From IMG/VR virus record IMGVR_UViG_3300043786_000977, positions 35,907 through 99,906 of that record: a stretch of DNA of 64,000 nt; one strand, given 5' to 3'. A program made the translations under genes and the position numbers. Shown one piece after another: positions 1 to 64,000 of this stretch; the first letter of the stretch is position 1, and each line of letters starts with the position of its first letter. The stretch comes from a virus. The notes beneath the pieces were generated by a model. That model had not been told where the DNA came from and made no database searches. It saw only the letters and a list, made by a program, of their open reading frames with translations.

Positions 1-602
1 CAGGTACCGCGGATTGGTTTGATGCCCGTGGCTGGTTGACGATCGGTGATCTACGGAAGTTAGCTGCTGACATACCCGAGGGGCTGTATAACTACGAACC
101 TGAGCAGACCCTGTTGGAAACGCGGGTTGTACGGCCGGCATTACGGGGTATCCGTAGTCTACGCGTAGTTAATCAGGATAACACGTCTGACTATTTGTAC
201 GGCCACGTTAAGCTACTGGCAGGGGATAACGTGCGGCTCCAGTACGATCGAGAGCTAAACGGCGTATGGATTAATGCAGAGCCCAATGCGGGGTACCGGG
301 AAACATGTGACTGTGAATCACCAGCACAAACGAACCTGGTAAATACGGTCAACGGTATACCCGCCGAACACTTAACCATTGTCGGCGACGGAGAATGTGT
401 TGAAGTACGTACTGAAGGTGATAAGATCATCATTTCGGACAAATGCTCGGAACCGTGTTGCGGGTGTCCTGAACTGGAGTTCCTCACTGAGTCCGTGAAG
501 GTGTTAGATGCAAGCCTGTCGCGGTTGGAATACTATTCGGAACAATTGGCCGAACGCATCTCAACGTTTGTAACTAACTTCGTGTTAACGGTGTCACGCT
601 AA
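1..602 (+). CDS. Putative virion/appendage protein, 5'-truncated by window edge
   Basis: The reading frame is open from the first bases (first full codon at 3), so the gene starts outside the window; about 199 residues are visible. I do not recognise a named family. It contains a segment LYGHVKLLAGDNVRL that parallels LSGDVRILSGYNVGV in the next gene, an NTVNGIP motif like the INGVPPDADG motif of the gene at 1912, and cysteine clusters (CDC, CCGC) like CCTC in the next gene. The C-terminus looks helical. Its stop overlaps the next start (TAATG), so the two are translationally coupled. Inferred to be the first visible member of a paralogous array of structural proteins. Confidence 0.8.
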   Translation, partial: GTADWFDARGWLTIGDLRKLAADIPEGLYNYEPEQTLLETRVVRPALRGIRSLRVVNQDNTSDYLYGHVKLLAGDNVRLQYDRELNGVWINAEPNAGYRETCDCESPAQTNLVNTVNGIPAEHLTIVGDGECVEVRTEGDKIIISDKCSEPCCGCPELEFLTESVKVLDASLSRLEYYSEQLAERISTFVTNFVLTVSR

Positions 603-1915
603 TGGCAATCCAGGTTGAATATCTTAATTCAAACACAGCGATCGCCTTCCCATTCTGTGAGAACGCGACCGGTTTGAAGCGGTCTGTCGATGATCTGTTC
701 GCGATGCCTTTGGATGTTTTCGTTGACGCAGCCTTTGAAGTACCACATGACTTTGCAGCGACCAAGCGCCTCTATCTGATGGGCTGCTATTACGTGGACG
801 CTGATACGCTCCTGGCATCGATTGGAGATGGCACATCGGCTGTCGTCGATGTGACGATTGTCGCTGCCGGCGTTTTTACTGCTGCGACAGCCGTGGATAA
901 TGGTGTAACGGCACGGTTGGTTGTCGACTCTGTTGCCTTGCGTACGTACTTGGCAGCCATGGAATCACCAATCGCTTACGGGACATCCCTGCCCTTCGAG
1001 CCTGGTACGCAGGCTGTTATTAATCCGCAGGTACTGTCGTTCGCGCTGTATAACAACGGCCCGCTACAACCACCAGAAGAAGGTACGTTGTCTGGTGATG
1101 TGCGCATCTTGAGTGGGTATAATGTCGGGGTCAATATCGACGTTATTGAAGACGATACAGTACCGATCGATATCAATGCACTCCCGGGTCTAGGTCTAGG
1201 TACCTTACCCTGCACAGAAGCTGATCCTCCGTTTACAAACGTACCGCCGGGCATGGTACCCAATAAAGGCAATATTCGGTTTGTGCCTGGAGAAGAGGGT
1301 TGTTACGTCGTGGTCGTTAACCCGACGAGCAATCTGATTCAGATTCAAGGACGGTGTCAGGCGTGCTGTACGTGTGAAGACATGACTGATATGCTCGGCG
1401 TTCTTAATGTGATCGGAACACGTATCCTGGCCGTGCAAACGTTACTGAACAGTGGGCGCGCTACTTATGAAGATGGGGTCACACGGTTCAACAAGTTTAT
1501 CTCTACAGACTATACCACAGTGACAATGAAGGCAAATGGGATGCGTGGTTCAGATTGGGATACCGGGGATACCAATCGCGGTTCGCCTAATTGGGCGCGT
1601 GTTGTAATGAGTGTCAACAACCGCCGACCGAACCCTGCCGAGATTACATCGTGGAAGATGACGTTCTATAACCCAGCTGATGTTACTTATGAAGACGTCT
1701 CGTGGTCGTACGCGGGTACAGGCGGCAAGACAGCGATGGGCGGTGCACTCCCCATACTCGCCGTTGATCGGAGTCTGGCAGTCACGTTACTGGTAAGTGT
1801 GACATTTCAACAGTGGCGGCAGAATCCACGGTGGTCTGCCCTGATTGAGGTCGAGGCGACCGACACGGTGACAGGTGTCAAAGACGTCATGACACAGACG
1901 TTGGAGTTTTCATGA
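602..1915 (+). CDS. Paralogous appendage-type structural protein, 437 aa
   Basis: Unrecognised protein whose N-terminus (VEYLNSNTAIAFPF, then a Pro-Leu-Asp and VDAAF segment at about residues 35-43) matches the starts of the next three genes (pattern: E/W, N..N, R.YPF.D, LP.D.LVD). The middle has the SGDV...GYNV element (about 164-176), followed by a CCTC cysteine cluster near residue 258. The C-terminal third is beta-rich and Ig-like in character. Start is the ATG overlapping the preceding stop; the end overlaps the next gene by 4 bases (ATGA). No transmembrane segment or signal peptide. A role in a tail tip, baseplate or head decoration is inferred from family structure and context only. 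Confidence 0.85.
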   Translation: MAIQVEYLNSNTAIAFPFCENATGLKRSVDDLFAMPLDVFVDAAFEVPHDFAATKRLYLMGCYYVDADTLLASIGDGTSAVVDVTIVAAGVFTAATAVDNGVTARLVVDSVALRTYLAAMESPIAYGTSLPFEPGTQAVINPQVLSFALYNNGPLQPPEEGTLSGDVRILSGYNVGVNIDVIEDDTVPIDINALPGLGLGTLPCTEADPPFTNVPPGMVPNKGNIRFVPGEEGCYVVVVNPTSNLIQIQGRCQACCTCEDMTDMLGVLNVIGTRILAVQTLLNSGRATYEDGVTRFNKFISTDYTTVTMKANGMRGSDWDTGDTNRGSPNWARVVMSVNNRRPNPAEITSWKMTFYNPADVTYEDVSWSYAGTGGKTAMGGALPILAVDRSLAVTLLVSVTFQQWRQNPRWSALIEVEATDTVTGVKDVMTQTLEFS

Positions 1916-2607
1916 GCGCAAGTTATATCGAGTGGTGTAACGAGAATGAGGGACGTGGTTATCCAATCGCGGAAGCGGCCTCCCGTGTGGACGATAACGG
2001 TACCCAGTTGCCGAGTGATATCTTGGCTGACCTGGGGTTGCTGTTACCATCAAACTACACGGGGTTGCGGCTTAGTTCATTGTATATCTCGTCCACGCTC
2101 ATATCGTTATCGATCAGTGCTGACGTCGGTGGTTTACTGACAGCAACATTCGCTAAGGCGTCCGTAGTACCCTATACTGCGTATGCGTTGACGCCGTACC
2201 CTGGCGTGGACGATGTTAGTGGTTGGGTGGTGTTCGGTAATTACAAACACCACGGTTCGGTGCCATTGTATGTGCGTTTCACTACCGCGGTACAGAGTGG
2301 TTTAGAGTTACGTACGGTCCGTGTTATACCGCCGCCCGGCGTGAAGCGTTTCCAGCGTGTTAATAATGATCCTAGCATCTACGCTACCGGGATTGTAGAC
2401 TTCTTGCCCGGATCACAGTTTGTTGTCGAGGTAGATCCCGACAATCCGCAGAACATCATTGTACGCTTGCACGGGGACGTAAAGTCGCGGTATATTGAAC
2501 CTTGTACACGGCCGGCGGCAGCCGGGACATGTGCGGTACCGCCCTTGAGACGTATAAACGGGGTACCCCCAGATGCAGACGGGGTCATTACATTGAGGTT
2601 CGAATAA
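1912..2607 (+). CDS. Paralogous appendage-type structural protein, 231 aa
   Basis: Second complete copy of the local family. The N-terminus carries YIEWCNENEGRGYP and the LPSDILADLGLL segment that aligns with the neighbours. The C-terminus carries RRINGVPPDADGVITL, a Gly/Asp-rich motif of a type often seen in phage fibre and appendage proteins. The rest is beta-rich with no recognised catalytic motif. It overlaps both neighbours by one to four bases, so it belongs to a tightly coupled operon. Function is not known; a virion role is inferred. Confidence 0.85.
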   Translation: MSASYIEWCNENEGRGYPIAEAASRVDDNGTQLPSDILADLGLLLPSNYTGLRLSSLYISSTLISLSISADVGGLLTATFAKASVVPYTAYALTPYPGVDDVSGWVVFGNYKHHGSVPLYVRFTTAVQSGLELRTVRVIPPPGVKRFQRVNNDPSIYATGIVDFLPGSQFVVEVDPDNPQNIIVRLHGDVKSRYIEPCTRPAAAGTCAVPPLRRINGVPPDADGVITLRFE

Positions 2608-3647
2608 TGCCAGTGGTACTATTAACCGAGTATGAGAACCAGAATCAGCGTCGCCATTACCCATTCGTCGATAACGCAACGATGAAGGATGATGACGGGA
2701 TGGCGCTACCCGCTGACTTCTTGGTTGATGCACACCTCTATCCACTGGATCCTATCGGGGGCGTCTACATTGCCAAGATTGAAGGCGGGACGACGATTCA
2801 GTTTGCAGATACAGCGACGCGTAAGGTCTTTGGTGAGGCTGTCTACACCCCAGGCGCGCCTACTGCAGAGGTTGTGGAGACAGGGCTGTACGGACGACAG
2901 GTAGGCTTGCTCGTCTTCGGTCCGGGGGTTGCTGATATCATTCGGGGACGTGGACAACGTACCTTTCGACCCGAAGCAACAACACTGACACCGACGGCAT
3001 ATACTCCGATCAAACAGGTCGGCGTTCGTGGCGTACGGTTAGCTGACGGTACTCTGATAACAGGTGATATCAGTTTCGAGGGTCGGGACGGTGTGTTGAT
3101 AACCAGTCGTATCGACGACGGCAAACATATGCTGCGTTTCGATGTGTTAGGGGTACCGCCGAATATGGAAGATTGCGGTGAAGATCCATTGATCTGTACC
3201 GTTGTCGTTGAACGGGTCCCCGGTAGTTGTTTCGTAACGAGCAAGTATGACGACTACACACTGGCCCTGACAGCAAATGGGTTGACCCTGGATGATATCT
3301 GTGCAGCAGGCAAGGCACGCCGGCGCCCTAGTGACACGGATCCGTGCGCCGAGCCTGGACCCCCGCCGGTACCTACGCCACCAGGCGACGCAGCAACACA
3401 GCGGTTTGAGATTTGTGATATGCGGGTGGGTACGTTCATGATCGTAACGCCGTCAACGATCGGGAACCGTAATCCGATCTTTGTGAGTCCGTTGGAGGTT
3501 GCGACGATGCCTAATCGCCTGACACTACCCCCGATTACGACCGTAGACGACGCGACGGCCGCGGCTGAACGGTTCCGTTCACCAGAAGTAATGTCAGGCG
3601 GTCTGATTATTGGATTCCAAGGTATTGGAAAGGGCCAATTACCATGA
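2607..3647 (+). CDS. Paralogous appendage-type structural protein, 346 aa
   Basis: The ATG at 2607 overlaps the preceding stop (TAATG), which is why I prefer it to an in-frame start further upstream. The N-terminus has the clearest form of the family motif: TEYENQNQRRHYPFVDNA followed by ALPADFLVDAHL. A GDISFEGRDGVLI element stands where relatives have SGDV..GYNV. A Cys-containing, Pro-rich linker (about 255-285, PGPPPVPTPPG) separates the C-terminal region. No enzyme motif is visible. The paralogues differ mainly after the shared first 45 residues, which suggests a common docking domain with variable bodies (inference). Confidence 0.85.
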   Translation: MPVVLLTEYENQNQRRHYPFVDNATMKDDDGMALPADFLVDAHLYPLDPIGGVYIAKIEGGTTIQFADTATRKVFGEAVYTPGAPTAEVVETGLYGRQVGLLVFGPGVADIIRGRGQRTFRPEATTLTPTAYTPIKQVGVRGVRLADGTLITGDISFEGRDGVLITSRIDDGKHMLRFDVLGVPPNMEDCGEDPLICTVVVERVPGSCFVTSKYDDYTLALTANGLTLDDICAAGKARRRPSDTDPCAEPGPPPVPTPPGDAATQRFEICDMRVGTFMIVTPSTIGNRNPIFVSPLEVATMPNRLTLPPITTVDDATAAAERFRSPEVMSGGLIIGFQGIGKGQLP

Positions 3648-4396
3648 TGACACGTACGCCAGAGTGGTTAAACGCAAACCGATACCGCCGGTACCCATTC
3701 CGTGACGACACGAACTTGACCTGTACCGGGAGCCGGGCGTTGTCGAACGATGTGCTCCTAGATTGTCGCCTGGTCAGTTGTACGCGTGCACAGGCTGCGT
3801 TGTCGTTATTGGATGTTGAAGTTACGACCGGTCAGGCCTCTTTACTGTTTGCTTTCGGTTATGACAATTGCCTGTTCTGTGTGACTGTACCCGCCGCAGC
3901 TAGTTACCCGTATACGGTAACAGGTAGTTCGCTCGGACTGCAGTATACCCTTATCTTCGGCGAGGGCTGTAAGACGTTACTGGCATGGCCTGTGGGTATG
4001 TACAACCTGATAGAGTCGCCAGTCTTGCAGCCGGCCCTTACCGTGGTCCAGGACCGCCATCGTGTCGATACCGTGCGTGCCACGGGTGAAGGACAAACAA
4101 CGTTGTCCGGGCTTGTGTACATCGAACCGGGATATAACTGCGAACCAGTGGTCATGCCCAACAAGATCCGGTTATCGGCTGGTTTAGGTTACGGTGCAGG
4201 TCGTTATTGTAATTCACTCAGCGATGCTGTAAGATCTTGTGCTGAAGCCATCCTTTGGGTAAACGGACAGAACGCAGATGAAGCCGGTAACTTGCCCCTT
4301 GTCGGTGGCCCTGGTGTTGAGGTTGAAAGCCAACCTGATCAGAATCGAGTCGTGATACGTGGTAATACGTTACTAGAACAGACGAAGTGTGGATAA
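3644..4396 (+). CDS. Paralogous appendage-type structural protein, 250 aa
   Basis: Fourth complete member. The N-terminus reads EWLNANRYRRYPFRDDTN followed by LSNDVLLDCRL, then a beta-rich middle. The LSGLVYIEPGYNCEP element falls near residue 151 and a C-terminal WVNGQNADEAGNLPLVGG matches the INGV..DADG motif of the gene at 1912. It therefore retains all three shared elements in order. The start overlaps the upstream stop (ATGA). Cysteine content is high for a phage protein (around 11). Function unknown; a virion component is inferred. Confidence 0.85.
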   Translation: MMTRTPEWLNANRYRRYPFRDDTNLTCTGSRALSNDVLLDCRLVSCTRAQAALSLLDVEVTTGQASLLFAFGYDNCLFCVTVPAAASYPYTVTGSSLGLQYTLIFGEGCKTLLAWPVGMYNLIESPVLQPALTVVQDRHRVDTVRATGEGQTTLSGLVYIEPGYNCEPVVMPNKIRLSAGLGYGAGRYCNSLSDAVRSCAEAILWVNGQNADEAGNLPLVGGPGVEVESQPDQNRVVIRGNTLLEQTKCG

Positions 4397-4397
4397 T

Positions 4398-6992
4398 ATG
4401 CGTGATCCTTTTCAAATGTCAGGTGATTGCCCGGTACTGGTCGTCGATCTCGGTATCCTGGAGAATCTGCCGATTTGCAGTATTCCTGGGTTCACGAGTC
4501 CAACACACGCGATTCGGTTACCCGAACTAAACCCACCAGATATTGCAGCGCCGGATATCTGTTTCTGTATTAGTGTGGACGTACAAACCTCGAAGAACTA
4601 TTTGGTTAATTCCTTCAGTGGACGCTGGTCACGTAAGACTGATGACTGTTGCGACGCGCAGTACAACCTGTCACTCAATCTAGATGTACCCTGTATGCCG
4701 TTGAGCGTAGCAGCATCCCAAGCTGTCAAGATCACAACTGACACAGTGCCATATTTGAACGTCACACTCGGCAAGACTGCCACTGCCCCGGAGTGCGCCC
4801 TGAGTTTGTTCGTTTCGCTCGACATCCCTTGCATGCCCTTGAGTGTCAGGGTTTCCCATACAGTTGCGTTGAAAGATACCGCCGTACCACATCTTAAGGT
4901 TGACTTTGGCAAGACGGGTACTGCTTCTGTATGTGCTTTAAGCCTGTTCGTCTCTCTTGACATTCCGTGTATGCCCCTGAGTGTCAGGGTTTCCCATACA
5001 GTTGCGTTGAAAGACACCACCGTACCACATCTGCGGGTAGACTTCGGTAAGACCGCAACTGCCTCTGAGTGTGCTTTAAGCTTGTTTGTCTCGTTGGATA
5101 TACCTTGCATGCCCTTGAGCGTCAGGGTATCGAAGACTGTCGCACTGACAGACGACATAGAACCACACCTCCGGGTGGACTTCGGGAAAACAGGCACTGC
5201 GTCGGAATGTGCGTTGAGTTTGTTTGTCTCGTTGGATATACCTTGCATGCCCTTGAGCGTTAGGGTCTCGAAGACCGTTGCGTTAACAGATGACGCGGCG
5301 CCACATCTTAAGGTTGACTTCGGCAAGACTGGAACAGCTTCTGAATGTGCTCTGAGTTTGTTTGTCTCGCTCGACATTCCGTGTATGCCTTTAAGCGTCA
5401 AGGTCTCACATAATGTGGCGTTGACAGACGACGTAGAACCACATCTGCGGGTAGACTTCGGCAAGACTGGTACTGCCTCGGAGTGCGCGCTGAGTTTGTT
5501 TATTTCCCTAGACATCCCTTGTATGCCTTTAAGCGTCAGGGTATCGCACACCGTCGCATTGAAAGATACCGACGAGCCGCACCTACGTGTAGACTTCGGT
5601 AAGACCGCAACTGCCTCAGAGTGTGCGCTGAGTTTGTTTATCTCCCTAGACATCCCCTGCATGCCTCTGAGCGTCAAGGTCTCACATAATGTGGCGTTGA
5701 CAGACGACGTAGAACCGCATCTTCGGATTGACTTCGGGAAAACCGGAACAGCCTCTGAATGTGCGCTTAGTCTGTTCGTCTCGCTCGACATTCCGTGTAT
5801 GCCCCTGAGCGTCCGGGTCTCGAAGACCGTCGTACTGACGGATGCCGTCGAACCGCACCTCCGGGTAGACTTCGGGAAGACCGGAACAGCTTCCGAATGT
5901 GCTCTCAGCCTGTTCGTCTCTCTCGACATTCCGTGTATGCCTTTAAGTGTCAGGGTCTCCCACACTATAGGGTTAACAGACGACGCAGAACCGCACCTCC
6001 GGGTAGACTTCGGGAAGACCGGAACAGCTTCCGAATGTGCTCTCAGCCTGTTCGTCTCTCTCGACATTCCGTGTATGCCGCTGAGTGTCAGGGTATCGAA
6101 GACTGTCACGTTGACCAATGACACCGAACCGCATCTGCAGGTAGACTTCGGGAAAACAGGTACTGCCTCGGAGTGCACGTTGAGCCTGTTCATTTCCCTA
6201 GACATACCCTGTATGCCCTTGAGTGTTACCGTATCACACACTGTTGCGTTGACCAATGACACTGAACCGCACCTACGGGTGGACTTCGGTAAAACAGGTA
6301 CTGCCTCGGAGTGTAAGTTGAGTCTGTTCGTCTCGCTCGACATCCCTTGCATGCCGTTGAGTATTACAGCAGATCAGGCCGTACAGATTACGAACAGTGT
6401 AGCACCGTATTTGAACGTCGCACTCGGTAAGACTGGAACTGCTTCTGACTGCACGTTGAGTTTGTTCGTCTCGCTTGATATACCCTGTATGCCGTTCAGC
6501 ATCGGTCCCGCGTGGGATCAGACAGATGTCCCGTTCGGTAGCAACGGCCTATTCAACATTAACCTCCAATTGGTTAAGACCAATAAGCAACTGCGCATAT
6601 CTGGTACCCTGGGTATTACCGAGGACGACTGTTGCACGCCAACCCCATGGGCGCCCTCAATCATCGGCAGTACCCTTACTATTGCCAACCCTATCTACCT
6701 CCGTTCGCCGAAATATTTTGTCCCTGCAGATCTTACCTATAGTTTGGTGGTGAGTGATGGTGCTGGCGATTACTACTGTGGCGTCAAGATCAATGTCATT
6801 AACGGCACTATCGATCCCACGCTTCTCATATCCAAGACGCTTTCTGACGTCGTCTACACTAGTCTCGCTGCGGCTCACGCTGACGCCGACTACATGCGAC
6901 TGCTCGTCTGTGTCGTTACTTACGATGCAGTAAACTTTACAATTAAACTACGCTGCATCAACAGCGTACCGGAGTTGGGTAACTACGCTTAA
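4398..6992 (+). CDS. Giant cysteine-containing tandem-repeat protein, 864 aa
   Basis: Unrecognised protein dominated by about 14 tandem copies of a 46-residue unit with the core SLDIPCMPLSV and a FGKTGTASEC segment. Each unit has two cysteines. The first (about residue 90) and last copies are degenerate. A non-repetitive, Cys-containing C-terminus of about 160 residues follows. Start is uncertain: ATG at 4398 or GTG at 4389, which overlaps the previous stop; no strong ribosome binding site separates them. The regular beta-type period and position after the paralogous array suggest an extended fibre or appendage shaft. No signal peptide or transmembrane segment. Confidence 0.85.
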   Translation: MRDPFQMSGDCPVLVVDLGILENLPICSIPGFTSPTHAIRLPELNPPDIAAPDICFCISVDVQTSKNYLVNSFSGRWSRKTDDCCDAQYNLSLNLDVPCMPLSVAASQAVKITTDTVPYLNVTLGKTATAPECALSLFVSLDIPCMPLSVRVSHTVALKDTAVPHLKVDFGKTGTASVCALSLFVSLDIPCMPLSVRVSHTVALKDTTVPHLRVDFGKTATASECALSLFVSLDIPCMPLSVRVSKTVALTDDIEPHLRVDFGKTGTASECALSLFVSLDIPCMPLSVRVSKTVALTDDAAPHLKVDFGKTGTASECALSLFVSLDIPCMPLSVKVSHNVALTDDVEPHLRVDFGKTGTASECALSLFISLDIPCMPLSVRVSHTVALKDTDEPHLRVDFGKTATASECALSLFISLDIPCMPLSVKVSHNVALTDDVEPHLRIDFGKTGTASECALSLFVSLDIPCMPLSVRVSKTVVLTDAVEPHLRVDFGKTGTASECALSLFVSLDIPCMPLSVRVSHTIGLTDDAEPHLRVDFGKTGTASECALSLFVSLDIPCMPLSVRVSKTVTLTNDTEPHLQVDFGKTGTASECTLSLFISLDIPCMPLSVTVSHTVALTNDTEPHLRVDFGKTGTASECKLSLFVSLDIPCMPLSITADQAVQITNSVAPYLNVALGKTGTASDCTLSLFVSLDIPCMPFSIGPAWDQTDVPFGSNGLFNINLQLVKTNKQLRISGTLGITEDDCCTPTPWAPSIIGSTLTIANPIYLRSPKYFVPADLTYSLVVSDGAGDYYCGVKINVINGTIDPTLLISKTLSDVVYTSLAAAHADADYMRLLVCVVTYDAVNFTIKLRCINSVPELGNYA
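4669..6500 (+). repeat. 138-bp in-gene tandem repeat, about 14 copies
   Basis: A 138-base (46-codon) unit is repeated head to tail; the DIPCMPLS core recurs at constant spacing from about 4669 to about 6463. Copies differ mostly at synonymous positions and in one variable stretch (SHTVALKDT versus SKTVALTDD versus SHNVALTDD types). This suggests old duplication plus shuffling or gene conversion between copies. Confidence 0.9.
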
Positions 6993-7004
6993 CAAGGGGA
7001 TATT

Positions 7005-8912
7005 ATGACTGTTCGACAATATGCCGCAAGTGTGGTGATCAGTGCGGGTATCGCAATAACTGGCGTTATGTGGTATCAGAACCGTATGCCTTATATAGCT
7101 GGTGAGGATATTGCGGCACTAACTGCTGATGCCTATACTGTGCGTAGTGTTGTGATAAGCCCTGCTATTCGACAAGGTTATATGAGAGATGCATGGACAT
7201 ACGGGAATGAAGATTATTGGTATCCCGGTGCTCCCGGTACTTGGGACTGGGTTTACAAACAGGTAGGCGAGACAACTATTACTGTGTTCAGAGCGTCATC
7301 TGATATTCAGAATTTATGTGCATTGGTGCAAGATTGTTTCATAGACGCAGATGCACCGGGCGCCCTTTTGGGAGGGACTTATCAGCGTTATTATCTAGAC
7401 CCCCGTTGCCTAAGCGGGGCGGCTGACGAATTGACAATGAAAATAACCCCACAATGGTCTAACACCCCAACATATACGTTATACATACCCGCCGGGAATT
7501 ATAAGACAAACATAGTATTTTCAGGGACTATAACCAACATTGATGCTGATGGCGTAACACTATTAGATAGGATGACTACAGGGACTAATAAGTTTGGTGC
7601 ACCGTCCGTTTATCTTTTTAGCGCCGCAGTAAATACGCCAATAAGCAGACTAGGCAGTATTTACAGGACGCCTCCACCCGTTTGGCCAGATATGACGAGG
7701 TTTGATGGAAGGCAGAACTACACCGCATTTACAAACCGCCTGAATGGTTGCGCATCGTGGTGGACGTATGCAGGTATCTCACCTATATCCTATATGCTGG
7801 AGCCACTCGAAGTATTGCGAGTTACTGATTGTAATCCTGTAAATCTGTCCTACGCATATATTGACTGGCGCAGTTACGAACTAGGGAAGAGTCCAGATAA
7901 AACGTTTACAGACCCCGGGGTTGGTGTCAGTGTGCGTCCAACTGCGTTTATAACGACAAACGGACTCAATGTTATCAGAAAAGTTCTGACGAATATGGTT
8001 AGAACTGTTGAATTCTCGCCAGTGTGTGTTGGCACAAATATAACATTCACGCATACAGCAACATACGGTGTAGAGTCTACCAATGGGTTTAGTAATTCAG
8101 ACCCAATCAACTACATTCCATTGGTGACTAATACACTTACTGCAAGCACAAATGCGTTGACTACCACGCTAACTGGGTATCAATTTTATTCTGCGGAGGA
8201 ACGGTTATACAATCGACTTTACAAATATCCGTGGGCACCGACAAATTATGTGAGTTCTGCAGATTCGTCTGTGATCTGGACGCATTATAGTTTCTCACCT
8301 ACTAATATCCCAATCTCGATGTATACGAACGGATTTGTTAAACGTGTTAGATTTTATGTTACCTGTGACTCGACTACTCCGATGCTCTGGTATCCACGGC
8401 TTAGTGTGTATTCCGACGCTGAAGTTACTTTAACTGGATTAACAGCGTATACCCGTGCAAGGCTGAACGAATACGAGTCCTATACTAATGACTATCCGAT
8501 AGTTGTAAATAATATGTTGGCTGATATAATGCCTGTTGGTGTCCCTAGTGACAATTACCGTTCTTGGGTATGGGTTACAGCTTTGAGTAATAGGGGGAAA
8601 AGTTTTGACAACTTCGCAACCAACCAGATATGGAACCTAATTGGTGATACGACTAACACACTGACAACCCCTGTATTTACGTTTACTAATGGGAAGTCCC
8701 AACTAGGTGATGTATCATTCAGAACGCCTACACAAATGGTAGAGGCGACAGGCCCAGAGATTGATCTTAAGTATCTAAAGGCTTATTGGCTATACCACAA
8801 AATGCAAATAATGAAGACTATGATGGTAGTTGACTGGAATATCCCATTAATGAGCAATGGGGGCACGAATGTGTATACCCCTGCGTGGGCTACAACCAAC
8901 TCGGTGCCCTGA
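7005..8912 (+). CDS. Large Asn/Thr-rich protein with N-terminal hydrophobic segment, 635 aa
   Basis: Not recognised. The first 25 residues include a hydrophobic run (ASVVISAGIAITGVMWY) that could be a signal peptide or membrane anchor. The rest is rich in Asn, Thr, Tyr and aromatic residues with no catalytic motif seen, in the style of secreted beta-rich proteins. A ribosome binding site (AAGGGG) precedes the ATG. Codon and base use are visibly more AT-rich than in the neighbouring structural genes, suggesting a separate origin. A promoter follows immediately, so this is the last gene of the first transcription unit. Could be an adhesin or fibre; uncertain. Confidence 0.85.
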   Translation: MTVRQYAASVVISAGIAITGVMWYQNRMPYIAGEDIAALTADAYTVRSVVISPAIRQGYMRDAWTYGNEDYWYPGAPGTWDWVYKQVGETTITVFRASSDIQNLCALVQDCFIDADAPGALLGGTYQRYYLDPRCLSGAADELTMKITPQWSNTPTYTLYIPAGNYKTNIVFSGTITNIDADGVTLLDRMTTGTNKFGAPSVYLFSAAVNTPISRLGSIYRTPPPVWPDMTRFDGRQNYTAFTNRLNGCASWWTYAGISPISYMLEPLEVLRVTDCNPVNLSYAYIDWRSYELGKSPDKTFTDPGVGVSVRPTAFITTNGLNVIRKVLTNMVRTVEFSPVCVGTNITFTHTATYGVESTNGFSNSDPINYIPLVTNTLTASTNALTTTLTGYQFYSAEERLYNRLYKYPWAPTNYVSSADSSVIWTHYSFSPTNIPISMYTNGFVKRVRFYVTCDSTTPMLWYPRLSVYSDAEVTLTGLTAYTRARLNEYESYTNDYPIVVNNMLADIMPVGVPSDNYRSWVWVTALSNRGKSFDNFATNQIWNLIGDTTNTLTTPVFTFTNGKSQLGDVSFRTPTQMVEATGPEIDLKYLKAYWLYHKMQIMKTMMVVDWNIPLMSNGGTNVYTPAWATTNSVP

Positions 8913-8918
8913 ATGCGG

Positions 8919-8946
8919 TTGCAAGATCCAGAGAATCATGTATAAT
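8919..8946 (+). promoter_or_regulatory. Sigma70-like promoter
   Basis: TTGCAA at 8919-8924 and a consensus TATAAT at 8941-8946, 16-base spacer, directly after the stop of the preceding gene and 24 bases before the next start. Likely drives the small genes and the protease downstream. Confidence 0.75.
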
Positions 8947-8969
8947 TAGAGTCGTAACTAGGAGACTTG

Positions 8970-9368
8970 ATGAGTGCAACACTGACAGTTGAGTATCATA
9001 AATCATCAGAACAAAAGTCGTTGTTCGGCTTTGCTCTGCGTGTTGTCGTTACCAATGCAGTCGATATGCCTGCAGAGGTCTTCATCTTCCAACGTGGTGC
9101 CACGCCGGCACCCGCTATTGGTGAAACCGTGCGCGACGGGTTCGTTGCCATCGCCGATCCTGTTGATCTGGAGGAGTTACCTGTGGGCGCCCCGGACCTG
9201 GCGAATGAGATTCCCTACTATCGGCTAGCGGAAGTCACACTGGCATTCCGCAGTATGCTCGATCTGGAAGACACGCGACAGTTGATCGCTAACGATCTAC
9301 AGATGCTTGTGCATTCGCTACAGGCAATGGATACATTTGAACTGACTGATACTGTAACGTACGAATGA
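8970..9368 (+). CDS. Hypothetical phage protein, 132 aa
   Basis: Start chosen at the ATG at 8970, with AGGAG just upstream at 8960-8964; a TTG one codon earlier is possible. Beta-rich N-terminal half (TLTVEYHKSS...) and a helical C-terminal half. No recognised domain, membrane segment or cysteine pattern. First gene after the promoter at 8919, followed 7 bases later by the next gene. Function unknown. Confidence 0.85.
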   Translation: MSATLTVEYHKSSEQKSLFGFALRVVVTNAVDMPAEVFIFQRGATPAPAIGETVRDGFVAIADPVDLEELPVGAPDLANEIPYYRLAEVTLAFRSMLDLEDTRQLIANDLQMLVHSLQAMDTFELTDTVTYE

Positions 9369-9375
9369 GGTACCC

Positions 9376-9711
9376 ATGTCGACTGAAGTTACTGCCGTGA
9401 GACCTACGATATTGAGTCAGAGCCACGTGAGTCGTGCGATAAGCGATTCACGCTTCTACGAACTGCTGCCTGAGTTTCGCAGTCTACAGGTCAAACTCCA
9501 GACTATGAAGGTCAATCTGTCAGCATCAGGTGGTTGCGGTGGTTGCCGTCAAAGACGGGCAGTCTCCAATCTATTCAACGATTTCCTAACAATCGCGTTT
9601 GCATTGAGCGATGACGGGAAGGCGCGGCTCAAGACGTACCTTGGAGCGCAGCAGCTAATGGTCAATCGTACGGATCCCGTAACACGACAAGTACAACTAC
9701 GTACTCTGTAG
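9376..9711 (+). CDS. Small CxxC-containing protein, 111 aa
   Basis: Mostly helical small protein with a GGCGGCRQRR motif near residues 52-61: one CxxC followed by basic residues. This may bind metal or nucleic acid; a single CxxC would need dimerisation or a partner to coordinate zinc. It lies between an unrecognised gene and the subtilase, all after one promoter and each with a good ribosome binding site. Function unknown. Confidence 0.85.
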   Translation: MSTEVTAVRPTILSQSHVSRAISDSRFYELLPEFRSLQVKLQTMKVNLSASGGCGGCRQRRAVSNLFNDFLTIAFALSDDGKARLKTYLGAQQLMVNRTDPVTRQVQLRTL

Positions 9712-9719
9712 GAGGTTTC

Positions 9720-10712
9720 ATGAATACAAGTGATCGCATACCACTGATCCCGCCCACGCGGGTTAAGATTGCCGTCTCGATTCTGTCCGAGACACAAGAC
9801 TATAATCACCGTCTAATGAACATTCCGGCGATGTGGCGTAGTACACGCGGCGCTGGCGTCAAGGTCGCTATTCTGGATACAGGTCTGCCTAAGCATGTCG
9901 ATCTGTTACCCTCCGGTGGTAAGAGTTTTATTGAAGGGTATCTGCTCGATACAAACGGGCATAGTACACACTGCGGTGGTATTATCGCAGCAACCGCCAA
10001 TAACAATATGGGTGTGATGGGCATTGCACCGGACGTTGAAGACTGGTACGGGGCAGTCCTGGATGGTGATGGTCAAGGTAGTATTGATTCCATTATCAAC
10101 GGCATTCGGTGGGCTGTAGACGTTGTTGGCGCCGACATCATCAGTATGAGTCTAGGTATACCGGCCAATGCACGCTACGAACGAGCACTGGAAGCAGTGT
10201 GCCAGTATGCTGTGAACCAGGGCGTCGCAATATTTGCCGCGGCTGGCAACGAGTACGGTGCTGTGGGTCAGCCCGCGCAATACGATTGCGTATACGCGGT
10301 TGCCGCAATCGATAAGAACTTCACACCAGCAGATTTCTCGAATCGGGGACAGTCAGTCGACTTTGCGGCCGGCGGTGTAGACGTCTTTTCGACCTACCTT
10401 AACGATACGTACGCCAAGTTGAGTGGTACGTCTATGGCTACTCCTGCACTCGTGGGTGTCGCAGCACTCATTCTCAGCGACGCCAGGCAGGGCGCACAGC
10501 CCCGTAAACTGACACCGGCTGAGTTGGGCGCCAAACTACGGAAGATAGCATTTGACGTCGGGCCTGCTGGCGTAGACGATGCGACAGGTATCGGAATTCC
10601 TGTCTTCCAGTCGTCAGGTACCGAACCCGTCGTACCACCTGTGGTAGTCCCGGGCTATCCGACTCACCGGCCCTGGTGGCAATACCTGTGGCCTGGTTAT
10701 TGGTGTCTCTGA
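9720..10712 (+). CDS. Subtilisin-family (S8) serine protease, 330 aa
   Basis: The catalytic triad is intact: Asp53 in AILDTG, His81 in NGHSTHCGG and Ser238 in SGTSMATP, with the oxyanion Asn177 in AAAGNE. This defines a subtilase, a serine endopeptidase. There is no signal peptide and no recognisable inhibitor-type propeptide; only about 45 residues precede the Asp motif, so it probably acts inside the infected cell or is packed in or on the virion. The C-terminus is an unusual Pro/Trp-rich tail (PVVPPVVVPG, then several Trp). GGAGG stands just before the ATG at 9720. Roles could be virion protein maturation, host protein cleavage or release; the sequence does not decide. Catalytic assignment is firm, biological role is not. 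Confidence 0.93.
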   Translation: MNTSDRIPLIPPTRVKIAVSILSETQDYNHRLMNIPAMWRSTRGAGVKVAILDTGLPKHVDLLPSGGKSFIEGYLLDTNGHSTHCGGIIAATANNNMGVMGIAPDVEDWYGAVLDGDGQGSIDSIINGIRWAVDVVGADIISMSLGIPANARYERALEAVCQYAVNQGVAIFAAAGNEYGAVGQPAQYDCVYAVAAIDKNFTPADFSNRGQSVDFAAGGVDVFSTYLNDTYAKLSGTSMATPALVGVAALILSDARQGAQPRKLTPAELGAKLRKIAFDVGPAGVDDATGIGIPVFQSSGTEPVVPPVVVPGYPTHRPWWQYLWPGYWCL

Positions 10713-10825
10713 GAAGGTACTTGACACAAGTGCGACATTATGTCACAGTACATAACCAGATGAAAGCCGCGAAGGATCTTCCGGCCGAGTCTGGTCTTGC
10801 CCGAGGCCTGATACTCCTTCTTGCG

Positions 10826-10860
10826 AGGGGTGGTAGTAACCCTGCCACCCCTTCTTAATT
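10826..10860 (+). terminator. Rho-independent terminator
   Basis: Stem AGGGGTGG (10826-10833) pairs with CCACCCCT (10845-10852) across an 11-base loop and is followed by a T-rich tail (TCTTAATT). It lies about 110 bases after the protease stop and ends that transcript. Confidence 0.7.
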
Positions 10861-10873
10861 CCCTGGGTGTTTG

Positions 10874-10883
10874 TGTTATAACA
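10874..10883. promoter_or_regulatory. Palindrome with -10-like core upstream of 10934
   Basis: TGTTATAACA is a perfect 10-base palindrome that contains a TATAAC hexamer, about 50 bases before the next gene. No good -35 is seen at the right distance. It may be a promoter with an operator, or chance. The rest of the gap 10713-10933 holds only this and the terminator. Confidence 0.3.
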
Positions 10884-10933
10884 TAATAGTTGATCAGGGT
10901 ATTTAGTATCTAAACGTAACAGGGAGGAATCAA

Positions 10934-11299
10934 ATGGGTATCGGCAGTGTGTTCCGCGGGTTGTCGAAATTCTTCAACGCACAGCATCGGCGCGCAGTGA
11001 CTGGGCCGGAGGCACGGTATCTGCCCGCATCCGAGCCTCAACCGGCGCTGCCCGCGCATCTGGTGTCGCAGGTCGCACCAGAAGATGGTGCGCCGCCGCT
11101 CGCCGCGCAACAGGAGGCTGCGACGCCTGTCAAGAAGCGGCACTCGGGCCGGCGGAGCGCGAAGGGCGTACAGACCCTCCGCGGCTGGTTCAGCCCGTTC
11201 GACGTGTTCATTGCACACAAGATGGGCATGCGTAAGGACGCCATCCGTGCTCTCTGGGGAGAGCAGGCTGCCGGGTGGGCAACGAGTGGTGGACGATAA
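10934..11299 (+). CDS. Hypothetical basic, Ala/Pro-rich protein, 121 aa
   Basis: A strong ribosome binding site (AGGGAGG) precedes the ATG. N-terminus SVFRGLSKFF is amphipathic, the middle is Ala/Pro-rich (low complexity), and a basic stretch KKRHSGRRSAKG leads to a helical C-terminus. GC content and codon use are higher than in the neighbours. No known family. It lies alone between two terminator-like structures, perhaps with the short overlapping reading frame that follows. DNA binding is possible from the basic segment but is a guess. Confidence 0.7.
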   Translation: MGIGSVFRGLSKFFNAQHRRAVTGPEARYLPASEPQPALPAHLVSQVAPEDGAPPLAAQQEAATPVKKRHSGRRSAKGVQTLRGWFSPFDVFIAHKMGMRKDAIRALWGEQAAGWATSGGR

Positions 11300-11402
11300 C
11301 GACGTGTATCTGGCTCACGCGTTAACCGATAAGCTGTGGACACGATCTGCAACGACTTACCGGGGGCTGGGGGCTGCTCCGCTGCATGAGTACCCGAAAT
11401 AA
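11286..11402 (+). CDS. Possible small protein overlapping the preceding gene
   Basis: Starting at GTG 11286 or GTG 11289, this frame overlaps the end of the previous gene by about 14 bases and encodes about 37 residues (VDDNDVYLAHALTDKLW...) ending at the stop of 11402. The overlap resembles the translational coupling seen elsewhere here, but there is no clear ribosome binding site and no family match. Included as a candidate only. Confidence 0.3.
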   Translation: MVDDNDVYLAHALTDKLWTRSATTYRGLGAAPLHEYPK

Positions 11403-11405
11403 AAT

Positions 11406-11484
11406 CGGGGCTGTGCACTCGACAGCAAGCGCTGACCTCTTCGGGGGTTAGTGCGGGAGAATCCCCGCGTGGGAATTCTCTTTA
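11406..11484 (+). terminator. Structured RNA / terminator with mutually exclusive stems
   Basis: Hairpin A: an 11-base-pair stem, including three G-U pairs (11429-11439 with 11444-11454), closed by a C(UUCG)G tetraloop. Hairpin B: 11457-11466 pairs with 11471-11480 (one mismatch), followed by TTTA, like an intrinsic terminator. CGGGG at 11406-11410 can instead pair with CCCCG at 11463-11467, which would break hairpin B, and CTGT/ACAG (11411-11414 with 11422-11425) adds a small inner stem. Terminator function is likely; a switch-like behaviour is speculation. Confidence 0.55.
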
Positions 11485-11488
11485 GCTA

Positions 11489-11518
11489 TTGCAGTCGTAT
11501 GGCACGATAAGCTATACT
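11489..11518 (+). promoter_or_regulatory. Sigma70-like promoter
   Basis: TTGCAG at 11489-11494 and TATACT at 11513-11518 with an 18-base spacer, right after the terminator and 23 bases before the next start codon. The TTGC-type -35 matches the promoters near 8919 and 47085. Confidence 0.6.
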
Positions 11519-11541
11519 AGGTTTGAAAGTGGAGGTGTGTT

Positions 11542-11982
11542 ATGTTTTTACCCATAAGACCGATAGGCGTGAACACGCCGAATCCGGAGGATCGCATGCC
11601 GATATGGCAGGTGATCAATGGTGATGATTGGTCGCTTAACACACGGGTCTATATTCCACCTGCACTAACCACACCCGCAACGCCAGACAACAGTCGTGTG
11701 ATCTTTGTCTTGGCCCAGGATCGTTTTAGCAAGACACCTATCTGGACCGCCCGTTGGTTGGACGGTATTCTTGAAGCAGACAAAATCAATCATCCCGGTT
11801 TGATCAGCGTACGTATCCCAGATGATATTACGAGTACACTGCGGCGTGGTGCGTACGCCTTTTCGCTGACTGTGGCAGACAGTTTCGGACGGCACACGGT
11901 GACAGTGTTGACTGGCGCCATTCAAGTGGAATACGAGCCCACGTCACCTTTGCATAACATCCCGTATAGGAGAGATTCATGA
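11542..11982 (+). CDS. Putative beta-rich virion protein, 146 aa
   Basis: No named family recognised. The predicted strands and phrases such as VIFVLAQDRF, the ISVRIPDDIT segment and a final strand TVLTGAIQVEYEP give the look of the N-terminal Ig-like domains of phage baseplate upper (BppU-type) proteins, which would fit a baseplate-linked role; this is an inference from character, not from a motif. GGAGG precedes the ATG. It overlaps the next gene by 4 bases and starts an operon that continues through the sugar genes to 14616. Confidence 0.8.
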   Translation: MFLPIRPIGVNTPNPEDRMPIWQVINGDDWSLNTRVYIPPALTTPATPDNSRVIFVLAQDRFSKTPIWTARWLDGILEADKINHPGLISVRIPDDITSTLRRGAYAFSLTVADSFGRHTVTVLTGAIQVEYEPTSPLHNIPYRRDS

Positions 11983-12977
11983 GTGATAAGGTAGCCCAGG
12001 AAATTGAACAAAAAAGGAAGGCGCCACCACGCCATAAACCGCGGGATGTAGCCTATCCTGATTATAACAAGTCACTCGTCACTCAACGGCATCGATCACC
12101 GTTACGCGCTGGTGGGGAGCGTGCTGCTCAGACCGGTTTAACAGGGGCGGTACTCGGTGCACTCATCGCTCGCATTATGAGCAACAAGCCTCAGAATGTG
12201 GTTGGCGGTGCATTGGCTGGTGGTGCGTTGGGTGCAGTCCCGGGATTCGTTTCAGGTGCACGGGAAGCGAACAGTGAGAACAGTCGACTCCTCTTCCTAC
12301 GTCGGCGCATGGGGATCAACGAACCAGGTGAACTGGATGCCCTGTTACAACATCCCGAGCTCATGCCATCGTTGAGTCAGAAGAAGGCCGCTGCACCCAG
12401 CGCTATTTTGCAGGCTTTACAGAAGTTGCATCCGGTCAATAAAGGGTTGTTAACAGCAGGTGCTGCTGGTTTAGGCTGGGTCGGCGGTACGGAGGGTACA
12501 TCGCGACTGGTGGGTTATCACGATGACCCGAGTGCACGGCATGTAGGCGGTTATGTCAATGCCGCGCAGGCGGCAGGGATCGTCGCGGCTATCTTGAGTA
12601 AGAAACCGCAGGCCCTTCATTTTCTAAAGAAACCAGGAACCTTAGCAGGTATGGCAAGTATGGAAGTAATTCCTGCAGGACTACGTTCCATGAACCGTAT
12701 GTCAGATGCTTCAGCAGCACAAGCAACGGGTCAGGTTTCACCGTCGATCTCTCGTGTCTTGAATACGTCTACTGCCCGGGGCGCAGGAATCGGCGCCGGT
12801 GCTGCAGGGTTGGCTGCCATTGTCTCTGGACTCTCAAGGTCCAAGCGTGACAAAGAGATCCAAGAGGGCCACGGCCGCGCTGGAATGGTCACCAGTGACT
12901 TCCTTAAATACTTGTTGCCTGCCATGATCGGTGGCGGTGTCGTCGGTTCTTTAACTGGGAAAAAGCCTTCTGCATAA
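11979..12977 (+). CDS. Gly/Ala-rich putative internal virion or membrane-interacting protein, 332 aa
   Basis: Unrecognised. Several glycine-zipper-like hydrophobic stretches (for example GAVLGALIARIM, VVGGALAGGALGAV, GIGAGAAGLAAIVSG) alternate with basic and polar segments. Such composition occurs in phage ejection and internal proteins that insert into membranes. N-terminus is strongly charged and basic. Start overlaps the upstream stop; end overlaps the methyltransferase start (TAATG). The N-terminal region of the protein at 21066 has similar Ala/Gly-rich character. Confidence 0.8.
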   Translation: MSDKVAQEIEQKRKAPPRHKPRDVAYPDYNKSLVTQRHRSPLRAGGERAAQTGLTGAVLGALIARIMSNKPQNVVGGALAGGALGAVPGFVSGAREANSENSRLLFLRRRMGINEPGELDALLQHPELMPSLSQKKAAAPSAILQALQKLHPVNKGLLTAGAAGLGWVGGTEGTSRLVGYHDDPSARHVGGYVNAAQAAGIVAAILSKKPQALHFLKKPGTLAGMASMEVIPAGLRSMNRMSDASAAQATGQVSPSISRVLNTSTARGAGIGAGAAGLAAIVSGLSRSKRDKEIQEGHGRAGMVTSDFLKYLLPAMIGGGVVGSLTGKKPSA

Positions 12978-13513
12978 TGAAAGAACTCATCATACCGCAG
13001 CCAGCAAACGGTCGTTTCGGGTTTCCTGAATGGGGTTCACACATCCCCGTTATCACGAAAGTCCTGGACCGTCTCCAACCCAAGACCATTCTGGAATTGG
13101 GTAGTGGTGATCATTCTACAATCGTGTTTCATAGTTACGTGACCGGTGTCCCCGGCCGTTCATTGGTGACTCTGGATAATGATCTGACGTGGATTGAGGG
13201 ATTAGCGTGGCAACGGAACGCACAGCATGAAATACGTTATGTACCTGACTGGGATCCAAAGCATCACGATGGTTACTATGATCTGATCTTCATTGACCAG
13301 GCCCCCGAAGAAACACGTTGGCAGATATCGTTAGAGTGGGCGGCAACGCACTGTACCGTGGCAATGGTACATGACGAAAACTACGTAGATCGTTACGGTC
13401 ACCTTTATCCACTTTTCGCTTCCCGTGTCAACTATGGTGCCTACAAGTTCCATACCGGTGTCTTTGGGCGCGAAATCGATGTGACCGAATGGTGGCCTGA
13501 CGGGGGCATCTGA
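12977..13513 (+). CDS. Class I SAM-dependent methyltransferase-like protein, 178 aa
   Basis: A Rossmann-type methyltransferase is indicated by motif I ILELGSGDHST (about 39-49), an acidic end of strand 2 in LVTLDND (about 63-69) and YDLIFIDQ (about 101-108) in the motif IV region. The short length and HDENY segment fit small-molecule or sugar methyltransferases of the Methyltransf_24/FkbM-like sort rather than DNA methyltransferases, since no DPPY/NPPY motif is present. It overlaps the start of the UDP-galactopyranose mutase gene (TGATG), suggesting a common role in modifying a glycan. Substrate is not known. Confidence 0.85.
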   Translation: MKELIIPQPANGRFGFPEWGSHIPVITKVLDRLQPKTILELGSGDHSTIVFHSYVTGVPGRSLVTLDNDLTWIEGLAWQRNAQHEIRYVPDWDPKHHDGYYDLIFIDQAPEETRWQISLEWAATHCTVAMVHDENYVDRYGHLYPLFASRVNYGAYKFHTGVFGREIDVTEWWPDGGI

Positions 13514-14616
13514 TGAATCCGACACCGGATTATCTTGTCGTCGGCGCCGGTCCCTCCGGTTGTGTTATTGCGGAACGGCTGGCCGGCCGCGGCTGTTCTG
13601 TATGTCTGGTTGATAAACGAGACCATATCGGGGGTAACTGTCACGATGCGTATGACGATGCAGGCATCTTGGTGCACAGGTACGGGCCACACTACTTCCG
13701 TACAAACGATGATGCGTTGCTGCAGTACCTATCTCAATTCACCGGTTGGTTACCTGCACAGTATATCGTGCAGAGCAAAGTAGGTGAGATATACTATCCG
13801 CTGCCGATCAACCTGACGACATTGGAGATGTTCTTCAACCGAACGTTTGACGAGACGTCTGCCCGTGAATTCATTAAGTCCCGTTGTGAACCCATAGCAC
13901 AACCGACGAATGCGGAAGAGTACGTGCTGGCCAACATGGGCCGGGAACTCTATGAGACATTCTACCGGCCGTACACATTGAAACAATGGGGTTGTTCACC
14001 GCGGGAAATTGATGTCGCCGTATGTGGGCGGGTACCTATACGGTTCAACCGTGATTGCCGTTACGTGACACACAGGCATCAGTGTATGCCGGCCGACGGA
14101 TACACGGCTCTGTTTACCCGTATGGTGACAGCGCGTGGTATCGTGGTACATTTGAACACGGATTACACGGCCATCAAAGAGTACTGCAAACCGAAGATTG
14201 CAACCGTGTATACCGGGCCTGTAGACACATATTTCGGTCACTGTTACGGTGCGTTACCGTGGCGTTCATTACGTTTCGAACCGCGGTATTATGCCACGGT
14301 TTTTAAGCAACCCTGTGTCCAGGTCAACTATCCGGATGAACAACCCTTTACACGTTCCGTCGAGATCAAACATGTCACGGGACAGGTACATCCCGCGACG
14401 ACTGTGATATACGAGTACCCGGTAGCGACGGGTGAGCCTTACTATCCGGTACCCTCACAGGCATCGCGTGAACAGTATGCCCGGTATCAGGAACTAGCAG
14501 AGCGTGAGACTGCACTACACCGTGTTCATTTTATCGGTCGCCTGGCCCAGTATACCTATATTGACATGGACCAGGCGATACTGGCTGCACTTAAAGCAGC
14601 GGACACGCTCATTTAA
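13513..14616 (+). CDS. glf: UDP-galactopyranose mutase, 367 aa
   Basis: Flavoenzyme that interconverts UDP-galactopyranose and UDP-galactofuranose. The FAD-binding start VVGAGPSGCV (8-17), the HIGGNCHD signature (about 38-45), YGPHYFRT (about 57-64), the YTLKQWG segment (about 156-162), PADGYTALF and the late FIGRLAQYTYIDMDQ flavin motif are all present, and the length matches bacterial Glf. It is coupled to the methyltransferase gene upstream and runs tail to tail, with an 8-base overlap, into a minus-strand glycosyltransferase gene. The set suggests galactofuranose-containing decoration of virion protein, DNA or host surface. Confidence 0.95.
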   Translation: MNPTPDYLVVGAGPSGCVIAERLAGRGCSVCLVDKRDHIGGNCHDAYDDAGILVHRYGPHYFRTNDDALLQYLSQFTGWLPAQYIVQSKVGEIYYPLPINLTTLEMFFNRTFDETSAREFIKSRCEPIAQPTNAEEYVLANMGRELYETFYRPYTLKQWGCSPREIDVAVCGRVPIRFNRDCRYVTHRHQCMPADGYTALFTRMVTARGIVVHLNTDYTAIKEYCKPKIATVYTGPVDTYFGHCYGALPWRSLRFEPRYYATVFKQPCVQVNYPDEQPFTRSVEIKHVTGQVHPATTVIYEYPVATGEPYYPVPSQASREQYARYQELAERETALHRVHFIGRLAQYTYIDMDQAILAALKAADTLI

Positions 14617-16123
14617 GCCAGCTGTTCGCCAGCGAGTTACCGAGGTCCAGTACCACTTTGCCTGTGGCCTGGGCCAGCCGCACAGCAAGGCCTTTACCTG
14701 GCGCCCCTCCACTGAGAAGCACAAGGCCCGCGTGGTGCTGCTCTACGACGTCTGTGATGCGCTTGTGATCACGCCAGCCAGTCATTACCACGCCTGTAAT
14801 GTCAGGGTGCTTATAACGCTTTTGCAGACTCGTGGCTAACCGTTCAGCGTCACCGTGTAGAATGAGCACACCACCCTGGTTGAGCACAGGACCCACACGT
14901 CCTGTCGCCTGCCACAGTTCAGGGTAAAACTGATCAATGAAACGATCACGTTCAGGGAAGTACGGGTGTACCAGGAAATCGGCCCAGAAGATACCCGAGA
15001 TTGTGCAGGCCAGGAAGTCCGCATGGTTGCCGGCCCAGAGCAGATCACTACCCAACGCCTTCAAATCACAATCAACCAATCCGATACGTTTCAAGTAGGC
15101 CGGGTCTTTAAGGAAATGCTTAGGTGCTTCCTCACCGCGACTGTAGGCAATAATCGCCCGTTCACCGTCCGACATACGTACCACCGATGTCGGTACTTTG
15201 TGTTTAAGGCGGTGTACGATCATGGCGGCTAATGCGTCGGATGAAAGTATCTTGTTGCAGAAGGCTTCGGTTTCGGCTGACAAGACGATTTTACTGAAGT
15301 CCGGTCCTTGAACCTGTGGTATTTGTGCCCGTGGTTTTTGTACCTGCTGCTTTATTACGGTTGCTTTTGCCACAACGGGTACTGCGGGTAGACTCGGGAT
15401 CGTCCACTTAGGCCACGCCTTCAACTTCTTATCTGACTCTCTGATATAATTCGCACGTCGGTGTAACGGATCCTTTATCCATTCTTTGGGATTTGGCAGT
15501 ATCCATTTGTTAGCGCCACGCAAACGGATTAACGGGGTATGTGTGCGTTGCGCCCATACCGCGATATCTTCGTCGTCGCCTGAATGGATTGGCCCAGTAC
15601 AAACGTCACGGGTTAAACCGAGCGCCTGTGGGTACGAGGCCATTACACCCGCACCGAGAATGTGTACACCGATATCGCGACTGATAGCATGATCGTAACC
15701 GTACAGGACGCGATTATCTTTCGCCAAGTTACGTGCGGGCATCGGTGCACCATTGCGTATACGATAAACACCACCATGTAGACCTACGATCGCTTTACGC
15801 TGGTAACGGTCAACGGCCTCGACAAGGTATTTAGCGTAGTCTGGTGGGTAGAGTATATCATCATCAACGGATAGATAATAACCGGCTTCGGCGCCTAACC
15901 AATGGAACTTACCGTGACTACCGACATCGGGCGCCGTGCACTCGGGGCCGGCCAGGATCACATCAAGTTTGGCGTCGTTTGGTAGCTCAGGCGGTCGTTC
16001 CGAATACCCGTTCAGATATAAACGCAGTACGTCGCATTGGGGTAGTAGGTCAGCAACTGCACGCAACATACCTGCTTTACGAGGCGGAAACGACGCCATG
16101 GCAACAATGATTGGATCACTCAT
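14609..16123 (-). CDS. Two-domain glycosyltransferase (GT-A plus GT-D-like), 504 aa
   Basis: The N-terminal 240 residues look like a GT-A fold: VAMASFPPR at the start and SVDDDILYPP with the DDD metal/nucleotide motif at about 87-89, and later a SGDDED segment. After a Pro/Gln/Lys linker (about 240-275), the C-terminal domain resembles GT-D/DUF1792 enzymes, with a VVRMSDGERAII segment (Asp319-Gly-Glu321, the DXE motif) and LLSGGAPGKGLAVRLA near the end. Two transferase domains in one chain suggest sequential sugar addition. A GGAG ribosome binding site precedes the start on the minus strand, 30 bases after the upstream gene. It lies opposite glf. Confidence 0.85.
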   Translation of the reverse strand: MSDPIIVAMASFPPRKAGMLRAVADLLPQCDVLRLYLNGYSERPPELPNDAKLDVILAGPECTAPDVGSHGKFHWLGAEAGYYLSVDDDILYPPDYAKYLVEAVDRYQRKAIVGLHGGVYRIRNGAPMPARNLAKDNRVLYGYDHAISRDIGVHILGAGVMASYPQALGLTRDVCTGPIHSGDDEDIAVWAQRTHTPLIRLRGANKWILPNPKEWIKDPLHRRANYIRESDKKLKAWPKWTIPSLPAVPVVAKATVIKQQVQKPRAQIPQVQGPDFSKIVLSAETEAFCNKILSSDALAAMIVHRLKHKVPTSVVRMSDGERAIIAYSRGEEAPKHFLKDPAYLKRIGLVDCDLKALGSDLLWAGNHADFLACTISGIFWADFLVHPYFPERDRFIDQFYPELWQATGRVGPVLNQGGVLILHGDAERLATSLQKRYKHPDITGVVMTGWRDHKRITDVVEQHHAGLVLLSGGAPGKGLAVRLAQATGKVVLDLGNSLANSWLK

Positions 16124-16153
16124 TCACTCACTCCATTCGTAGTATAAAGATTT

Positions 16154-18940
16154 CTACGCTATATTGCGTAACGGTATTATCCTGTCAGCTGCCACAACCC
16201 GCGGAAGCCAGAGCAGTTTCCGTTCGATCTGTGTATTCCATGTTTCCTTACGGATGATCCAGCAACGGTTCTTATCGACTTCGAGTTCTTCAGGACCGTC
16301 AACGAGCAAGTTACGCTCCTTCAGTTCCTGCGTCAAGCCTTTGACGTCAAATGATAACTGCGCCGTCAGTTCCTTGTTCATACGATTTACGACTGCATGA
16401 CTGATGATGACGTAATCATCCAATACGAAGATGTGTTGGTTACGAGCCGTGAAGCTGGTGGCAGTCGGCATCGCATTGTAGACGGTACAGATGATAGGTG
16501 ACTTGAATGACGCAAAGATGATTCGGTGCAGACTATCGAAGAACGAGTTAACGCCTGCGCCCATGTTATAGTAACTGTGTTTCATGATCTGCTGCATCAT
16601 AGGCTGTGTGTCTAGTCCGAGCATAGTACAGATTGCACTGTAGGTACTCCAGGCCGGGTGCTGGCCGGTAGCATATACGTCAGTCGTTTTTGCGTGCACG
16701 ATATACTCAAGTACGAAGGACGCAAACGACTCACGCAACTCAGCCAACGCTGCGGGATCGATGACACTCGTGGGTTCTGGTTTATCCGACACTGGTAATA
16801 TGTAGGTCGTCCTCAGATCGCCGCCGTACATACCCGCCGTACTGCCGTCGGTTAGGGCGACCAGACTTATGGGACTGTTGAGGATCACTTGTTGCATACG
16901 GTCGCCACGCAGCGGAGGCAGGCAACCAATGAGGGGTAACGTACCTAGTTGTTCGTAAGCCTCAAGACTCTTGATTGGATTGGCAGGATCGATAACGGGG
17001 ATGAAATCATTGTCCGAGAAGAAGGCGCTGAGTTGACGGAATAACGGTTGCCATATACCAGCTTCCGACTCTACATAGAAAAGGTGACGTGGGCGTTGGT
17101 TATGTCCATGCTTCGCGTGGTGTAGTTCCTGTGTCATTTGGTGTACGACGTGCAGCAAACCACTGGTGAATGCTGCCACGTACATATTGTCACAACTCTG
17201 CAACAGGTAGCGGTAGGGCTCCACCGCGCTTATTACGCTTTGCCCGGGGATTCCAGAGTATACTTGTGTTGCTGCAGCCGGCAACGTATGGATCTGTTTT
17301 TGTGGTGCAATGACAAGTTGATCCGTTCTGATGACAAAATTCGGTAAGTGTAGATCGTGGGCCTGGTCACAGCCCAGTCGTTGAACCTCACGATGGAGTT
17401 CGCACTTTTCACCCAATTTACATAGGATGTCACGCCAGTCGTAACCCGGGTGCTCGTAGAACGCAATATACGGGGCTTGATTGCGTTCGCCGAATGCACG
17501 GATGACGTGACGTTGTAATTCCTTTGCCTTGCCCCATATCGGTTCTGGTATACGTACGACTAACGGTAATGTGGCAGTATCTGTAGGTGTCACCGTGACG
17601 ATGAGTTCTTCCTCACCTGTGTATGTACGGATTTTATGGTTAACAGTGATGCCGACGTTGCACAAGACTGATTCGTTACCTCGACGATCGAGTGCTTTGA
17701 GTGCCGTAGTCGTGCGATAGAGTCCGCATCCGTTTCCGAGGATCAGGCGATTTGTGGATTCGGCAACAGCTGTTTGTAGAATCTCTAGCCCTTCTTTCGA
17801 GATCTTCAGACGTTGTGCTGCGCTTATTAGTTCTAGACGTACATTGTCAGGTAACGTAACGGAGTAGAATGCCTTGTATACCTCTTCGGTACCGTTATGA
17901 CTTAAAAGGCGATCCATTGTTCGGAGTGTCCACGTGTCTAATGCGAGTGTGCCATCCGCACTACTCAGACGATGCCTAAGCTGTTCCGCTGTAATCTGTG
18001 TAGCGTCGTGGGCCTCCCACACCTTGATCCGTGGTTGTAGGGCGGCGCCACTTACGTAATGCTGGACGGCTAGTGTTTGCAGTGCGTTGAACAGCGTGAG
18101 AGGCTGTGCCTGCGTAGCTAGTAGAAAAAGAATGTCCAATGAGGCGAAACGTTCAGGCAGCGGGAACCCGGCTAGCGCGATGATGGGTGGTCGCTTACTG
18201 GATTCGGCCGTGTAGGTCCCATATAGTAAACTGGCTGCATGTGGATCGAATGTCGCGATCACGGAACGTGGCATATCATCGAACCGCTCCATGTAGACAC
18301 CGATATCGTCCCGCGTAATCGTTATCGTTGTAGTCGTCAGTGGTGATGCTGCATCTTCCACGCGAATATGGGTGACCTCGCCGTTGTACGTGAATGGGTA
18401 GATGATATGATTCGTGCGTTGGTACTTGGTCTTGTTAAATTCCTGGAACGGTCGTGGAATCTCGTCACCCCGAACGAGCAAGCCGATCTCGGGCGGTAGG
18501 ACTCGTAGGTTATTCTGCGACAGGCCGGCACGCAGTTGTAACTTATTGGGTGTTTGGCGACAGGCTTGTTGGCATTGGCTTACGTACGCCTGGATACGAC
18601 TTTGTGTGGTGCGCCCTTCCGTATAGGCGGCAGCCTCGCTATCCAATAAGGGTTCTGTCAACAGGTGAGCGTAGGTGCCGCCTGGACGGAATTGGGCTAC
18701 GGCTTCTGTAATCGTGAGGCGTTTTACCGCACTGAGTAGACTGACTGCGTCACCATAGAAGCGACAGGCAGGGTCCGCACACTCGAAGAACGTATTACCC
18801 GTATACGGATTGGCATGAACACGCAAGGTGTCGGCCGCACTAGCGTGCAGGGGACAGCTATACTTGGCGTTGACATTATCCCCCGGATGGGGTAATGTAC
18901 ATCCTAAAGCAGATAAGAAGTTGTGGTTATGCAGTTGCAT
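16154..18940 (-). CDS. Large protein with CHC2-type zinc ribbon, primase/helicase-like, 928 aa
   Basis: Residues 25-85 form a primase-type zinc ribbon: CPLH (about 29-32), then FFECADPACRFYG (Cys about 54 and 59) followed by a DAVSLLSAVK.LTITEAVAQF helix, as in DnaG CHC2 domains. The remainder is not recognised. Its size and layout recall primase-helicase fusions, but I see no canonical Walker A motif. A separate TOPRIM primase and DnaB-type helicase are encoded at 49819-52284, so this protein may have another job, such as a packaging, transcription or defence-related function. It leads a two-gene minus-strand operon and is divergent from the gene at 18999, 58 bases away. Confidence 0.8.
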   Translation of the reverse strand: MQLHNHNFLSALGCTLPHPGDNVNAKYSCPLHASAADTLRVHANPYTGNTFFECADPACRFYGDAVSLLSAVKRLTITEAVAQFRPGGTYAHLLTEPLLDSEAAAYTEGRTTQSRIQAYVSQCQQACRQTPNKLQLRAGLSQNNLRVLPPEIGLLVRGDEIPRPFQEFNKTKYQRTNHIIYPFTYNGEVTHIRVEDAASPLTTTTITITRDDIGVYMERFDDMPRSVIATFDPHAASLLYGTYTAESSKRPPIIALAGFPLPERFASLDILFLLATQAQPLTLFNALQTLAVQHYVSGAALQPRIKVWEAHDATQITAEQLRHRLSSADGTLALDTWTLRTMDRLLSHNGTEEVYKAFYSVTLPDNVRLELISAAQRLKISKEGLEILQTAVAESTNRLILGNGCGLYRTTTALKALDRRGNESVLCNVGITVNHKIRTYTGEEELIVTVTPTDTATLPLVVRIPEPIWGKAKELQRHVIRAFGERNQAPYIAFYEHPGYDWRDILCKLGEKCELHREVQRLGCDQAHDLHLPNFVIRTDQLVIAPQKQIHTLPAAATQVYSGIPGQSVISAVEPYRYLLQSCDNMYVAAFTSGLLHVVHQMTQELHHAKHGHNQRPRHLFYVESEAGIWQPLFRQLSAFFSDNDFIPVIDPANPIKSLEAYEQLGTLPLIGCLPPLRGDRMQQVILNSPISLVALTDGSTAGMYGGDLRTTYILPVSDKPEPTSVIDPAALAELRESFASFVLEYIVHAKTTDVYATGQHPAWSTYSAICTMLGLDTQPMMQQIMKHSYYNMGAGVNSFFDSLHRIIFASFKSPIICTVYNAMPTATSFTARNQHIFVLDDYVIISHAVVNRMNKELTAQLSFDVKGLTQELKERNLLVDGPEELEVDKNRCWIIRKETWNTQIERKLLWLPRVVAADRIIPLRNIA

Positions 18941-18998
18941 TTCAGTTCGATATGCTCCATACTACACATGTTGGAGTCTGAAAGTAAAGGAGATTTCT

Positions 18999-20051
18999 AT
19001 GGATATAATTCATGACCTTAGTCACCGCACCTGGTACCACATCGGCACGCAGCACGCGGCGTTGATTCCGTCCTATGTCTTGGATGCCACACTGCCTGAG
19101 AAAACGGCGGCAGACGCGCTTCCAGACCGAGCGTACGCTGACGATGTCAGACGCTTGTTCCCGATCGTAACACCGGTTGATACTTGGTTGTCTGCAGCTT
19201 ATTTTGCTAAACATGCTGAAGAAGTATACACATCTGCGCTGCGAAGTCACGTAGAATCGCGTATCAAGGAAGCTGCGGCTGTTTTCGGTATTGCTGATGA
19301 TGTGGCAACAATCATGACCGCTATACGGCAAGTACCCGAGGTGAAACAGGCTTCGGATAGTGGCTACGGTTGGGTGAATGGTACAGAGCGTAAGTACCCC
19401 ATGTTCGACGCCAAGGGGGTCCATAAGGCTGCTGAGTACTTCATGGAGAATCGGTATCAATACCCGCCGGCGATGCGTAAGACAATTGCAGCAGCCATCA
19501 TGCGTAAGGCCGGTGAATACAAGGTCGATGTACCCACGTCTATTCGTAAGGAAGCAGGACACGGGATGCCGCGGCGTGACACGTTGATGGCGGAACTGCT
19601 GGCTCGTGCCCAGATGACTAAGGACGCCGAGATCAGCGCGGCCATTGCCAATCTCAATGAAATAATCCCCAACGTGGACATGGCTGAATTGGGTGGGGTG
19701 CTGGATAAGTTCGCGGAAATCGTCGATGCTTTAGATAACGCAGAGAACCTGCGTTGCGGTTACGGTAAACGACTCCTGGCACCGGCCGAATTCATTTATG
19801 ACCTAGATCCCAAGGAGGCTCAAGCCCTAGCTGAAGATTCTGTGGAATTGAATCATTGGGTCTTTAGCATCACCAAGCTTGCAGCACTATCCCCGGACAT
19901 ATACAGTGGTGTACTCGGGGACGATTTTGCAATACGGATTAAAGCCGCGGACGGCAAGATCGATAAGACAAAACTGGCCGACGAGCTATTTTCTCTGCCG
20001 CGTCCGGATCGTGCAGCGTTGGAATCGCATTTAAAAACCGTGTTTTCGTGA
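18999..20051 (+). CDS. Putative structural or assembly protein, 350 aa
   Basis: Start set at ATG 18999 because AAAGGAG stands just upstream; longer in-frame extensions would run into the divergent gene. The segment KYPMFDAKGVHKAAEYF (about 130-146) followed by YPPAMRKTIAAAI.RKA resembles a helical domain found in phage and bacterial proteins related to DUF6582, often in head or prohead genes. The rest is helical with no catalytic motif. Overall function not certain; a head assembly role is a weak inference. Confidence 0.8.
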   Translation: MDIIHDLSHRTWYHIGTQHAALIPSYVLDATLPEKTAADALPDRAYADDVRRLFPIVTPVDTWLSAAYFAKHAEEVYTSALRSHVESRIKEAAAVFGIADDVATIMTAIRQVPEVKQASDSGYGWVNGTERKYPMFDAKGVHKAAEYFMENRYQYPPAMRKTIAAAIMRKAGEYKVDVPTSIRKEAGHGMPRRDTLMAELLARAQMTKDAEISAAIANLNEIIPNVDMAELGGVLDKFAEIVDALDNAENLRCGYGKRLLAPAEFIYDLDPKEAQALAEDSVELNHWVFSITKLAALSPDIYSGVLGDDFAIRIKAADGKIDKTKLADELFSLPRPDRAALESHLKTVFS

Positions 20052-20107
20052 GGCGTCAACGATAGCGATACATTCAGCCGAATATTGTCGAACACAGTGG
20101 GAGGATC

Positions 20108-20764
20108 GTGGTGAATCTAAGTTATCCCCGCCAACAAGCACTACAGTCCCCTGAGACACTAGCCACAGTCATTCACACGATCTTGCGTGAACAGTACGGT
20201 GAAGAGGTGTATGACTGGGACCCGGTAACAGTCTACCTGGAGACACAGGCAGATTTCCGTGCAGATATGTGTTCGGAGGCGATCGATCGCTGGTGTGCCA
20301 TTCAGGTGGTTATGACCAGCGACGCGTTCTTCAAGCGTTTAGATGCCTTCCTGGGTATCTGTAACACAATAGCGGATGGTCAGCCCTTCTTCGGTACATT
20401 CGACCCTGTAACAGTGGAGGAGGCTGCCTGGACGATCGCAGAGGTCGCGTTCAATCGGGAACTGCTCCCATTCTCATATGCTATCAAGCAGTATCTGCGG
20501 ACGATACTGAAACAAGAGGGTTACACAGAATCGACATACCCTGCAATCTTTGCAGAGGTCTTTGATAAACAACCTGACGGCGACACCGTGCGCGCCGGTC
20601 TGGCTGCTGTAAACAATAATACAAACCTCGATACGTACCTGGACGACCAGATAGCCGACATGGTCTCCCAGTTCAACCGTATACCCGATTTGAAGGGTAT
20701 GGATGACATCATCCTTCGACGGGGCTTAGAAGAAGCACTACAGTCGGCAGGAGAGAAGAAATGA
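20108..20764 (+). CDS. Hypothetical phage protein, 218 aa
   Basis: GTG start at 20108 (or the GTG at 20111) preceded by GGGAGGA at 20100. Predominantly helical, acidic, with no membrane segment and no recognised motif. It overlaps the small membrane protein that follows by 4 bases (ATGA), so the two are co-translated. The preceding gap (20052-20107) shows no clear promoter or terminator. Function unknown. Confidence 0.8.
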   Translation: MVNLSYPRQQALQSPETLATVIHTILREQYGEEVYDWDPVTVYLETQADFRADMCSEAIDRWCAIQVVMTSDAFFKRLDAFLGICNTIADGQPFFGTFDPVTVEEAAWTIAEVAFNRELLPFSYAIKQYLRTILKQEGYTESTYPAIFAEVFDKQPDGDTVRAGLAAVNNNTNLDTYLDDQIADMVSQFNRIPDLKGMDDIILRRGLEEALQSAGEKK

Positions 20765-21066
20765 GATCAGCATTACTAACAGTGGAGTTCTGGGTGACGA
20801 TGGTAACGAACGTCGTCGGTTTAGTTGTCCTGTTCGGTGGACTATCCGCGGATAAAGCAGATTCGCTGAAGTCGACCCTGACAGTGATCATAGGTGCCGT
20901 ACTACCGCTGGTCGCGTCGACAGTATACGCCAAGTCGCGTAGTGATCTGAAACGCACAATTGCAGATGCAACACTTTATCGTCTAACGCCTACGGATGCA
21001 GACGGTAAGGTACGCACTGCTTCAGTGGACGACGCGACAGCTGTTTTAAAACGTCTGGGCATCTAA
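20761..21066 (+). CDS. Holin-like small membrane protein, 101 aa
   Basis: Two hydrophobic helices (about 7-27, WVTMVTNVVGLVVLFGGL; about 40-57, LTVIIGAVLPLVASTVY) with a short polar turn, then a charged C-terminal tail. Size and topology fit a class II holin, which makes pores in the inner membrane for lysis. No endolysin gene is recognised beside it, so a virion or other membrane role is possible. Start and stop overlap both neighbours. Confidence 0.75.
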   Translation: MRSALLTVEFWVTMVTNVVGLVVLFGGLSADKADSLKSTLTVIIGAVLPLVASTVYAKSRSDLKRTIADATLYRLTPTDADGKVRTASVDDATAVLKRLGI

Positions 21067-22802
21067 TGACCAACGTACGTCCAGAAAAACCGACAGGCCC
21101 CGGTAATCGGGGTCTGTCGACTACCGTTACCCGTGAGCTCGGAACCAAGACCGGTGCTTATGCAGGGCTTGTCAAGATCGCACAAGGAGTGTTAGGCGCT
21201 GTCCGAAGCGGGGTGCTTTCGCCTTTGTCTAAAGCCAGAAGTATTACGAGTGTAGGTAACGCGGTCACCCAAGGTCTGCCCAGTTCTACTTCAAATAGTC
21301 TGCCAGGACGCGCCATCGAGACTGCGGATACGGTACTAGGCACTACTGCAAGTGGTGTCGGTTTGACCGGTTACGGTGCTGAGTTGACGGGTGCTGCACT
21401 TCGGGGAATACCTCTTGCCGCTAACACGGTGGCGACTACAAAAGGCATAGCGGGAGCCGCGGGTCGTGTTGCCGTACCCTTGGCGCTCGCAGGGCATGCG
21501 ATTGATACAGCCCGCTTAATTAACGATCCACGGGGAGTGACTGATGCGGCTGCCGCCAATATTCAGGATTACGGTGACAGCTTCGGCAGTGCGATGAAAG
21601 CAGTTGGGCATAATACGCTGCAAGCAGTAGGCTCATCTATTCCAACAATCGCAGCTACAGTTCGTGGTGTAGGCGAATTAGGTTCACAACTCGTGGAAAA
21701 CAGACGCCTCGCTGCTCGAGATCGACAGCTTGCACCGCGGTATCGTATACTTCAATTACAACAACAGCAACGGCAACGGTTAAAACAACTGCAGCCACCA
21801 CAACAGGCCGGGACGTTCGTACAGAAGACTAGTATGTTCTCAGGCCTCGTCAAGATCGCCCAGCAGAACTTTGCTCCAGGTATCGTCGACAAGGCAGTCT
21901 ACGGCGATGTGTTGGGTACCCTGAAACCCGGCGACATCACTGACTTCGTATTGCAACACCACAGTACAGTACGTAACCCCAAGTATCCACATTACGACAT
22001 GCGTCTAGGTACCAAGGATACGAATCTTTTCAGTTGGGCCATACCCAAGGCAGAATTGCCGCGTCCAGGCACATCCAAGATGCCGATCCCGCAGACTCAA
22101 TTGCATACGTACCAGTACGGTAGCTTCGAAGGTAAGATCCCACACGGATATGGCGCCGGCGTAGTAAGAATGGCCGACAAGGGTAAGGCAGTCATCACCC
22201 GTGTCACGCCAAACACGCTCCATTTTACCCTGGGGCATACCAAGGTACCTACACGTTACGTGCTTGTCCATATCGGTGGACGGGACGGTAAGATGTGGCA
22301 GTTAATCGCGAAACCCGAACCAGGTAAGGTACCGGGCGCGGACGAGGAACCCATCTACGCACGGATAAACGCCGTCGACCAGGACGATGCGATCCAACAG
22401 GCAACCCAGGTCCAGGCGAAAATTGACAAGGCTGCGTCGCTTATTCCGTTGCGCTTCATCAACAAGAAGGGCGGGGTGAAAGCATCAGCGGCTGTTGAGA
22501 TTGCAGATACCGCTGAACTGCGTCGCATTGGTTTATCCAAACGTGCATCGCTACCTGCCAATCACGGTATGTTCTTCGATAAGGTCGGTGCCTTCTGGAT
22601 GAAGGATGTTCACTTTCCTTTAGACTTGGTATTTGTCGATCGACATGGTACGGTACTCGAGAAGCACGCGATGCCAGTAGACAAGGGCGGACGTAAGTTA
22701 TATAGACCATCTAGCGCTGACGTTGCGCATGCGATTGAACTCCCGCACGGTTGGTGTGACCGTTATGGGATAACGACGGGTGACATTGTAAAGGCGGGTT
22801 AA
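21066..22802 (+). CDS. LigD-type 3'-phosphoesterase / DUF192 fusion protein, 578 aa
   Basis: Three regions. Residues 1-240 are Ala/Gly/Thr-rich and end in a Gln-rich stretch. Residues about 292-418 match the 3'-phosphoesterase (PE) domain of bacterial LigD: QHHS, PHYDMRL, SWAIPKAELP, SFEGKIPHGYGAG. The six active-site residues known from PE enzymes appear retained (His298 or 299, His309, Asp311, Arg313, His347, Tyr351). PE enzymes trim 3'-phosphates or ribonucleotides from DNA ends. Residues about 476-570 match DUF192 (RRIGLSKRASL, FWMKDVHFPLDLVFVD), whose function is not established. No ligase or polymerase domain accompanies it. It is co-translated with the holin-like gene; GLVKIAQ occurs both near the N-terminus and before the PE domain. 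Confidence 0.88.
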   Translation: MTNVRPEKPTGPGNRGLSTTVTRELGTKTGAYAGLVKIAQGVLGAVRSGVLSPLSKARSITSVGNAVTQGLPSSTSNSLPGRAIETADTVLGTTASGVGLTGYGAELTGAALRGIPLAANTVATTKGIAGAAGRVAVPLALAGHAIDTARLINDPRGVTDAAAANIQDYGDSFGSAMKAVGHNTLQAVGSSIPTIAATVRGVGELGSQLVENRRLAARDRQLAPRYRILQLQQQQRQRLKQLQPPQQAGTFVQKTSMFSGLVKIAQQNFAPGIVDKAVYGDVLGTLKPGDITDFVLQHHSTVRNPKYPHYDMRLGTKDTNLFSWAIPKAELPRPGTSKMPIPQTQLHTYQYGSFEGKIPHGYGAGVVRMADKGKAVITRVTPNTLHFTLGHTKVPTRYVLVHIGGRDGKMWQLIAKPEPGKVPGADEEPIYARINAVDQDDAIQQATQVQAKIDKAASLIPLRFINKKGGVKASAAVEIADTAELRRIGLSKRASLPANHGMFFDKVGAFWMKDVHFPLDLVFVDRHGTVLEKHAMPVDKGGRKLYRPSSADVAHAIELPHGWCDRYGITTGDIVKAG

Positions 22803-22826
22803 TAACGTTGCTATTAACGTTATAAC
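22801..22826. other. Inverted repeat at gene end
   Basis: ATAACGTT and AACGTTAT form an 8-base inverted repeat separated by 6 bases, overlapping the stop of the previous gene. The T-run expected of an intrinsic terminator is missing, so it may be a weak terminator or an operator ahead of the long signal-peptide gene. Confidence 0.35.
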
Positions 22827-22867
22827 TGATTGTGTATACACACCGCCATTTTAAGGTGGAGGATACG

Positions 22868-25800
22868 ATGCGATTTTTAGGTATAGTACTTGTAGCATTA
22901 CTTGGTTTGATCCCGGTATCTCACGGGCAGAACGCTACGCTTGCTCAACTCGGTGCCCGTGGTGTAACCGAGGTTGGCGGGTCCAGCATATACGCCCATT
23001 ATATGCTACGTCTCGGACCTGACGGGCGTATCACAATGGCCGTGTTACCTGCTGGTCTCGGCGTACCTGTTCCTGGGTCACAGATCGCTTATCTCGATCC
23101 TGTCACCGGTGTCGATGATCCGTTGCGTGTAGGCGGACCGACAACGCCTTACAAGACGTTAAATTACGCTACGACCACGTACCCGAGTAACGCCGTGTCC
23201 GGAGTCATTTACGTTTTGGCACCAGGTACATATGCATCTACCCTGATTGATACGACAACTACTACGGGTAGACGCACGCTTACGTTGTTAGGTTATGAGA
23301 CCCGACGTACGTATATACCAGAGGTGAAGTACTACGGAAGCAGCGGCGGTGACGTGACCGTCACGTTACACGGTGTGCATGTTGGTAAACTCTGGCAAGC
23401 CAACAACAAAGCGATGACGGTATACCTGACCGGGAATGCCCGGATTGATTCGTTGGAAATGAACGGTGCCAAGCCCTGTACTGTGTATCGTGAATCCGGG
23501 ACTGTCATTGGATCATTCACAGGGTCATTGATGTACACGAACCAATGGCTCGACACAGCGACGCAGATGGGGTATACGCCGACCAATACGGCGCACTGGT
23601 ATGGTAGTGAGCCTCTGACGATTGCAGACGCGTTACACGCGCTGGCCGGCCGGTGCCCTGTTCCGTACGGGACGGTACCTGGCGATATGTTGACCTGGGA
23701 TGGATCCAACTGGGTACGTGTTGCGAACGGTACTACAAACGATTTCCTCATCGGAGGCACCATGCCGTCATTCCAACCGCGTTATATCTGGCCTGGCACT
23801 TCGGCTGGCGCTGTACCTTATTGGGATATCGGGACAACCAACTGGTTATCAGTCACGGGTACCACGAATAGCCAACATGTCCTGTTCGGTGGTGTGACAC
23901 CGGCTTTCGGTAGGTTACAGGCGACACATATGGATTACATCAACGGTACGACAACCACGGTACATGCTGTACTTGGTGATTATGCAGTACGCCTTAATAA
24001 CCTGGAACTTGTCAGTAACCTGGTCGTATGGGCCGCGAACAGCTGGAGCAATAGTGCTGCCCGCGGCATTACAAATAATCAGGTTGCATTATGGGATTGG
24101 GCCGCGAACAGCTGGAGCAATAGTCCCGCATTCGGAATCACGAGCAACAACATCACGTTATGGACAACCGCGGCAACAAATTGGGTCGGTAGTGCTGCTT
24201 TTGGTATCACGTTAGAGGATACGGGTCGCTGGAACACGTACATGACCAACAGTATACCGATACGTTACTTACGCCGTGAGGGCGCTCTGTTAGGTCAAAC
24301 CATAGTCTTCGACGGTACCAACTGGGTTTCTGCCGTCGCGGATTGGTGGATCACGAACGGTCCGGAACGTATGGTAACAGTCGAGGGGTATACCAACACA
24401 GTTGACAAAGCCTTCTTGACTGATGGAACACGACCGATGACAGCTCGAATTCCAATCTTCGTGGATGATGGCGTTGCTGCCATCTCAATCGGGGCGTGGC
24501 AAGGTACAAGTTACGTTTACAACGTATTCGGTGAACTCTATTTGCGAGATAACACAAGGCCCGGTTATAGAATTACCACAGCTAAAGAGTTGGACGATTA
24601 TGCGCGAACCAATTACGTGACAGACATCGTGGTCGCTTCCACCAACCCAATCCCTAACTGGATTATATCTTCCACCAACCCAATCCCTAACTGGATTATA
24701 TCTTCCACCAACCCAATCCCTAGCTGGATCATGTCCGCTACCAACCCCATCCCCTCGTGGATAGCCTCTGCGACCAGCCCCATTCCTAGTTGGATCACAG
24801 CCTCCACCTCAGGTCTCGTGAGAGCGACCATTACAAATGGTCTTGCTTCCACCAATTACGTGATTGCGTCAACTAACCCTATTCCCTTATGGATAACTTC
24901 TGCTACAAACCCGATCCCTAGCTGGATAACTTCTGCAACAAACCCCATTCCTAGCTGGATCATATCCGCCACAAACCCTATCCCTAGCTGGATAACTGCT
25001 TCGACATCAGGTCTTGTTAGAGCAACAATCACGAACGGGCTGGCTTCAACCAATTACGTGATTGCTGCAACCAACCCTATCCCTGGCTGGATAACTTCTG
25101 CAACCAACCCTATCCCTGGCTGGATAACTTCTGCGACCAACCCTATCCCTAGCTGGATAACCTCTGCAACTTCGGGTCTCGTAAGAGCAACAATCACGAA
25201 CGGGCTGGCTTCCACCAATTACGTGATCGCTGCAACCAATGGACTTGTAACGAAGACTATTACTAACGGCCTTGCTTCGATCTCGTATGTGAACGGTGTT
25301 ACAAGTGGCATACCTGCAATGATAACTGCTGCTACTAACAGTCTTGTAACAAAGGCTATCACGAATGGTTTGGCCTCTATCGACTACGTGACTGGAGCAA
25401 TCTCCGGTATCCCTATTTATGCAACAGGGAACAATATCTATGTGGACAATCAGAGAACAGATCCATTCACACCAGACGGCACAATCATGCGTCCGTATGC
25501 AACAGTGTCCGCAGCTATGGCCGTAATCGGCAGTTCACAACCGGCAGACTGGGAGAATGTCACGCTCCGTTTCTACGCCGTGAAGGTGATGCCTGGAACA
25601 TACGTCGAAGATGTGACGGTCCCGTGGAAGCCTTTCGTTTCAATAGACCTGTCATCTGCGGTCATTGTGGGTAACATTACTCGTTCAATTCCCGACGGCG
25701 ACTTTTCTACCAGGGTCTCGACTCTGGTTATCAAGGGTGATTCGTTACGTCCCGCATATCTGGACGGACAGCATACGGTGATTGGTATTGCTGGTAAGGT

Positions 25801-26989
25801 CATATTTGAAGCGGCTTCGTCGAGTCTTGGAATGTCTCCTTTCCACGAACTACATGTAATTGATGCCGGTATATCGGGAGGAGTTGAGTACAAGGGAACC
25901 AGCAATACAAACTCTGGTCAATCTGGACACATCTTCTTGCGTGATTCACAAGTGGGTACGATCCAATCCATAGAAGGTTGGGCTGGCGTTACTCTGTTCT
26001 CATACGGCTGGGGTGGTGGTCATACAGGCGGTGGATACGCAGGTAGTGGCATAGGTTCACTGATCGGTAGCGTTCTGCCTTATAATCTTCAATCGACGAT
26101 GATCAGCGGCGGCATGAACCTCACAGACGCTTATCCCGGAACCAGTCCAGAGATGTTGTGGCACAACGTCAGATTTGAAACTAATTTCATATATGTCGTT
26201 ACCAATGTTACTTATGGAGTTAAACTCGATACAGCCTCTTACAATTCTTGGCTAGAAGCATCGTTGCCGTCTGAGCGTGGAGTTTGGACCACCGACGGTA
26301 AGATGGTGCTGACTGATTACGGTTCAGGGTCGTTTGGTAATGCCACGAATATGTTCCGTGGTGTCGGCACAACGGGAGCAGTGACCAGCGTATCTGCGGA
26401 CACCAACAAGTACCTGAGGGGTGATGGTAACTGGATAGCAGTTCCGATGGGTCCTGCTGGAACTAACGGAGTTAATGGAACTAACGGCTCTAACGGTGTG
26501 GCCTTCGTGACTATTTCCAATGTGGTAACACTCGCCTCCGGCTCTTCTGCTTATGTGAGCAACGTGGTGGTCGGAACCACGAACCGCCTGACGTTCGGCA
26601 TCCCTGCCGGTAGGGATGGTGTAATTACTAACAGCGGGTACATGGCCATCACCAACTGGCCGACCGCTGCTGGCATCACCAACATCATCACCTTGGTTCC
26701 CGGGTACACCATCTATAACTTAACCGTTACAAATCAACCAACGGTGATTAATTTTGCTTTTTCTAATTCACCAATAGCGAGTCAGGCAGTCAACTTCGAG
26801 TTGGTCTTGAAGCAGACAACCACCAACACGTATATCTATTTACCAGGAACGAATCGGGTGTATTACTTCTCGACCCCCACCACCAACGCAACGGTAGCAA
26901 ACCAAAGGCATTACTCAAGCTGGCGTGTGTGGATGGAAGGCTCAACCACAAATATCTTCTGCAACCAATGGCTGACGAGGAACCCATGA
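22868..26989 (+). CDS. Giant secreted/fibre-like protein, beta-helix and hendecad repeats, 1373 aa
   Basis: Start set at ATG 22868 after GGTGGAGG. Residues 1-20 (MRFLGIVLVALLGLIPVSHG) form a typical Sec signal peptide. Two segments resemble pectate-lyase-like/DUF1565 beta-helix starts (DDPLRVGGPTTPYKTL near 95 and TPDGTIMRPYATVSAAM near 875). Between them, residues about 590-850 are a long 11-residue periodic repeat (SATNPIPSWIT and SGLVRATITNGL types). Near the C-terminus is a short collagen-like GPAGTNGVNGTNGSNG. This is the layout of a phage fibre or adhesin, but the signal peptide is unusual for one. It overlaps the next gene by 4 bases. Confidence 0.88.
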   Translation: MRFLGIVLVALLGLIPVSHGQNATLAQLGARGVTEVGGSSIYAHYMLRLGPDGRITMAVLPAGLGVPVPGSQIAYLDPVTGVDDPLRVGGPTTPYKTLNYATTTYPSNAVSGVIYVLAPGTYASTLIDTTTTTGRRTLTLLGYETRRTYIPEVKYYGSSGGDVTVTLHGVHVGKLWQANNKAMTVYLTGNARIDSLEMNGAKPCTVYRESGTVIGSFTGSLMYTNQWLDTATQMGYTPTNTAHWYGSEPLTIADALHALAGRCPVPYGTVPGDMLTWDGSNWVRVANGTTNDFLIGGTMPSFQPRYIWPGTSAGAVPYWDIGTTNWLSVTGTTNSQHVLFGGVTPAFGRLQATHMDYINGTTTTVHAVLGDYAVRLNNLELVSNLVVWAANSWSNSAARGITNNQVALWDWAANSWSNSPAFGITSNNITLWTTAATNWVGSAAFGITLEDTGRWNTYMTNSIPIRYLRREGALLGQTIVFDGTNWVSAVADWWITNGPERMVTVEGYTNTVDKAFLTDGTRPMTARIPIFVDDGVAAISIGAWQGTSYVYNVFGELYLRDNTRPGYRITTAKELDDYARTNYVTDIVVASTNPIPNWIISSTNPIPNWIISSTNPIPSWIMSATNPIPSWIASATSPIPSWITASTSGLVRATITNGLASTNYVIASTNPIPLWITSATNPIPSWITSATNPIPSWIISATNPIPSWITASTSGLVRATITNGLASTNYVIAATNPIPGWITSATNPIPGWITSATNPIPSWITSATSGLVRATITNGLASTNYVIAATNGLVTKTITNGLASISYVNGVTSGIPAMITAATNSLVTKAITNGLASIDYVTGAISGIPIYATGNNIYVDNQRTDPFTPDGTIMRPYATVSAAMAVIGSSQPADWENVTLRFYAVKVMPGTYVEDVTVPWKPFVSIDLSSAVIVGNITRSIPDGDFSTRVSTLVIKGDSLRPAYLDGQHTVIGIAGKVIFEAASSSLGMSPFHELHVIDAGISGGVEYKGTSNTNSGQSGHIFLRDSQVGTIQSIEGWAGVTLFSYGWGGGHTGGGYAGSGIGSLIGSVLPYNLQSTMISGGMNLTDAYPGTSPEMLWHNVRFETNFIYVVTNVTYGVKLDTASYNSWLEASLPSERGVWTTDGKMVLTDYGSGSFGNATNMFRGVGTTGAVTSVSADTNKYLRGDGNWIAVPMGPAGTNGVNGTNGSNGVAFVTISNVVTLASGSSAYVSNVVVGTTNRLTFGIPAGRDGVITNSGYMAITNWPTAAGITNIITLVPGYTIYNLTVTNQPTVINFAFSNSPIASQAVNFELVLKQTTTNTYIYLPGTNRVYYFSTPTTNATVANQRHYSSWRVWMEGSTTNIFCNQWLTRNP
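24635..25420 (+). repeat. 33-bp (11-codon) tandem repeats in blocks of 5, 4 and 3
   Basis: Near-identical 33-base units encoding SATNPIPSWIT-type hendecads occur in three runs (5, 4 and 3 units), each followed by a 66-base unit encoding SGLVRATITNGLASTNYVIA-type sequence. The first two units are identical over most of their length. The pattern implies recent unequal crossing over or slippage and may vary between isolates. Confidence 0.9.
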
Positions 26990-28527
26990 TAAAGAAATTC
27001 ATAGCTCTGGCTTGTTTAACTGCATCTTCGGTGATGGCTGGTTTGCCGTTTAGTCTCGATCCGTTTGGACGGTTGGGCACTTCGGCTTATGTCGGTGCTA
27101 CTGGTGGAAGTATCTCGTATAGTTATACAAATGGCACTTACTACAAGATTCACACTTTCACAAGCTCTGGAACTCTGACAGTTACTTCGGGCGGAACTGT
27201 TGATGCTTTGGTCGTGGCCGGCGGTGGAGGTAGTGGGGAAAACGGTGGAGGTGGAGGTGGTGCTGGAGGTTTGGTCTATACTACTACAAATGTCGTGATG
27301 CAGAACTACACCGTAACTGTTGGAGCAGGAGGATTGGTAAACCAGAATGGTAATCAATCTGCATTTGCTTCAATTGCTGCTATTGGCGGTGGTAGGGGTG
27401 GTGGTTTGAATGGTTATGGTGTTAGTGGCGGATCAGGCGGTGGTGGCGGTTCAGCTTACCAGAACACAAATAATTTTATTGGAGGATCAGGATCGCAAGG
27501 AAGCAGTGGCGGAAATGGCAGAATGGGACAATCATCTGCGTCTCAAATCGCAGGTGGAGGCGGAGGAGGTTTCAACAGCGCTGGACTAACACCAACAACT
27601 GCTCAAGGTGGAAGAGGAGGAGATGGGACAAACTATGTTATAAGTGGTGCCAATGTTTATTATGCGGGTGGTGGTGGTGGTGGTTCTGGCACTGCAGTTG
27701 GAACTGCGGGAGTGGGCGGAGGAGGAACTGGCGGAGGAGGACTGACTAAACCAACTGCAGGCGTGAATGGTACAGGTGGTGGAGCCGGAGGTGGTGGTAA
27801 TCCATGGGTAGCTGGAACCAACGGCGGCTCCGGCATAGTCATCGTAAGGTATCCACTTTCAACTCCATCGTATGTGTTCCCATCCGAAATCTCAGGACTA
27901 ACTCTATGGCTAGACTCGGCGGATGCAACGACATTAACCACTTCTGGAATTAATGTGACTGAGTGGCGTGACAAATCGGCTACGGCGGCTATCTTCTCAC
28001 CCGTAGCGCCTTATTACCCGACCAAGGACGCAAACTTGATCAACAACATAAGTCCGATACTTTTTTACACGGACAATGCGCACCAGATAAAATTAACCAG
28101 TTCTAAAAGCACTACTGTTCAGACAGTTTTCTTAGTGGCTCGTATTGTGGTTCCTTCCACGTTCATAATGTGTGCATTCGGCACACCCAGTGATTTTGGC
28201 ATCCGCACACAAAATTCGAATGAGTGGCGTTTCGCATCCGTGGATATGAACGACTTCGCTTATCCAAACGGCACTTGTTTTGTTAACGGAACAGCAACGC
28301 CGGTAATACCATCTCAATATGCGGCACACATACTTATGATGAGTTCACCGGCAGTGCGTACTATGACACCGGTGGTTGGAAACTATTTTAGAACCTATTG
28401 GGACGGTCGGCAGTTCGAAGGTAACATTGCAGAAGTTATTGGCTACTCAGGAATACTGTCCACCGCAGATAGGCAAAAAGTTGAGGCGTATCTAGGCGCG
28501 AAATGGGGAATAGCAGTCACTCCTTAA
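26986..28527 (+). CDS. Secreted polyglycine plus LamG-like adhesin, 513 aa
   Basis: Start set at ATG 26986, overlapping the upstream stop (ATGA). Residues 1-18 (MIKKFIALACLTASSVMA) are a signal peptide with an Ala-x-Ala-like end. Residues about 75-285 are a glycine-rich domain with many GGGGG runs, like the polyglycine sandwich of phage tail-tip adhesins and of bacterial surface proteins. Residues about 295-513 look like a concanavalin/LamG domain: ISGLTLWLDSADATTL, VTEWRDKS, and the closing NIAEVIGYSGILS with VEAYLGAKWG. Likely a carbohydrate-binding or receptor-binding protein; co-transcribed with the giant fibre-like gene. Confidence 0.87.
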   Translation: MIKKFIALACLTASSVMAGLPFSLDPFGRLGTSAYVGATGGSISYSYTNGTYYKIHTFTSSGTLTVTSGGTVDALVVAGGGGSGENGGGGGGAGGLVYTTTNVVMQNYTVTVGAGGLVNQNGNQSAFASIAAIGGGRGGGLNGYGVSGGSGGGGGSAYQNTNNFIGGSGSQGSSGGNGRMGQSSASQIAGGGGGGFNSAGLTPTTAQGGRGGDGTNYVISGANVYYAGGGGGGSGTAVGTAGVGGGGTGGGGLTKPTAGVNGTGGGAGGGGNPWVAGTNGGSGIVIVRYPLSTPSYVFPSEISGLTLWLDSADATTLTTSGINVTEWRDKSATAAIFSPVAPYYPTKDANLINNISPILFYTDNAHQIKLTSSKSTTVQTVFLVARIVVPSTFIMCAFGTPSDFGIRTQNSNEWRFASVDMNDFAYPNGTCFVNGTATPVIPSQYAAHILMMSSPAVRTMTPVVGNYFRTYWDGRQFEGNIAEVIGYSGILSTADRQKVEAYLGAKWGIAVTP

Positions 28528-28536
28528 AGGAATTTC

Positions 28537-28567
28537 TTGCTTGCGTTGAAGAATAAAATGGTATAAT
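28537..28567 (+). promoter_or_regulatory. Extended -10 promoter
   Basis: TATAAT at 28562-28567 preceded by TGG (28559-28561), a perfect extended -10. The -35 is TTGCTT (28537, spacer 19) or TTGCGT (28541, spacer 15). It starts a separate unit for the two signal-peptide genes that follow. Confidence 0.75.
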
Positions 28568-28644
28568 GTAATTATCACAAATCGGGTCAGGCTTATTGAG
28601 GCAAAGTCTGATTCTAGTTCAAAATGCCTCAGAGGAGTATCAGT

Positions 28645-29649
28645 ATGAAGAAGCTCATGTTGACGTTGGCGATTCTTGTTTCACTCGTTACTGGATTGGC
28701 TTCTGCTGATCCGGCATCTCGCATTGCAGCCTTTCAAAAGGCGACAGGCGGGACTAACCTCTTGGCGATCCCGTTCGGTGGTACGCCTGGTGCTACCACT
28801 AACGTACTCAAGGAGTTGGCTGCGGCTGGCTTCACCGATGACGCAGTCATCGCAGCAAGCACACTAACACCCACACATGGTGCAAGCATTACCTGGGCGC
28901 TCAAGGCAGACAAGGCGGACGTGATGACCCTGGAGTTCTGCGACAAATTCTTGGCTCATTGCGAGAACACACCCGTTGCCGGTGTTATACTCGCAGATCA
29001 ATTAAAGGGGTTCGTCCCGTTTGACCAGCGCCCGAAGTTCAAGTCCCTATATGAGAAGGGTATAGTAAGGCTACTGTCCTATAATAGCCCGCTAGTCTAT
29101 TCGCAGCCTATCAGAGTGAAGCTGCTGACCGAAAAGGCGATTGAGTTCCAAAGCGTAGACTCATTGTTTGGTAACGTTGGCAATATCAACACCCTGAAGT
29201 CCGCAACAATCGAAGAACTGATCGTTCTGCGCCTGGCTCCTGAACTCCGCACTTCCGACGAAGCCCCTCTCATCCTGGAGAAGGCAACGGCTGGAGCTAA
29301 GAAAAAGTTGCGTGCCGAAGGCCGGTCGTTTGTCAGCTATACCACAATCGTGGGCGGCGTCACGAACGTGGTCAACCCCTTGACTGCCAAGCTCGCTCCC
29401 GTGGTCGAGGCACTGAACGCTCCGTTGATGGCCGGGCTCGAAGATGCGCTGGATGCCTGCGGCATTAGAGTTGCAGGCCTGCACGGTCATCGTGCCGCTA
29501 TGCAGGCTCTGTCGGACGGATGGACGATTGCCATCTTGGACGGTGAGGTTGCACCTGCCCACCAGGCTCCTTACCTCGCCGCATTGAAGGTGTCACTTGG
29601 CATTGTCGAATACAATTCGATGATCGCACAGTATAACGGGGAGAAGTAA
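28645..29649 (+). CDS. Unrecognised exported protein, 334 aa
   Basis: Start set at ATG 28645, with AGAGGAG at 28631-28637; an in-frame ATG at 28624 would spoil the signal peptide. Residues 1-22 (MKKLMLTLAILVSLVTGLASA) are a classic signal peptide. The mature part is alpha/beta with many Leu/Ala helices and contains two cysteines close together (about 102 and 108) and another in the C-terminal third. No known family or catalytic motif recognised. One base separates it from the next signal-peptide gene, and both follow their own promoter. Codon use is GC-richer than in the Gly-rich gene before it. Confidence 0.85.
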   Translation: MKKLMLTLAILVSLVTGLASADPASRIAAFQKATGGTNLLAIPFGGTPGATTNVLKELAAAGFTDDAVIAASTLTPTHGASITWALKADKADVMTLEFCDKFLAHCENTPVAGVILADQLKGFVPFDQRPKFKSLYEKGIVRLLSYNSPLVYSQPIRVKLLTEKAIEFQSVDSLFGNVGNINTLKSATIEELIVLRLAPELRTSDEAPLILEKATAGAKKKLRAEGRSFVSYTTIVGGVTNVVNPLTAKLAPVVEALNAPLMAGLEDALDACGIRVAGLHGHRAAMQALSDGWTIAILDGEVAPAHQAPYLAALKVSLGIVEYNSMIAQYNGEK

Positions 29650-29650
29650 C

Positions 29651-30601
29651 ATGAAGAGAGTAACCTTACTGGCGACGGTCGGGTTGCTACTCGTTACCGC
29701 TGCTCGGTCTGATATTCCCCTGGCAGAGCCGGTTTTTATGCCGGACTGCCAGGCTCTCATCAAGATAGAGCCGCTAGGAGTTCCGAGTTGTGATCCCCTG
29801 CTGACCTATCTATACGCACCTCAATTTCAGGCGATGACAGCAGCACCTCAAAAGGCGTCGGTGGTGTTCCTGCCGCCTGTCTATGCTGCTATGGGCAAGG
29901 CCCCAAGTATAGCGGCAACACTGCCCGTTTATGTGGCAATGGGTGCTGGTGTGTTGGCACAGTCGGTTGCTCCAGAGTATGCTTCTATGTCGGCGGCGAA
30001 TAAGGCAGTTGCTGATGCCCCTGTTTACGGTGTAGCTAATACTGGAAGCAAAGCTGTAGCTGATGCTCCTGTTTATGCCTCTGCTTCAACCGGAAGTAAG
30101 GCTGTAGCTGATGCACCTGTTTATACCTCTGCGTCAGCAGGCGGTAAAGCTGTAGCTGATGCTCCTGTTTATGCCTCTGCTTCAACCGGAAGTAAGGCTG
30201 TAGCTGATGCTCCTGTTTACGGTGCAGCTAATACCGGAAGTAAGGCAGTTGCTGATGCCCCTGTTTATGCCAAAGCTAATACCGGCATTCGGACTATAGC
30301 TGATGCTCCTGTTTATACTAGAGCCAAAGCAGTGTCTGCTTATAAGTTCGGCCAAACCTACGCAGCTATCGGAAGCGGTTCATGGGGAGTAAATTCAACT
30401 CAACTCCACCCGCTAATGTCCGCTGACGGCGTTGATTACATTAACGATGTCGTCAAACCGACTGGACTGGCGAGGGAGTTCTACCTAAACGCAAAGAAAG
30501 CAAAGGCGGCAGGTGATACTGCAGGAGTGCTACGCTGGACTTCTCTCTATATGCGAGAGCTCGACAGCCAATCAACACGCAGCAACATGCGAAGGGAGTA
30601 G
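29651..30601 (+). CDS. Exported 16-residue-repeat protein, 316 aa
   Basis: Residues 1-20 (MKRVTLLATVGLLLVTAARS) form a signal peptide. Residues 118-229 are seven copies of a 16-residue unit, KAVADAPVYxxANTGS type, preceded by looser PVYAAMG / PVYVAMG / PEYASM copies. A non-repetitive helical C-terminus ends in basic residues. Two cysteines occur near the mature N-terminus. No known family. Repeats with a recurring APVY core suggest a binding or spacer region; function unknown. Co-transcribed with the exported protein upstream. Confidence 0.85.
   Translation: MKRVTLLATVGLLLVTAARSDIPLAEPVFMPDCQALIKIEPLGVPSCDPLLTYLYAPQFQAMTAAPQKASVVFLPPVYAAMGKAPSIAATLPVYVAMGAGVLAQSVAPEYASMSAANKAVADAPVYGVANTGSKAVADAPVYASASTGSKAVADAPVYTSASAGGKAVADAPVYASASTGSKAVADAPVYGAANTGSKAVADAPVYAKANTGIRTIADAPVYTRAKAVSAYKFGQTYAAIGSGSWGVNSTQLHPLMSADGVDYINDVVKPTGLAREFYLNAKKAKAAGDTAGVLRWTSLYMRELDSQSTRSNMRRE
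30003..30338 (+). repeat. 48-bp tandem repeat, seven copies
   Basis: Seven head-to-tail 48-base units encode K-A-V-A-D-A-P-V-Y plus a variable seven residues. Some units are almost identical at DNA level, which points to recent duplication. Confidence 0.9.
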
Positions 30602-30650
30602 TGATGGGCCCGCAAATCAATGTCGTACTGGGTACCACGCACAAGTAGGG

Positions 30651-30770
30651 ATGTCTTGGATTTCGCACGTGAAGAGACCGCGTAGCCCAAGCCTTAATTA
30701 TCCCCGTTTTCGCGGTATAACTAATGGTATAGGTGTGATCGTTGCTATCCTAGAAACGACCACATTTTAA
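30651..30770 (+). CDS. Possible small ORF before convergent terminase
   Basis: Thirty-nine codons from ATG 30651 to the stop at 30770 (MSWISHVKRP...). The C-terminal half is hydrophobic (GIGVIVAILETT). There is only a weak ribosome binding site, and the frame runs into an inverted repeat between convergent genes. Listed as a candidate; the gap may simply be untranslated. Confidence 0.25.
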   Translation: MSWISHVKRPRSPSLNYPRFRGITNGIGVIVAILETTTF

Positions 30771-30778
30771 CCTATACC
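30726..30778. terminator. Inverted repeat between convergent genes, possible bidirectional terminator
   Basis: GGTATAGGT (30726-30734) pairs with ACCTATACC (30770-30778). An inner CGTT/AACG stem lies within the loop. The structure covers the end of the minus-strand terminase gene. No T-run is present, so termination is only probable. Confidence 0.4.
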
Positions 30779-32601
30779 TGGAGTGCTGACAGAACGTCTG
30801 CTGGATCGATCTCAACGATAGCCGGCGCACCACCAGATACCATACCACCGCCAAAGGCTGCTGTAGGAATCAGGTCCACCATGGTCGAGTTGATTAACCG
30901 CATGGCGAGGATACAGGCATAGTCTAAGGCCATACAGAAGTCATCCGGCCGGTTGGGATTACGCATGAAGACACGGTGGGTCAATCCACCGACTTCAGAC
31001 ACTTCTTCGTACGGCGACAACAAGTCATCCGTGTATATCTTGAACTCGCTTTGGGGTGGGAAAAAGATACGACCGTACTTGATGGCCAGGAACAGGACCT
31101 CGAGCGCTGTTGTTTTATCTACTGTCCATCGGTGCTGACCCAGGGTGGGGCTGTATGAAAATAGCCGGTTCTGACGGACGTACATGATCTGAACGACGAC
31201 GATGCCGAAACGTTGTTCAAGCATTACGTTCTTGTCGAAGCCCATCCCGTAGTCCGCGGCCATCATAGCGCACTTGTAGAACTTGTGTGCCTTGGCGATT
31301 TCAGTAAGTGTTTCGTCAGGGTTAAACCCGATGAAGCGCCGCGCCCATAGGACGTCGACCTTTCCATCACCGCGTACCCCCACGATCGTATGCACTGTGA
31401 AGGATTGTTGCTCGGCACCGCCCCAGTCAACACCGCTCACGGTAACGACGTAGCGTTTAAGCTGTTCTTGTAGTGTCCCGATAGACGGGAGTGTGGACTG
31501 TCTGTCGATATCTTTCTGGGTAATGATCCGGGCACCCAAGCTATGCGAAATACCCAGCACTTCCTGCATGATGATTGACAAGGGCAGACGCAAGACTTTC
31601 CGCACGATTTTCTGCCAGTTGTTCGGGTCTTCAACAATGGCCGGTACTACGATCTGCGGGATGTGGTATCCGCGGAACTCGTTCATCCGGTCAGGGAACG
31701 CAGGTACCCATTCCCCAGCGCGTACATTCAAACGGGCATCACAGTAGACACAGTGGATGCCGTCGGCCTGAATCATCTCCAGGGCCTTACCCTCTTCCGT
31801 CGGAAAGTTCCAGGCGGTACAACTCTCGCAACGCATGGCCCATTCACATTGGGCTGACTGCTGCCAGAGTGATTCGATCGTGTTATCTGCCGTCTTGGCA
31901 GTACCCGTGAAACGACGTACACCCCACTTGGAAGCCGTCAAGGATTCCGAGATAATGGGGATGTTATCAACGAGCTGATCTTGTATCTCGTCAAAATCGA
32001 TCCGGTCTGCATAAATACCGCGGGCACGATCTGACGATGTTTTTGCATAGGTGAGCTGGATACCGCTGCCGTGGGCGAACGCCTGGTGGTGCACGGATTG
32101 AATGATCCGTGAGTCAGATAATACGCCTTCCGCTTCCTTCGATTGAAGCTGGCGTGCAAGTTCGCACGAATTAATAGCTTCATCTAAGTAGAGAACCGAA
32201 TAACGTTGAGTCTGTTGTTGTAACGGAGCTACGTACAACAACTGCAACTGTGGAACAGAAATTAAATCAAGTATCTCCGACCGACTGAGGTTCAGTGACT
32301 TTCCTATCTGCCGGCCACACATGAATATCGTGTCCGGAACATAAACATTATCATACATCGGTCGGAACTGTGGATGGTTGTCCAGTGAATACGGCTTGCC
32401 CCTGAGCTTGAATAGCAGGGGAAGTAACTCGGAACGATGGACCTTACGCGCAGCCTGCGCTACGTCCTCTCGTTCTGAATACGCTCTGATACTAGCTAAA
32501 TCAGAGAGGGACAACGATGTTTCAGTTATATCAGCTGTGGCGGCGCTCGCTTGCGTCGACCCATGCTGCTGTGTTAGACTATTCTTCGCAGTTGAATTCA
32601 T
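30772..32601 (-). CDS. Terminase large subunit, about 609 aa
   Basis: DNA-packaging motor that cuts and translocates phage DNA into the prohead. ATPase domain: Walker A CGRQIGKS near residue 95 and Walker B RIDFDEIQ near residue 205. A CESC...CVYC zinc-finger-like insertion follows (about 260-295). The C-terminal RNase H-fold nuclease has GVDWGG, MMAADYGMG and DDFCMALDYA acidic motifs. Start chosen at ATG 32601; a TTG at 32643 would lie upstream of a good promoter. It is encoded opposite to the surrounding genes. No small terminase gene is recognised next to it. Confidence 0.93.
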   Translation of the reverse strand: MNSTAKNSLTQQHGSTQASAATADITETSLSLSDLASIRAYSEREDVAQAARKVHRSELLPLLFKLRGKPYSLDNHPQFRPMYDNVYVPDTIFMCGRQIGKSLNLSRSEILDLISVPQLQLLYVAPLQQQTQRYSVLYLDEAINSCELARQLQSKEAEGVLSDSRIIQSVHHQAFAHGSGIQLTYAKTSSDRARGIYADRIDFDEIQDQLVDNIPIISESLTASKWGVRRFTGTAKTADNTIESLWQQSAQCEWAMRCESCTAWNFPTEEGKALEMIQADGIHCVYCDARLNVRAGEWVPAFPDRMNEFRGYHIPQIVVPAIVEDPNNWQKIVRKVLRLPLSIIMQEVLGISHSLGARIITQKDIDRQSTLPSIGTLQEQLKRYVVTVSGVDWGGAEQQSFTVHTIVGVRGDGKVDVLWARRFIGFNPDETLTEIAKAHKFYKCAMMAADYGMGFDKNVMLEQRFGIVVVQIMYVRQNRLFSYSPTLGQHRWTVDKTTALEVLFLAIKYGRIFFPPQSEFKIYTDDLLSPYEEVSEVGGLTHRVFMRNPNRPDDFCMALDYACILAMRLINSTMVDLIPTAAFGGGMVSGGAPAIVEIDPADVLSALQV

Positions 32602-32611
32602 ATCGGAATAC

Positions 32612-32640
32612 ACAATACGAGATTGTGGTGCCGATGTCAA
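32612..32640 (-). promoter_or_regulatory. Sigma70-like promoter for terminase gene
   Basis: On the minus strand, TTGACA (32640-32635) and TATTGT (32617-32612) with a 17-base spacer. Transcription would begin within a few bases of the ATG at 32601, so the mRNA would be nearly leaderless. Confidence 0.55.
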
Positions 32641-32658
32641 CACACAAGCGGAGGATAG

Positions 32659-32832
32659 ATGAAAGCAAGCAAATCGCCGTTGGGTTACCAGCGGTTAAAG
32701 GATATCCGAGAGGTTAGACAGTCGCCACTCAGAGATCAACCCCTGACCGCAACGCCGCGGTACGGGATGAAGACTGTCAAATCACATAGAAGAGGAGAAA
32801 CGCGAATGAGTAGGTGGTTACGTTATGTTTGA
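32659..32832 (+). CDS. Small basic protein, 57 aa
   Basis: ATG 32659 preceded by GGAGG at 32650-32654. It encodes 57 strongly basic residues (MKASKSPLGYQRLKD...), ending in RMSRWLRYV. Its stop overlaps the start of the next small gene, giving coupled translation. No family recognised; nucleic acid binding is possible from the charge. It starts divergently from the terminase gene, 57 bases from its start codon. Confidence 0.6.
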   Translation: MKASKSPLGYQRLKDIREVRQSPLRDQPLTATPRYGMKTVKSHRRGETRMSRWLRYV

Positions 32833-32968
32833 CGTGCTCATCTGTTTCGGTTTCGCCTCTCTGATCATGCGCTTTAGTAGAGTGCTGACAAAGGTGGAAG
32901 ACAACGTCGACCGCACGAGTCAGTTTATCGAATTAGCGCAAAACGAACTCCGTAACAACAAAGCATAA
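32825..32968 (+). CDS. Small single-pass membrane protein, 47 aa
   Basis: ATG 32825 overlaps the end of the previous gene by 8 bases. Residues 1-16 (MFDVLICFGFASLIMR) are hydrophobic, followed by a charged amphipathic helix (VLTKVEDNVDRTSQF...). Followed by AAAGGAGG for the next gene. The size and topology resemble small phage lysis or host-takeover membrane peptides; not identified. Confidence 0.6.
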   Translation: MFDVLICFGFASLIMRFSRVLTKVEDNVDRTSQFIELAQNELRNNKA

Positions 32969-32978
32969 AGGAGGAACC

Positions 32979-33200
32979 GTGTACTGCTCGATTGTTCTCT
33001 TGTCCATAGCCGGCTGGTATTATATCGGTCGGATAATGGCCCTTAACGACGTTACGGAGGGCCAGGTAGTTGCGTTCCGTGATGTCTGCAAGGATGCAGT
33101 ACAACGGTCCGCGGAGTCGAAAACCCAGCGCACACAGGGGCCAAGTCAACCGACGAAGGTTGATGATGGATTGGAGGCGCCTGATGAGTTGGGTGTATAA
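32979..33200 (+). CDS. Small membrane-anchored protein, 73 aa
   Basis: GTG start at 32979 with AAAGGAGG directly upstream, the strongest ribosome binding site in this operon. Residues 1-20 (YCSIVLLSIAGWYYIGRIM) form a membrane helix or signal anchor with a Cys at position 3. The remainder is polar and probably disordered. The topology (short N-terminal anchor, soluble tail) resembles some spanin-like or accessory lysis proteins, but nothing is conclusive. Confidence 0.65.
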   Translation: MYCSIVLLSIAGWYYIGRIMALNDVTEGQVVAFRDVCKDAVQRSAESKTQRTQGPSQPTKVDDGLEAPDELGV

Positions 33201-33224
33201 TGAGGGATGCGAAGGGAGGCGCCA

Positions 33225-33674
33225 ATGGGCATAGGTGGTACACTCATTGTTGGCGGGACTATACTGATAGCCGCTATGGATGGTGGGTTGTCGATGCTAG
33301 TGCTTGGTGCAGTTACAGGGGGTAGTGCGTATGTAACAACGCGTAAGCGATTCGCACGTCACCCGCGTTCTGTACTGAAGCAGCAGCGTCAGGTATTAGA
33401 AGGTAATGTGCGTCAGGCTAAGGCCGATGGTGCTACGCCCGACGAATTGAAAGCGCTTCAGCGCGATGTCAAGGTACAGCTTGATGAATTAGGCAAAGTT
33501 GTAGACCAACAGGATTGGGCTAATAAGGAAATGGCTACCGTCGTTGGTGTTGCCAGTTTCGCGTTCCCGATCCTTGGTTTGATAACTGTGGCTGCTGTAA
33601 CCAATGACAAGTGGTTACCACGGCTCAAAGTACCAGAATCTAACGATGACGATGCCTGGCCTAAGCTGGGCTAA
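33225..33674 (+). CDS. Membrane protein, holin-like or accessory, 149 aa
   Basis: Start chosen at ATG 33225 because GAAGGGAGG lies at 33211-33219. Hydrophobic N-terminal hairpin (GIGGTLIVGGTILIAAMDGGLSM then LVLGAVTGGSAYV), a basic helical middle with Gln/Lys/Asp (about 45-95), and another hydrophobic segment (VVGVASFAFPILGLITVAAV) near residue 110. Three membrane segments separated by a coiled, charged region. Last gene of a four-gene small-protein operon ending at a double hairpin. Function unknown; a lysis role is an inference. Confidence 0.75.
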   Translation: MGIGGTLIVGGTILIAAMDGGLSMLVLGAVTGGSAYVTTRKRFARHPRSVLKQQRQVLEGNVRQAKADGATPDELKALQRDVKVQLDELGKVVDQQDWANKEMATVVGVASFAFPILGLITVAAVTNDKWLPRLKVPESNDDDAWPKLG

Positions 33675-33679
33675 ACACT

Positions 33680-33733
33680 ACTCGTGGGTTAAACCACGGG
33701 TGGGCGAGAGATCCCATTCAGGGCTCTCGTTTA
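33680..33733 (+). terminator. Double-hairpin terminator
   Basis: Hairpin 1: ACTCGTGG (33680-33687) with CCACGGGT (33694-33701). Hairpin 2: CGAGAG..CCC (33705-33715) with GGGCTCTCG (33721-33729), followed by TTTA. Placed right after the small membrane-protein operon. Confidence 0.6.
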
Positions 33734-33751
33734 CATACGAAAAGGAATACC

Positions 33752-34672
33752 ATGTCTGACGATACAAAAGATGCAGTAGTTGATCCCGATCTCATTAACC
33801 CTGATCCGTTTTGCCCTGTGCGTTTAACACCGATCCGAAATCGAGGCCGCGTCACGGACAAGTACATGATCGAGTTGCAACGCCCCGAAAGTTCCGAGTG
33901 GGCTGATATCGCCGGCGTACGCGCCGTGCATACCGCGAATTACCGGTTGGTTACCAACCAGCAGGTACACACTATGGCAGCCGGTGTCATGACCCAGACG
34001 GGTCTGACTTTCAAGCCGGTACCCACCTGGGGCAGTGGACATTCCAAGAGCCTGCTCTGGAACGGCCGTCACTACCTGGAACGCTGGTACACGCCGGATG
34101 TCAAGGTTGCCACGCCTCACGGTTCAGAGATCATGTTAGGTCTCGAAGTGCGGAACAGTTACGACGGCGCCTGCAAGGTTGGGCTCGCATTCTTCGCTAT
34201 GCACTGTGCGTGCAGTAATCAGTTCTACGGCAACAACATCCTCGGTCAACCGTACAACTTCAGTCACATCGGCCAGTCCGGTGAACTGAACGACGACATC
34301 GCGGGTGCCCTGAATGAACTGCAAGGCAAGGCCGAAGCCTTCGGACGTATCGTACCCACGATGCGGGCGTTGACCGAAGCCAGGGTCGAATCACTCGAGG
34401 ACTTCCTGGACCTGCGGCGGAAGCTGACGACGACAACGGGACTGGAGTTCCGCGATCGTCAGATCCTGGATGAACTCGATGGTCACGGTGTCACCAACAA
34501 ACTCGGTATCGTTGTCGGCAAAGCGTATGGGTCCCCGGATTCGCTCTGGGCACTCGCCAACGCGTTTACAGCCGTTACGACACATGCAGTGGGTGGACTC
34601 CGCGGTCAGGATCAATCCGGCCGTGCGGTAGATTTCCTCGTCGAAGAAGCCAGAAAGAGAATCGCTGCTTAA
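33752..34672 (+). CDS. DUF932-like protein, 306 aa
   Basis: Resembles the DUF932 family of phage- and plasmid-encoded proteins: a central LEVRNSYDGACKVGLAFFAMHCACSN-type region (around 130-156, key NSYDG and CSN) and SLWALANAFTAVTTHAV near the C-terminus. The biochemical role of the family is not settled, although it is often found near recombination and replication genes. AAAGGA precedes the ATG. The gene is flanked by hairpin terminators on both sides and so is likely transcribed alone, possibly at high level. Confidence 0.8.
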   Translation: MSDDTKDAVVDPDLINPDPFCPVRLTPIRNRGRVTDKYMIELQRPESSEWADIAGVRAVHTANYRLVTNQQVHTMAAGVMTQTGLTFKPVPTWGSGHSKSLLWNGRHYLERWYTPDVKVATPHGSEIMLGLEVRNSYDGACKVGLAFFAMHCACSNQFYGNNILGQPYNFSHIGQSGELNDDIAGALNELQGKAEAFGRIVPTMRALTEARVESLEDFLDLRRKLTTTTGLEFRDRQILDELDGHGVTNKLGIVVGKAYGSPDSLWALANAFTAVTTHAVGGLRGQDQSGRAVDFLVEEARKRIAA

Positions 34673-34680
34673 GCAGCCCG

Positions 34681-34713
34681 GGTACCAAGTCCTCTGACCG
34701 AGGGCTTGGTACC
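34681..34713 (+). terminator. Intrinsic terminator-like hairpin
   Basis: GGTACCAAGTCCTC (34681-34694) pairs with GAGGGCTTGGTACC (34700-34713) with a single G-U pair and a 5-base loop. The T-tail is weak (ACCCCTTAAT), but the 14-pair stem is the longest in the window. Confidence 0.6.
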
Positions 34714-34761
34714 ACCCCTTAATACTGGATACCAACATCCCTTTAGCTATTGGAGAAATAG

Positions 34762-35403
34762 ATGAGTACCAGTGATAGTGATTGCGCGTTTTATCCTGCC
34801 CCGTTTCAGGTTGATATTGTCGACACCCTTAACCAAGCTGAGATCCTGGCTAAGTTGGAAGAGTGTGGCCGGACTTGTTATAAGAGCGAAGCCAAGATGG
34901 ACTCAAATACTGCAGCACCGTTTATACGCAATATCATCAAGCGGGGACACGAATCGGTACTGGAGCATGTCAGCGTTACGGTACGCATCTGGTGTGACCG
35001 CGGTGTAACCCACGAACTCGTGCGCCACCGTATCGCATCTTATTCACAAGAGTCGACGCGCTATTGCGATTACGGATCTAGCCGTATCGTCTGTATTTCG
35101 CCGCTTAAACACATGACAGAAGCCCAGTATGTCGTATGGGAGCGGGCTATGGAAGCCGCAGCCCGTGCGTATAAAGAACTACGGGCATTGAATTGTTCTC
35201 CGCAGATTGCCAGAAGCGTTCTACCCAACAGTTTGAAGACCGAAATCGTAACAACGATGAATCTACGAGAGTGGCGTTATGTTCTACGGTTGCGTTCGAG
35301 CACCGCGGCACATCCACAAATGCGAGAGTTGATGCAGGAACTCTTGTCTAAATTCCAACAAAAACTACCTGTAATATTCGAGGATATAAACAATGAAAGC
35401 TAA
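34762..35403 (+). CDS. thyX: FAD-dependent thymidylate synthase, 213 aa
   Basis: Makes dTMP from dUMP using methylene-tetrahydrofolate, NADPH and FAD. The ThyX signature is present as RHRIASYSQESTRY (residues 88-101), a known variant of RHRxxSxNExSxR. GHESVLEHVSVTV (about 62-74) and the C-terminal ARSVLPNSLKTEIVTTMNLREW-type region (key RSVLP, NLREW, RLRSS) are also typical. Full length. It overlaps the following small gene by 11 bases. Supplies thymidylate for phage DNA synthesis. Confidence 0.95.
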   Translation: MSTSDSDCAFYPAPFQVDIVDTLNQAEILAKLEECGRTCYKSEAKMDSNTAAPFIRNIIKRGHESVLEHVSVTVRIWCDRGVTHELVRHRIASYSQESTRYCDYGSSRIVCISPLKHMTEAQYVVWERAMEAAARAYKELRALNCSPQIARSVLPNSLKTEIVTTMNLREWRYVLRLRSSTAAHPQMRELMQELLSKFQQKLPVIFEDINNES

Positions 35404-35716
35404 GATCCGCATTGACATCACGCACACGGCACGGGAAGACCAAGTACCAGAAATGGAGTTTACCCGTACATCCATGTTGTCGTTAGAGTTACCTTTGGAT
35501 TCTGCTGCCTTCTTGGAGGCCGTGGAAACACTGACGACCAACAACCTGTCGAACATGATCAACCGCCTGTGTGCCCATGTAACGGCTGACGGTGCTCGTT
35601 ATGTGGAAGCTATGAAGAAAGCCGGAATCAAACAACCCGAGTTGCCATTCGAAGAACAGGCTGCATTGCCACCAGGAGAACAGGCGGTACTGCCGGCAGG
35701 AGAACAGGGTGCGTAA
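35393..35716 (+). CDS. Hypothetical protein with C-terminal short repeats, 107 aa
   Basis: ATG inside the end of thyX (overlap 11 bases). Residues 1-80 are alpha/beta (RIDITHTARED... then an Asn-rich helix). The C-terminus has three PPGEQ/PAGEQ-type short repeats (EEQAALPPGEQAVLPAGEQG). Not recognised. The stop overlaps the next start (TAATG). Context is nucleotide metabolism. Confidence 0.75.
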   Translation: MKAKIRIDITHTAREDQVPEMEFTRTSMLSLELPLDSAAFLEAVETLTTNNLSNMINRLCAHVTADGARYVEAMKKAGIKQPELPFEEQAALPPGEQAVLPAGEQGA

Positions 35717-36402
35717 TGGCAAACGATACACAGCAATGCCCCGGTTGTAATACCGACTATCCGAAAGAGAACTTCTATTACGATAGACCTGATGGTCCAC
35801 GGCGCCAACGTGCGGGGTTCAAGTGCTGGAAGTGTCGAATAGCGGACGAGGTTCGGAGTGAGACATATGACGGGTGGGACTGGGCAAAGGCGTTATTGAA
35901 ATCGACACGTATGAGCCTGTACCATGACGAAGGCAAGAACAAGGACCGTGCCCGGGATCACACCACCAGTCTATCTCCTGCAGATATACGTGCGCTTATG
36001 CAATTCCAGCACGGTCGTTGTGCCTTAACATCGCACATACGCTTAGTCTATCCCGAACGTGAGGGTAGTCTGCCTAAGAATATGACCTTTGCCTGCTGGG
36101 CTAAGACCATACCGGAAGATCAACAACAGTGTACACCAGTACTGGTACGTGCCGTGAAGGCCCAGGAGTGGATGGCAGGTAACATCATGTTGATCGCACG
36201 TGTCTACTACCCATTATATGAGTTCTATGACACCTTGGCTGATATAGGGTACGCGTTCAATCGTACGCCTGCATTGCAGGTACCCACACTACAAACCGTA
36301 AACGAAATCAAACATCAGATTATGATGCGAATGGAGCATGTCTGGAATGAAGAAACTAAAAGGCGTATCGAAGCGTACAGCACGGCAGCCGCGGTGTCCT
36401 AA
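35716..36402 (+). CDS. Zinc-finger protein with HNH-like core, 228 aa
   Basis: Two CxxC pairs (CPGC at 8-11, CWKC at about 37-40) form a zinc knuckle like those of phage HNH and recombination endonuclease VII-type proteins. A helix LSPADIRALMQFQHGRCALT follows (about 86-105), in the place of the usual HNH core, but the expected downstream histidines are not obvious. Either a degenerate nuclease or a DNA-binding protein. Start overlaps the previous stop. Confidence 0.75.
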   Translation: MANDTQQCPGCNTDYPKENFYYDRPDGPRRQRAGFKCWKCRIADEVRSETYDGWDWAKALLKSTRMSLYHDEGKNKDRARDHTTSLSPADIRALMQFQHGRCALTSHIRLVYPEREGSLPKNMTFACWAKTIPEDQQQCTPVLVRAVKAQEWMAGNIMLIARVYYPLYEFYDTLADIGYAFNRTPALQVPTLQTVNEIKHQIMMRMEHVWNEETKRRIEAYSTAAAVS

Positions 36403-36607
36403 CCCGGCTTGTAAGAGTACGTCGATTGGGCAGCTTGACCGGATACCCGGCGTGGCTTTGATAGATACCGTTGAACCAGACGGGACGATCAACTGGGCCG
36501 GTGCGACCATAGTGTTGTGGGACGACCAGAAACCTGCGTCGGATCCGGCAGAGTGGGCTTGTGCTAAGTGTGGAAAACAAGGTCCGAGAACTTTATTCCT
36601 GCCATGA
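36347..36607 (+). CDS. Small zinc-ribbon protein, 86 aa
   Basis: The frame overlaps the end of the previous gene by 56 bases. Start set at ATG 36347, about 11 bases after GGAG; ATG 36338 is an alternative. It contains CPNPAC (about 17-22) and CAKC near residue 74, which together can form a zinc ribbon, around a beta-rich middle. N-terminus is basic (MKKLKGVSKRTARQ). Likely nucleic-acid binding; no named family. Confidence 0.65.
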   Translation: MKKLKGVSKRTARQPRCPNPACKSTSIGQLDRIPGVALIDTVEPDGTINWAGATIVLWDDQKPASDPAEWACAKCGKQGPRTLFLP

Positions 36608-37104
36608 AACATCATGCCTACCTCTTCGTAGACGGCTCGTCGTCACGCGGTGATGATATAGGCGCCTGGGCCGCGGTGGCCGTAACCGCGAACGCCCGGC
36701 GCCTGCTCTACGGGATTGATTTCCCGACAACGATCAGTCGCTGTGAACTGCGGCCGATCATCGAAGGTATACGCTGGATCAAGGCAAACTGGGCGAAGGG
36801 TTCTGGTTACCGCGTCTGCGTTTGTTCTGACAGTGAGTACACGGTCAAGACCTTGTGCGGTATTTATCCACGTACCAAGAACACAGAGTTATGGGCTGCC
36901 TTGGACGAGGCCATCAAGGGAATGGTCGTTTCGTATATCTGGCGTGAACGCAATACGCAACCGTACATGACCTTGTGCGATGGTATCTGCGGAGCCTTGC
37001 GGCGCCGACAAATCGATCACATGAAAACGGTCGCCGCGGATCCCCGGGCACCGGAGGCAGATATGCCCGTATACGAGTTACCCGATCTGGAGAGTCACGA
37101 ATGA
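36604..37104 (+). CDS. RNase H-like protein, 166 aa
   Basis: RNase HI fold. The acidic residues match the E. coli enzyme closely: Asp10 in YLFVDGSS, Glu48 in RCELRPIIEG, Asp76 in VCSDSEYT and Asp126 in the NTQPYMTLCD segment. Such enzymes cut RNA in RNA-DNA hybrids and remove Okazaki primers. Start at ATG 36604, which overlaps the preceding stop by four bases. End overlaps the next start (ATGA). Length is typical for single-domain RNase HI. Confidence 0.85.
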   Translation: MKHHAYLFVDGSSSRGDDIGAWAAVAVTANARRLLYGIDFPTTISRCELRPIIEGIRWIKANWAKGSGYRVCVCSDSEYTVKTLCGIYPRTKNTELWAALDEAIKGMVVSYIWRERNTQPYMTLCDGICGALRRRQIDHMKTVAADPRAPEADMPVYELPDLESHE

Positions 37105-37409
37105 AAAAAGAAAAATGTCCCCCACACGAGATTGAACGTGTGCTGGTGTTGTCCACGGGGCACATATCAGAAGCAGACAGTAAACTGTTGGATGCAGGCA
37201 CCATACCGTGTACCCGTTACGAGTATGGGTACCTGATTTATGTCGGTGAGCGCAAGGACTTACAGGAGGCGCGTGAACAACTCATCCCAACCGGTATAAG
37301 TGCAGCACTCTATTATCTGCTCCTGTTGACCGTGGATAAGAAATGCACCTGGTTGAAACTCGACCGTGATGGTCCTGTCCGGACTGACTTGCCTTTGTTT
37401 AATTGGTGA
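37101..37409 (+). CDS. DUF5983-like small protein, 102 aa
   Basis: ATG 37101 overlaps the RNase H stop. The segment VLSTGHISEADSKLLD (about 15-30) followed by YGYLIYVGE resembles the DUF5983 family of phage proteins, known only by sequence. No catalytic motif. Function unknown; it lies between RNase H and the SbcD nuclease. Confidence 0.7.
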   Translation: MKKEKCPPHEIERVLVLSTGHISEADSKLLDAGTIPCTRYEYGYLIYVGERKDLQEAREQLIPTGISAALYYLLLLTVDKKCTWLKLDRDGPVRTDLPLFNW

Positions 37410-37411
37410 CT

Positions 37412-37711
37412 ATGGATTGTATAGTCTGCTTCTTGAGGGACCAGATTGTGGAAGACGGTAAAGGGGGCTATTGCCCTCTGTTCCGATCAAAAGACGGAGT
37501 TACATGTATCGCAGGAGTGCACCAAATGAAAGAGACCGTATATCAAAAAGCACGAGAGTTAGCCAAACGGCGGCCTGATCTTAAGGCGCAAATCAAGGAC
37601 ATCGTCGAAGAGATGAACGACGAGATCGCGGACGGTGGATCAGAGACACATGAGGCTGAACTCGCCTTGAGTGATCTGAATCAATTAGAACAACCACCAG
37701 CAACTACGTAG
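37412..37711 (+). CDS. Hypothetical Cys-containing protein, 99 aa
   Basis: ATG 37412 lies 3 bases after the previous stop, so translation is probably coupled; a TTG at 37403 is possible. N-terminal half has CIVC near the start and two more Cys (CPLF, TCIAG) that could bind metal. C-terminal half is a charged helix (VYQKARELAKRRPDLKAQIK...). Not recognised. Confidence 0.7.
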   Translation: MDCIVCFLRDQIVEDGKGGYCPLFRSKDGVTCIAGVHQMKETVYQKARELAKRRPDLKAQIKDIVEEMNDEIADGGSETHEAELALSDLNQLEQPPATT

Positions 37712-37735
37712 TACAAACAAGAAACAAGGAACGAA

Positions 37736-38848
37736 ATGCACCCAGTTATAATACTTCACTCAGCGGACCTACATCTAGGGTATCGCCAATACGGTTACGC
37801 CTTACGGGAAGGTGACTTCTACAAGGCCGCGCAACAGGTGTTCGAGAAAGCGGTCGAGTATGATGTCGACGCGATCTTGTTTGCCGGCGACACGTTCGAC
37901 TCTACCAAGCCATCGGCGACAGCCGTGTGGATCATGCAGGAGTTGGTAAGCTTCGTTCGTAGCCGTGGTATCCGTGTGCTCGGGATTGATGGCAACCACG
38001 ACGCGTCGGATAGCAACTGGCTTCGTATATGCGGCATCGAACCGTTAAACGATGTTGTCGCAGTCGTCAAGAGCCGGAAAGCTGTCAACGACGTGACTGC
38101 CCTCGAACTGCGTATCGGCGGTATCAACAATACCCGGCCCACTCAGTTCTATCAGCAAGTCGCGAACTATCAGACCAAAGGGCCTATACATATCCTTGCC
38201 GTGCACCAGGCGTTAGCTGAACTCACGGATTTCCCGGTGCAGGACTACACGGCACTCCAGATGGCATCCGCGCTGAAGCCGTTGGGTGTAAAATACGTCG
38301 CCTTGGGTGATATCCACGTATATCGGGAGACTGTTATCGGCGGCGTTCGGTTCGCATATCCTGGATCTACGGAGGTAAACGCGGTCGACGAACCAAAGGA
38401 TAAAACTGCATCCCTGATCACATACGATGGTGAACAGATTTCAACGGCTATGATTCCGTTGAAGACACGTCCGTTTATCACATGCTCACTTGAGAATGAT
38501 GCCGATGTTGATCGCATCGTGGCTCAGACGACGGTGAAAGCCGGTGACGATACGCCGTTTGTCGTCGGATGGTATAAGGCTGACAAGCGTGATATCGCAA
38601 AGCGGGTCGAGGATATACTGAGGATGTCAAATGTAATGTACCGGATTACACCGTATGCTGGCGAACAGAACACGTTGCAGGCCACAGCCACTTACGAACG
38701 GCGCGGCGCCTTGCTACAACTCAACGAAGCGGTCTCTGCATTCTTTGAGGAAAAGACAGACGAATCTGAACTGGTCTTCCAGTTTCTTGGGGCTCCCGAC
38801 GATGTACGTAACACAGCACAACGATATGCAAAGAGCAAAGGACTATAA
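37736..38848 (+). CDS. sbcD: SbcD/Mre11-type nuclease (gp47-like), 370 aa
   Basis: Calcineurin-like metallophosphoesterase with the Mre11 set: SADLHLG (about 9-15), FAGDTFD (49-55), GIDGNHD (83-89), AVHQA near residue 152 and LGDIHVYR near residue 190. It forms the nuclease subunit with the SbcC-type ATPase encoded at 40190. The complex processes DNA ends and hairpins, as T4 gp46/gp47 do in recombination-dependent replication. The gene is separated from sbcC by three small genes. Confidence 0.93.
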   Translation: MHPVIILHSADLHLGYRQYGYALREGDFYKAAQQVFEKAVEYDVDAILFAGDTFDSTKPSATAVWIMQELVSFVRSRGIRVLGIDGNHDASDSNWLRICGIEPLNDVVAVVKSRKAVNDVTALELRIGGINNTRPTQFYQQVANYQTKGPIHILAVHQALAELTDFPVQDYTALQMASALKPLGVKYVALGDIHVYRETVIGGVRFAYPGSTEVNAVDEPKDKTASLITYDGEQISTAMIPLKTRPFITCSLENDADVDRIVAQTTVKAGDDTPFVVGWYKADKRDIAKRVEDILRMSNVMYRITPYAGEQNTLQATATYERRGALLQLNEAVSAFFEEKTDESELVFQFLGAPDDVRNTAQRYAKSKGL

Positions 38849-38850
38849 AC

Positions 38851-39300
38851 ATGAAAACGGCCACAATGTACGTAGCCGGTGATGGTACTCGGTTCGATAC
38901 TAAAGCCCAGTGCCTTGCGTATGAGAAGCTGCTGGGTGCGATCGACGCAGCCTTCCGCGATTGTCCGCAACGTCCCGAAGACCCGCACTGTAACTTCGCA
39001 AACGGGGGCGGGTACCTTCAGTGGACACAAGGACAACGCATACGATGTGAACGGGCGCTGCGTAAACTAATGGTTAAGCAGGTACCTAAATCCATCGGTA
39101 ACGCAATGACCATTAGTCTGGGTATGCTCTGCCGCGTGGCAGACGATAGCGGGTCGCCATTGTATAGTGCGTTGTTACGCCTCTTTCACCAGGATGAGAA
39201 GTTGCGTGAATGGGGTCAGGGTTACTACGCCATGAATCCATTCGCAGGTAAACAACAGGAATACAAGGAAGAACCAGAACCAAAGAGGAAACAGGTATGA
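38851..39300 (+). CDS. Hypothetical phage protein, 149 aa
   Basis: Begins 2 bases after the sbcD stop. N-terminus MYVAGDGTRFDTKAQCLAYEKLL is a type often seen in phage proteins of unknown function. Mostly helical, with four Cys and a basic C-terminus (EPEPKRKQV). It overlaps the next start (ATGA). Co-expression with SbcC/SbcD suggests an accessory role, but no motif supports this. Confidence 0.8.
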   Translation: MKTATMYVAGDGTRFDTKAQCLAYEKLLGAIDAAFRDCPQRPEDPHCNFANGGGYLQWTQGQRIRCERALRKLMVKQVPKSIGNAMTISLGMLCRVADDSGSPLYSALLRLFHQDEKLREWGQGYYAMNPFAGKQQEYKEEPEPKRKQV

Positions 39301-39590
39301 GTTTAACCCCTGAACTTAAACATCAACTCTACGCGTTGCGGCGCGAAGATATTGAGGAGGCGTGGGATATCCTGCGCAAAGCGACCGTCAAGTTATCACA
39401 AGCAGCGACATTGAGTTTCCAGCGAGGACAGAAAGTCCTGTGGGATTCACGGCGTAAGGGTGAAACCGTGCACGGAATTGTCAAGAAAGTCAATCAACGT
39501 ACCGTTACGGTTGAGGTACAACCCGGCGGTGCAGTGTGGCGTGTATCCGCAGATATGTTACGGTTGGATGAAGGAAAGGAAAAAGGATGA
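39297..39590 (+). CDS. Small SH3-like/Tudor-like protein, 97 aa
   Basis: Helical N-terminus, then a compact beta segment (FQRGQKVLWDSRRKGETVHG, then RTVTVEVQPGGAVWRVSADMLR) that resembles small SH3-like beta barrels found in phage proteins. Overlaps both neighbours by 4 bases. Function unknown; the fold suggestion is an inference from strand pattern and the K-V-N-Q-R-T-V-T-V-E-V stretch. Confidence 0.75.
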   Translation: MSLTPELKHQLYALRREDIEEAWDILRKATVKLSQAATLSFQRGQKVLWDSRRKGETVHGIVKKVNQRTVTVEVQPGGAVWRVSADMLRLDEGKEKG

Positions 39591-40150
39591 AACGAGAATT
39601 ATTTCAAGATCTCATGAAGGTACACAAGACACTTACCGGCGTTAAAGCAGTAACGTGGAAACAAGGTCAGATCGGTGTAAACCTGTGGTCCTTGCTCGGT
39701 AACGTAATGCTTCAACACGCGACCAAGGCGGAGATTGCTGAGATGGTCGAAGCGGGTATTCTGTCCTCACGTGAGGCTAAACAACGCCCGTCTGCGGTTG
39801 CGCAGCCCCGTAAAGTGAAAAGCGTGCGTGTACCCGCAGGCACGAAGTTACCGCCCGACGCGTTCGTGTGCGTGCTGGGTCCGTACGGGACTGAGGTAGC
39901 AGCGAAGAGTGACGTAGAGCAGTTCAAACACCCGCAGGTGTTTCTGTATCGTTCGGCCATCTTCCCCAACCCGACGAATTTCCGGGTAAACGCTTCTGTA
40001 CTGGAGGCAGTCGTCGTGAAGAACGCAGGTTCTAATCTGTTGTATCCGTTTGGAATCCGTTTAACAATCAAGGTAACGGGTGCAGTAGACCGTGTGCAGT
40101 CCTGGATTACGGAATTCAAGAACCGAACTCGCATGCTTACCATGCTGTAA
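39587..40150 (+). CDS. Hypothetical protein, 187 aa
   Basis: Lies directly before sbcC in the same coupled series (ATGA overlap with the gene before). N-terminal helical segment, a basic linker (QPRKVKSVRVPAG) and a beta-rich second half ending VQSWITEFKNRTRMLTML. No recognised domain. Given its place between sbcD and sbcC, it may be an accessory of the nuclease complex (inference). Confidence 0.75.
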   Translation: MKRELFQDLMKVHKTLTGVKAVTWKQGQIGVNLWSLLGNVMLQHATKAEIAEMVEAGILSSREAKQRPSAVAQPRKVKSVRVPAGTKLPPDAFVCVLGPYGTEVAAKSDVEQFKHPQVFLYRSAIFPNPTNFRVNASVLEAVVVKNAGSNLLYPFGIRLTIKVTGAVDRVQSWITEFKNRTRMLTML

Positions 40151-40189
40151 TTGATCACGTCATAACAGTAGATAAAGGAACACTGGAAG

Positions 40190-42373
40190 ATGATACTCAA
40201 AAGATTGAAACTCAGGAACTATCGTCAACACGCGGACCTCGACATCAAACTCGAAGGGACGATAATAGCGGTAGTCGGATCCAACGGTTCAGGTAAAAGT
40301 AACCTGCTTGGAGCTATTCAGTATGCATTTACTGGAGAGCAAACCGGATTCAAGAAAGCCGAACTCTTACGTTGGGGTACCAGCGAGGGTGAGGTAGTCG
40401 TCGAATTCGACCACAATGGCACTGTTGGTGAGATCAGCAGGTCCATTCATAGCTCCAGTGCATATCTGCGCTACGGAACCGAAACGTTTCGTGGTTCCGC
40501 AGCTGTGACAGATGCGCTACGTCTGCATCTCGACCTGGATAAGGATCTGATGAAGCAGGCGGTATTCGTACGCCAAGCAGAGATCGATGCAATCCTATTC
40601 ACGGATCCTCGGGCACGTGAACTGGCTTTCCAGCGGTTAATGGGTATAGGCGATGCGAACAAGATCCACAAGGTCTTGGGTGACGTCATAGCCGAGATGG
40701 GTGATCCGACTAACTATGACGAGCAAATCACGGACGGTAAACGGCGCTATACCGAGATGCATGCACGGCTTCAAGGGCTGCAGGCAGAGGTACAGGCGAT
40801 GACAGCCAAACGGTCAGAGATACCCGGTCTGGATGTCATCAAGGCGCAGATTACACGATTCGCAGTACACGCTGATGCTGTGTTGAAGTTTACACAGGCT
40901 CGTCAACAGTTAACGGTGCAGGATCAGGCCGTAGCAGCAACGAAACTGCAGTTGGATGCCTTACCGCCTATCACGGGAGATATCGCGACGTATGACCATC
41001 AGATTGCTGCGTTACAGCAGCGGTGGGCGGCGGCATTACGGTATCAGGAAGCACACGCAGCCTGGCAGAAGGCTGGTGAGGCCGTACTGGCACTGGGGAC
41101 TCAACCCGTGGCACCGGAACAACTGCAGCAGGCCAAGGCTGCATATGATCAGGTAACCGCAGAAATCAACAGAATCCTGGGTAGGCATAAGCTACACAAG
41201 GATCTGTTGACTGCGTTGGGTGCAGCACAGGCGTGTGCCGAGTGTCCAGTCTGCGGCAGTCCAATTACCGACATCAAACAACTACAGAACCGCCTAACAA
41301 CGATCCTGCAAACGATTGAAGGTGAAGGTAAGACGTTACGGGATACACAACAACAGGCGGGAACGACAAAGGCACAGATGGAGCGGGCGGACGCTACGTT
41401 CCAGCAACAGTATGCCCAGCTGAGTGGGCAGCTCGCACAGGCAACGCAGTATCTGCAGCGGCAGACGGTTACAACCGATGACATGCAGGCATTACAGGCG
41501 GAGCTCGCAAGACTGACAGCAGCTCGTCAGGCACTGATCAATCTGATCACTACACGCACCTCTGCTGAGACCGCCTATCAACAGCGTATGCTCGCATGTA
41601 AGGATTACGAGCAACGGTTACGCAGTGCTTACGAGAACGCGACGACCGTCGGTGTCACAGAACAAATGTTGGCTGAGGATGCTCAGACAGTCGTTCAGGG
41701 ACTACGTACAGCGAGTGCTTCGTGGGAACAAGCGCAATCAGTACTTCAGGGGCTGGATACAGATTTGGCACGTTTAGATGGTACGGTAAAAGAGTTATCC
41801 GGAACATTGGCCACACTCGATAAGACCATCGCTGGTCTTGAATACAAACGGTCGACACAGCAAGTTCATCGCGATGTTGTGGCAACAATGACCCGAGTCC
41901 GGGATTGGTTCCATTACGGTAACGGCCCACATACTCTGTCATCCAGTGTATTGGGCGCAATGAACCAGGACGTGAATAAGTTCCTGGGACAGTTTACGGC
42001 ACCGTTTACGGTAGAACCGTCCAGTGACTCTCTGGGTTTCCGTTGTCACTTCACGGATGGCCGTATGCTGCCTCCTGATGGTGCCCCGGATGCCACTATG
42101 CTGTCCGGCGGTCAGAAGATACAGTTAGCAATTGCATTCCGCTTTGCGGCTTATTGTATGTTTGCGTCGAAACTGGGCTTGCTCAGTCTTGACGAACCCA
42201 CAGTGTATCTGGATTCTAATAACGTGGGTCGGTTTTGTGATCTGCTTCAACAGATCAAGCGCGTCGCGCAAGGTATGAACCTACAGGTGCTTATTGCCAC
42301 GCATGAACGTGGTGTAATACCATTCGTAGATACAGTGATTGATCTATCAAACAACGATACAGTTAACAAGTAA
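40190..42373 (+). CDS. sbcC: SbcC/Rad50-type ATPase (gp46-like), 727 aa
   Basis: SMC-like ATPase. Walker A GSNGSGKS (30-37), a Q-loop region, long Gln/Ala-rich coiled coils, a zinc hook CPVC near residue 350, the ABC signature LSGGQKIQLA near residue 638 and Walker B LLSLDEPT near residue 667. Partner of the SbcD nuclease at 37736. Shorter than bacterial SbcC (about 1000 residues) but longer than T4 gp46, so the coiled-coil arms are of medium length. AAAGGA precedes the ATG. Confidence 0.93.
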   Translation: MILKRLKLRNYRQHADLDIKLEGTIIAVVGSNGSGKSNLLGAIQYAFTGEQTGFKKAELLRWGTSEGEVVVEFDHNGTVGEISRSIHSSSAYLRYGTETFRGSAAVTDALRLHLDLDKDLMKQAVFVRQAEIDAILFTDPRARELAFQRLMGIGDANKIHKVLGDVIAEMGDPTNYDEQITDGKRRYTEMHARLQGLQAEVQAMTAKRSEIPGLDVIKAQITRFAVHADAVLKFTQARQQLTVQDQAVAATKLQLDALPPITGDIATYDHQIAALQQRWAAALRYQEAHAAWQKAGEAVLALGTQPVAPEQLQQAKAAYDQVTAEINRILGRHKLHKDLLTALGAAQACAECPVCGSPITDIKQLQNRLTTILQTIEGEGKTLRDTQQQAGTTKAQMERADATFQQQYAQLSGQLAQATQYLQRQTVTTDDMQALQAELARLTAARQALINLITTRTSAETAYQQRMLACKDYEQRLRSAYENATTVGVTEQMLAEDAQTVVQGLRTASASWEQAQSVLQGLDTDLARLDGTVKELSGTLATLDKTIAGLEYKRSTQQVHRDVVATMTRVRDWFHYGNGPHTLSSSVLGAMNQDVNKFLGQFTAPFTVEPSSDSLGFRCHFTDGRMLPPDGAPDATMLSGGQKIQLAIAFRFAAYCMFASKLGLLSLDEPTVYLDSNNVGRFCDLLQQIKRVAQGMNLQVLIATHERGVIPFVDTVIDLSNNDTVNK

Positions 42374-42389
42374 CGAGGACAAATAAACA

Positions 42390-44279
42390 ATGAGTAATCC
42401 AATCACAGAAGCACTCGCAAAATTTGCGGAGGCAATCAAGGCTCTAAAAGACGTTGGTATAATCACCAGCGCCGATCAGATAAGTGTACAACCGCAGGAT
42501 GCGCCGGTTGCGCCACAATCTGAGGCAGCAGTAGAAGCAGCGGTTGACGCGGCGTCGGCAGCAGTCGAAACGGCGCCGGTAACTACGGCAACACCCGTCG
42601 TACCCAAGCGCGGTTCGGGGGGTCGTTTCCTGAAGCGTGGTGAAAGCACGGCCGTGGAATCAACGGCAGCTACGGCGGCGCCCGTCGTGCCCCAACGGGG
42701 CGCGGGTGGCCGTTTCCTGAAGCGTGATGGCAGCCAGGGAACAAGTAAGAAGATCGCAAAGGCCATTGCGAAGGCAGTATCTAAGCGTGTTATCGCGCCG
42801 GGCCTTGTCGACGACTTCGTCGCTTGGTTCTTCAAGACTCCGCAGGAGGGTCTGTACAACGTCAAGTGTGGTCAATACGAGTGTCGCTTGGGTGATGTCG
42901 CACAGAAGACAGCACATACGCTTATCTTCCACTCGTCAGCCGCGACCGACACCTGGAATGGAACCATCCGCATCAAGAGTAAGGTCACGCCCAAGGACGC
43001 GAATAACATCATCGGTATCCGTCCGATCGACAGCAAGATCGGGGTATTCAACGCCAGTCGTCTGTTGTACGGGAATCACAATGCTGCACAATTACGGCCG
43101 CAAGCCGCGGCCGAGAAGGCTGGTGCAGTTCCGATCCCGTTCCAGAATGTGGTTGCACGTTCGGGCGGCGCGGGTCTGGATCTATCCAAACTGGAGATCG
43201 TGGAATGGCGTGGTACGGAACGTCTGATCATTCCGCCTGTGGCGCGGGGACGTCAGTGGGTTGGTGACTTCTATGTCATCCAGCGGCACTTTGCCGGAGC
43301 CATGGTTGTCCGGGTTGAGGATAAGTACTTCCTCTTCGACGCTGACCGGGAGGAACTGAATAACTTCGGATTCAACCCGTTCTTCACACAGTTGCCTGGG
43401 CCGGCCAGTACGGTGGCTGAGGCATACGAACTGTTGATGCCCGAAAGCGTCAAGCAGGCACTGAAGGAAGGTCGCGATGTTAAACGGCAGGGCGAGTTCT
43501 TCTTTATTCCGTTGACTCATAACGAGATCATGGCTTACGTGGTAGGCGATACCGTGGATCCTGTATCCGATCACAAGACCGTCTATTCATTCATGGACGT
43601 GGAACGGCGGCTTAACGACGTGGGTGCAGCACACTTCAACTGGTTGCAGCACGGGCGCCTGTGTGAAGTCAATGACTTCATCGAACGGTGTAATGAACAC
43701 ACAGCTGGTTCGTTACCGGAAACTCCGGTTGATTCGACCCCGATGTTGCTGCCTCCCCTTGCGGATTTGTTTAAGCCGCTGACAGAACAACTGGCTCAAC
43801 GGGTTGGTACGCCACTGGCTCAGGGTATGTTGGGTGATGTCGACCTGCTCGATAAGTTGGCTGTAGCGGACCGGGCAAAACGTAAAAACAACCCGTACTT
43901 CAGAGCTATGATGAGCACAATAAGCAGTCCGACATATACACATCTGTCGTTTGTTGCTTCAGACCTGGAGCGTGAGTGCCGCATAACTACCGAACGGACG
44001 GATACTACGACTATCACACCAGTCGGTATCTACGCTCAACGGTTTGGCATTATGTTCAATATACGTATCGGTGAAACACCGAGTGCGAATGATTGGCGTC
44101 AGCGGCAGCATCGCGCCACCGCGGTGATGCAATCCAAGTACACCAAGGGTGACGTATTGGCAATCGGTGCCGTGGTGCACGAAGGACGTGAACATGCGCC
44201 TTTGTACCTTCCGTGTTGGCACCGCATCGTATCTAATACGGCAACTAACAATTGGAGTGTGAGTGGCGACGTTGACTGA
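42390..44279 (+). CDS. Large hypothetical protein with duplicated GGRFLKR motif, 629 aa
   Basis: Unrecognised. Ala/Val-rich N-terminal region with two near-identical peptides, VVPKRGSGGRFLKRGES and VVPQRGAGGRFLKRDGS (about 70-112), then a basic helix (KKIAKAIAKAVSKRV). The body (about 130-629) is alpha/beta with no known catalytic motif. The basic Arg/Gly repeats could bind nucleic acid or act as short docking peptides. Separated from sbcC by 16 bases, so in the same transcript, and followed by the inserted HNH gene. Confidence 0.8.
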   Translation: MSNPITEALAKFAEAIKALKDVGIITSADQISVQPQDAPVAPQSEAAVEAAVDAASAAVETAPVTTATPVVPKRGSGGRFLKRGESTAVESTAATAAPVVPQRGAGGRFLKRDGSQGTSKKIAKAIAKAVSKRVIAPGLVDDFVAWFFKTPQEGLYNVKCGQYECRLGDVAQKTAHTLIFHSSAATDTWNGTIRIKSKVTPKDANNIIGIRPIDSKIGVFNASRLLYGNHNAAQLRPQAAAEKAGAVPIPFQNVVARSGGAGLDLSKLEIVEWRGTERLIIPPVARGRQWVGDFYVIQRHFAGAMVVRVEDKYFLFDADREELNNFGFNPFFTQLPGPASTVAEAYELLMPESVKQALKEGRDVKRQGEFFFIPLTHNEIMAYVVGDTVDPVSDHKTVYSFMDVERRLNDVGAAHFNWLQHGRLCEVNDFIERCNEHTAGSLPETPVDSTPMLLPPLADLFKPLTEQLAQRVGTPLAQGMLGDVDLLDKLAVADRAKRKNNPYFRAMMSTISSPTYTHLSFVASDLERECRITTERTDTTTITPVGIYAQRFGIMFNIRIGETPSANDWRQRQHRATAVMQSKYTKGDVLAIGAVVHEGREHAPLYLPCWHRIVSNTATNNWSVSGDVD

Positions 44280-44331
44280 AGTCATTGGAATTCAAGTAGT
44301 TACAACAGTTAAATAATATTGATATTTACTG

Positions 44332-44360
44332 TTGACCTTCAACCAAATCCCTCCTATAGT
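44332..44360 (+). promoter_or_regulatory. Sigma70-like promoter of HNH gene
   Basis: TTGACC (44332-44337), 17-base spacer, TATAGT (44355-44360). The -10 falls inside the left arm of the inverted repeat at 44349-44383. Confidence 0.75.
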
Positions 44361-44383
44361 AGTATAACAACACTATAGGAGGG
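44349..44383. promoter_or_regulatory. 12-bp perfect inverted repeat (operator-like)
   Basis: CCCTCCTATAGT (44349-44360) and ACTATAGGAGGG (44372-44383) are exact inverted copies separated by 11 bases. The left arm covers the -10 and the right arm covers the Shine-Dalgarno (AGGAGGGG) just before ATG 44387. It is well placed for binding of a dimeric repressor, perhaps autoregulation. Confidence 0.7.
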
Positions 44384-44386
44384 GTT

Positions 44387-45205
44387 ATGGTTAAATGTTG
44401 TTTTCGTTGTAAGTTACAAAAACCAGTTGATGCGTTTTATAGAAATGCGCTGTCGAAAGACGGATATACGTATTTATGCAAAACCTGTTGGGATTCACGA
44501 GCTACAACACGTAGACGGGCACGCGGAATCAAACCTGCTGTTGTCGCGACGACTACCACACAACGCCGCTGTATTAAATGTAAAACATGGAAAGTATTTA
44601 CTGAATTTGAACGAGATAATTCGGATCCACGAGGTATACAACATGTTTGCCGTATATGTTCTCACTTAGCACGTATTCGTAAAGCACGCGCATGTGGGGT
44701 ACACCCCGTACCTGTTATTCGAGACGGCAATGAAAAACGCTGTTCACAGTGTAAAAAGTGGTACAACCTAATAACTGGTTTCTACAAAGCATCCCGTGAA
44801 CCTGATGGACGTGCTGGTGTTTGTAGATCGTGTATACGTGAAATAAACCGTAGACCTGATGCACGTTTAGCAAATAGATTGCGAACACGGATGCGTAGCG
44901 CATTAAAAAACGGCGCAAAGGCGTTTCATACGTTTGAACTTATCGGCTGTACAATAGAACAACTTAAACAACAGTTTGAACTACAGTTCAAACCAGGCAT
45001 GTCATGGAAGAATCATAGCCGTAACGGTTGGCATATTGGTCACATCCGTGATTGTTGTTCGTTCGATCTCACTGACCCTGAACAACAGCGTCAGTGTTTT
45101 CATTACACCAACCTTGAGCCTCAGTGGGCCGGGGATAACTTAAGTAAACCAAGAGATAAAAAAGGAAACAACTATGGACATCAAAGCAGTAATCAAAGAC
45201 GGTAA
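44387..45205 (+). CDS. Zinc-finger HNH endonuclease, probably homing type, 272 aa
   Basis: Three zinc-finger-like repeats (CFRC...CKTC, CIKC...CRIC, CSQC...CRSC; about 5-150) precede a domain with WHIGHI, then SFDLTDPEQQRQCFHYTN and LEPQWAGDNLSK, the pattern of an HNH nuclease class common in phages and mobile genes. More AT-rich than the neighbours and with its own promoter, as expected of an inserted homing endonuclease gene. Its 3' end overlaps the next gene by 32 bases in another frame. Confidence 0.85.
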   Translation: MVKCCFRCKLQKPVDAFYRNALSKDGYTYLCKTCWDSRATTRRRARGIKPAVVATTTTQRRCIKCKTWKVFTEFERDNSDPRGIQHVCRICSHLARIRKARACGVHPVPVIRDGNEKRCSQCKKWYNLITGFYKASREPDGRAGVCRSCIREINRRPDARLANRLRTRMRSALKNGAKAFHTFELIGCTIEQLKQQFELQFKPGMSWKNHSRNGWHIGHIRDCCSFDLTDPEQQRQCFHYTNLEPQWAGDNLSKPRDKKGNNYGHQSSNQRR

Positions 45206-45359
45206 CATGATCATTACGTTACCGCTGAATGAAACAGCGAAGCCTTCGGCGTCCGGCAAGACGCTCGTGGTCGCCAGTACGCACGGCAACGTGACTACGG
45301 AACTGGAAGTCAATGGTAAACCGGTAGTCCTTGGCGTTAACGCCTATATCAAGAGGTAA
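45174..45359 (+). CDS. Small conserved phage protein, 61 aa
   Basis: ATG 45174 preceded by AAAAGGAAA. It encodes MDIKAVIKDG... with SASGKTLVVASTHGN and VNGKPVVLGVNAYIK, a pattern I recognise from a family of small conserved proteins in phages and bacteria with no assigned function. The start lies inside the HNH gene, as if that gene had inserted immediately upstream and recruited the region. Confidence 0.75.
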   Translation: MDIKAVIKDGNMIITLPLNETAKPSASGKTLVVASTHGNVTTELEVNGKPVVLGVNAYIKR

Positions 45360-45361
45360 TT

Positions 45362-46291
45362 ATGTCACATTTCACAGTCATGGTAATCGGGCCGAATCAC
45401 GAAGCACAGTTGGCACCGTATCACGAATTCGAGTGTACAGGTCTGGACGATCAGTATATCCAGGATGTTGATGAGACTGCAGAGGTCCAGAAGCGTATCG
45501 ACGAAGAGGGTCTCGCCAAGGGCTTGGAATACTACGGTCTGGAGGACCGCACGGTGACTGACATGTCGGAAGTCGACACGTCAGAGAAACACAAGTTCCG
45601 ATATGCCGTGGTGAAGGACGGTAAACTGATCAAAGCCGGCAAGCGGACGAACCCGAACGCCAAATGGGATTGGTACGAGACGGGCGGGCGCTGGACTGGT
45701 TTCTTCAGGTTGAAAGCTGGTGCCATTGGTACTTTGGGCACTCCGGGCTTATTCACGGAGGTTTGTCCGGGCACGAATAAGGCAGATGTTGTGCGTAAGG
45801 GCGATGTTGACTGGGATGGTATGCGTGATGCGACAGGACGACGTGCCGGTGAGTATTACGATAAGGTACGGAACGCCATAGCGGAAGTACTTGGCTCTGC
45901 TGATTTCAGTGCACATAAGACGTGGGAAGAAGTCTTAGGTGATCCGGATAAGCTCGGCGCCGGTGATGCTGATAAGGCCCGGACAACGTACGGCGAACAG
46001 CCCACGGTCGCGGCTTCACGGAAGTTGAAGGATCCGGAGTTGGGGTGGATCAGGGACCTAGACGGGATTCTGCGTGACACGCGTGAACAGTATGTACAGG
46101 CTGCCCGTAACGCGGCTGGTGTATCGTTTGCGATCGTCAAAGATGGTCAATGGTACCAGCGGGGTGATATGGGCTGGTGGGGTTCGGTGAGCAACGCGAA
46201 AGACAACGATCGGTGGTACACTGAGTGTGCTGCATTGTTGGATGGTTTGCCTGATGACACAATACTGACGATAGTGGATTGTCATATCTGA
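45362..46291 (+). CDS. Conserved hypothetical protein (MSHFTV family), 309 aa
   Basis: Begins MSHFTVMVIGPNHEAQLAPYHEFECTG, a start shared by a widespread family of phage and bacterial proteins of unknown role. Later FRYAVVKDGK and SFAIVKDGQWYQRGDMGWWG suggest two related alpha/beta halves, possibly an internal duplication (repeated A-V/I-V-K-D-G-K/Q). No catalytic motif recognised. Follows the previous gene by 2 bases. Confidence 0.8.
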   Translation: MSHFTVMVIGPNHEAQLAPYHEFECTGLDDQYIQDVDETAEVQKRIDEEGLAKGLEYYGLEDRTVTDMSEVDTSEKHKFRYAVVKDGKLIKAGKRTNPNAKWDWYETGGRWTGFFRLKAGAIGTLGTPGLFTEVCPGTNKADVVRKGDVDWDGMRDATGRRAGEYYDKVRNAIAEVLGSADFSAHKTWEEVLGDPDKLGAGDADKARTTYGEQPTVAASRKLKDPELGWIRDLDGILRDTREQYVQAARNAAGVSFAIVKDGQWYQRGDMGWWGSVSNAKDNDRWYTECAALLDGLPDDTILTIVDCHI

Positions 46292-46298
46292 ACGAACA

Positions 46299-46331
46299 CC
46301 GGAGGTCACGATACGCTGTCGTGATCTCCGG
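46299..46331 (+). terminator. Hairpin after 46291
   Basis: CCGGAGGTCACGA (46299-46311) pairs with TCGTGATCTCCGG (46319-46331) with one G-U pair and a 7-base loop. No T-run follows, so it may be a weak terminator or a transcript-stabilising hairpin. Confidence 0.5.
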
Positions 46332-46350
46332 GCTATCAAAGGAGTAACAC

Positions 46351-47076
46351 ATGTGGAAACCTATCCGTGCGGCCCGAGGTATCGTAATCGTGGCAGACAC
46401 GACATCAAGTTGGTTAATTCCATGGTTCTACGGTTGTTTCCGTAAACATAATGCGTACCCGGTGCATCTGTTACCTCTAGGTTTACCCGAGTCTGAGTTA
46501 CGAGATATCAAGCAACTGGGTATTGAGATCAGCACAGAACAACCCATTCTTAAAGGATGGTGGGCGAAACCCCAAGCTATTATGGGTGCTGGATTCGAAC
46601 GTGCTGTGTGGTTAGACTTGGATTGTGAAGTCAAGGGTAGTATTGATTTCTTATTCGAACTGCCAACAATGTATCTAGGTATGCATATTGATCACCCGGC
46701 ATGGGGTCATTTCAATCGGTGTGACGGGTACCTGCAACCAGACGAAGTGATCTACAACAGTGGCGTCATCGCTGTAGCTTACGGCCAGCATGCTATACCG
46801 CTATGGCATGATGCTTGTGCCTCGTTGTTCGCACCCGGCGATCAGTCAACATTCACGCGGCGCTACGGGCAATATAACCTGGGCGATCAGGAAGTGTTGT
46901 CACGCGTTATTCGTGCACACAAGGTACCTGTCTACGAGATCACGACCCGCTATAACAACATACGCTTAGAGCCCCAGAATCCGGATGCCGTGATCGTACA
47001 CCATACAGGTCCCGGTAAAGAACAGATACGGAAACAGATACTGAAACAGCACGATAACCGCCAAGTCGTATTATAA
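46351..47076 (+). CDS. GT8-like glycosyltransferase, 241 aa
   Basis: GT-A-type enzyme. AVWLDLDCEV (Asp89 and Asp91, DXD metal motif), YNSGVIAV, GDQEVLSRVI and the late VIVHHTGPGKEQIRK, which resembles the C-terminal HxxGxxK motif of GT8 (glycogenin-like) transferases. Donor and acceptor are not known. A second glycosyltransferase locus lies at 13513-16123. AAAGGAG precedes the ATG. Could modify phage DNA, virion or host envelope. Confidence 0.85.
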   Translation: MWKPIRAARGIVIVADTTSSWLIPWFYGCFRKHNAYPVHLLPLGLPESELRDIKQLGIEISTEQPILKGWWAKPQAIMGAGFERAVWLDLDCEVKGSIDFLFELPTMYLGMHIDHPAWGHFNRCDGYLQPDEVIYNSGVIAVAYGQHAIPLWHDACASLFAPGDQSTFTRRYGQYNLGDQEVLSRVIRAHKVPVYEITTRYNNIRLEPQNPDAVIVHHTGPGKEQIRKQILKQHDNRQVVL

Positions 47077-47084
47077 TAAACCGC

Positions 47085-47113
47085 TTGCGTTTGTTCGGTC
47101 GATCGGATATAGT
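47085..47113 (+). promoter_or_regulatory. Sigma70-like promoter
   Basis: TTGCGT (47085-47090), 17-base spacer, TATAGT (47108-47113), between the glycosyltransferase gene and 47163. The string CTTGCGTT recurs at the promoter near 28540. Confidence 0.7.
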
Positions 47114-47162
47114 CGAGATCATTATCTGAACCGGACACGAACCGGACATCGAAAGGGGTAAT

Positions 47163-47624
47163 ATGAAAGACGCAAAGTTCACGCTTGAATTCACGAGTCA
47201 TGTATTGGCAAACGGGACCGGGCCTAAAGGCGAACCAGACCACTTCCAACGTGACGGGCAAAACCAGTTGATATTCCAGCAGAGTTGGTTTCATTCAGCA
47301 TTCACACGGGCAATCGAGATCGCTCGTATTCGCGGTGTAAAGGCCAGTGACATCCAGGTCGATCTCACGTTTACTGCACCTACGCAGATCTATAAGCGCA
47401 GGTATGGTGAGAGCAAGTATCGGACGCATGAAGCGATCATGCCAGGTACCCGTGTTGTGTTCTGTGCGTTAGTTGCAGACCAAGTGACGGACCAGATATT
47501 GAAAACGTTGCTTGAACGCATGGGCAAGTTTATCGGATTATCTCCGTATGGCTATCGCCTCGGTTATGGCAAATTCAGTGTAGCAGATGTTACAGTTGCA
47601 CCCAGTGACGCAGCAATACAGTGA
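47163..47624 (+). CDS. Hypothetical protein with RAMP-like C-terminal motif, 153 aa
   Basis: Preceded by GAAAGGGG. Beta-rich start, a helix FHSAFTRAIEIARIRG, and a C-terminus GKFIGLSPYGYRLGYGKFSV that resembles a phage protein family ending in a Gly-rich GLSP...GYGRF segment, reminiscent of ferredoxin-like RAMP folds. No function is established. First gene after a promoter and leading into the replication helicases. Confidence 0.75.
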   Translation: MKDAKFTLEFTSHVLANGTGPKGEPDHFQRDGQNQLIFQQSWFHSAFTRAIEIARIRGVKASDIQVDLTFTAPTQIYKRRYGESKYRTHEAIMPGTRVVFCALVADQVTDQILKTLLERMGKFIGLSPYGYRLGYGKFSVADVTVAPSDAAIQ

Positions 47625-47690
47625 CACAGTGTAGTTACTGTTGTCGCTAACCCCGGGCAGGGTTGGTGATAATAATCGCAAGAAGGACAC

Positions 47691-49238
47691 ATGCAAGAGA
47701 CCATCATTCGATGGGGCGACGGCTACGTTCATGTAGAGCCGGCGTTCCCTGACACGCTTTTAAAGAAGTTGAAGTATTGGCGCCGCTCCCTTGAATGGAG
47801 CGAAGAACAGATGCGCCGTATTGCGTTAGGTCAGTTCGAAGAGCTGTACAACATCCGTACCTGGATTGATCCACAGACGCAACAGTACTGTCAACAGTTG
47901 ACTACCCTCCCGGGGTTCGTACACCGCATCAAGGAAACGCTCAAGGAGGCCGGCTGGACGTATACAGTCATCGACGAGCGTACACCCATGCCAGAACCTG
48001 ATTTGCATAAGGCCTTTGCAGGGCTCTACGATCATCAACTCGAGTGTGCCTACGTCGCACTCAAATCCGGCGGGGGGATCATCGCCTGTCCTACAGGTTG
48101 GGGTAAGACCCATATCATGAAGGCAATCGTGAACGCGTATACGTCTGAGGCCCTAAAGCTGCGGGGTACCCCACTGACGGTAGTATCTGCGCCCGATAAA
48201 GATATCGCAGCCAAGGATTACCGTGATCTGAAAGCCATGCTTCCGAATCGGGAAGTCGGTTTGGTCATGACTGGGTATTCAAATTTCTCCGACGATGTCC
48301 AGGTTATCACGCTGGATAGTCTACACCGTATCAACGCCGACGAGGTCGGTGTACTCATTGTAGACGAGGTACACGCTGCAGCCTCGGATAAACGCGCTGA
48401 TTCAATCGTGGCTATGCGTCGGGCAGTCCGGTGGGGCGTGAGTGCCACACCTACAGGACGCTTCGACGGGCGTGACCTGGTAACCGAGGGCTTGTTTGGT
48501 CCCGTGGTTTATACCCGGACATATGGCGACGGCGTGAAGGACGGCGCTCTGGTACCTATTACGGTATACTGGGTCAAGTGCCCGGAGCCGGCGATCGGGA
48601 TGCCGAAGTTCGAGGCTTATTCGACGCGTGTAGGCCGGTACCGTAATGGTGTATGGCGTAACAAGAATCGCAACGCCTTCATCGGTGAGATTATGCGACG
48701 GATTCCAGACTCGATGCAGACGCTCTGCATTATGCAGTACTTGGACCAGATGGACGCAATCTATCCACTCTGCGGTACGGGGACCACGACGGTTCACGCA
48801 GTCACAGATCCAGTAGAGATCGCGAAGTTCAAGAATCTGATAAGTATCACACCGCCGGAACGCAGGGAGATCTATCGTAAGATGGAGGCTGCGGAAATCA
48901 AACGTATCCTGAGTACGTACGTATACAAACAAGGTGTCAATTTCCCACATTTGGCCGTTGTAATTAACGCGGGTGGCGGCGGTAGTGATATCGTTGCCAA
49001 GCAGATCCCAGGGCGTGAAAGCCGTAAGACTGCAACCAAGGAACGTTCGTACCTCGTTGATTTCTGGCACCCTTGGGATAAGGTGAAGAACGACAAGGAA
49101 CGATGGGTAGCGGGACCGATTCATGCAGACGACCAATCACGGGAAAAAGCTTATAATCATCTGGGGTTTGAACAAGTATGGGTAGAGGACTTAAACGGAT
49201 TGCCGTTTCTCGAACAACCGAGGACATCAGTCGAATAA
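47691..49238 (+). CDS. SF2 DNA helicase, UvsW-like, 515 aa
   Basis: Motif I CPTGWGKTH (about residue 130), motif II IVDEVHAA (about 224) and motif III GVSATPTGR (about 250), with a C-terminal helicase half containing the KQIPGRESR arginine-finger region near residue 440. The N-terminal region before YDHQLEC acts as Q-motif area. UvsW-type helicases unwind recombination and stalled-fork intermediates in phage replication. Ends overlapping the next gene by 61 bases. Confidence 0.9.
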   Translation: MQETIIRWGDGYVHVEPAFPDTLLKKLKYWRRSLEWSEEQMRRIALGQFEELYNIRTWIDPQTQQYCQQLTTLPGFVHRIKETLKEAGWTYTVIDERTPMPEPDLHKAFAGLYDHQLECAYVALKSGGGIIACPTGWGKTHIMKAIVNAYTSEALKLRGTPLTVVSAPDKDIAAKDYRDLKAMLPNREVGLVMTGYSNFSDDVQVITLDSLHRINADEVGVLIVDEVHAAASDKRADSIVAMRRAVRWGVSATPTGRFDGRDLVTEGLFGPVVYTRTYGDGVKDGALVPITVYWVKCPEPAIGMPKFEAYSTRVGRYRNGVWRNKNRNAFIGEIMRRIPDSMQTLCIMQYLDQMDAIYPLCGTGTTTVHAVTDPVEIAKFKNLISITPPERREIYRKMEAAEIKRILSTYVYKQGVNFPHLAVVINAGGGGSDIVAKQIPGRESRKTATKERSYLVDFWHPWDKVKNDKERWVAGPIHADDQSREKAYNHLGFEQVWVEDLNGLPFLEQPRTSVE

Positions 49239-49822
49239 ATGTCACCGCCATGGCGCTCTGGGACACGTACTACGCGTACATGCACGAGCGCCATGGCCGT
49301 CCCATGCCGCCGCATCAGTATGCAGGGGATACAGTGAATTGGCATAAGACATTCTGGCCCACGGCAGAACTGTGTTATGACAAACAGTGGGATCCCCAGG
49401 ACTACGTAACGAACGTACTCGAACGCTTAACGATAAACCGTATCTACATCAAGCCGGCGTGTTTGCGTGATCACGAACGCCAGGATCAGTACCAGAAACA
49501 ACTGATCAAGACGACAGTTGATTACGACATTGATACCGAATGGCATAGTCTGATCGAGGAACTACTTACCTATATGGCAGATGGTTCAAGCGAAAACAGT
49601 GTGCTGCTTAGTCCGATGACACCGTTTCCGGCTTGGTTTAGATTGGCATATCCCGAACGCTTAGACGAACAGTTATTCGGATTGTATGGACCAGCTGGAC
49701 GTAAAGAATTTGCAGCCAATAGGCGGCTGCGTGATTTCGTACGAAAAGAATCATCAAAGACGTTTGCACAGCTTGAAGAACGCTGGGGCCGTTTCGGTGA
49801 TTTGGAGGTATTAGTTCAATGA
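49178..49822 (+). CDS. Hypothetical protein, up to 214 aa
   Basis: Start uncertain. ATG 49178 overlaps the helicase gene by 61 bases; ATG 49250 avoids overlap and would give 190 residues. No strong ribosome binding site marks either. Mainly helical with acidic and aromatic residues (MPPHQYAGDTVNWHKTFWPT...), and a basic C-terminal helix. It overlaps the DnaB-type helicase start. Its place immediately before the replicative helicase suggests a helicase loader, but no motif shows it. Confidence 0.7.
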   Translation: MGRGLKRIAVSRTTEDISRINVTAMALWDTYYAYMHERHGRPMPPHQYAGDTVNWHKTFWPTAELCYDKQWDPQDYVTNVLERLTINRIYIKPACLRDHERQDQYQKQLIKTTVDYDIDTEWHSLIEELLTYMADGSSENSVLLSPMTPFPAWFRLAYPERLDEQLFGLYGPAGRKEFAANRRLRDFVRKESSKTFAQLEERWGRFGDLEVLVQ

Positions 49823-51285
49823 TCTCACCTTATACACGCGACTTTCAGATACAGTTGTTGATTAACCTACTTCGGGACAAGAAGTTCTTCGAAGAGACCG
49901 TAGGTCGGTTACATCTAAGTGATTTCGATTTGCCGCCCTGCCGACTCATATTCGAGATCGCCAGGACGTATTTCCTAAAGCACCGAGAGTTACCGCCGTT
50001 CCGTGTGATCGAGTTGGAACTCATACAGACGCTTCAATATCCGTCACTGGAGTACGAGACTGTATTGCAGGAAGCGGAACACGAATCCCTAGCGGGCATC
50101 ATGAGTATGTTCGCACGTAGCGCACCTTCCGACCTGGCGGTACCGTACTACCGTGAGAAACTGCACGGGTTCATGAGCCACATGCGGTTAGCTGCAGCCA
50201 AGGGCCTCGGATTGACGGCAGAGCAGGAGTTGGCGGAAAGCGTCCGTATCCATAGCGAGGTGTCCAAGGTAGGGCGTAATAGAGTGATCCTCGTGAACGC
50301 GACATCACGGCCGCCAGACATGTCAGCAGTGCTTGGCGGACGTATCGGTATAGGACTCAACAAGGTCGACAAGTTGATCAACTACGGGTTGACATCGGGT
50401 CAGACAGGTATGGTCGTAGCATGTACGGGTATCGGTAAGACCAACACAGGGCTAAACATGTGCGTGGCCGCGGCGCTGAAGAACACGCGCTCGTTGTTCA
50501 TGACACTCGAAAATACAGTGGATATGATTCATAATCGTATCTTCGGTATGTTTGCCCATATTGAAGCCCAACACCTGATTCAACGGTCGTTACTGGATAA
50601 GAACTCGGCATGGCGGCTTGACTTCGTAAGCGGCGATGCTTTCAGGTACCACAACTATATCACCATCGCGGACTGCACACAACGCCCGCATGGGGTGGAT
50701 GACATAAAGGACATAATAAGCGTCTGGTTGGAAGACCAGATAGAACGGCTTGGACACAAGGAAGAAGAGTGTCGTCTGATTAATGTTGACTGGATCGAGA
50801 AAATAGTCGATGCTGGTATCGTAGGGATACATAAGAACATGAGCACGGCAGACCGTATTAAGCATCGGATGGAAGCCCTTGCGGAAATCAATCGCAGTTT
50901 CAAGAAGATACTGTGGACTTCAACACAAGGAACACGAGCCGCACAGAATCATGAGATCATCGTACGCGGTGACATTGCAAATAGTATTCACGTGATGGAT
51001 CCGTTGGATCTGTGTATCGGATTGGCCCCGTCAGTAATCGCAACAGATACACGGGACGACGATGACGTAACGAATCCTGTTTGTGACCGGCGCTTGAACG
51101 TATCGCTGCTCAAGACACGAGAATCGGCAGCAACAGGTAGACATAGACAGGTTTATCAAGGAAAGACATTGCGGCTATGGGATGACGAGAGTCAATTTAC
51201 AGCCGCCACACAATTAGCTGACCAGTGCAACATGGACGGACTTCTGAAACTAATGGCACCACAATCAGTGACACCCGGTAAATAG
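49819..51285 (+). CDS. dnaB: DnaB-type replicative helicase, 488 aa
   Basis: N-terminal helical domain (DFQIQLLINLLRDKKFF, typical of DnaB primase-interaction domains) and a RecA-like ATPase: ACTGIGKTN Walker A at about 201-209, LFMTLENT (motif H1a-like) and LINVDWIEKI in the Walker B region near residue 323. The hexameric helicase unwinds the fork and works with the adjacent primase. The gene overlaps the preceding one by 4 bases. Confidence 0.9.
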   Translation: MISPYTRDFQIQLLINLLRDKKFFEETVGRLHLSDFDLPPCRLIFEIARTYFLKHRELPPFRVIELELIQTLQYPSLEYETVLQEAEHESLAGIMSMFARSAPSDLAVPYYREKLHGFMSHMRLAAAKGLGLTAEQELAESVRIHSEVSKVGRNRVILVNATSRPPDMSAVLGGRIGIGLNKVDKLINYGLTSGQTGMVVACTGIGKTNTGLNMCVAAALKNTRSLFMTLENTVDMIHNRIFGMFAHIEAQHLIQRSLLDKNSAWRLDFVSGDAFRYHNYITIADCTQRPHGVDDIKDIISVWLEDQIERLGHKEEECRLINVDWIEKIVDAGIVGIHKNMSTADRIKHRMEALAEINRSFKKILWTSTQGTRAAQNHEIIVRGDIANSIHVMDPLDLCIGLAPSVIATDTRDDDDVTNPVCDRRLNVSLLKTRESAATGRHRQVYQGKTLRLWDDESQFTAATQLADQCNMDGLLKLMAPQSVTPGK

Positions 51286-51297
51286 GACACAGTTACA

Positions 51298-52284
51298 ATG
51301 TATAATCCGGTGCAATTGGAGGCATTCCTCCTGCAACGGTTCGGAACAGTTAGAAGAGGTCACGGTAAAAAAGGCCTGGAACTAATAACCAAATGCCCGG
51401 TTTGCGGTAAGCGTAAGCTATCCGTGAACCCGAACACTGGCCTTTATCAGTGTTGGCGTGGTTGTGTTTCAGGACACGTGGATAAACTTCTTGGCGACAT
51501 CCGAGCCATGAAACTCACGACATTCGCGCCTAAGCCCGTATCTGTGGCAAGGGACGTCGACAGTCCGGGGGAACTGATCCCCCTGACGACACTCGATGAC
51601 GATCATCAGGCTTCTGTCTACCTACAGCAACGCGGCTTCAATGTCCGCATGCTGGAGGACCACTACGGCTTCCGGTATTGCCGGCAAGGTAAGAAGTATG
51701 CCAACGGGTTATTCGACACAACCAACACGATCATCATTCCTGTCTACAAGGGTGGGACTCTGATTGGTTGGCAGTCACGTCTGCTCTATAATCCAGACGG
51801 GCTCGACGATCGGGCCTGTGAGGGATTGGGGTTCATCAAGGATGAAGATGGGGACTGGGTCAAGCCGCCTAAGTACTTCACAATGCCGGGACTGGACAAA
51901 GGTAAAATACTCTGGAACTACGACTGGGCGCGTCAATCTGACATTGTAGTGGTATGCGAAGGTGTCTTTGACGCCGTCGCCGTCGGACGTTGCGCTGTAG
52001 CTTGTTTCGGTAAGGGGCTTACCGACAACCAAGTAAACATGCTTAAGGAGTACTGGGATCTCGTTGTACTCCTGCTTGACCCAGGTGACGCAGACAAACA
52101 GATGGCGCTATTGGATCAGTCGTCACTGATGAATAACGCGTTACCTGTGCACCTAGAAGGGTACAAGGATGCGGGCGAAGCGCCACAGGCAGAAATCTGG
52201 CGACAGATCGATCAGGCAATTGCGGATCACCCGATCCTCGCAGCAAATAAACGGACCCTTGATACCTATCGTTTTGTGGTGTAA
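51298..52284 (+). CDS. dnaG: DnaG-like / T7-type TOPRIM primase, 328 aa
   Basis: Zinc ribbon CPVC (33-36) and CWRGC (52-56) followed by a primase core; TOPRIM motifs VVVCEGVFDAVA (Glu near 220) and VVLLLDPGDADK (Asp near 263). The size resembles the primase half of T7 gp4. Synthesises RNA primers for lagging-strand DNA and is encoded just after the helicase, the usual order in phages. The protein also has an N-terminal helical RFGTVRRGHGKKG segment. Confidence 0.9.
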   Translation: MYNPVQLEAFLLQRFGTVRRGHGKKGLELITKCPVCGKRKLSVNPNTGLYQCWRGCVSGHVDKLLGDIRAMKLTTFAPKPVSVARDVDSPGELIPLTTLDDDHQASVYLQQRGFNVRMLEDHYGFRYCRQGKKYANGLFDTTNTIIIPVYKGGTLIGWQSRLLYNPDGLDDRACEGLGFIKDEDGDWVKPPKYFTMPGLDKGKILWNYDWARQSDIVVVCEGVFDAVAVGRCAVACFGKGLTDNQVNMLKEYWDLVVLLLDPGDADKQMALLDQSSLMNNALPVHLEGYKDAGEAPQAEIWRQIDQAIADHPILAANKRTLDTYRFVV

Positions 52285-52286
52285 TA

Positions 52287-52601
52287 ATGAAGTCTTTATT
52301 AGCATATAAACTGTTGCGTGTGCGCAAGGATTCATCATTGGGTCCGTTGTTCATCAATTGTCGCCAGCGTATTGAACCTGGCAAATGGTTAAAAGCGGAA
52401 GCCCATCGCCGGAAGGGTTATGCCTTCCGGCCGGGCTGGCACTGTACAGCGAAACCGTACGCCCCGCACTTGTCCACGAAAGGACGGGCGTGGTTTGCGG
52501 TACTCGTACGTGATTACGTGACCTACACTCGGCCTGCGGCACAAGGCGGTCAATGGATACTTGCGCAAAAAATGTGCGTATTACGCCTAGGTGTGCAATG
52601 A
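52287..52601 (+). CDS. Conserved hypothetical phage protein, 104 aa
   Basis: Member of a small conserved family common in phages and plasmids, with LRVRKDSSLGPLFIN, KGYAFRPGWHC and KPYAPHLS segments followed by GQWILA. No catalytic function is assigned. The single His-Cys pair (GWHC) could bind metal. It overlaps the polymerase start by 4 bases and follows the primase by 2. Confidence 0.8.
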   Translation: MKSLLAYKLLRVRKDSSLGPLFINCRQRIEPGKWLKAEAHRRKGYAFRPGWHCTAKPYAPHLSTKGRAWFAVLVRDYVTYTRPAAQGGQWILAQKMCVLRLGVQ

Positions 52602-55366
52602 CGAAGAAAGAAAAAGTAGAGGAACCGTCACCCTATCCGATATGGATGGATGAGACGGCACGGACTGTTGAAGGTAAAATATGGCTACGGGGACGTGGAC
52701 CCTTGCCGGCACCTTTCATGTTCGTCGGTGAACGGCCTCTGGAAAAAGAGGTCAAGGCAAAGCGGGTGTTTCACGGCGCCACCGGTGAATTACTTAATAC
52801 ACGGCTCGTGATGAATGGTTTCGATACTGCGTCTTGCTATCTGACAAACGCAGTCAAGTACCCGATCCCCCGAAACAAGAACGCGGCGGCCAAGGACTTG
52901 AAGGTGTGTCACGCGATGCTCGAAGAAGAAATCAAGCGCTGTAATCCGAAGGTGATCGTATGCCTAGGATCAGCTGCCCTGCGTGCAGTCGTGGGCCGTG
53001 ATATGAACATATCCTCGATTCGAGGGGAGTTAGTACGTGATCCGGTGCGCAATGTAGACATACTTGCGATGCATAATCCGGCATACGTGTTACACAATCC
53101 GGAAGTCATGGCTGCGTTCGATCGGGATATCTGTGAACTCGTAAGGTATCAGCGCGGCGAACAACCGATGCTGGACCCTGCCGACTGGGTCGAAATCCGG
53201 ACCGTGGCCTGGCTACGTGAATTCGTAGCCAGCGTCTTTGCGGAACAGGCGAATCCTGTTCTCGTAATAGACATGGAATGGAACGGTAAGACATGGATGG
53301 ATCCCGATCGGTATATTCGGACTATCCAGATCTGTCATAAACCGGGTCAAGCTGTGATTGTAGTCATGCGTGGCGAAAACGGTGTACCGGCAATGGACGA
53401 TGAACCGGAAGCCTGGAGAATTCTTAAGACGTTACTTGAGGATCCCCGGGTGGGTATCATCGGACATAATGCAATCGCGGATGGTCACTGGCTACTCGGA
53501 CAGAACATAGATATCCGACCACGTGTGATATGGGACACGATGCTCGCTGAGTTCCTGCTGCATGAGACAGGACCGTGGGGTCTGGAGGAGGTGACACTAC
53601 GGTACACAAATCACCGGCGCTACTCCCTAAACCTGGAGATGTGGGTAAATGAGCATAAGACTGAATGTAAACATGGTTACGGCCCCGTGCCCGAGAGCTT
53701 GTTGTTTCCATACGGGGCTATCGACGTAATAGGTCCACGGCAAATTGCTGAGAAGCAGTATCCGTTGGTCGCTGCCGAGTTTATGCAGCCCCGTGGATTA
53801 CGCGGACAATATCCGAGCCTGTGGCAAACCACGTTGCGGACACAGGAACTGTTGTATGAGCTCGAACGTAACGGGATGGCCATAGATACGGAACGTCTGG
53901 AGCAGCTCATCGTCGCATATCAACGTGTGCGTGCACAGTTACTGGGTGTTGTTACAACCGAGGCTGCTGCAGCTGGTTTCATTGAATTCAGTCCGACGTC
54001 CGTACAAGACGTTCAGAAGATGTTGTTTCAAGTTCTGAAACTCCCGCCTGTTAAAACAACCGAAGGGCGTGCCTGGGTTGATGACGTGGGTAACCAGGGT
54101 TTGGATAATCCAACGGAATCGACACCGTCAACGGATAAGACAACACTTGAGATCCTGGAAGACGAACATGCCCTGGTACACCACCTACTGCAGTTTCGTC
54201 GAATTGATCAGAGTTGCAAGACATGGTTACGGCATCCTAAAGAGGGTGAAGATGAAGTCTCCAAGGGCGGAGGAATAGGTGCCAAGATCTGGGCAGATGG
54301 CAGGATTCATGCACGGTTTTCGCAACTAGCAGAAACCGGTCGTTTTCGTACAGCACAGCCCAATGTGCAGAACTGGCCCAAGAAGGCAGAAGGATATATG
54401 GAAGAGATCTTCGGGAAGGACAATATGCCTCCCGGGATCCGGACTATTATCGTTCCTGCCCCTGGTTATGTTCTGATGGAAGGAGACTTCGTACAGGCTG
54501 AGTTGTTCGTACTAGCTGCGCTTTCGGGCGATCAGAATATGATGTCGGCGTTAACGACACCGGGGCGCGACTTACACGACGTTACGGCGATAACCGCATT
54601 CAAATTGAAGGTATACGATCCGCAAGGTAATGAGGTACCGGAATCCGTACTAATTGATCTTGCTAAGAAGAATCTACCAAAAGGATCCGAGAGTAAGGAG
54701 TTCAAGAGTTTCGTAAAGACACTACGTTACGTTGATCTGAGAGGCAAGGTGATGACACGTGACGAATTTAAAGAGACGATACGGGTGTCCGCAAAAAACG
54801 TGAATTTCGGGATTCCTTACGGACGCGGCGCGTTGGATATCGCTCGACAGGTCAAGGCCGAGACGGGCAGTAAGCAGACGATACAAGAACTCGAAACAGA
54901 CTTGAGTGAGATTGTGCGTGTATGGAAAGAAGAAACATACGCGACAGCCTGGGCATACATGCGACGGTGTGCACAGTCTGTATACGATCCTGGGTATATC
55001 AAAAATCCCTGGGGTCGTTATCGCCGTTTCCCTCGAGCACGAAATGACGAAGAACGTGCTGACGTGGAGCGTCAGGCACAGAATTTCCCGATTCAATCCA
55101 CAGTTGCGGACACGGCGATGATCGCCATGGACCTGATTGCGCGATATAGGGAAGCGAACGGATTACATTTCCGTATTGTGAACCAAATTCACGATGCGGT
55201 AATGATCGAAACACCAATTGACGAAATCGACCAGTGCAAACTTATGTACGGTGATACAATGGGCGCTATCGACATTCCAGTAGGACCACCATTCAACATA
55301 CTACGATTAGGCGTTGACATGAAAATACTAACTCGCTGGGGTGAAGAAGCCAAATCAAAAGACTAG
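52598..55366 (+). CDS. polA: DNA polymerase I family with UDG-like N-terminal domain, 922 aa
   Basis: Start at ATG 52598, overlapping the previous stop. Residues about 35-200 resemble family 4 uracil-DNA-glycosylase-like domains (FMFVGERPLEKE, LTNAVKY, IVCLGSAAL, HNPAYVL). About 215-400 is a 3'-5' exonuclease (VIDMEWNG, GHNAIADG, YGAIDVIGP). The polymerase follows with motif A EGDFVQAE near 628, motif B KNVNFGIPYG near 734 and motif C NQIHDAVM near 866. In motif C the usual Glu after Asp is Ala. The N-terminal cysteines typical of Fe-S UDGs are partly missing, so glycosylase activity is doubtful. Confidence 0.93.
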   Translation: MTKKEKVEEPSPYPIWMDETARTVEGKIWLRGRGPLPAPFMFVGERPLEKEVKAKRVFHGATGELLNTRLVMNGFDTASCYLTNAVKYPIPRNKNAAAKDLKVCHAMLEEEIKRCNPKVIVCLGSAALRAVVGRDMNISSIRGELVRDPVRNVDILAMHNPAYVLHNPEVMAAFDRDICELVRYQRGEQPMLDPADWVEIRTVAWLREFVASVFAEQANPVLVIDMEWNGKTWMDPDRYIRTIQICHKPGQAVIVVMRGENGVPAMDDEPEAWRILKTLLEDPRVGIIGHNAIADGHWLLGQNIDIRPRVIWDTMLAEFLLHETGPWGLEEVTLRYTNHRRYSLNLEMWVNEHKTECKHGYGPVPESLLFPYGAIDVIGPRQIAEKQYPLVAAEFMQPRGLRGQYPSLWQTTLRTQELLYELERNGMAIDTERLEQLIVAYQRVRAQLLGVVTTEAAAAGFIEFSPTSVQDVQKMLFQVLKLPPVKTTEGRAWVDDVGNQGLDNPTESTPSTDKTTLEILEDEHALVHHLLQFRRIDQSCKTWLRHPKEGEDEVSKGGGIGAKIWADGRIHARFSQLAETGRFRTAQPNVQNWPKKAEGYMEEIFGKDNMPPGIRTIIVPAPGYVLMEGDFVQAELFVLAALSGDQNMMSALTTPGRDLHDVTAITAFKLKVYDPQGNEVPESVLIDLAKKNLPKGSESKEFKSFVKTLRYVDLRGKVMTRDEFKETIRVSAKNVNFGIPYGRGALDIARQVKAETGSKQTIQELETDLSEIVRVWKEETYATAWAYMRRCAQSVYDPGYIKNPWGRYRRFPRARNDEERADVERQAQNFPIQSTVADTAMIAMDLIARYREANGLHFRIVNQIHDAVMIETPIDEIDQCKLMYGDTMGAIDIPVGPPFNILRLGVDMKILTRWGEEAKSKD

Positions 55367-55375
55367 AGGTTCATT

Positions 55376-56797
55376 ATGGGATTCAATGATCAAGCAAAAG
55401 TATTAACAGGTGCTCGTGGAGCACGGAAGTTCATCTTCAAAGATGGCGTCCGCTACAAGCACATGACGGGGCAGCAGCCGATCGTATTTCGACTGATGCC
55501 TTCGTTCAACCCGCAAGACGCGAACCCGGCAACATCATATCTGCCGTGTCTCGATCCTGCGGGTAACTTGACGGAGTGGGGCGCGCTTCTCAAGATCGTC
55601 CGTTTCGTCGGCCACGGTAAGGGTGGATCCGGTTCACGCCAGGATCTGCTGTCGCTCAAGACATTCGAGACAGACGGCCATCCGCGGTGGTGTCCGTTGG
55701 ATGCGTTGTATTCGACGATCGTTGCTGATCCGAATACCTGGGGTTATCTGATCGATGACGGTGACCGCAAGGATAAGAACCGTCCACGTGCATCATATAA
55801 CCGGGCGGCAAATCACCTGATTTGCAACGTTCTGGATATCAACGGTACTCAGTTGGGTGTACAGTTGGGCGTGTTCACGCAAGGCGCATCGAATAAGTTG
55901 ATCGACCGTAAGGATGGCCTCGTCTATCAGCCGAACGCAGCGCCGAACGCGGAAGAGGTGGCGAAACAGAACTATATGTGGGCGTACGCGAATGGCGATA
56001 TGACCTGCCCGAACTATGCCCCGGTACTCGTTGTCGAGAAGGGGGATGATAAGGGTGAGTTCTCTGCATATAAGATCTCGATCGCACAGGACCAGTCACG
56101 GCGTATTATCCGTCGTCAGGTCGATCAGACACTTATGGCGCAACGGTATAACCTGTCGACGTACAGTATTCCCGAACAGTCGTTCCTGAATGTCCCGTCA
56201 GAGGAAGATCTGGTGCAGTCACTGATCCAGTTGTTGAACGGACGTTCACCGCTCGGATATCACGAACACGCTCTGCTCAAGATCGCGTTCCCGAACTTCC
56301 AGATTCCTGAACCGCCGTCTGCACCAGGTGCAATGCATTCAGTTCAGTCTGGATTCGCACCAGCGCCTGCCATGGCTCCCGGGATGATCCCAGGAGCGGT
56401 TCCAGGTTACGGCGTGCCTCCTGCAGCCCCCGTGCCGGGACCGCAGTACCCCTCAGCCCCCGTGCCAGGACCGCAGTACCCCTCAGCCCCCGCGCCGGGA
56501 CCGCAGTACTCCTCGGCCCCCGTCGTGGGCGGTGGATTCCCTGGACCACAGGCAGTCCCGCAAGCAGCCCCTGTCCCCGGTGGATTCCCGGGAGCACAGG
56601 TAGCTCCGCCTGCGGCTCAGGCGGCGGGGCCTGTCGTGGGTCAACAGGTACAGGGTGTGATGGCTAATGCCCAACAGGCTGAGCCTGCAGCACAGCCTGC
56701 AAGCAATGTCGTGGCTCCAGGTGATCCCCTGGCGCCTGGCTTTGCACAAGGTGACTTCCTGGCACGTATCCGTGCAGGACAGGCACCGGGTAAGTAA
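55376..56797 (+). CDS. Putative ssDNA-binding protein with Pro-rich tail, 473 aa
   Basis: Lies between the DNA polymerase and recombinase genes. The N-terminal 300 residues have a beta-rich fold with Cys/His residues (PCLDPAGN, RWCPLDAL, DMTCPNYAP) of the kind seen in phage SSB proteins (gp32-like), and the C-terminal 150 residues are low-complexity Pro/Ala/Gly/Gln with three APVPGPQYPS-type repeats. SSB function is inferred mainly from position. The very end (FLARIRAGQAPGK) lacks the acidic tip usual for SSBs. Confidence 0.7.
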   Translation: MGFNDQAKVLTGARGARKFIFKDGVRYKHMTGQQPIVFRLMPSFNPQDANPATSYLPCLDPAGNLTEWGALLKIVRFVGHGKGGSGSRQDLLSLKTFETDGHPRWCPLDALYSTIVADPNTWGYLIDDGDRKDKNRPRASYNRAANHLICNVLDINGTQLGVQLGVFTQGASNKLIDRKDGLVYQPNAAPNAEEVAKQNYMWAYANGDMTCPNYAPVLVVEKGDDKGEFSAYKISIAQDQSRRIIRRQVDQTLMAQRYNLSTYSIPEQSFLNVPSEEDLVQSLIQLLNGRSPLGYHEHALLKIAFPNFQIPEPPSAPGAMHSVQSGFAPAPAMAPGMIPGAVPGYGVPPAAPVPGPQYPSAPVPGPQYPSAPAPGPQYSSAPVVGGGFPGPQAVPQAAPVPGGFPGAQVAPPAAQAAGPVVGQQVQGVMANAQQAEPAAQPASNVVAPGDPLAPGFAQGDFLARIRAGQAPGK

Positions 56798-56855
56798 CGA
56801 CAGCTTGTCGTTATTGACGTGTACCCCTGGGGCTCCGGCCCCAGGGGTCTTATAC
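56795..56855 (+). terminator. Tandem hairpins, strong intrinsic terminator
   Basis: TAACGACA (56795-56802) pairs with TGTCGTTA (56806-56813) across the stop codon. A second, perfect 11-base-pair stem (56823-56833 with 56838-56848) has a TCCG loop and is followed by CTTATA. Separates the SSB candidate from the recombinase gene. Confidence 0.7.
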
Positions 56856-56877
56856 TAATAGTCGTGAGGAGATAATT

Positions 56878-58182
56878 ATGGCACCCCGTGGTAAGAAAGA
56901 ATTAGCGCCGTCGGCGCCGCTGAGCAAGCAGGCACAGTTATTGCAACGCCTGCAAGAGAATAACATGTCCGTATCTACTGCCTCTCGTGTCATGAATAAC
57001 TGGCGGTACATCGATTTCATGAATCCAAGTGCACAACTGCCGACAATCTCATTGGAGTGGCTGTTCGGTGCTCGTGGCCTGTTGGCCGGCCGTATTATGC
57101 AATTGCGTGCCAAGTTTAGTAAGGGTAAATCGTCATTCATGTATCTGCAGTACGGTGCTGCACAACTGATGTCGAAGGCCTTCTGTCTGCACATTGAGAC
57201 TGAAGGTGCAGGTGCCCCTGCAGATTACATCGCCTCTATGGGTTGTAATCCGAATGATCTGATGGTTGCAGAGATACCATCTTTGGAAGATTGCCTGTCA
57301 AAGGTCGACGAAGTCGTATGCCAAATCCGCGGCGGGTTTGGCGGTGGTGTCAGCGCTGAAGGCCGGGCAACCAAGACCAAGTTTACGGATCCTATCGATC
57401 CGAATAACGAATCGCCGATCGTCATCGGGATTGACTCGTTAAGTTCGTTGGGTATGGAATCAGGCGTAGACGTAGATATCGCTGATATCAGTTCGTCGGC
57501 ACAACTGTCATACCATACACGGAAACTGCGAGAGTACTTCCGTAATCGTGTCGGCCGATTCCGGGACACACAGACCTTGCTCATGTTGACATCGCACGAG
57601 ACGGCGAAGATTGAGATGGGCGGTAAGAAGGGCTTCGGTGCATCAGCGGGCGGCGACAAATCATCGTTGGCGCAGGAGGCCGTCGGTATTCATGCCACTT
57701 ATGGTGTGGACCTGAACTCGACACCCTACTGGGATAAGAGCATCGGAAAGCAAATCGGTGACATCGTTAAGATGCGTACCTTCAAGAATAAACTGTCTCC
57801 CCGCTTCCGTGACTTGGATCTGTACCTGGTGTGGAATGCCGGTTTCGATCTGATCCGCACGGACGTTGAGTTCTTGATGAACCATAGTGCGTCGCCATTT
57901 GCCCCGCAGGAAGGCAAGGACAAGCAACTGTATGCTCACGCCCACGGTATCACATGTAAACCGTTGAGCGATAAGCCGTTCAAGACACAGGAGGATTTCT
58001 TGAGGGCCTTGTACGGGAACACGGATTACGTCATGAGCCTGCGTGAACAATTGCGTATTCGTGGTTGTGGCTTTGCGTTCGAAACCAGGTATCAGGAGCA
58101 ACTCGAGGCGCAAGAGGCACAAGAGGTAAAGGGCCAAGCAGTGGTGGACGAACTGGCAGATGCCGGTGAAGGACCGGCATAG
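56878..58182 (+). CDS. RecA/UvsX-like recombinase, 434 aa
   Basis: ATPase core: Walker-A-like AKFSKGKSS (78-86), catalytic Glu in HIETEGA (about 106), Walker B IVIGIDSLSSL (about 181-191) and a C-terminal part with LWNAGFDL-type strands. The first Gly of Walker A is absent (Ala instead), unlike RecA GPESSGKT. Performs strand exchange in phage recombination and repair. GAGGAG precedes the ATG. The C-terminal tail is acidic (AQEAQEVKGQ...DAGEGPA). Sequence is longer than E. coli RecA (352) by about 80 residues. Confidence 0.9.
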   Translation: MAPRGKKELAPSAPLSKQAQLLQRLQENNMSVSTASRVMNNWRYIDFMNPSAQLPTISLEWLFGARGLLAGRIMQLRAKFSKGKSSFMYLQYGAAQLMSKAFCLHIETEGAGAPADYIASMGCNPNDLMVAEIPSLEDCLSKVDEVVCQIRGGFGGGVSAEGRATKTKFTDPIDPNNESPIVIGIDSLSSLGMESGVDVDIADISSSAQLSYHTRKLREYFRNRVGRFRDTQTLLMLTSHETAKIEMGGKKGFGASAGGDKSSLAQEAVGIHATYGVDLNSTPYWDKSIGKQIGDIVKMRTFKNKLSPRFRDLDLYLVWNAGFDLIRTDVEFLMNHSASPFAPQEGKDKQLYAHAHGITCKPLSDKPFKTQEDFLRALYGNTDYVMSLREQLRIRGCGFAFETRYQEQLEAQEAQEVKGQAVVDELADAGEGPA

Positions 58183-58183
58183 C

Positions 58184-58744
58184 ATGGGTTGGCAAGAAGC
58201 TAAGAAGCGATATGACCTGGGCGAAACAGCGGCTAGTCAGAAAGTTGAGGATCTTGTTGCACGACGCGTCATACGTGGTATGGGTGGTGTCGAACGCCAA
58301 CTGCCACAGTTTGAACGTAGTTACGGATTCTACAGCCCTGATTCGGCCCTGTGGCCCCGGACATTCGCGGTCCTGCAAGCTGCGCATCCCTGTTCGTGGT
58401 TGTTCGGAACTGCGGGCGGGAGCGTGGCCTTGTGGGAACCACAAGTGATTGAAGTAGACGCCCATCATAAGGCGATCATGGAGTATGCTGAGAGTTTTAC
58501 AGCGCTGACAAAGCCACCGTATCCAGTGTTCTTCACACGAGTGAAGGACACACAGATATCACTAGTGTACTACCTTGTTAGACATGACTTAGCAGACGCA
58601 CATAGTGCGCATGTGACGGCCCCGTGGCTAGTACCGCCGGTACAGTTCCTAGCATCCATCGAACCGTGGTGGCTGGCTGTGCAGGAGACCGAACACTTCA
58701 TCAAACAGTTCGGTACATACAAACTACTGAGAGAACAAGAATGA
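58184..58744 (+). CDS. Hypothetical protein, 186 aa
   Basis: Start set at ATG 58184, one base after the recombinase stop and 11 bases after AAGGA; ATG 58160 within the recombinase gene is an alternative. Helical and aromatic-rich, with His/Trp in the C-terminal half (APWLVPPVQF, EPWWLAVQETEHF). No motif recognised. It overlaps the next gene by 4 bases. Function unknown; linked to recombination genes by position only. Confidence 0.7.
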   Translation: MGWQEAKKRYDLGETAASQKVEDLVARRVIRGMGGVERQLPQFERSYGFYSPDSALWPRTFAVLQAAHPCSWLFGTAGGSVALWEPQVIEVDAHHKAIMEYAESFTALTKPPYPVFFTRVKDTQISLVYYLVRHDLADAHSAHVTAPWLVPPVQFLASIEPWWLAVQETEHFIKQFGTYKLLREQE

Positions 58745-59106
58745 GTCTACCCTGTTTAACGCTGTGGTATCTCGGAAAACCTTATGCGTACGAAGCAAAG
58801 CACCTTACCGACAACGTTTGGCGGCCGACCTGGAATCCCGTACTGCGGTTACCCGTGTGTGAAATGCTGTCAAAGACTGCGCCGGAATTAGCCGCGGAAC
58901 TCGTACAGATGAGTCACGACGAAACGTGGATTCAACGTTATAAACGTCCGATGCGTTTGGGTGACCGGTTTGCCGTTGATGGTGTAAACTGGATTTTCAC
59001 TCCTACACGTGACACTACTGTATTGGCTGCAGCCGGGCTGTCAACACTTAAACTCGGCCATAAGTTTACCGATACGACGATTACACAATTACCAGGACCC
59101 ACTTAA
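58741..59106 (+). CDS. Hypothetical protein, 121 aa
   Basis: ATG 58741 overlaps the preceding stop (ATGA). Beta-rich C-terminal segment (MRLGDRFAVDGVNWIFTPT...) and a Pro/Leu/Trp-rich start (MSLPCLTLWYLGKPYAYEAK). No known family; it is separated from the next gene by one base. Probably part of a small operon of replication accessory proteins. Confidence 0.7.
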   Translation: MSLPCLTLWYLGKPYAYEAKHLTDNVWRPTWNPVLRLPVCEMLSKTAPELAAELVQMSHDETWIQRYKRPMRLGDRFAVDGVNWIFTPTRDTTVLAAAGLSTLKLGHKFTDTTITQLPGPT

Positions 59107-59107
59107 C

Positions 59108-59932
59108 ATGTCACTGCCACTAATAACTACCGAACAATTTGCAACCGTCTACATGACCACAAGGCTGAATGATGCGCGGCTCACCGACATGCCGCCACTG
59201 CACGTGACGGAAATACCCAGTGAGATGCGTCGCCTTTACAAGGACGAAGGAACTGCGATGACTGCCCGTTGGTGGGACGTATATCGCGATGTGGTTCAAC
59301 TATCGTTTCACTACAGGGGTGAGTATCATCATTTCCTGCTTTGTGAAGAACATACAAGCACGTCAGAATCACTGCTGAAATCACACGTCCACATCTACGA
59401 CGACGAGGAAGCGTTAATCAAGGGAGCATTCGAATTCCTACGCGAATTCTTTGGTCCTGCGACTGCTAGCGGTGCACCGCTCTACACGCGTCTGCTGATA
59501 GGTTGGCGTATGCACATCGAAGTTTGGCCGGTGCTCGTTAATCGTGCGATCAAGTATCGGATTCCGTTATACAGAGAGATGTTGACCGACCCCGATAGTA
59601 AGTGGCCTACGATTAGACATCTTGGTGATGTAGCTTCCTTATATCTACAGGGCGGCGGCGGATTACGTAGATTACCGGGACTACCTGACCTACTGAGGTT
59701 CTGGGGATTTTGGGGCGAGGATGAACACATTCCTTTACCCGAAGACCTCGAAACTGCGGTATGTACGGATCCCTACGGTGTGGTTAAACACGTCGAAAAG
59801 TACCTGACAGCCATGCACGATGTCATGTGCGTTTACTATCAACAGAACACAGATACACAAGTTGATACACCATTCAACGCAGGAATGGCGGTTCCAGCGA
59901 TATTACCGTATGGTCCGCCACCGATAGGATAG
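59108..59932 (+). CDS. PolB-type 3'-5' exonuclease-fold protein, possibly inactive, 274 aa
   Basis: Start ATG 59108. Region FEFLREFF, then LIGWRMHIEVWPVLVNRAIKY and LGDVASLYLQG resembles predicted exonuclease domains related to PolB (DNA_pol_B_exo2). In such proteins the Exo II strand is usually GWN..FD.P.L..RA; here Asn and Asp are not conserved (GWRMHIEVWP). The fold looks preserved but the catalytic residues are largely lost, so it may be a structural or regulatory homologue. C-terminus is Pro-rich (LPYGPPPIG). Adjacent to recombination genes. Confidence 0.6.
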   Translation: MSLPLITTEQFATVYMTTRLNDARLTDMPPLHVTEIPSEMRRLYKDEGTAMTARWWDVYRDVVQLSFHYRGEYHHFLLCEEHTSTSESLLKSHVHIYDDEEALIKGAFEFLREFFGPATASGAPLYTRLLIGWRMHIEVWPVLVNRAIKYRIPLYREMLTDPDSKWPTIRHLGDVASLYLQGGGGLRRLPGLPDLLRFWGFWGEDEHIPLPEDLETAVCTDPYGVVKHVEKYLTAMHDVMCVYYQQNTDTQVDTPFNAGMAVPAILPYGPPPIG

Positions 59933-59941
59933 GAATTAGTT

Positions 59942-60136
59942 ATGGCCGAACATGATGATCCAGCAAATAACTCAGTACCGCAACGTAGTCCGGAAGAACT
60001 ACGCATGGCCTTGCAGGAATGCACCAAGCGCCAGATCGCCCTCAAGGACCTCAAGAAGGCGACAGCAAAGGATTACGCGGATCAGATCAAAGAAATCGAT
60101 CACGAGATCGCAGACATACTGGCACAACTGGGTTGA
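59942..60136 (+). CDS. Small coiled-coil protein, 64 aa
   Basis: ATG 59942 preceded by AGGA at 59930-59933. After a polar N-terminus (MAEHDDPANNSVPQRS), residues 17-64 form a heptad-like helix (LRMALQECTKRQIALKDLKK... to HEIADILAQLG). No enzymatic motif. Short coiled coils of this sort act as adaptors or dimer partners; function unknown. A terminator-like hairpin follows. Confidence 0.7.
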   Translation: MAEHDDPANNSVPQRSPEELRMALQECTKRQIALKDLKKATAKDYADQIKEIDHEIADILAQLG

Positions 60137-60143
60137 TGGAGAA

Positions 60144-60169
60144 GGGGAGCGGGAGCGATCCTGCTCCCC
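60144..60169 (+). terminator. Hairpin after 60136
   Basis: GGGGAGC (60144-60150) pairs with GCTCCCC (60163-60169) across 12 bases, with a nested GGGAGC alternative. Weak T-tail. It ends just before the start of the next gene at 60179. Confidence 0.5.
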
Positions 60170-60178
60170 AAACTTACT

Positions 60179-60514
60179 ATGCAAATCTGGTATAGATGTT
60201 CAAGTCGACAAATTACACCCGTAGCCGTAGCCCGCTTTACGCTTTATAATGTCTGGTTGGCTGATATGCCGGCACGCGCAAGCATGCACTCCCGTAGTTC
60301 AAGCTACGAGAGTTACTGTCCAACCTTCGAGGAGGCGCAGCAGGTTATACTCACTGAATTAGACGCGACGATTGCGTATAACCACCGTAAGATCAGGTGT
60401 CTGCAAGAGGACTGTGCACGCGCAGAACAGCGCCGTGAACAAATAAGAGCCATGACAGCACCTGTTTATAATCCTCCGATACCACTACCACAAGATTTAA
60501 GCAAGTTGGTTTAA
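60179..60514 (+). CDS. Hypothetical protein, 111 aa
   Basis: ATG 60179 without an obvious Shine-Dalgarno sequence, 10 bases after the hairpin. N-terminal beta segment (MQIWYRCSSRQITPVAVARFTLY), then a Ser/Arg-rich stretch and a long charged helix (IAYNHRKIRCLQEDCARAEQRREQI). Two cysteines in the helix lie about 6 residues apart. Not recognised. Confidence 0.65.
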   Translation: MQIWYRCSSRQITPVAVARFTLYNVWLADMPARASMHSRSSSYESYCPTFEEAQQVILTELDATIAYNHRKIRCLQEDCARAEQRREQIRAMTAPVYNPPIPLPQDLSKLV

Positions 60515-60515
60515 T

Positions 60516-60959
60516 ATGGCAGACTTCGACACGTTGAATGATTCAGGGGAACGACGTACATTTGCTAGTGGTGCACAGCGGGATCGCGGTAAAGACAAAA
60601 CCAGACCCGACCTAGTATCACCGTTTTTTCTCCAACGCCTGGGCTGGCACATGATGTTGGGCGCACGTAAATATTCCGCGAATAATTGGGCTAAGGGCAT
60701 GCCCAATAGTGAGTTCTGGGCCTCACTTAATCGACACGTTGCGCAGGCTGCTGTAGGTGATACATCCGAAGATCACCTATCTGCTATTGCCTTCAACGTC
60801 ATGGGTATTATCCACAATCAAGAGATGAAAAAACTGGGTTTGCTGAAACCTGAGTTTGACGACTGGCCCGTAAACTGGGGCGAGTTAACGGGTATGGGTC
60901 CACGTGTGGCGCCTGAACCCCCAATCACACGCGCTGTCGATCCTAAACCCGGAGTTTGA
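60516..60959 (+). CDS. dATP/dGTP diphosphohydrolase-like protein (DUF5664), 147 aa
   Basis: The segment ERRTFASGAQRDRGKDKTRPDL (key SGAQRD and GK.R.DL, about 12-33), then GARKYSANNWAKGMP and SLNRHVAQA..G..SEDHLSAIAFNVMG match the DUF5664 family, described as dATP/dGTP diphosphohydrolase-like and found in many phages. These hydrolyse dNTPs to adjust pools. One base after the previous stop. In this window it sits beside two DNA-glycosylase-like genes. Confidence 0.85.
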   Translation: MADFDTLNDSGERRTFASGAQRDRGKDKTRPDLVSPFFLQRLGWHMMLGARKYSANNWAKGMPNSEFWASLNRHVAQAAVGDTSEDHLSAIAFNVMGIIHNQEMKKLGLLKPEFDDWPVNWGELTGMGPRVAPEPPITRAVDPKPGV

Positions 60960-60960
60960 G

Positions 60961-61650
60961 ATGCAAACGGATACAGCGACACAACATCTCGACAGCATTC
61001 GGCCGGTAGAGGTCGAGCGGTATTCCAGGTACCTGGTTAACATCGCGCCAAAAACGCACAAGGATCTCTTCCAGCGTTGGCTCTTTGCCTATGCCAGTGT
61101 CCACACGACCTGGACATTGAACTGTAAATTGTACCGGTTATTGGCGCCTATGACCTGGTTGGGTGACACGAATCAATTGAAGGACTTGATCATCAAATCG
61201 GGTGCAGGATTACACAACAACCGCACCCGGTATATCATGCAGTTCTCCGATTGGTTCTGGGCACATCCCGATTGGTTTTGGCGTTCGACGCATGAGAACT
61301 GGACCCAGTATCGTGACCGTATAATGGATGCGGCTCTGGGTATCGGACGGGCTAAGTCCAGTTTCGTTGTCGAGATGACCTACCCAGTACCTGCGGAGGT
61401 TATCTGTACAGACACGCATATCATGCAACTGTACGGTATGACACCCAAGGATATAGCAAGCGGGAAGATAAACGATAAGACAGAAGCAGCAATGGAAACC
61501 CACTGGGTCGCTGCTTGTCGGGAACGTAAACTACCGCCCGTGATTAGCCGTTGGGTTTATTGGGACCGTAAGCAAGGCTACAGTGACAGTCGTTACTGGT
61601 CATTCGTATTCGAGCAGGAAAACTATCACGAAACGCTTAACATCAAATAA
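60961..61650 (+). CDS. HhH-GPD-superfamily DNA-glycosylase-like protein, 229 aa
   Basis: Start ATG 60961 just after the previous stop. The HhH motif is AALGIGRAKSSF (about 127-138), followed by the catalytic-Asp region VICTDTHIMQLYG (about 149-161), the same order as in EndoIII and Ogg enzymes (GxGxKxA...DTH). The Lys of bifunctional glycosylases appears shifted by one residue (GRAK rather than GRK), so lyase activity is uncertain. Trp-rich middle (QFSDWFWAHPDWFW). A base-excision or base-modification role is inferred. Confidence 0.75.
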   Translation: MQTDTATQHLDSIRPVEVERYSRYLVNIAPKTHKDLFQRWLFAYASVHTTWTLNCKLYRLLAPMTWLGDTNQLKDLIIKSGAGLHNNRTRYIMQFSDWFWAHPDWFWRSTHENWTQYRDRIMDAALGIGRAKSSFVVEMTYPVPAEVICTDTHIMQLYGMTPKDIASGKINDKTEAAMETHWVAACRERKLPPVISRWVYWDRKQGYSDSRYWSFVFEQENYHETLNIK

Positions 61651-61658
61651 GGCTGATA

Positions 61659-62090
61659 ATGGCAACTGATTGGAGTAAACTACCCGTATTACGGAATGAC
61701 AAACTGTTGTTCCAGGACACGTCCATGGCTCCTCTGCCCGGTGGCATTGTTCCATGTCTGTTATGCTGTAAGCCTTTCCTCATGGGTTTCTTCATCGGAA
61801 CTCCCGATCAACTGTGTCCTGAATGCGAGAAGCTATACAAGGACACCGCGAAGGTGATCTGCGTACGATGCCGACCGCCTGTGACAATCTGTCGCCTGAT
61901 ACCCAAGATACTGGACAACGGATTCTATATCCGTCCCAAGTCCGTGTTGCATTCGGATTGTTGCAATGTATGCAAACCTGGACTTACGGCATCGTCAATA
62001 TTGGAGATTGAAGAATGGGAACGGAAACGTCGACCGGGCAAGCTGATACTACCAGTTGGGAAATCTGCCTCAACGAAACAGAGCACATAA
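61659..62090 (+). CDS. Cysteine-rich zinc-binding protein, 143 aa
   Basis: Contains CLLCC (33-37), CPEC (53-56), CVRC (68-71) and DCCNVC (about 100-105), four Cys knuckles that can bind two zinc ions in a treble-clef-like or ring-like fold. The C-terminus is basic (ERKRRPGK). No named family recognised. It lies between the two glycosylase-like genes and overlaps the second one by 76 bases, suggesting a partner in the same DNA-processing function (inference). Confidence 0.75.
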   Translation: MATDWSKLPVLRNDKLLFQDTSMAPLPGGIVPCLLCCKPFLMGFFIGTPDQLCPECEKLYKDTAKVICVRCRPPVTICRLIPKILDNGFYIRPKSVLHSDCCNVCKPGLTASSILEIEEWERKRRPGKLILPVGKSASTKQST

Positions 62091-62929
62091 AACTGATTGG
62101 TAGCATCGAGACTGTACTGGATAAGTTGGGCCTCGAGTTACCCAACAAAGGGAAGACCAACTACGGATCTGAAATCACGGCACTCGCCGGAGCACTGAAC
62201 CGCTTCGGGCATAATGTCGGGCTGTGGACAGCAGAGTATGGTAACGGGCAGGAGATACTGCAGAAACACTTGACGTTTACGCTCATGGTACCCGGCGGTA
62301 GAGCGAGCCGTGTGCGTGACGCAGTAAACCTAATGAGTCAACGCAATGTCCTGCCGGTACTTCCCGGGCAGCCCGTACAGTCGTTGTTGTTAAGACAGAT
62401 CATTGCGCCGTTGGTACGTTTTCCCAATCAAAAGGCGGAACGTGTTGTTACTGCGCTTCGAGGTTGGGACTCTTACATAGTTCCGGTCGTGTGTAAGCAT
62501 ATAGCTTTACCGGCTAACCAACTACGTAAGATCGTGATGGAAAGTGTGGTCGGCTTTGGCGAAAAAGCTGCATCACATTTCATGCGCAATACAGGATTGA
62601 TGAGAGGATGGTCGGCACTCCCCATCATTGACACGCATATTCATAAAGCGTTGGAGGTCTATCAACTTCCACATAAAGGGTACCCGGACGCCGAGTGCTC
62701 TTTCACAGCGTTGGCGACAAAGACGGGTATTCCCCCGTTGCTGCTCGATGCCGTGTTGTGGTGTGCTTATGCCAAGAACTGGGACGTTACACACTCTGAC
62801 TTCGATAACTTCGGATACACAACAGTAATCAATAAACAAGAACAAGGACACAGTAATGAAAGAAATCATGGATCTCGTAGCACAAATTCACAGGACACTC
62901 GCAGCCAAGGGGCTGGTAGCCACACCTGA
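62015..62929 (+). CDS. AGOG/Ogg2-type HhH DNA-glycosylase-like protein, 304 aa
   Basis: ATG 62015, 10 bases after GGAG, overlapping the previous gene by 76 bases. The core is ESVVGFGEKAASHFMRNTG followed by LPIIDTHIHKAL (about residues 171-212), closely matching archaeal AGOG and bacterial Ogg2 8-oxoguanine glycosylases (G.G.KEASHFLRN.G...IIDRHIL), with the catalytic Lys and Asp retained. A base-excision activity, such as 8-oxoG removal, is likely but the substrate could differ. C-terminal tail is Ser/Asn/Gln-rich. Confidence 0.85.
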   Translation: MGTETSTGQADTTSWEICLNETEHIKLIGSIETVLDKLGLELPNKGKTNYGSEITALAGALNRFGHNVGLWTAEYGNGQEILQKHLTFTLMVPGGRASRVRDAVNLMSQRNVLPVLPGQPVQSLLLRQIIAPLVRFPNQKAERVVTALRGWDSYIVPVVCKHIALPANQLRKIVMESVVGFGEKAASHFMRNTGLMRGWSALPIIDTHIHKALEVYQLPHKGYPDAECSFTALATKTGIPPLLLDAVLWCAYAKNWDVTHSDFDNFGYTTVINKQEQGHSNERNHGSRSTNSQDTRSQGAGSHT

Positions 62930-64000
62930 TACACAGGAACCGGCTGCCGTTCCCTTGACCAACCAGACACTCGACACGCCACCGTACGGGATAGCAGAGT
63001 ACGTGTCGTGCATTACACCTGCAGAGCAGCTGTCCAACGTAACAGTTGTAGCAGCGCTTCCGCCTAAGGTTGAAGTTTTAGGGATTGCGGCGGGCAACAT
63101 AGCCGGGATTAACCTGGCCAAGATCGAGGAACTGGCGTCGACAGCTACTCCCGATCCGGAATCACAGCAAGAGCTCGTGTCAAGTGTGACTCAGGCACAC
63201 GTGACGGCGTTCGCCACGTGGTTCATAAATCTCCTCTGCGGGTTGAGTAAAAATCAGGCAACCCTGGAACTCACAAAGCGCGGGTATTGCACGGATGATG
63301 AGGCGATAGCGTTCTTGGCAAACCTTAAGCCGCCTGTCCTCCCGCAGACTGAATTCGAGCATAGGATAACAGCTGAATTCAATCAGATGGTAACGTGGGT
63401 GAACGCTGATATGGAAGCTGAAGCCATCAGGGCAGGCAACCAAGACAGCTTCGCACACAAAGCGCTTGCACAATGGCGCATTACACGTACCCAGGGCCGG
63501 CAACTGTATAAGGCGCTACGTGCGACCCTGTCTGCTGCCAAACGCTGGCCACAGCCGGTGGGCGGTACGTTTGCCCAGCAGGCGGAGGCCATGGCTGATG
63601 CCAAGATTGAACAGCACCAGGATCCCGCAAAGGGTCAGGCACAGAAGCAACTGAAGATGGACAGCGCAGCCAATCAGCACGGTTCCTGGGTACAGATCGC
63701 ACGCCGTACGGGACGTGACCTGGCACAGAACGGGCCTATCAGCGTGGACGATATCACAGAAGCCATGAGCCGCCAGTATAAGGTGGCCCCGGGCGAAGGT
63801 GATAAGGCGCACAACTGGAAGGGCAGCATCTTCACGACATCCGAATGGGTGGCCGTGGGTCAGATCGCCTCCCGACTCCCAGAAGCGCACGGGCGCCCGG
63901 TCACACTATGGGCGTTGAAGACATGGCTGGAAGCGAACACGTTAAACGGACGCGGGGATGCCACGTCTGCGTTTAATATGGTCAAGATCTACAACGATTT
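62856..64000 (+). CDS. Hypothetical protein, 3'-truncated by window edge, at least 381 aa
   Basis: ATG 62856 with AAGGA upstream, overlapping the end of the previous gene in another frame; open to the window end. N-terminus (MKEIMDLVAQIHRTLAAKG) is helical, then an Ala/Pro-rich region. The middle holds long charged helices and a segment PVGGTFAQQAEAMADAKIEQHQ. No recognised motif. It might be a scaffold, internal virion or DNA-associated protein; there is not enough to tell. Confidence 0.75.
   Translation, partial: MKEIMDLVAQIHRTLAAKGLVATPDTQEPAAVPLTNQTLDTPPYGIAEYVSCITPAEQLSNVTVVAALPPKVEVLGIAAGNIAGINLAKIEELASTATPDPESQQELVSSVTQAHVTAFATWFINLLCGLSKNQATLELTKRGYCTDDEAIAFLANLKPPVLPQTEFEHRITAEFNQMVTWVNADMEAEAIRAGNQDSFAHKALAQWRITRTQGRQLYKALRATLSAAKRWPQPVGGTFAQQAEAMADAKIEQHQDPAKGQAQKQLKMDSAANQHGSWVQIARRTGRDLAQNGPISVDDITEAMSRQYKVAPGEGDKAHNWKGSIFTTSEWVAVGQIASRLPEAHGRPVTLWALKTWLEANTLNGRGDATSAFNMVKIYND

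Follow-up and report, generated by a model that had tools for sequence, protein, structure and literature searches.

Do phage proteins of the helix-hairpin-helix (HhH) glycosylase type repair DNA, or could they read, excise or transform a modified base in the phage genome? The question is raised by four adjacent open reading frames, P0001 to P0004, in a 64,000-nucleotide stretch (the window) that comprises bases 35907 to 99906 of a 208,908-base (209-kb) IMG/VR phage record. The original prediction, made from the sequence of the window, left both options open. We find that the four genes look like swappable DNA-repair and nucleotide clean-up genes of a large uncultured phage and not like a base-modification system.

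The locus and its surroundings

As predicted, a dNTP hydrolase-like gene, an HhH gene, a Cys-rich gene and a second HhH gene were all present at 60516 to 62929. In our reading of the open reading frames they lie head to tail on the + strand, and the first 76 bases of P0004 are shared with the end of P0003. The other two genes that had been named, thyX (34762-35403) and a polymerase with a UDG domain, were also found in the window. The latter encodes a family A DNA polymerase with an N-terminal UDG domain (52553-55366, + strand; PF00476, E = 1e-51; PF03167, E = 1.9e-19) and is the upstream anchor of a syntenic module, which has a further anchor in the gene for a UvsX-like recombinase (56878-58182, + strand; phrog_97, E = 4e-19). 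Elsewhere the record encodes an Anti-Pycsar Apyc1-like metallo-beta-lactamase protein (L005:17486-18517, G000 134985-136016; 71.9 bits, cut-off 50) and an RlaP-like RNA-repair nucleotidyltransferase (L007:1767-2672, G000 156266-157171; PF10127, E = 6e-16).

P0004 resembles Ogg2 glycosylases

P0004 (62015-62929, + strand, 304 aa) matched the Ogg-HhH family PF22175 with 55.2 bits (cut-off 27, E = 8e-15) and AGOG with only 14.6 bits. Of the proposed "AGOG/Ogg2-like" identity, the Ogg2 part was thus borne out while the AGOG part was not. The protein also matched the NCBIfam N-glycosylase/DNA lyase model NF002305 (E = 8e-16), with a score of 58 against an equivalog cut-off of 183.

The functional residues of Ogg2 have been described as Lys129, Asp147, His133, Trp198, Asp194, Arg84, Phe85 and a C-terminal lysine (PMC3397491, PMC5069365). 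In our alignments K184 (62564-62566) and D206 (62630-62632) of P0004 correspond to Lys129 and Asp147 of MjaOgg and are invariant in three homologues, while H188, W249 (62759-62761), D245 (62747-62749) and R135-F136 correspond to His133, Trp198, Asp194 and Arg84-Phe85, the roles of which come from the same two studies. All seven of these Ogg2 residues are therefore kept. On the other hand, P0004 is extended at its N-terminus and has some 37 additional residues in its tail as compared to Ogg2, and the C-terminal lysine is absent as the chain runs well past the last Ogg2 helix; two homologues end in KQ (L101) and QQ (L152). P0004 would most likely remove lesions of the 8-oxoguanine type in the manner of Ogg2, its catalytic pair being Asp206 and Lys184. 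The score below the equivalog cut-off and the missing C-terminal lysine both count against this assignment.

In a search of deposited phages, P0004 gave only marginal matches in Caulobacter and Salmonella phages (E = 2-6). Among large phages, the phiCbK group encodes a putative N-glycosylase/DNA lyase that shares the annotation of P0004; its match was marginal (E about 5) and was not significant by tblastn.

P0002 and its viral relatives

As a single sequence, P0002 (60961-61650, + strand, 229 aa) was close to an orphan: it reached E = 0.024 with Ogg-HhH in Pfam, had no PHROG family and found no match among deposited phages even at E = 10. Single-sequence scans of IMG/VR and of prokaryote genomes gave no relative either, probably because the peptide patterns used were too specific. 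The family was opened by a DNA pattern that encodes the spacing of the P0002 active site. This pattern occurred in at least 119 IMG/VR stretches, and the 80 loci that we read all encode one protein family. A family profile built from the viral relatives, with P0002 left out, gave P0002 283.8 bits as compared to 12.6 bits for P0004. A second scan of IMG/VR with other patterns raised the count to at least 417 stretches encoding P0002 relatives. For comparison, the standard Ogg2 motif pattern was found in 13 IMG/VR stretches only (L160-L171 and L101), although the two kinds of pattern are not strictly comparable.

Outside IMG/VR the family was scarce. Four members used as tblastn queries detected no relative among 50,697 deposited phage records. 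Five loci were found when 84,980 prokaryote species genomes were examined, and at least three of them (L144, L145 and L147) adjoin genes shared with the phage neighborhoods. A PHROG scan of eight members returned nothing significant (best E = 0.004); one relative exceeds the Pfam Ogg-HhH cut-off. P0002 belongs to a common viral family of HhH glycosylase-like proteins that has a rearranged active site and has apparently not been described before.

An ATP-dependent DNA ligase is encoded near 29 of the 80 loci, and other neighbors include rIIA/rIIB, a clamp-loader/RuvB-like ATPase, a UvsX-like recombinase and a Holliday-junction resolvase. The ligase, resolvase, UvsX-like and clamp-loader-like genes speak for the base-repair option of the original prediction. 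One could speculate from the near confinement of the family to viruses that the glycosylases are weapons against host or competitor DNA while the phage DNA is protected, all the more as a 5-hydroxymethylcytosine DNA glycosylase defends against T-even phages (PMC13160076). However, this is very unlikely, as the genes sit among replication and repair genes and no protecting modification was identified in this record.

Fold and active site of P0002

The structural model of P0002 (mean pLDDT 93.9) was compared with known folds. Its six best PDB matches are all Ogg2 proteins, from Methanocaldococcus, Thermotoga and Sulfolobus, with TM-scores of 0.61-0.75; EndoIII (E = 0.011) and OGG1 rank after them and are weaker. 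A PDB sequence search with the family profile likewise found Ogg2, at E = 3.6e-5. P0002 had been predicted to be EndoIII-like with a shifted Lys. The shift is real, the HhH motif reading GIGR-A-K as compared to GIGY-K-E, whereas the resemblance to Endonuclease III (Nth) extends to the HhH and a downstream Asp and is surpassed by the fit to Ogg2 structures. Endonuclease III has a four-cysteine Fe-S motif and a Lys at the standard place, while P0002 has three cysteines, far apart, and no Lys there.

The residue register between P0002 and Ogg2 rests on two analyses, one of them the PDB match of the family profile. In addition to the fold, P0002 shares with Ogg2 (MjaOgg, 3fhf/3knt; SsoOgg, 3fhg; TmaOgg, 3n0u) the catalytic Asp (D151, 61411-61413) and the base-stacking Trp (W201, 61561-61563). 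It differs at the position of the catalytic Lys (HhH +2), which is A131 with the invariant K132 adjoining it (61351-61356), and it has Phe135 (61363-61365) for the stacking His133, Arg197 (61549-61551) for the base-contacting Asp194 and Gly for Arg84. Ogg2 ends in a lysine and P0002 does not.

Across 63 distinct family sequences A131, K132, F135, C149 and D151 are invariant, and among the 62 with a letter at the site R197 is present in all and W201 in 61. As the first DNA pattern had forced G127, G129, A131, K132, F135, C149, D151, T152 and H153, conservation of the forced residues was rechecked on loci from the other patterns, one of which still contains DTH; 32 of the 63 sequences do not strictly match the first active-site motif.

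In the HhH superfamily, loss of the Lys at the catalytic position suggests monofunctional or atypical chemistry. Because this position is Ala in P0002 and a Lys follows one residue on, the protein probably either lacks lyase activity or is an atypical lyase; Lys132 could still be a relocated lyase lysine. The Arg where the base is contacted speaks against 8-oxoguanine as the substrate, and P0002 probably excises some other base. P0002 would act as a second base-excision enzyme, from a virus-associated HhH family. It would most likely flip out a damaged or unwanted base, stack it between Phe135 and Trp201 and read it with Arg197 instead of Asp, while Asp151 would cut the glycosidic bond. It counts against this role that the AP-endonuclease families PF01261 and PF03372 were not found in the record; a monofunctional P0002 would therefore need host enzymes or the lyase activity of P0004.

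Alternatively, the glycosylase fold of P0002 may have little or no catalytic activity and may serve to recognize a lesion, a junction or a special base and to recruit repair or recombination proteins. The Ala at the catalytic Lys position, the Arg at the base-contact Asp and the recombination genes near relatives are all consistent with this. It is nevertheless unlikely, as Asp151 and Trp201 are kept across the family and a pure binder would need neither.

P0003 and P0001

P0003 (61659-62090, + strand, 143 aa) contains four CxxC pairs (33/36, 53/56, 68/71 and 102/105) and H98, all invariant in nine homologues, in agreement with the expected Cys-rich, probably zinc-binding protein between the HhH genes. 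It has no Pfam or PHROG family, and a protein search of deposited phages found nothing. Its model is weak (core pLDDT about 80) and has no fold match. Within the module, P0003 may be an accessory protein that binds zinc.

P0001 (60516-60959, + strand, 147 aa) matched PF18909, dATP/dGTP diphosphohydrolase (DUF5664), with 58.8 bits (cut-off 27, E = 5.5e-16) and the dATP/dGTP pyrophosphohydrolase family phrog_801 (E = 4e-19), confirming the neighbor that had been proposed. The DUF5664 protein of Arthrobacter phage Wayne has the same domain, with about 30% identity to P0001, and the domain also occurs in a DUF5664-DUF550 protein of Acinetobacter phage SH-Ab 15497. Unlike those cases, P0001 stands alone, and the PurA homologue of its phage does not pass the tests for PurZ (see below). 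P0001 would lower certain purine dNTPs and be interchangeable with other genes.

Gene order in relatives

The four genes had been regarded as a set. We compared eight syntenic contigs that were fetched with P0003, which is therefore present in all eight by construction. In each, the P0003 homologue lies behind UvsX and other shared genes, and in most also behind the polymerase. P0002 is present in five of the eight. P0004 occurs in three (L151, L152 and the window), and L148 has besides, flanked by the P0003 homologue and the following gene, an in-frame stub of 28 C-terminal residues of a P0004 homologue (8425-8508), which is evidence of a deletion. DUF5664 is found in two of the eight modules, L148 and the window; its place is taken by a dNMP kinase in three contigs and, in L150, by an open reading frame without a Pfam match. 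In L152 an HNH-like open reading frame occupies the position of P0002. This patchy presence indicates that the four genes were gained, lost, replaced and exchanged independently, and the notion of a four-gene set does not hold in these relatives.

The UDG-polymerase gene is intact in the window and interrupted in relatives, at about residue 846 in L148 (736-1667) and L152 (185-1168) and at about residue 753 in L150 (132-617). None of the three interruption loci has an Rfam match.

Does the phage modify its bases?

Profile searches of the phage record gave no match to the ThyA, HMUDK_hel, ADDT, QueC or dUTPase families. Because the record may be incomplete, these absences are weak evidence.

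The two HhH proteins had been linked to the HhH enzymes of phage DNA hypermodification, and we made the comparison with those families. Neither PF18723 (HMUDK_hel) nor PF18724 (ADDT) matched P0001 to P0004 or anything in the whole record; as a positive control, the PF18724 search gave a match in phiW-14, a control that covers PF18724 only. When the P0002 fold was compared with ADDT and HMUDK_hel proteins, these came far down the ranking with low probability (E = 1.3 and 2.8). The likeness is thus one of broad fold class, and the proposed link found no support in profiles, folds or the presence of a ThyA, ADDT or QueC gene. That P0002 or P0004 is a thymine-hypermodification enzyme transforming a hydroxymethyl base is extremely unlikely: the shared HhH class would suit it, but both the profile and the fold comparisons argue against it, and the record has ThyX in place of a ThyA-family gene. 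We rejected the hypermodified-thymine route on these grounds. The 7-deazaguanine route was also set aside, as QueC, the only gene of that pathway looked for, was not found in the record.

In addition to DUF5664 there are genes for a PurA homologue and for a protein like nucleoside deoxyribosyltransferase (NDT) in the record. The combination is reminiscent of 2-aminoadenine phages, in which DUF5664, NDT-like proteins and PurZ co-occur (PMC12884076). The PurA homologue (L005:8927-10192, G000 126426-127691, outside the window) has the motif GDETKG and keeps Asp13, where phage PurZ has Ser, and also His41. It scores 45.9 bits with the PurZ model (cut-off 300), and its closest relatives are the PurA-like proteins of Bixzunavirus. 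The Z-DNA (2-aminoadenine) route was rejected because this homologue fails both the Asp13 and the PurZ-score tests. A DutZ-type dUTPase (PF00692), as in PurZ0-type Z phages, had no match in the possibly incomplete record. The PurA homologue is without most of the TTGRxRR aspartate-binding loop, as are those of Bixzunavirus I3, Vibrio phage TDDLMA, Rhizobium phage TM39 and MT835469, and it may use another co-substrate. The NDT-like protein (L004:8141-8623, G000 107140-107622; PF05014, E = 7e-10) has two matches only in deposited phages, Bradyrhizobium phage BDU-MI-1 and Tunturiibacter phage Tunturi_5.

It could be speculated that the PurA-like, NDT-like and DUF5664 enzymes reshape the purine pool of this phage and that a modified or unwanted purine is then checked or cut out by the HhH proteins. 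The three genes in one record, their counterparts in 2-aminoadenine phages and the Arg in place of the base-contact Asp of P0002 would fit such a role; however, this is quite improbable given the Asp13, the low PurZ score and the lack of a dUTPase match, and DUF5664, present in only 2/8 related modules, also occurs in canonical phages. An altered purine pool nevertheless leaves a small opening for a possible modified base. Overall we favor repair and find no support for modification. In line with the repair option of the original prediction, the sequences of both HhH proteins are of the Ogg type, and so is the fold of P0002.

A probable variable block of repair and nucleotide-pool genes

The most likely explanation, to which we assign a probability of about 0.6, is that the four genes belong to a phage replication/recombination module and make up its variable 3' end, which carries genes for base-excision repair and for the nucleotide pool, with P0004 as an Ogg2-type glycosylase, P0002 as a second base-excision enzyme, P0003 as an accessory protein and P0001 as a dNTP-lowering enzyme. 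Our data show the sequences, homology, the predicted fold of P0002, the invariant residues and the gene order, from which we infer what the proteins do, on which substrate and to what end in the infected cell.

A more far-reaching and rather doubtful reading is that the P0002 family represents a DNA glycosylase widespread in viruses, the catalytic layout of which is new (Ala-Lys for the catalytic Lys, and Arg in place of the Asp that reads the base), and that its target is a base on which no described HhH glycosylase acts; in this phage it could be tied to the remodelled purine pool of the PurA-like, NDT-like and DUF5664 enzymes.

P0002-like proteins occur in hundreds of uncultured phage contigs, and neither PHROG nor NCBIfam has a family that matches them well. 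With the conserved rearrangement of the Ogg2 active site in this family, the range of bases known to be recognized by the HhH superfamily could be widened, and the family makes the question of repair or modification directly testable for such phage HhH proteins.
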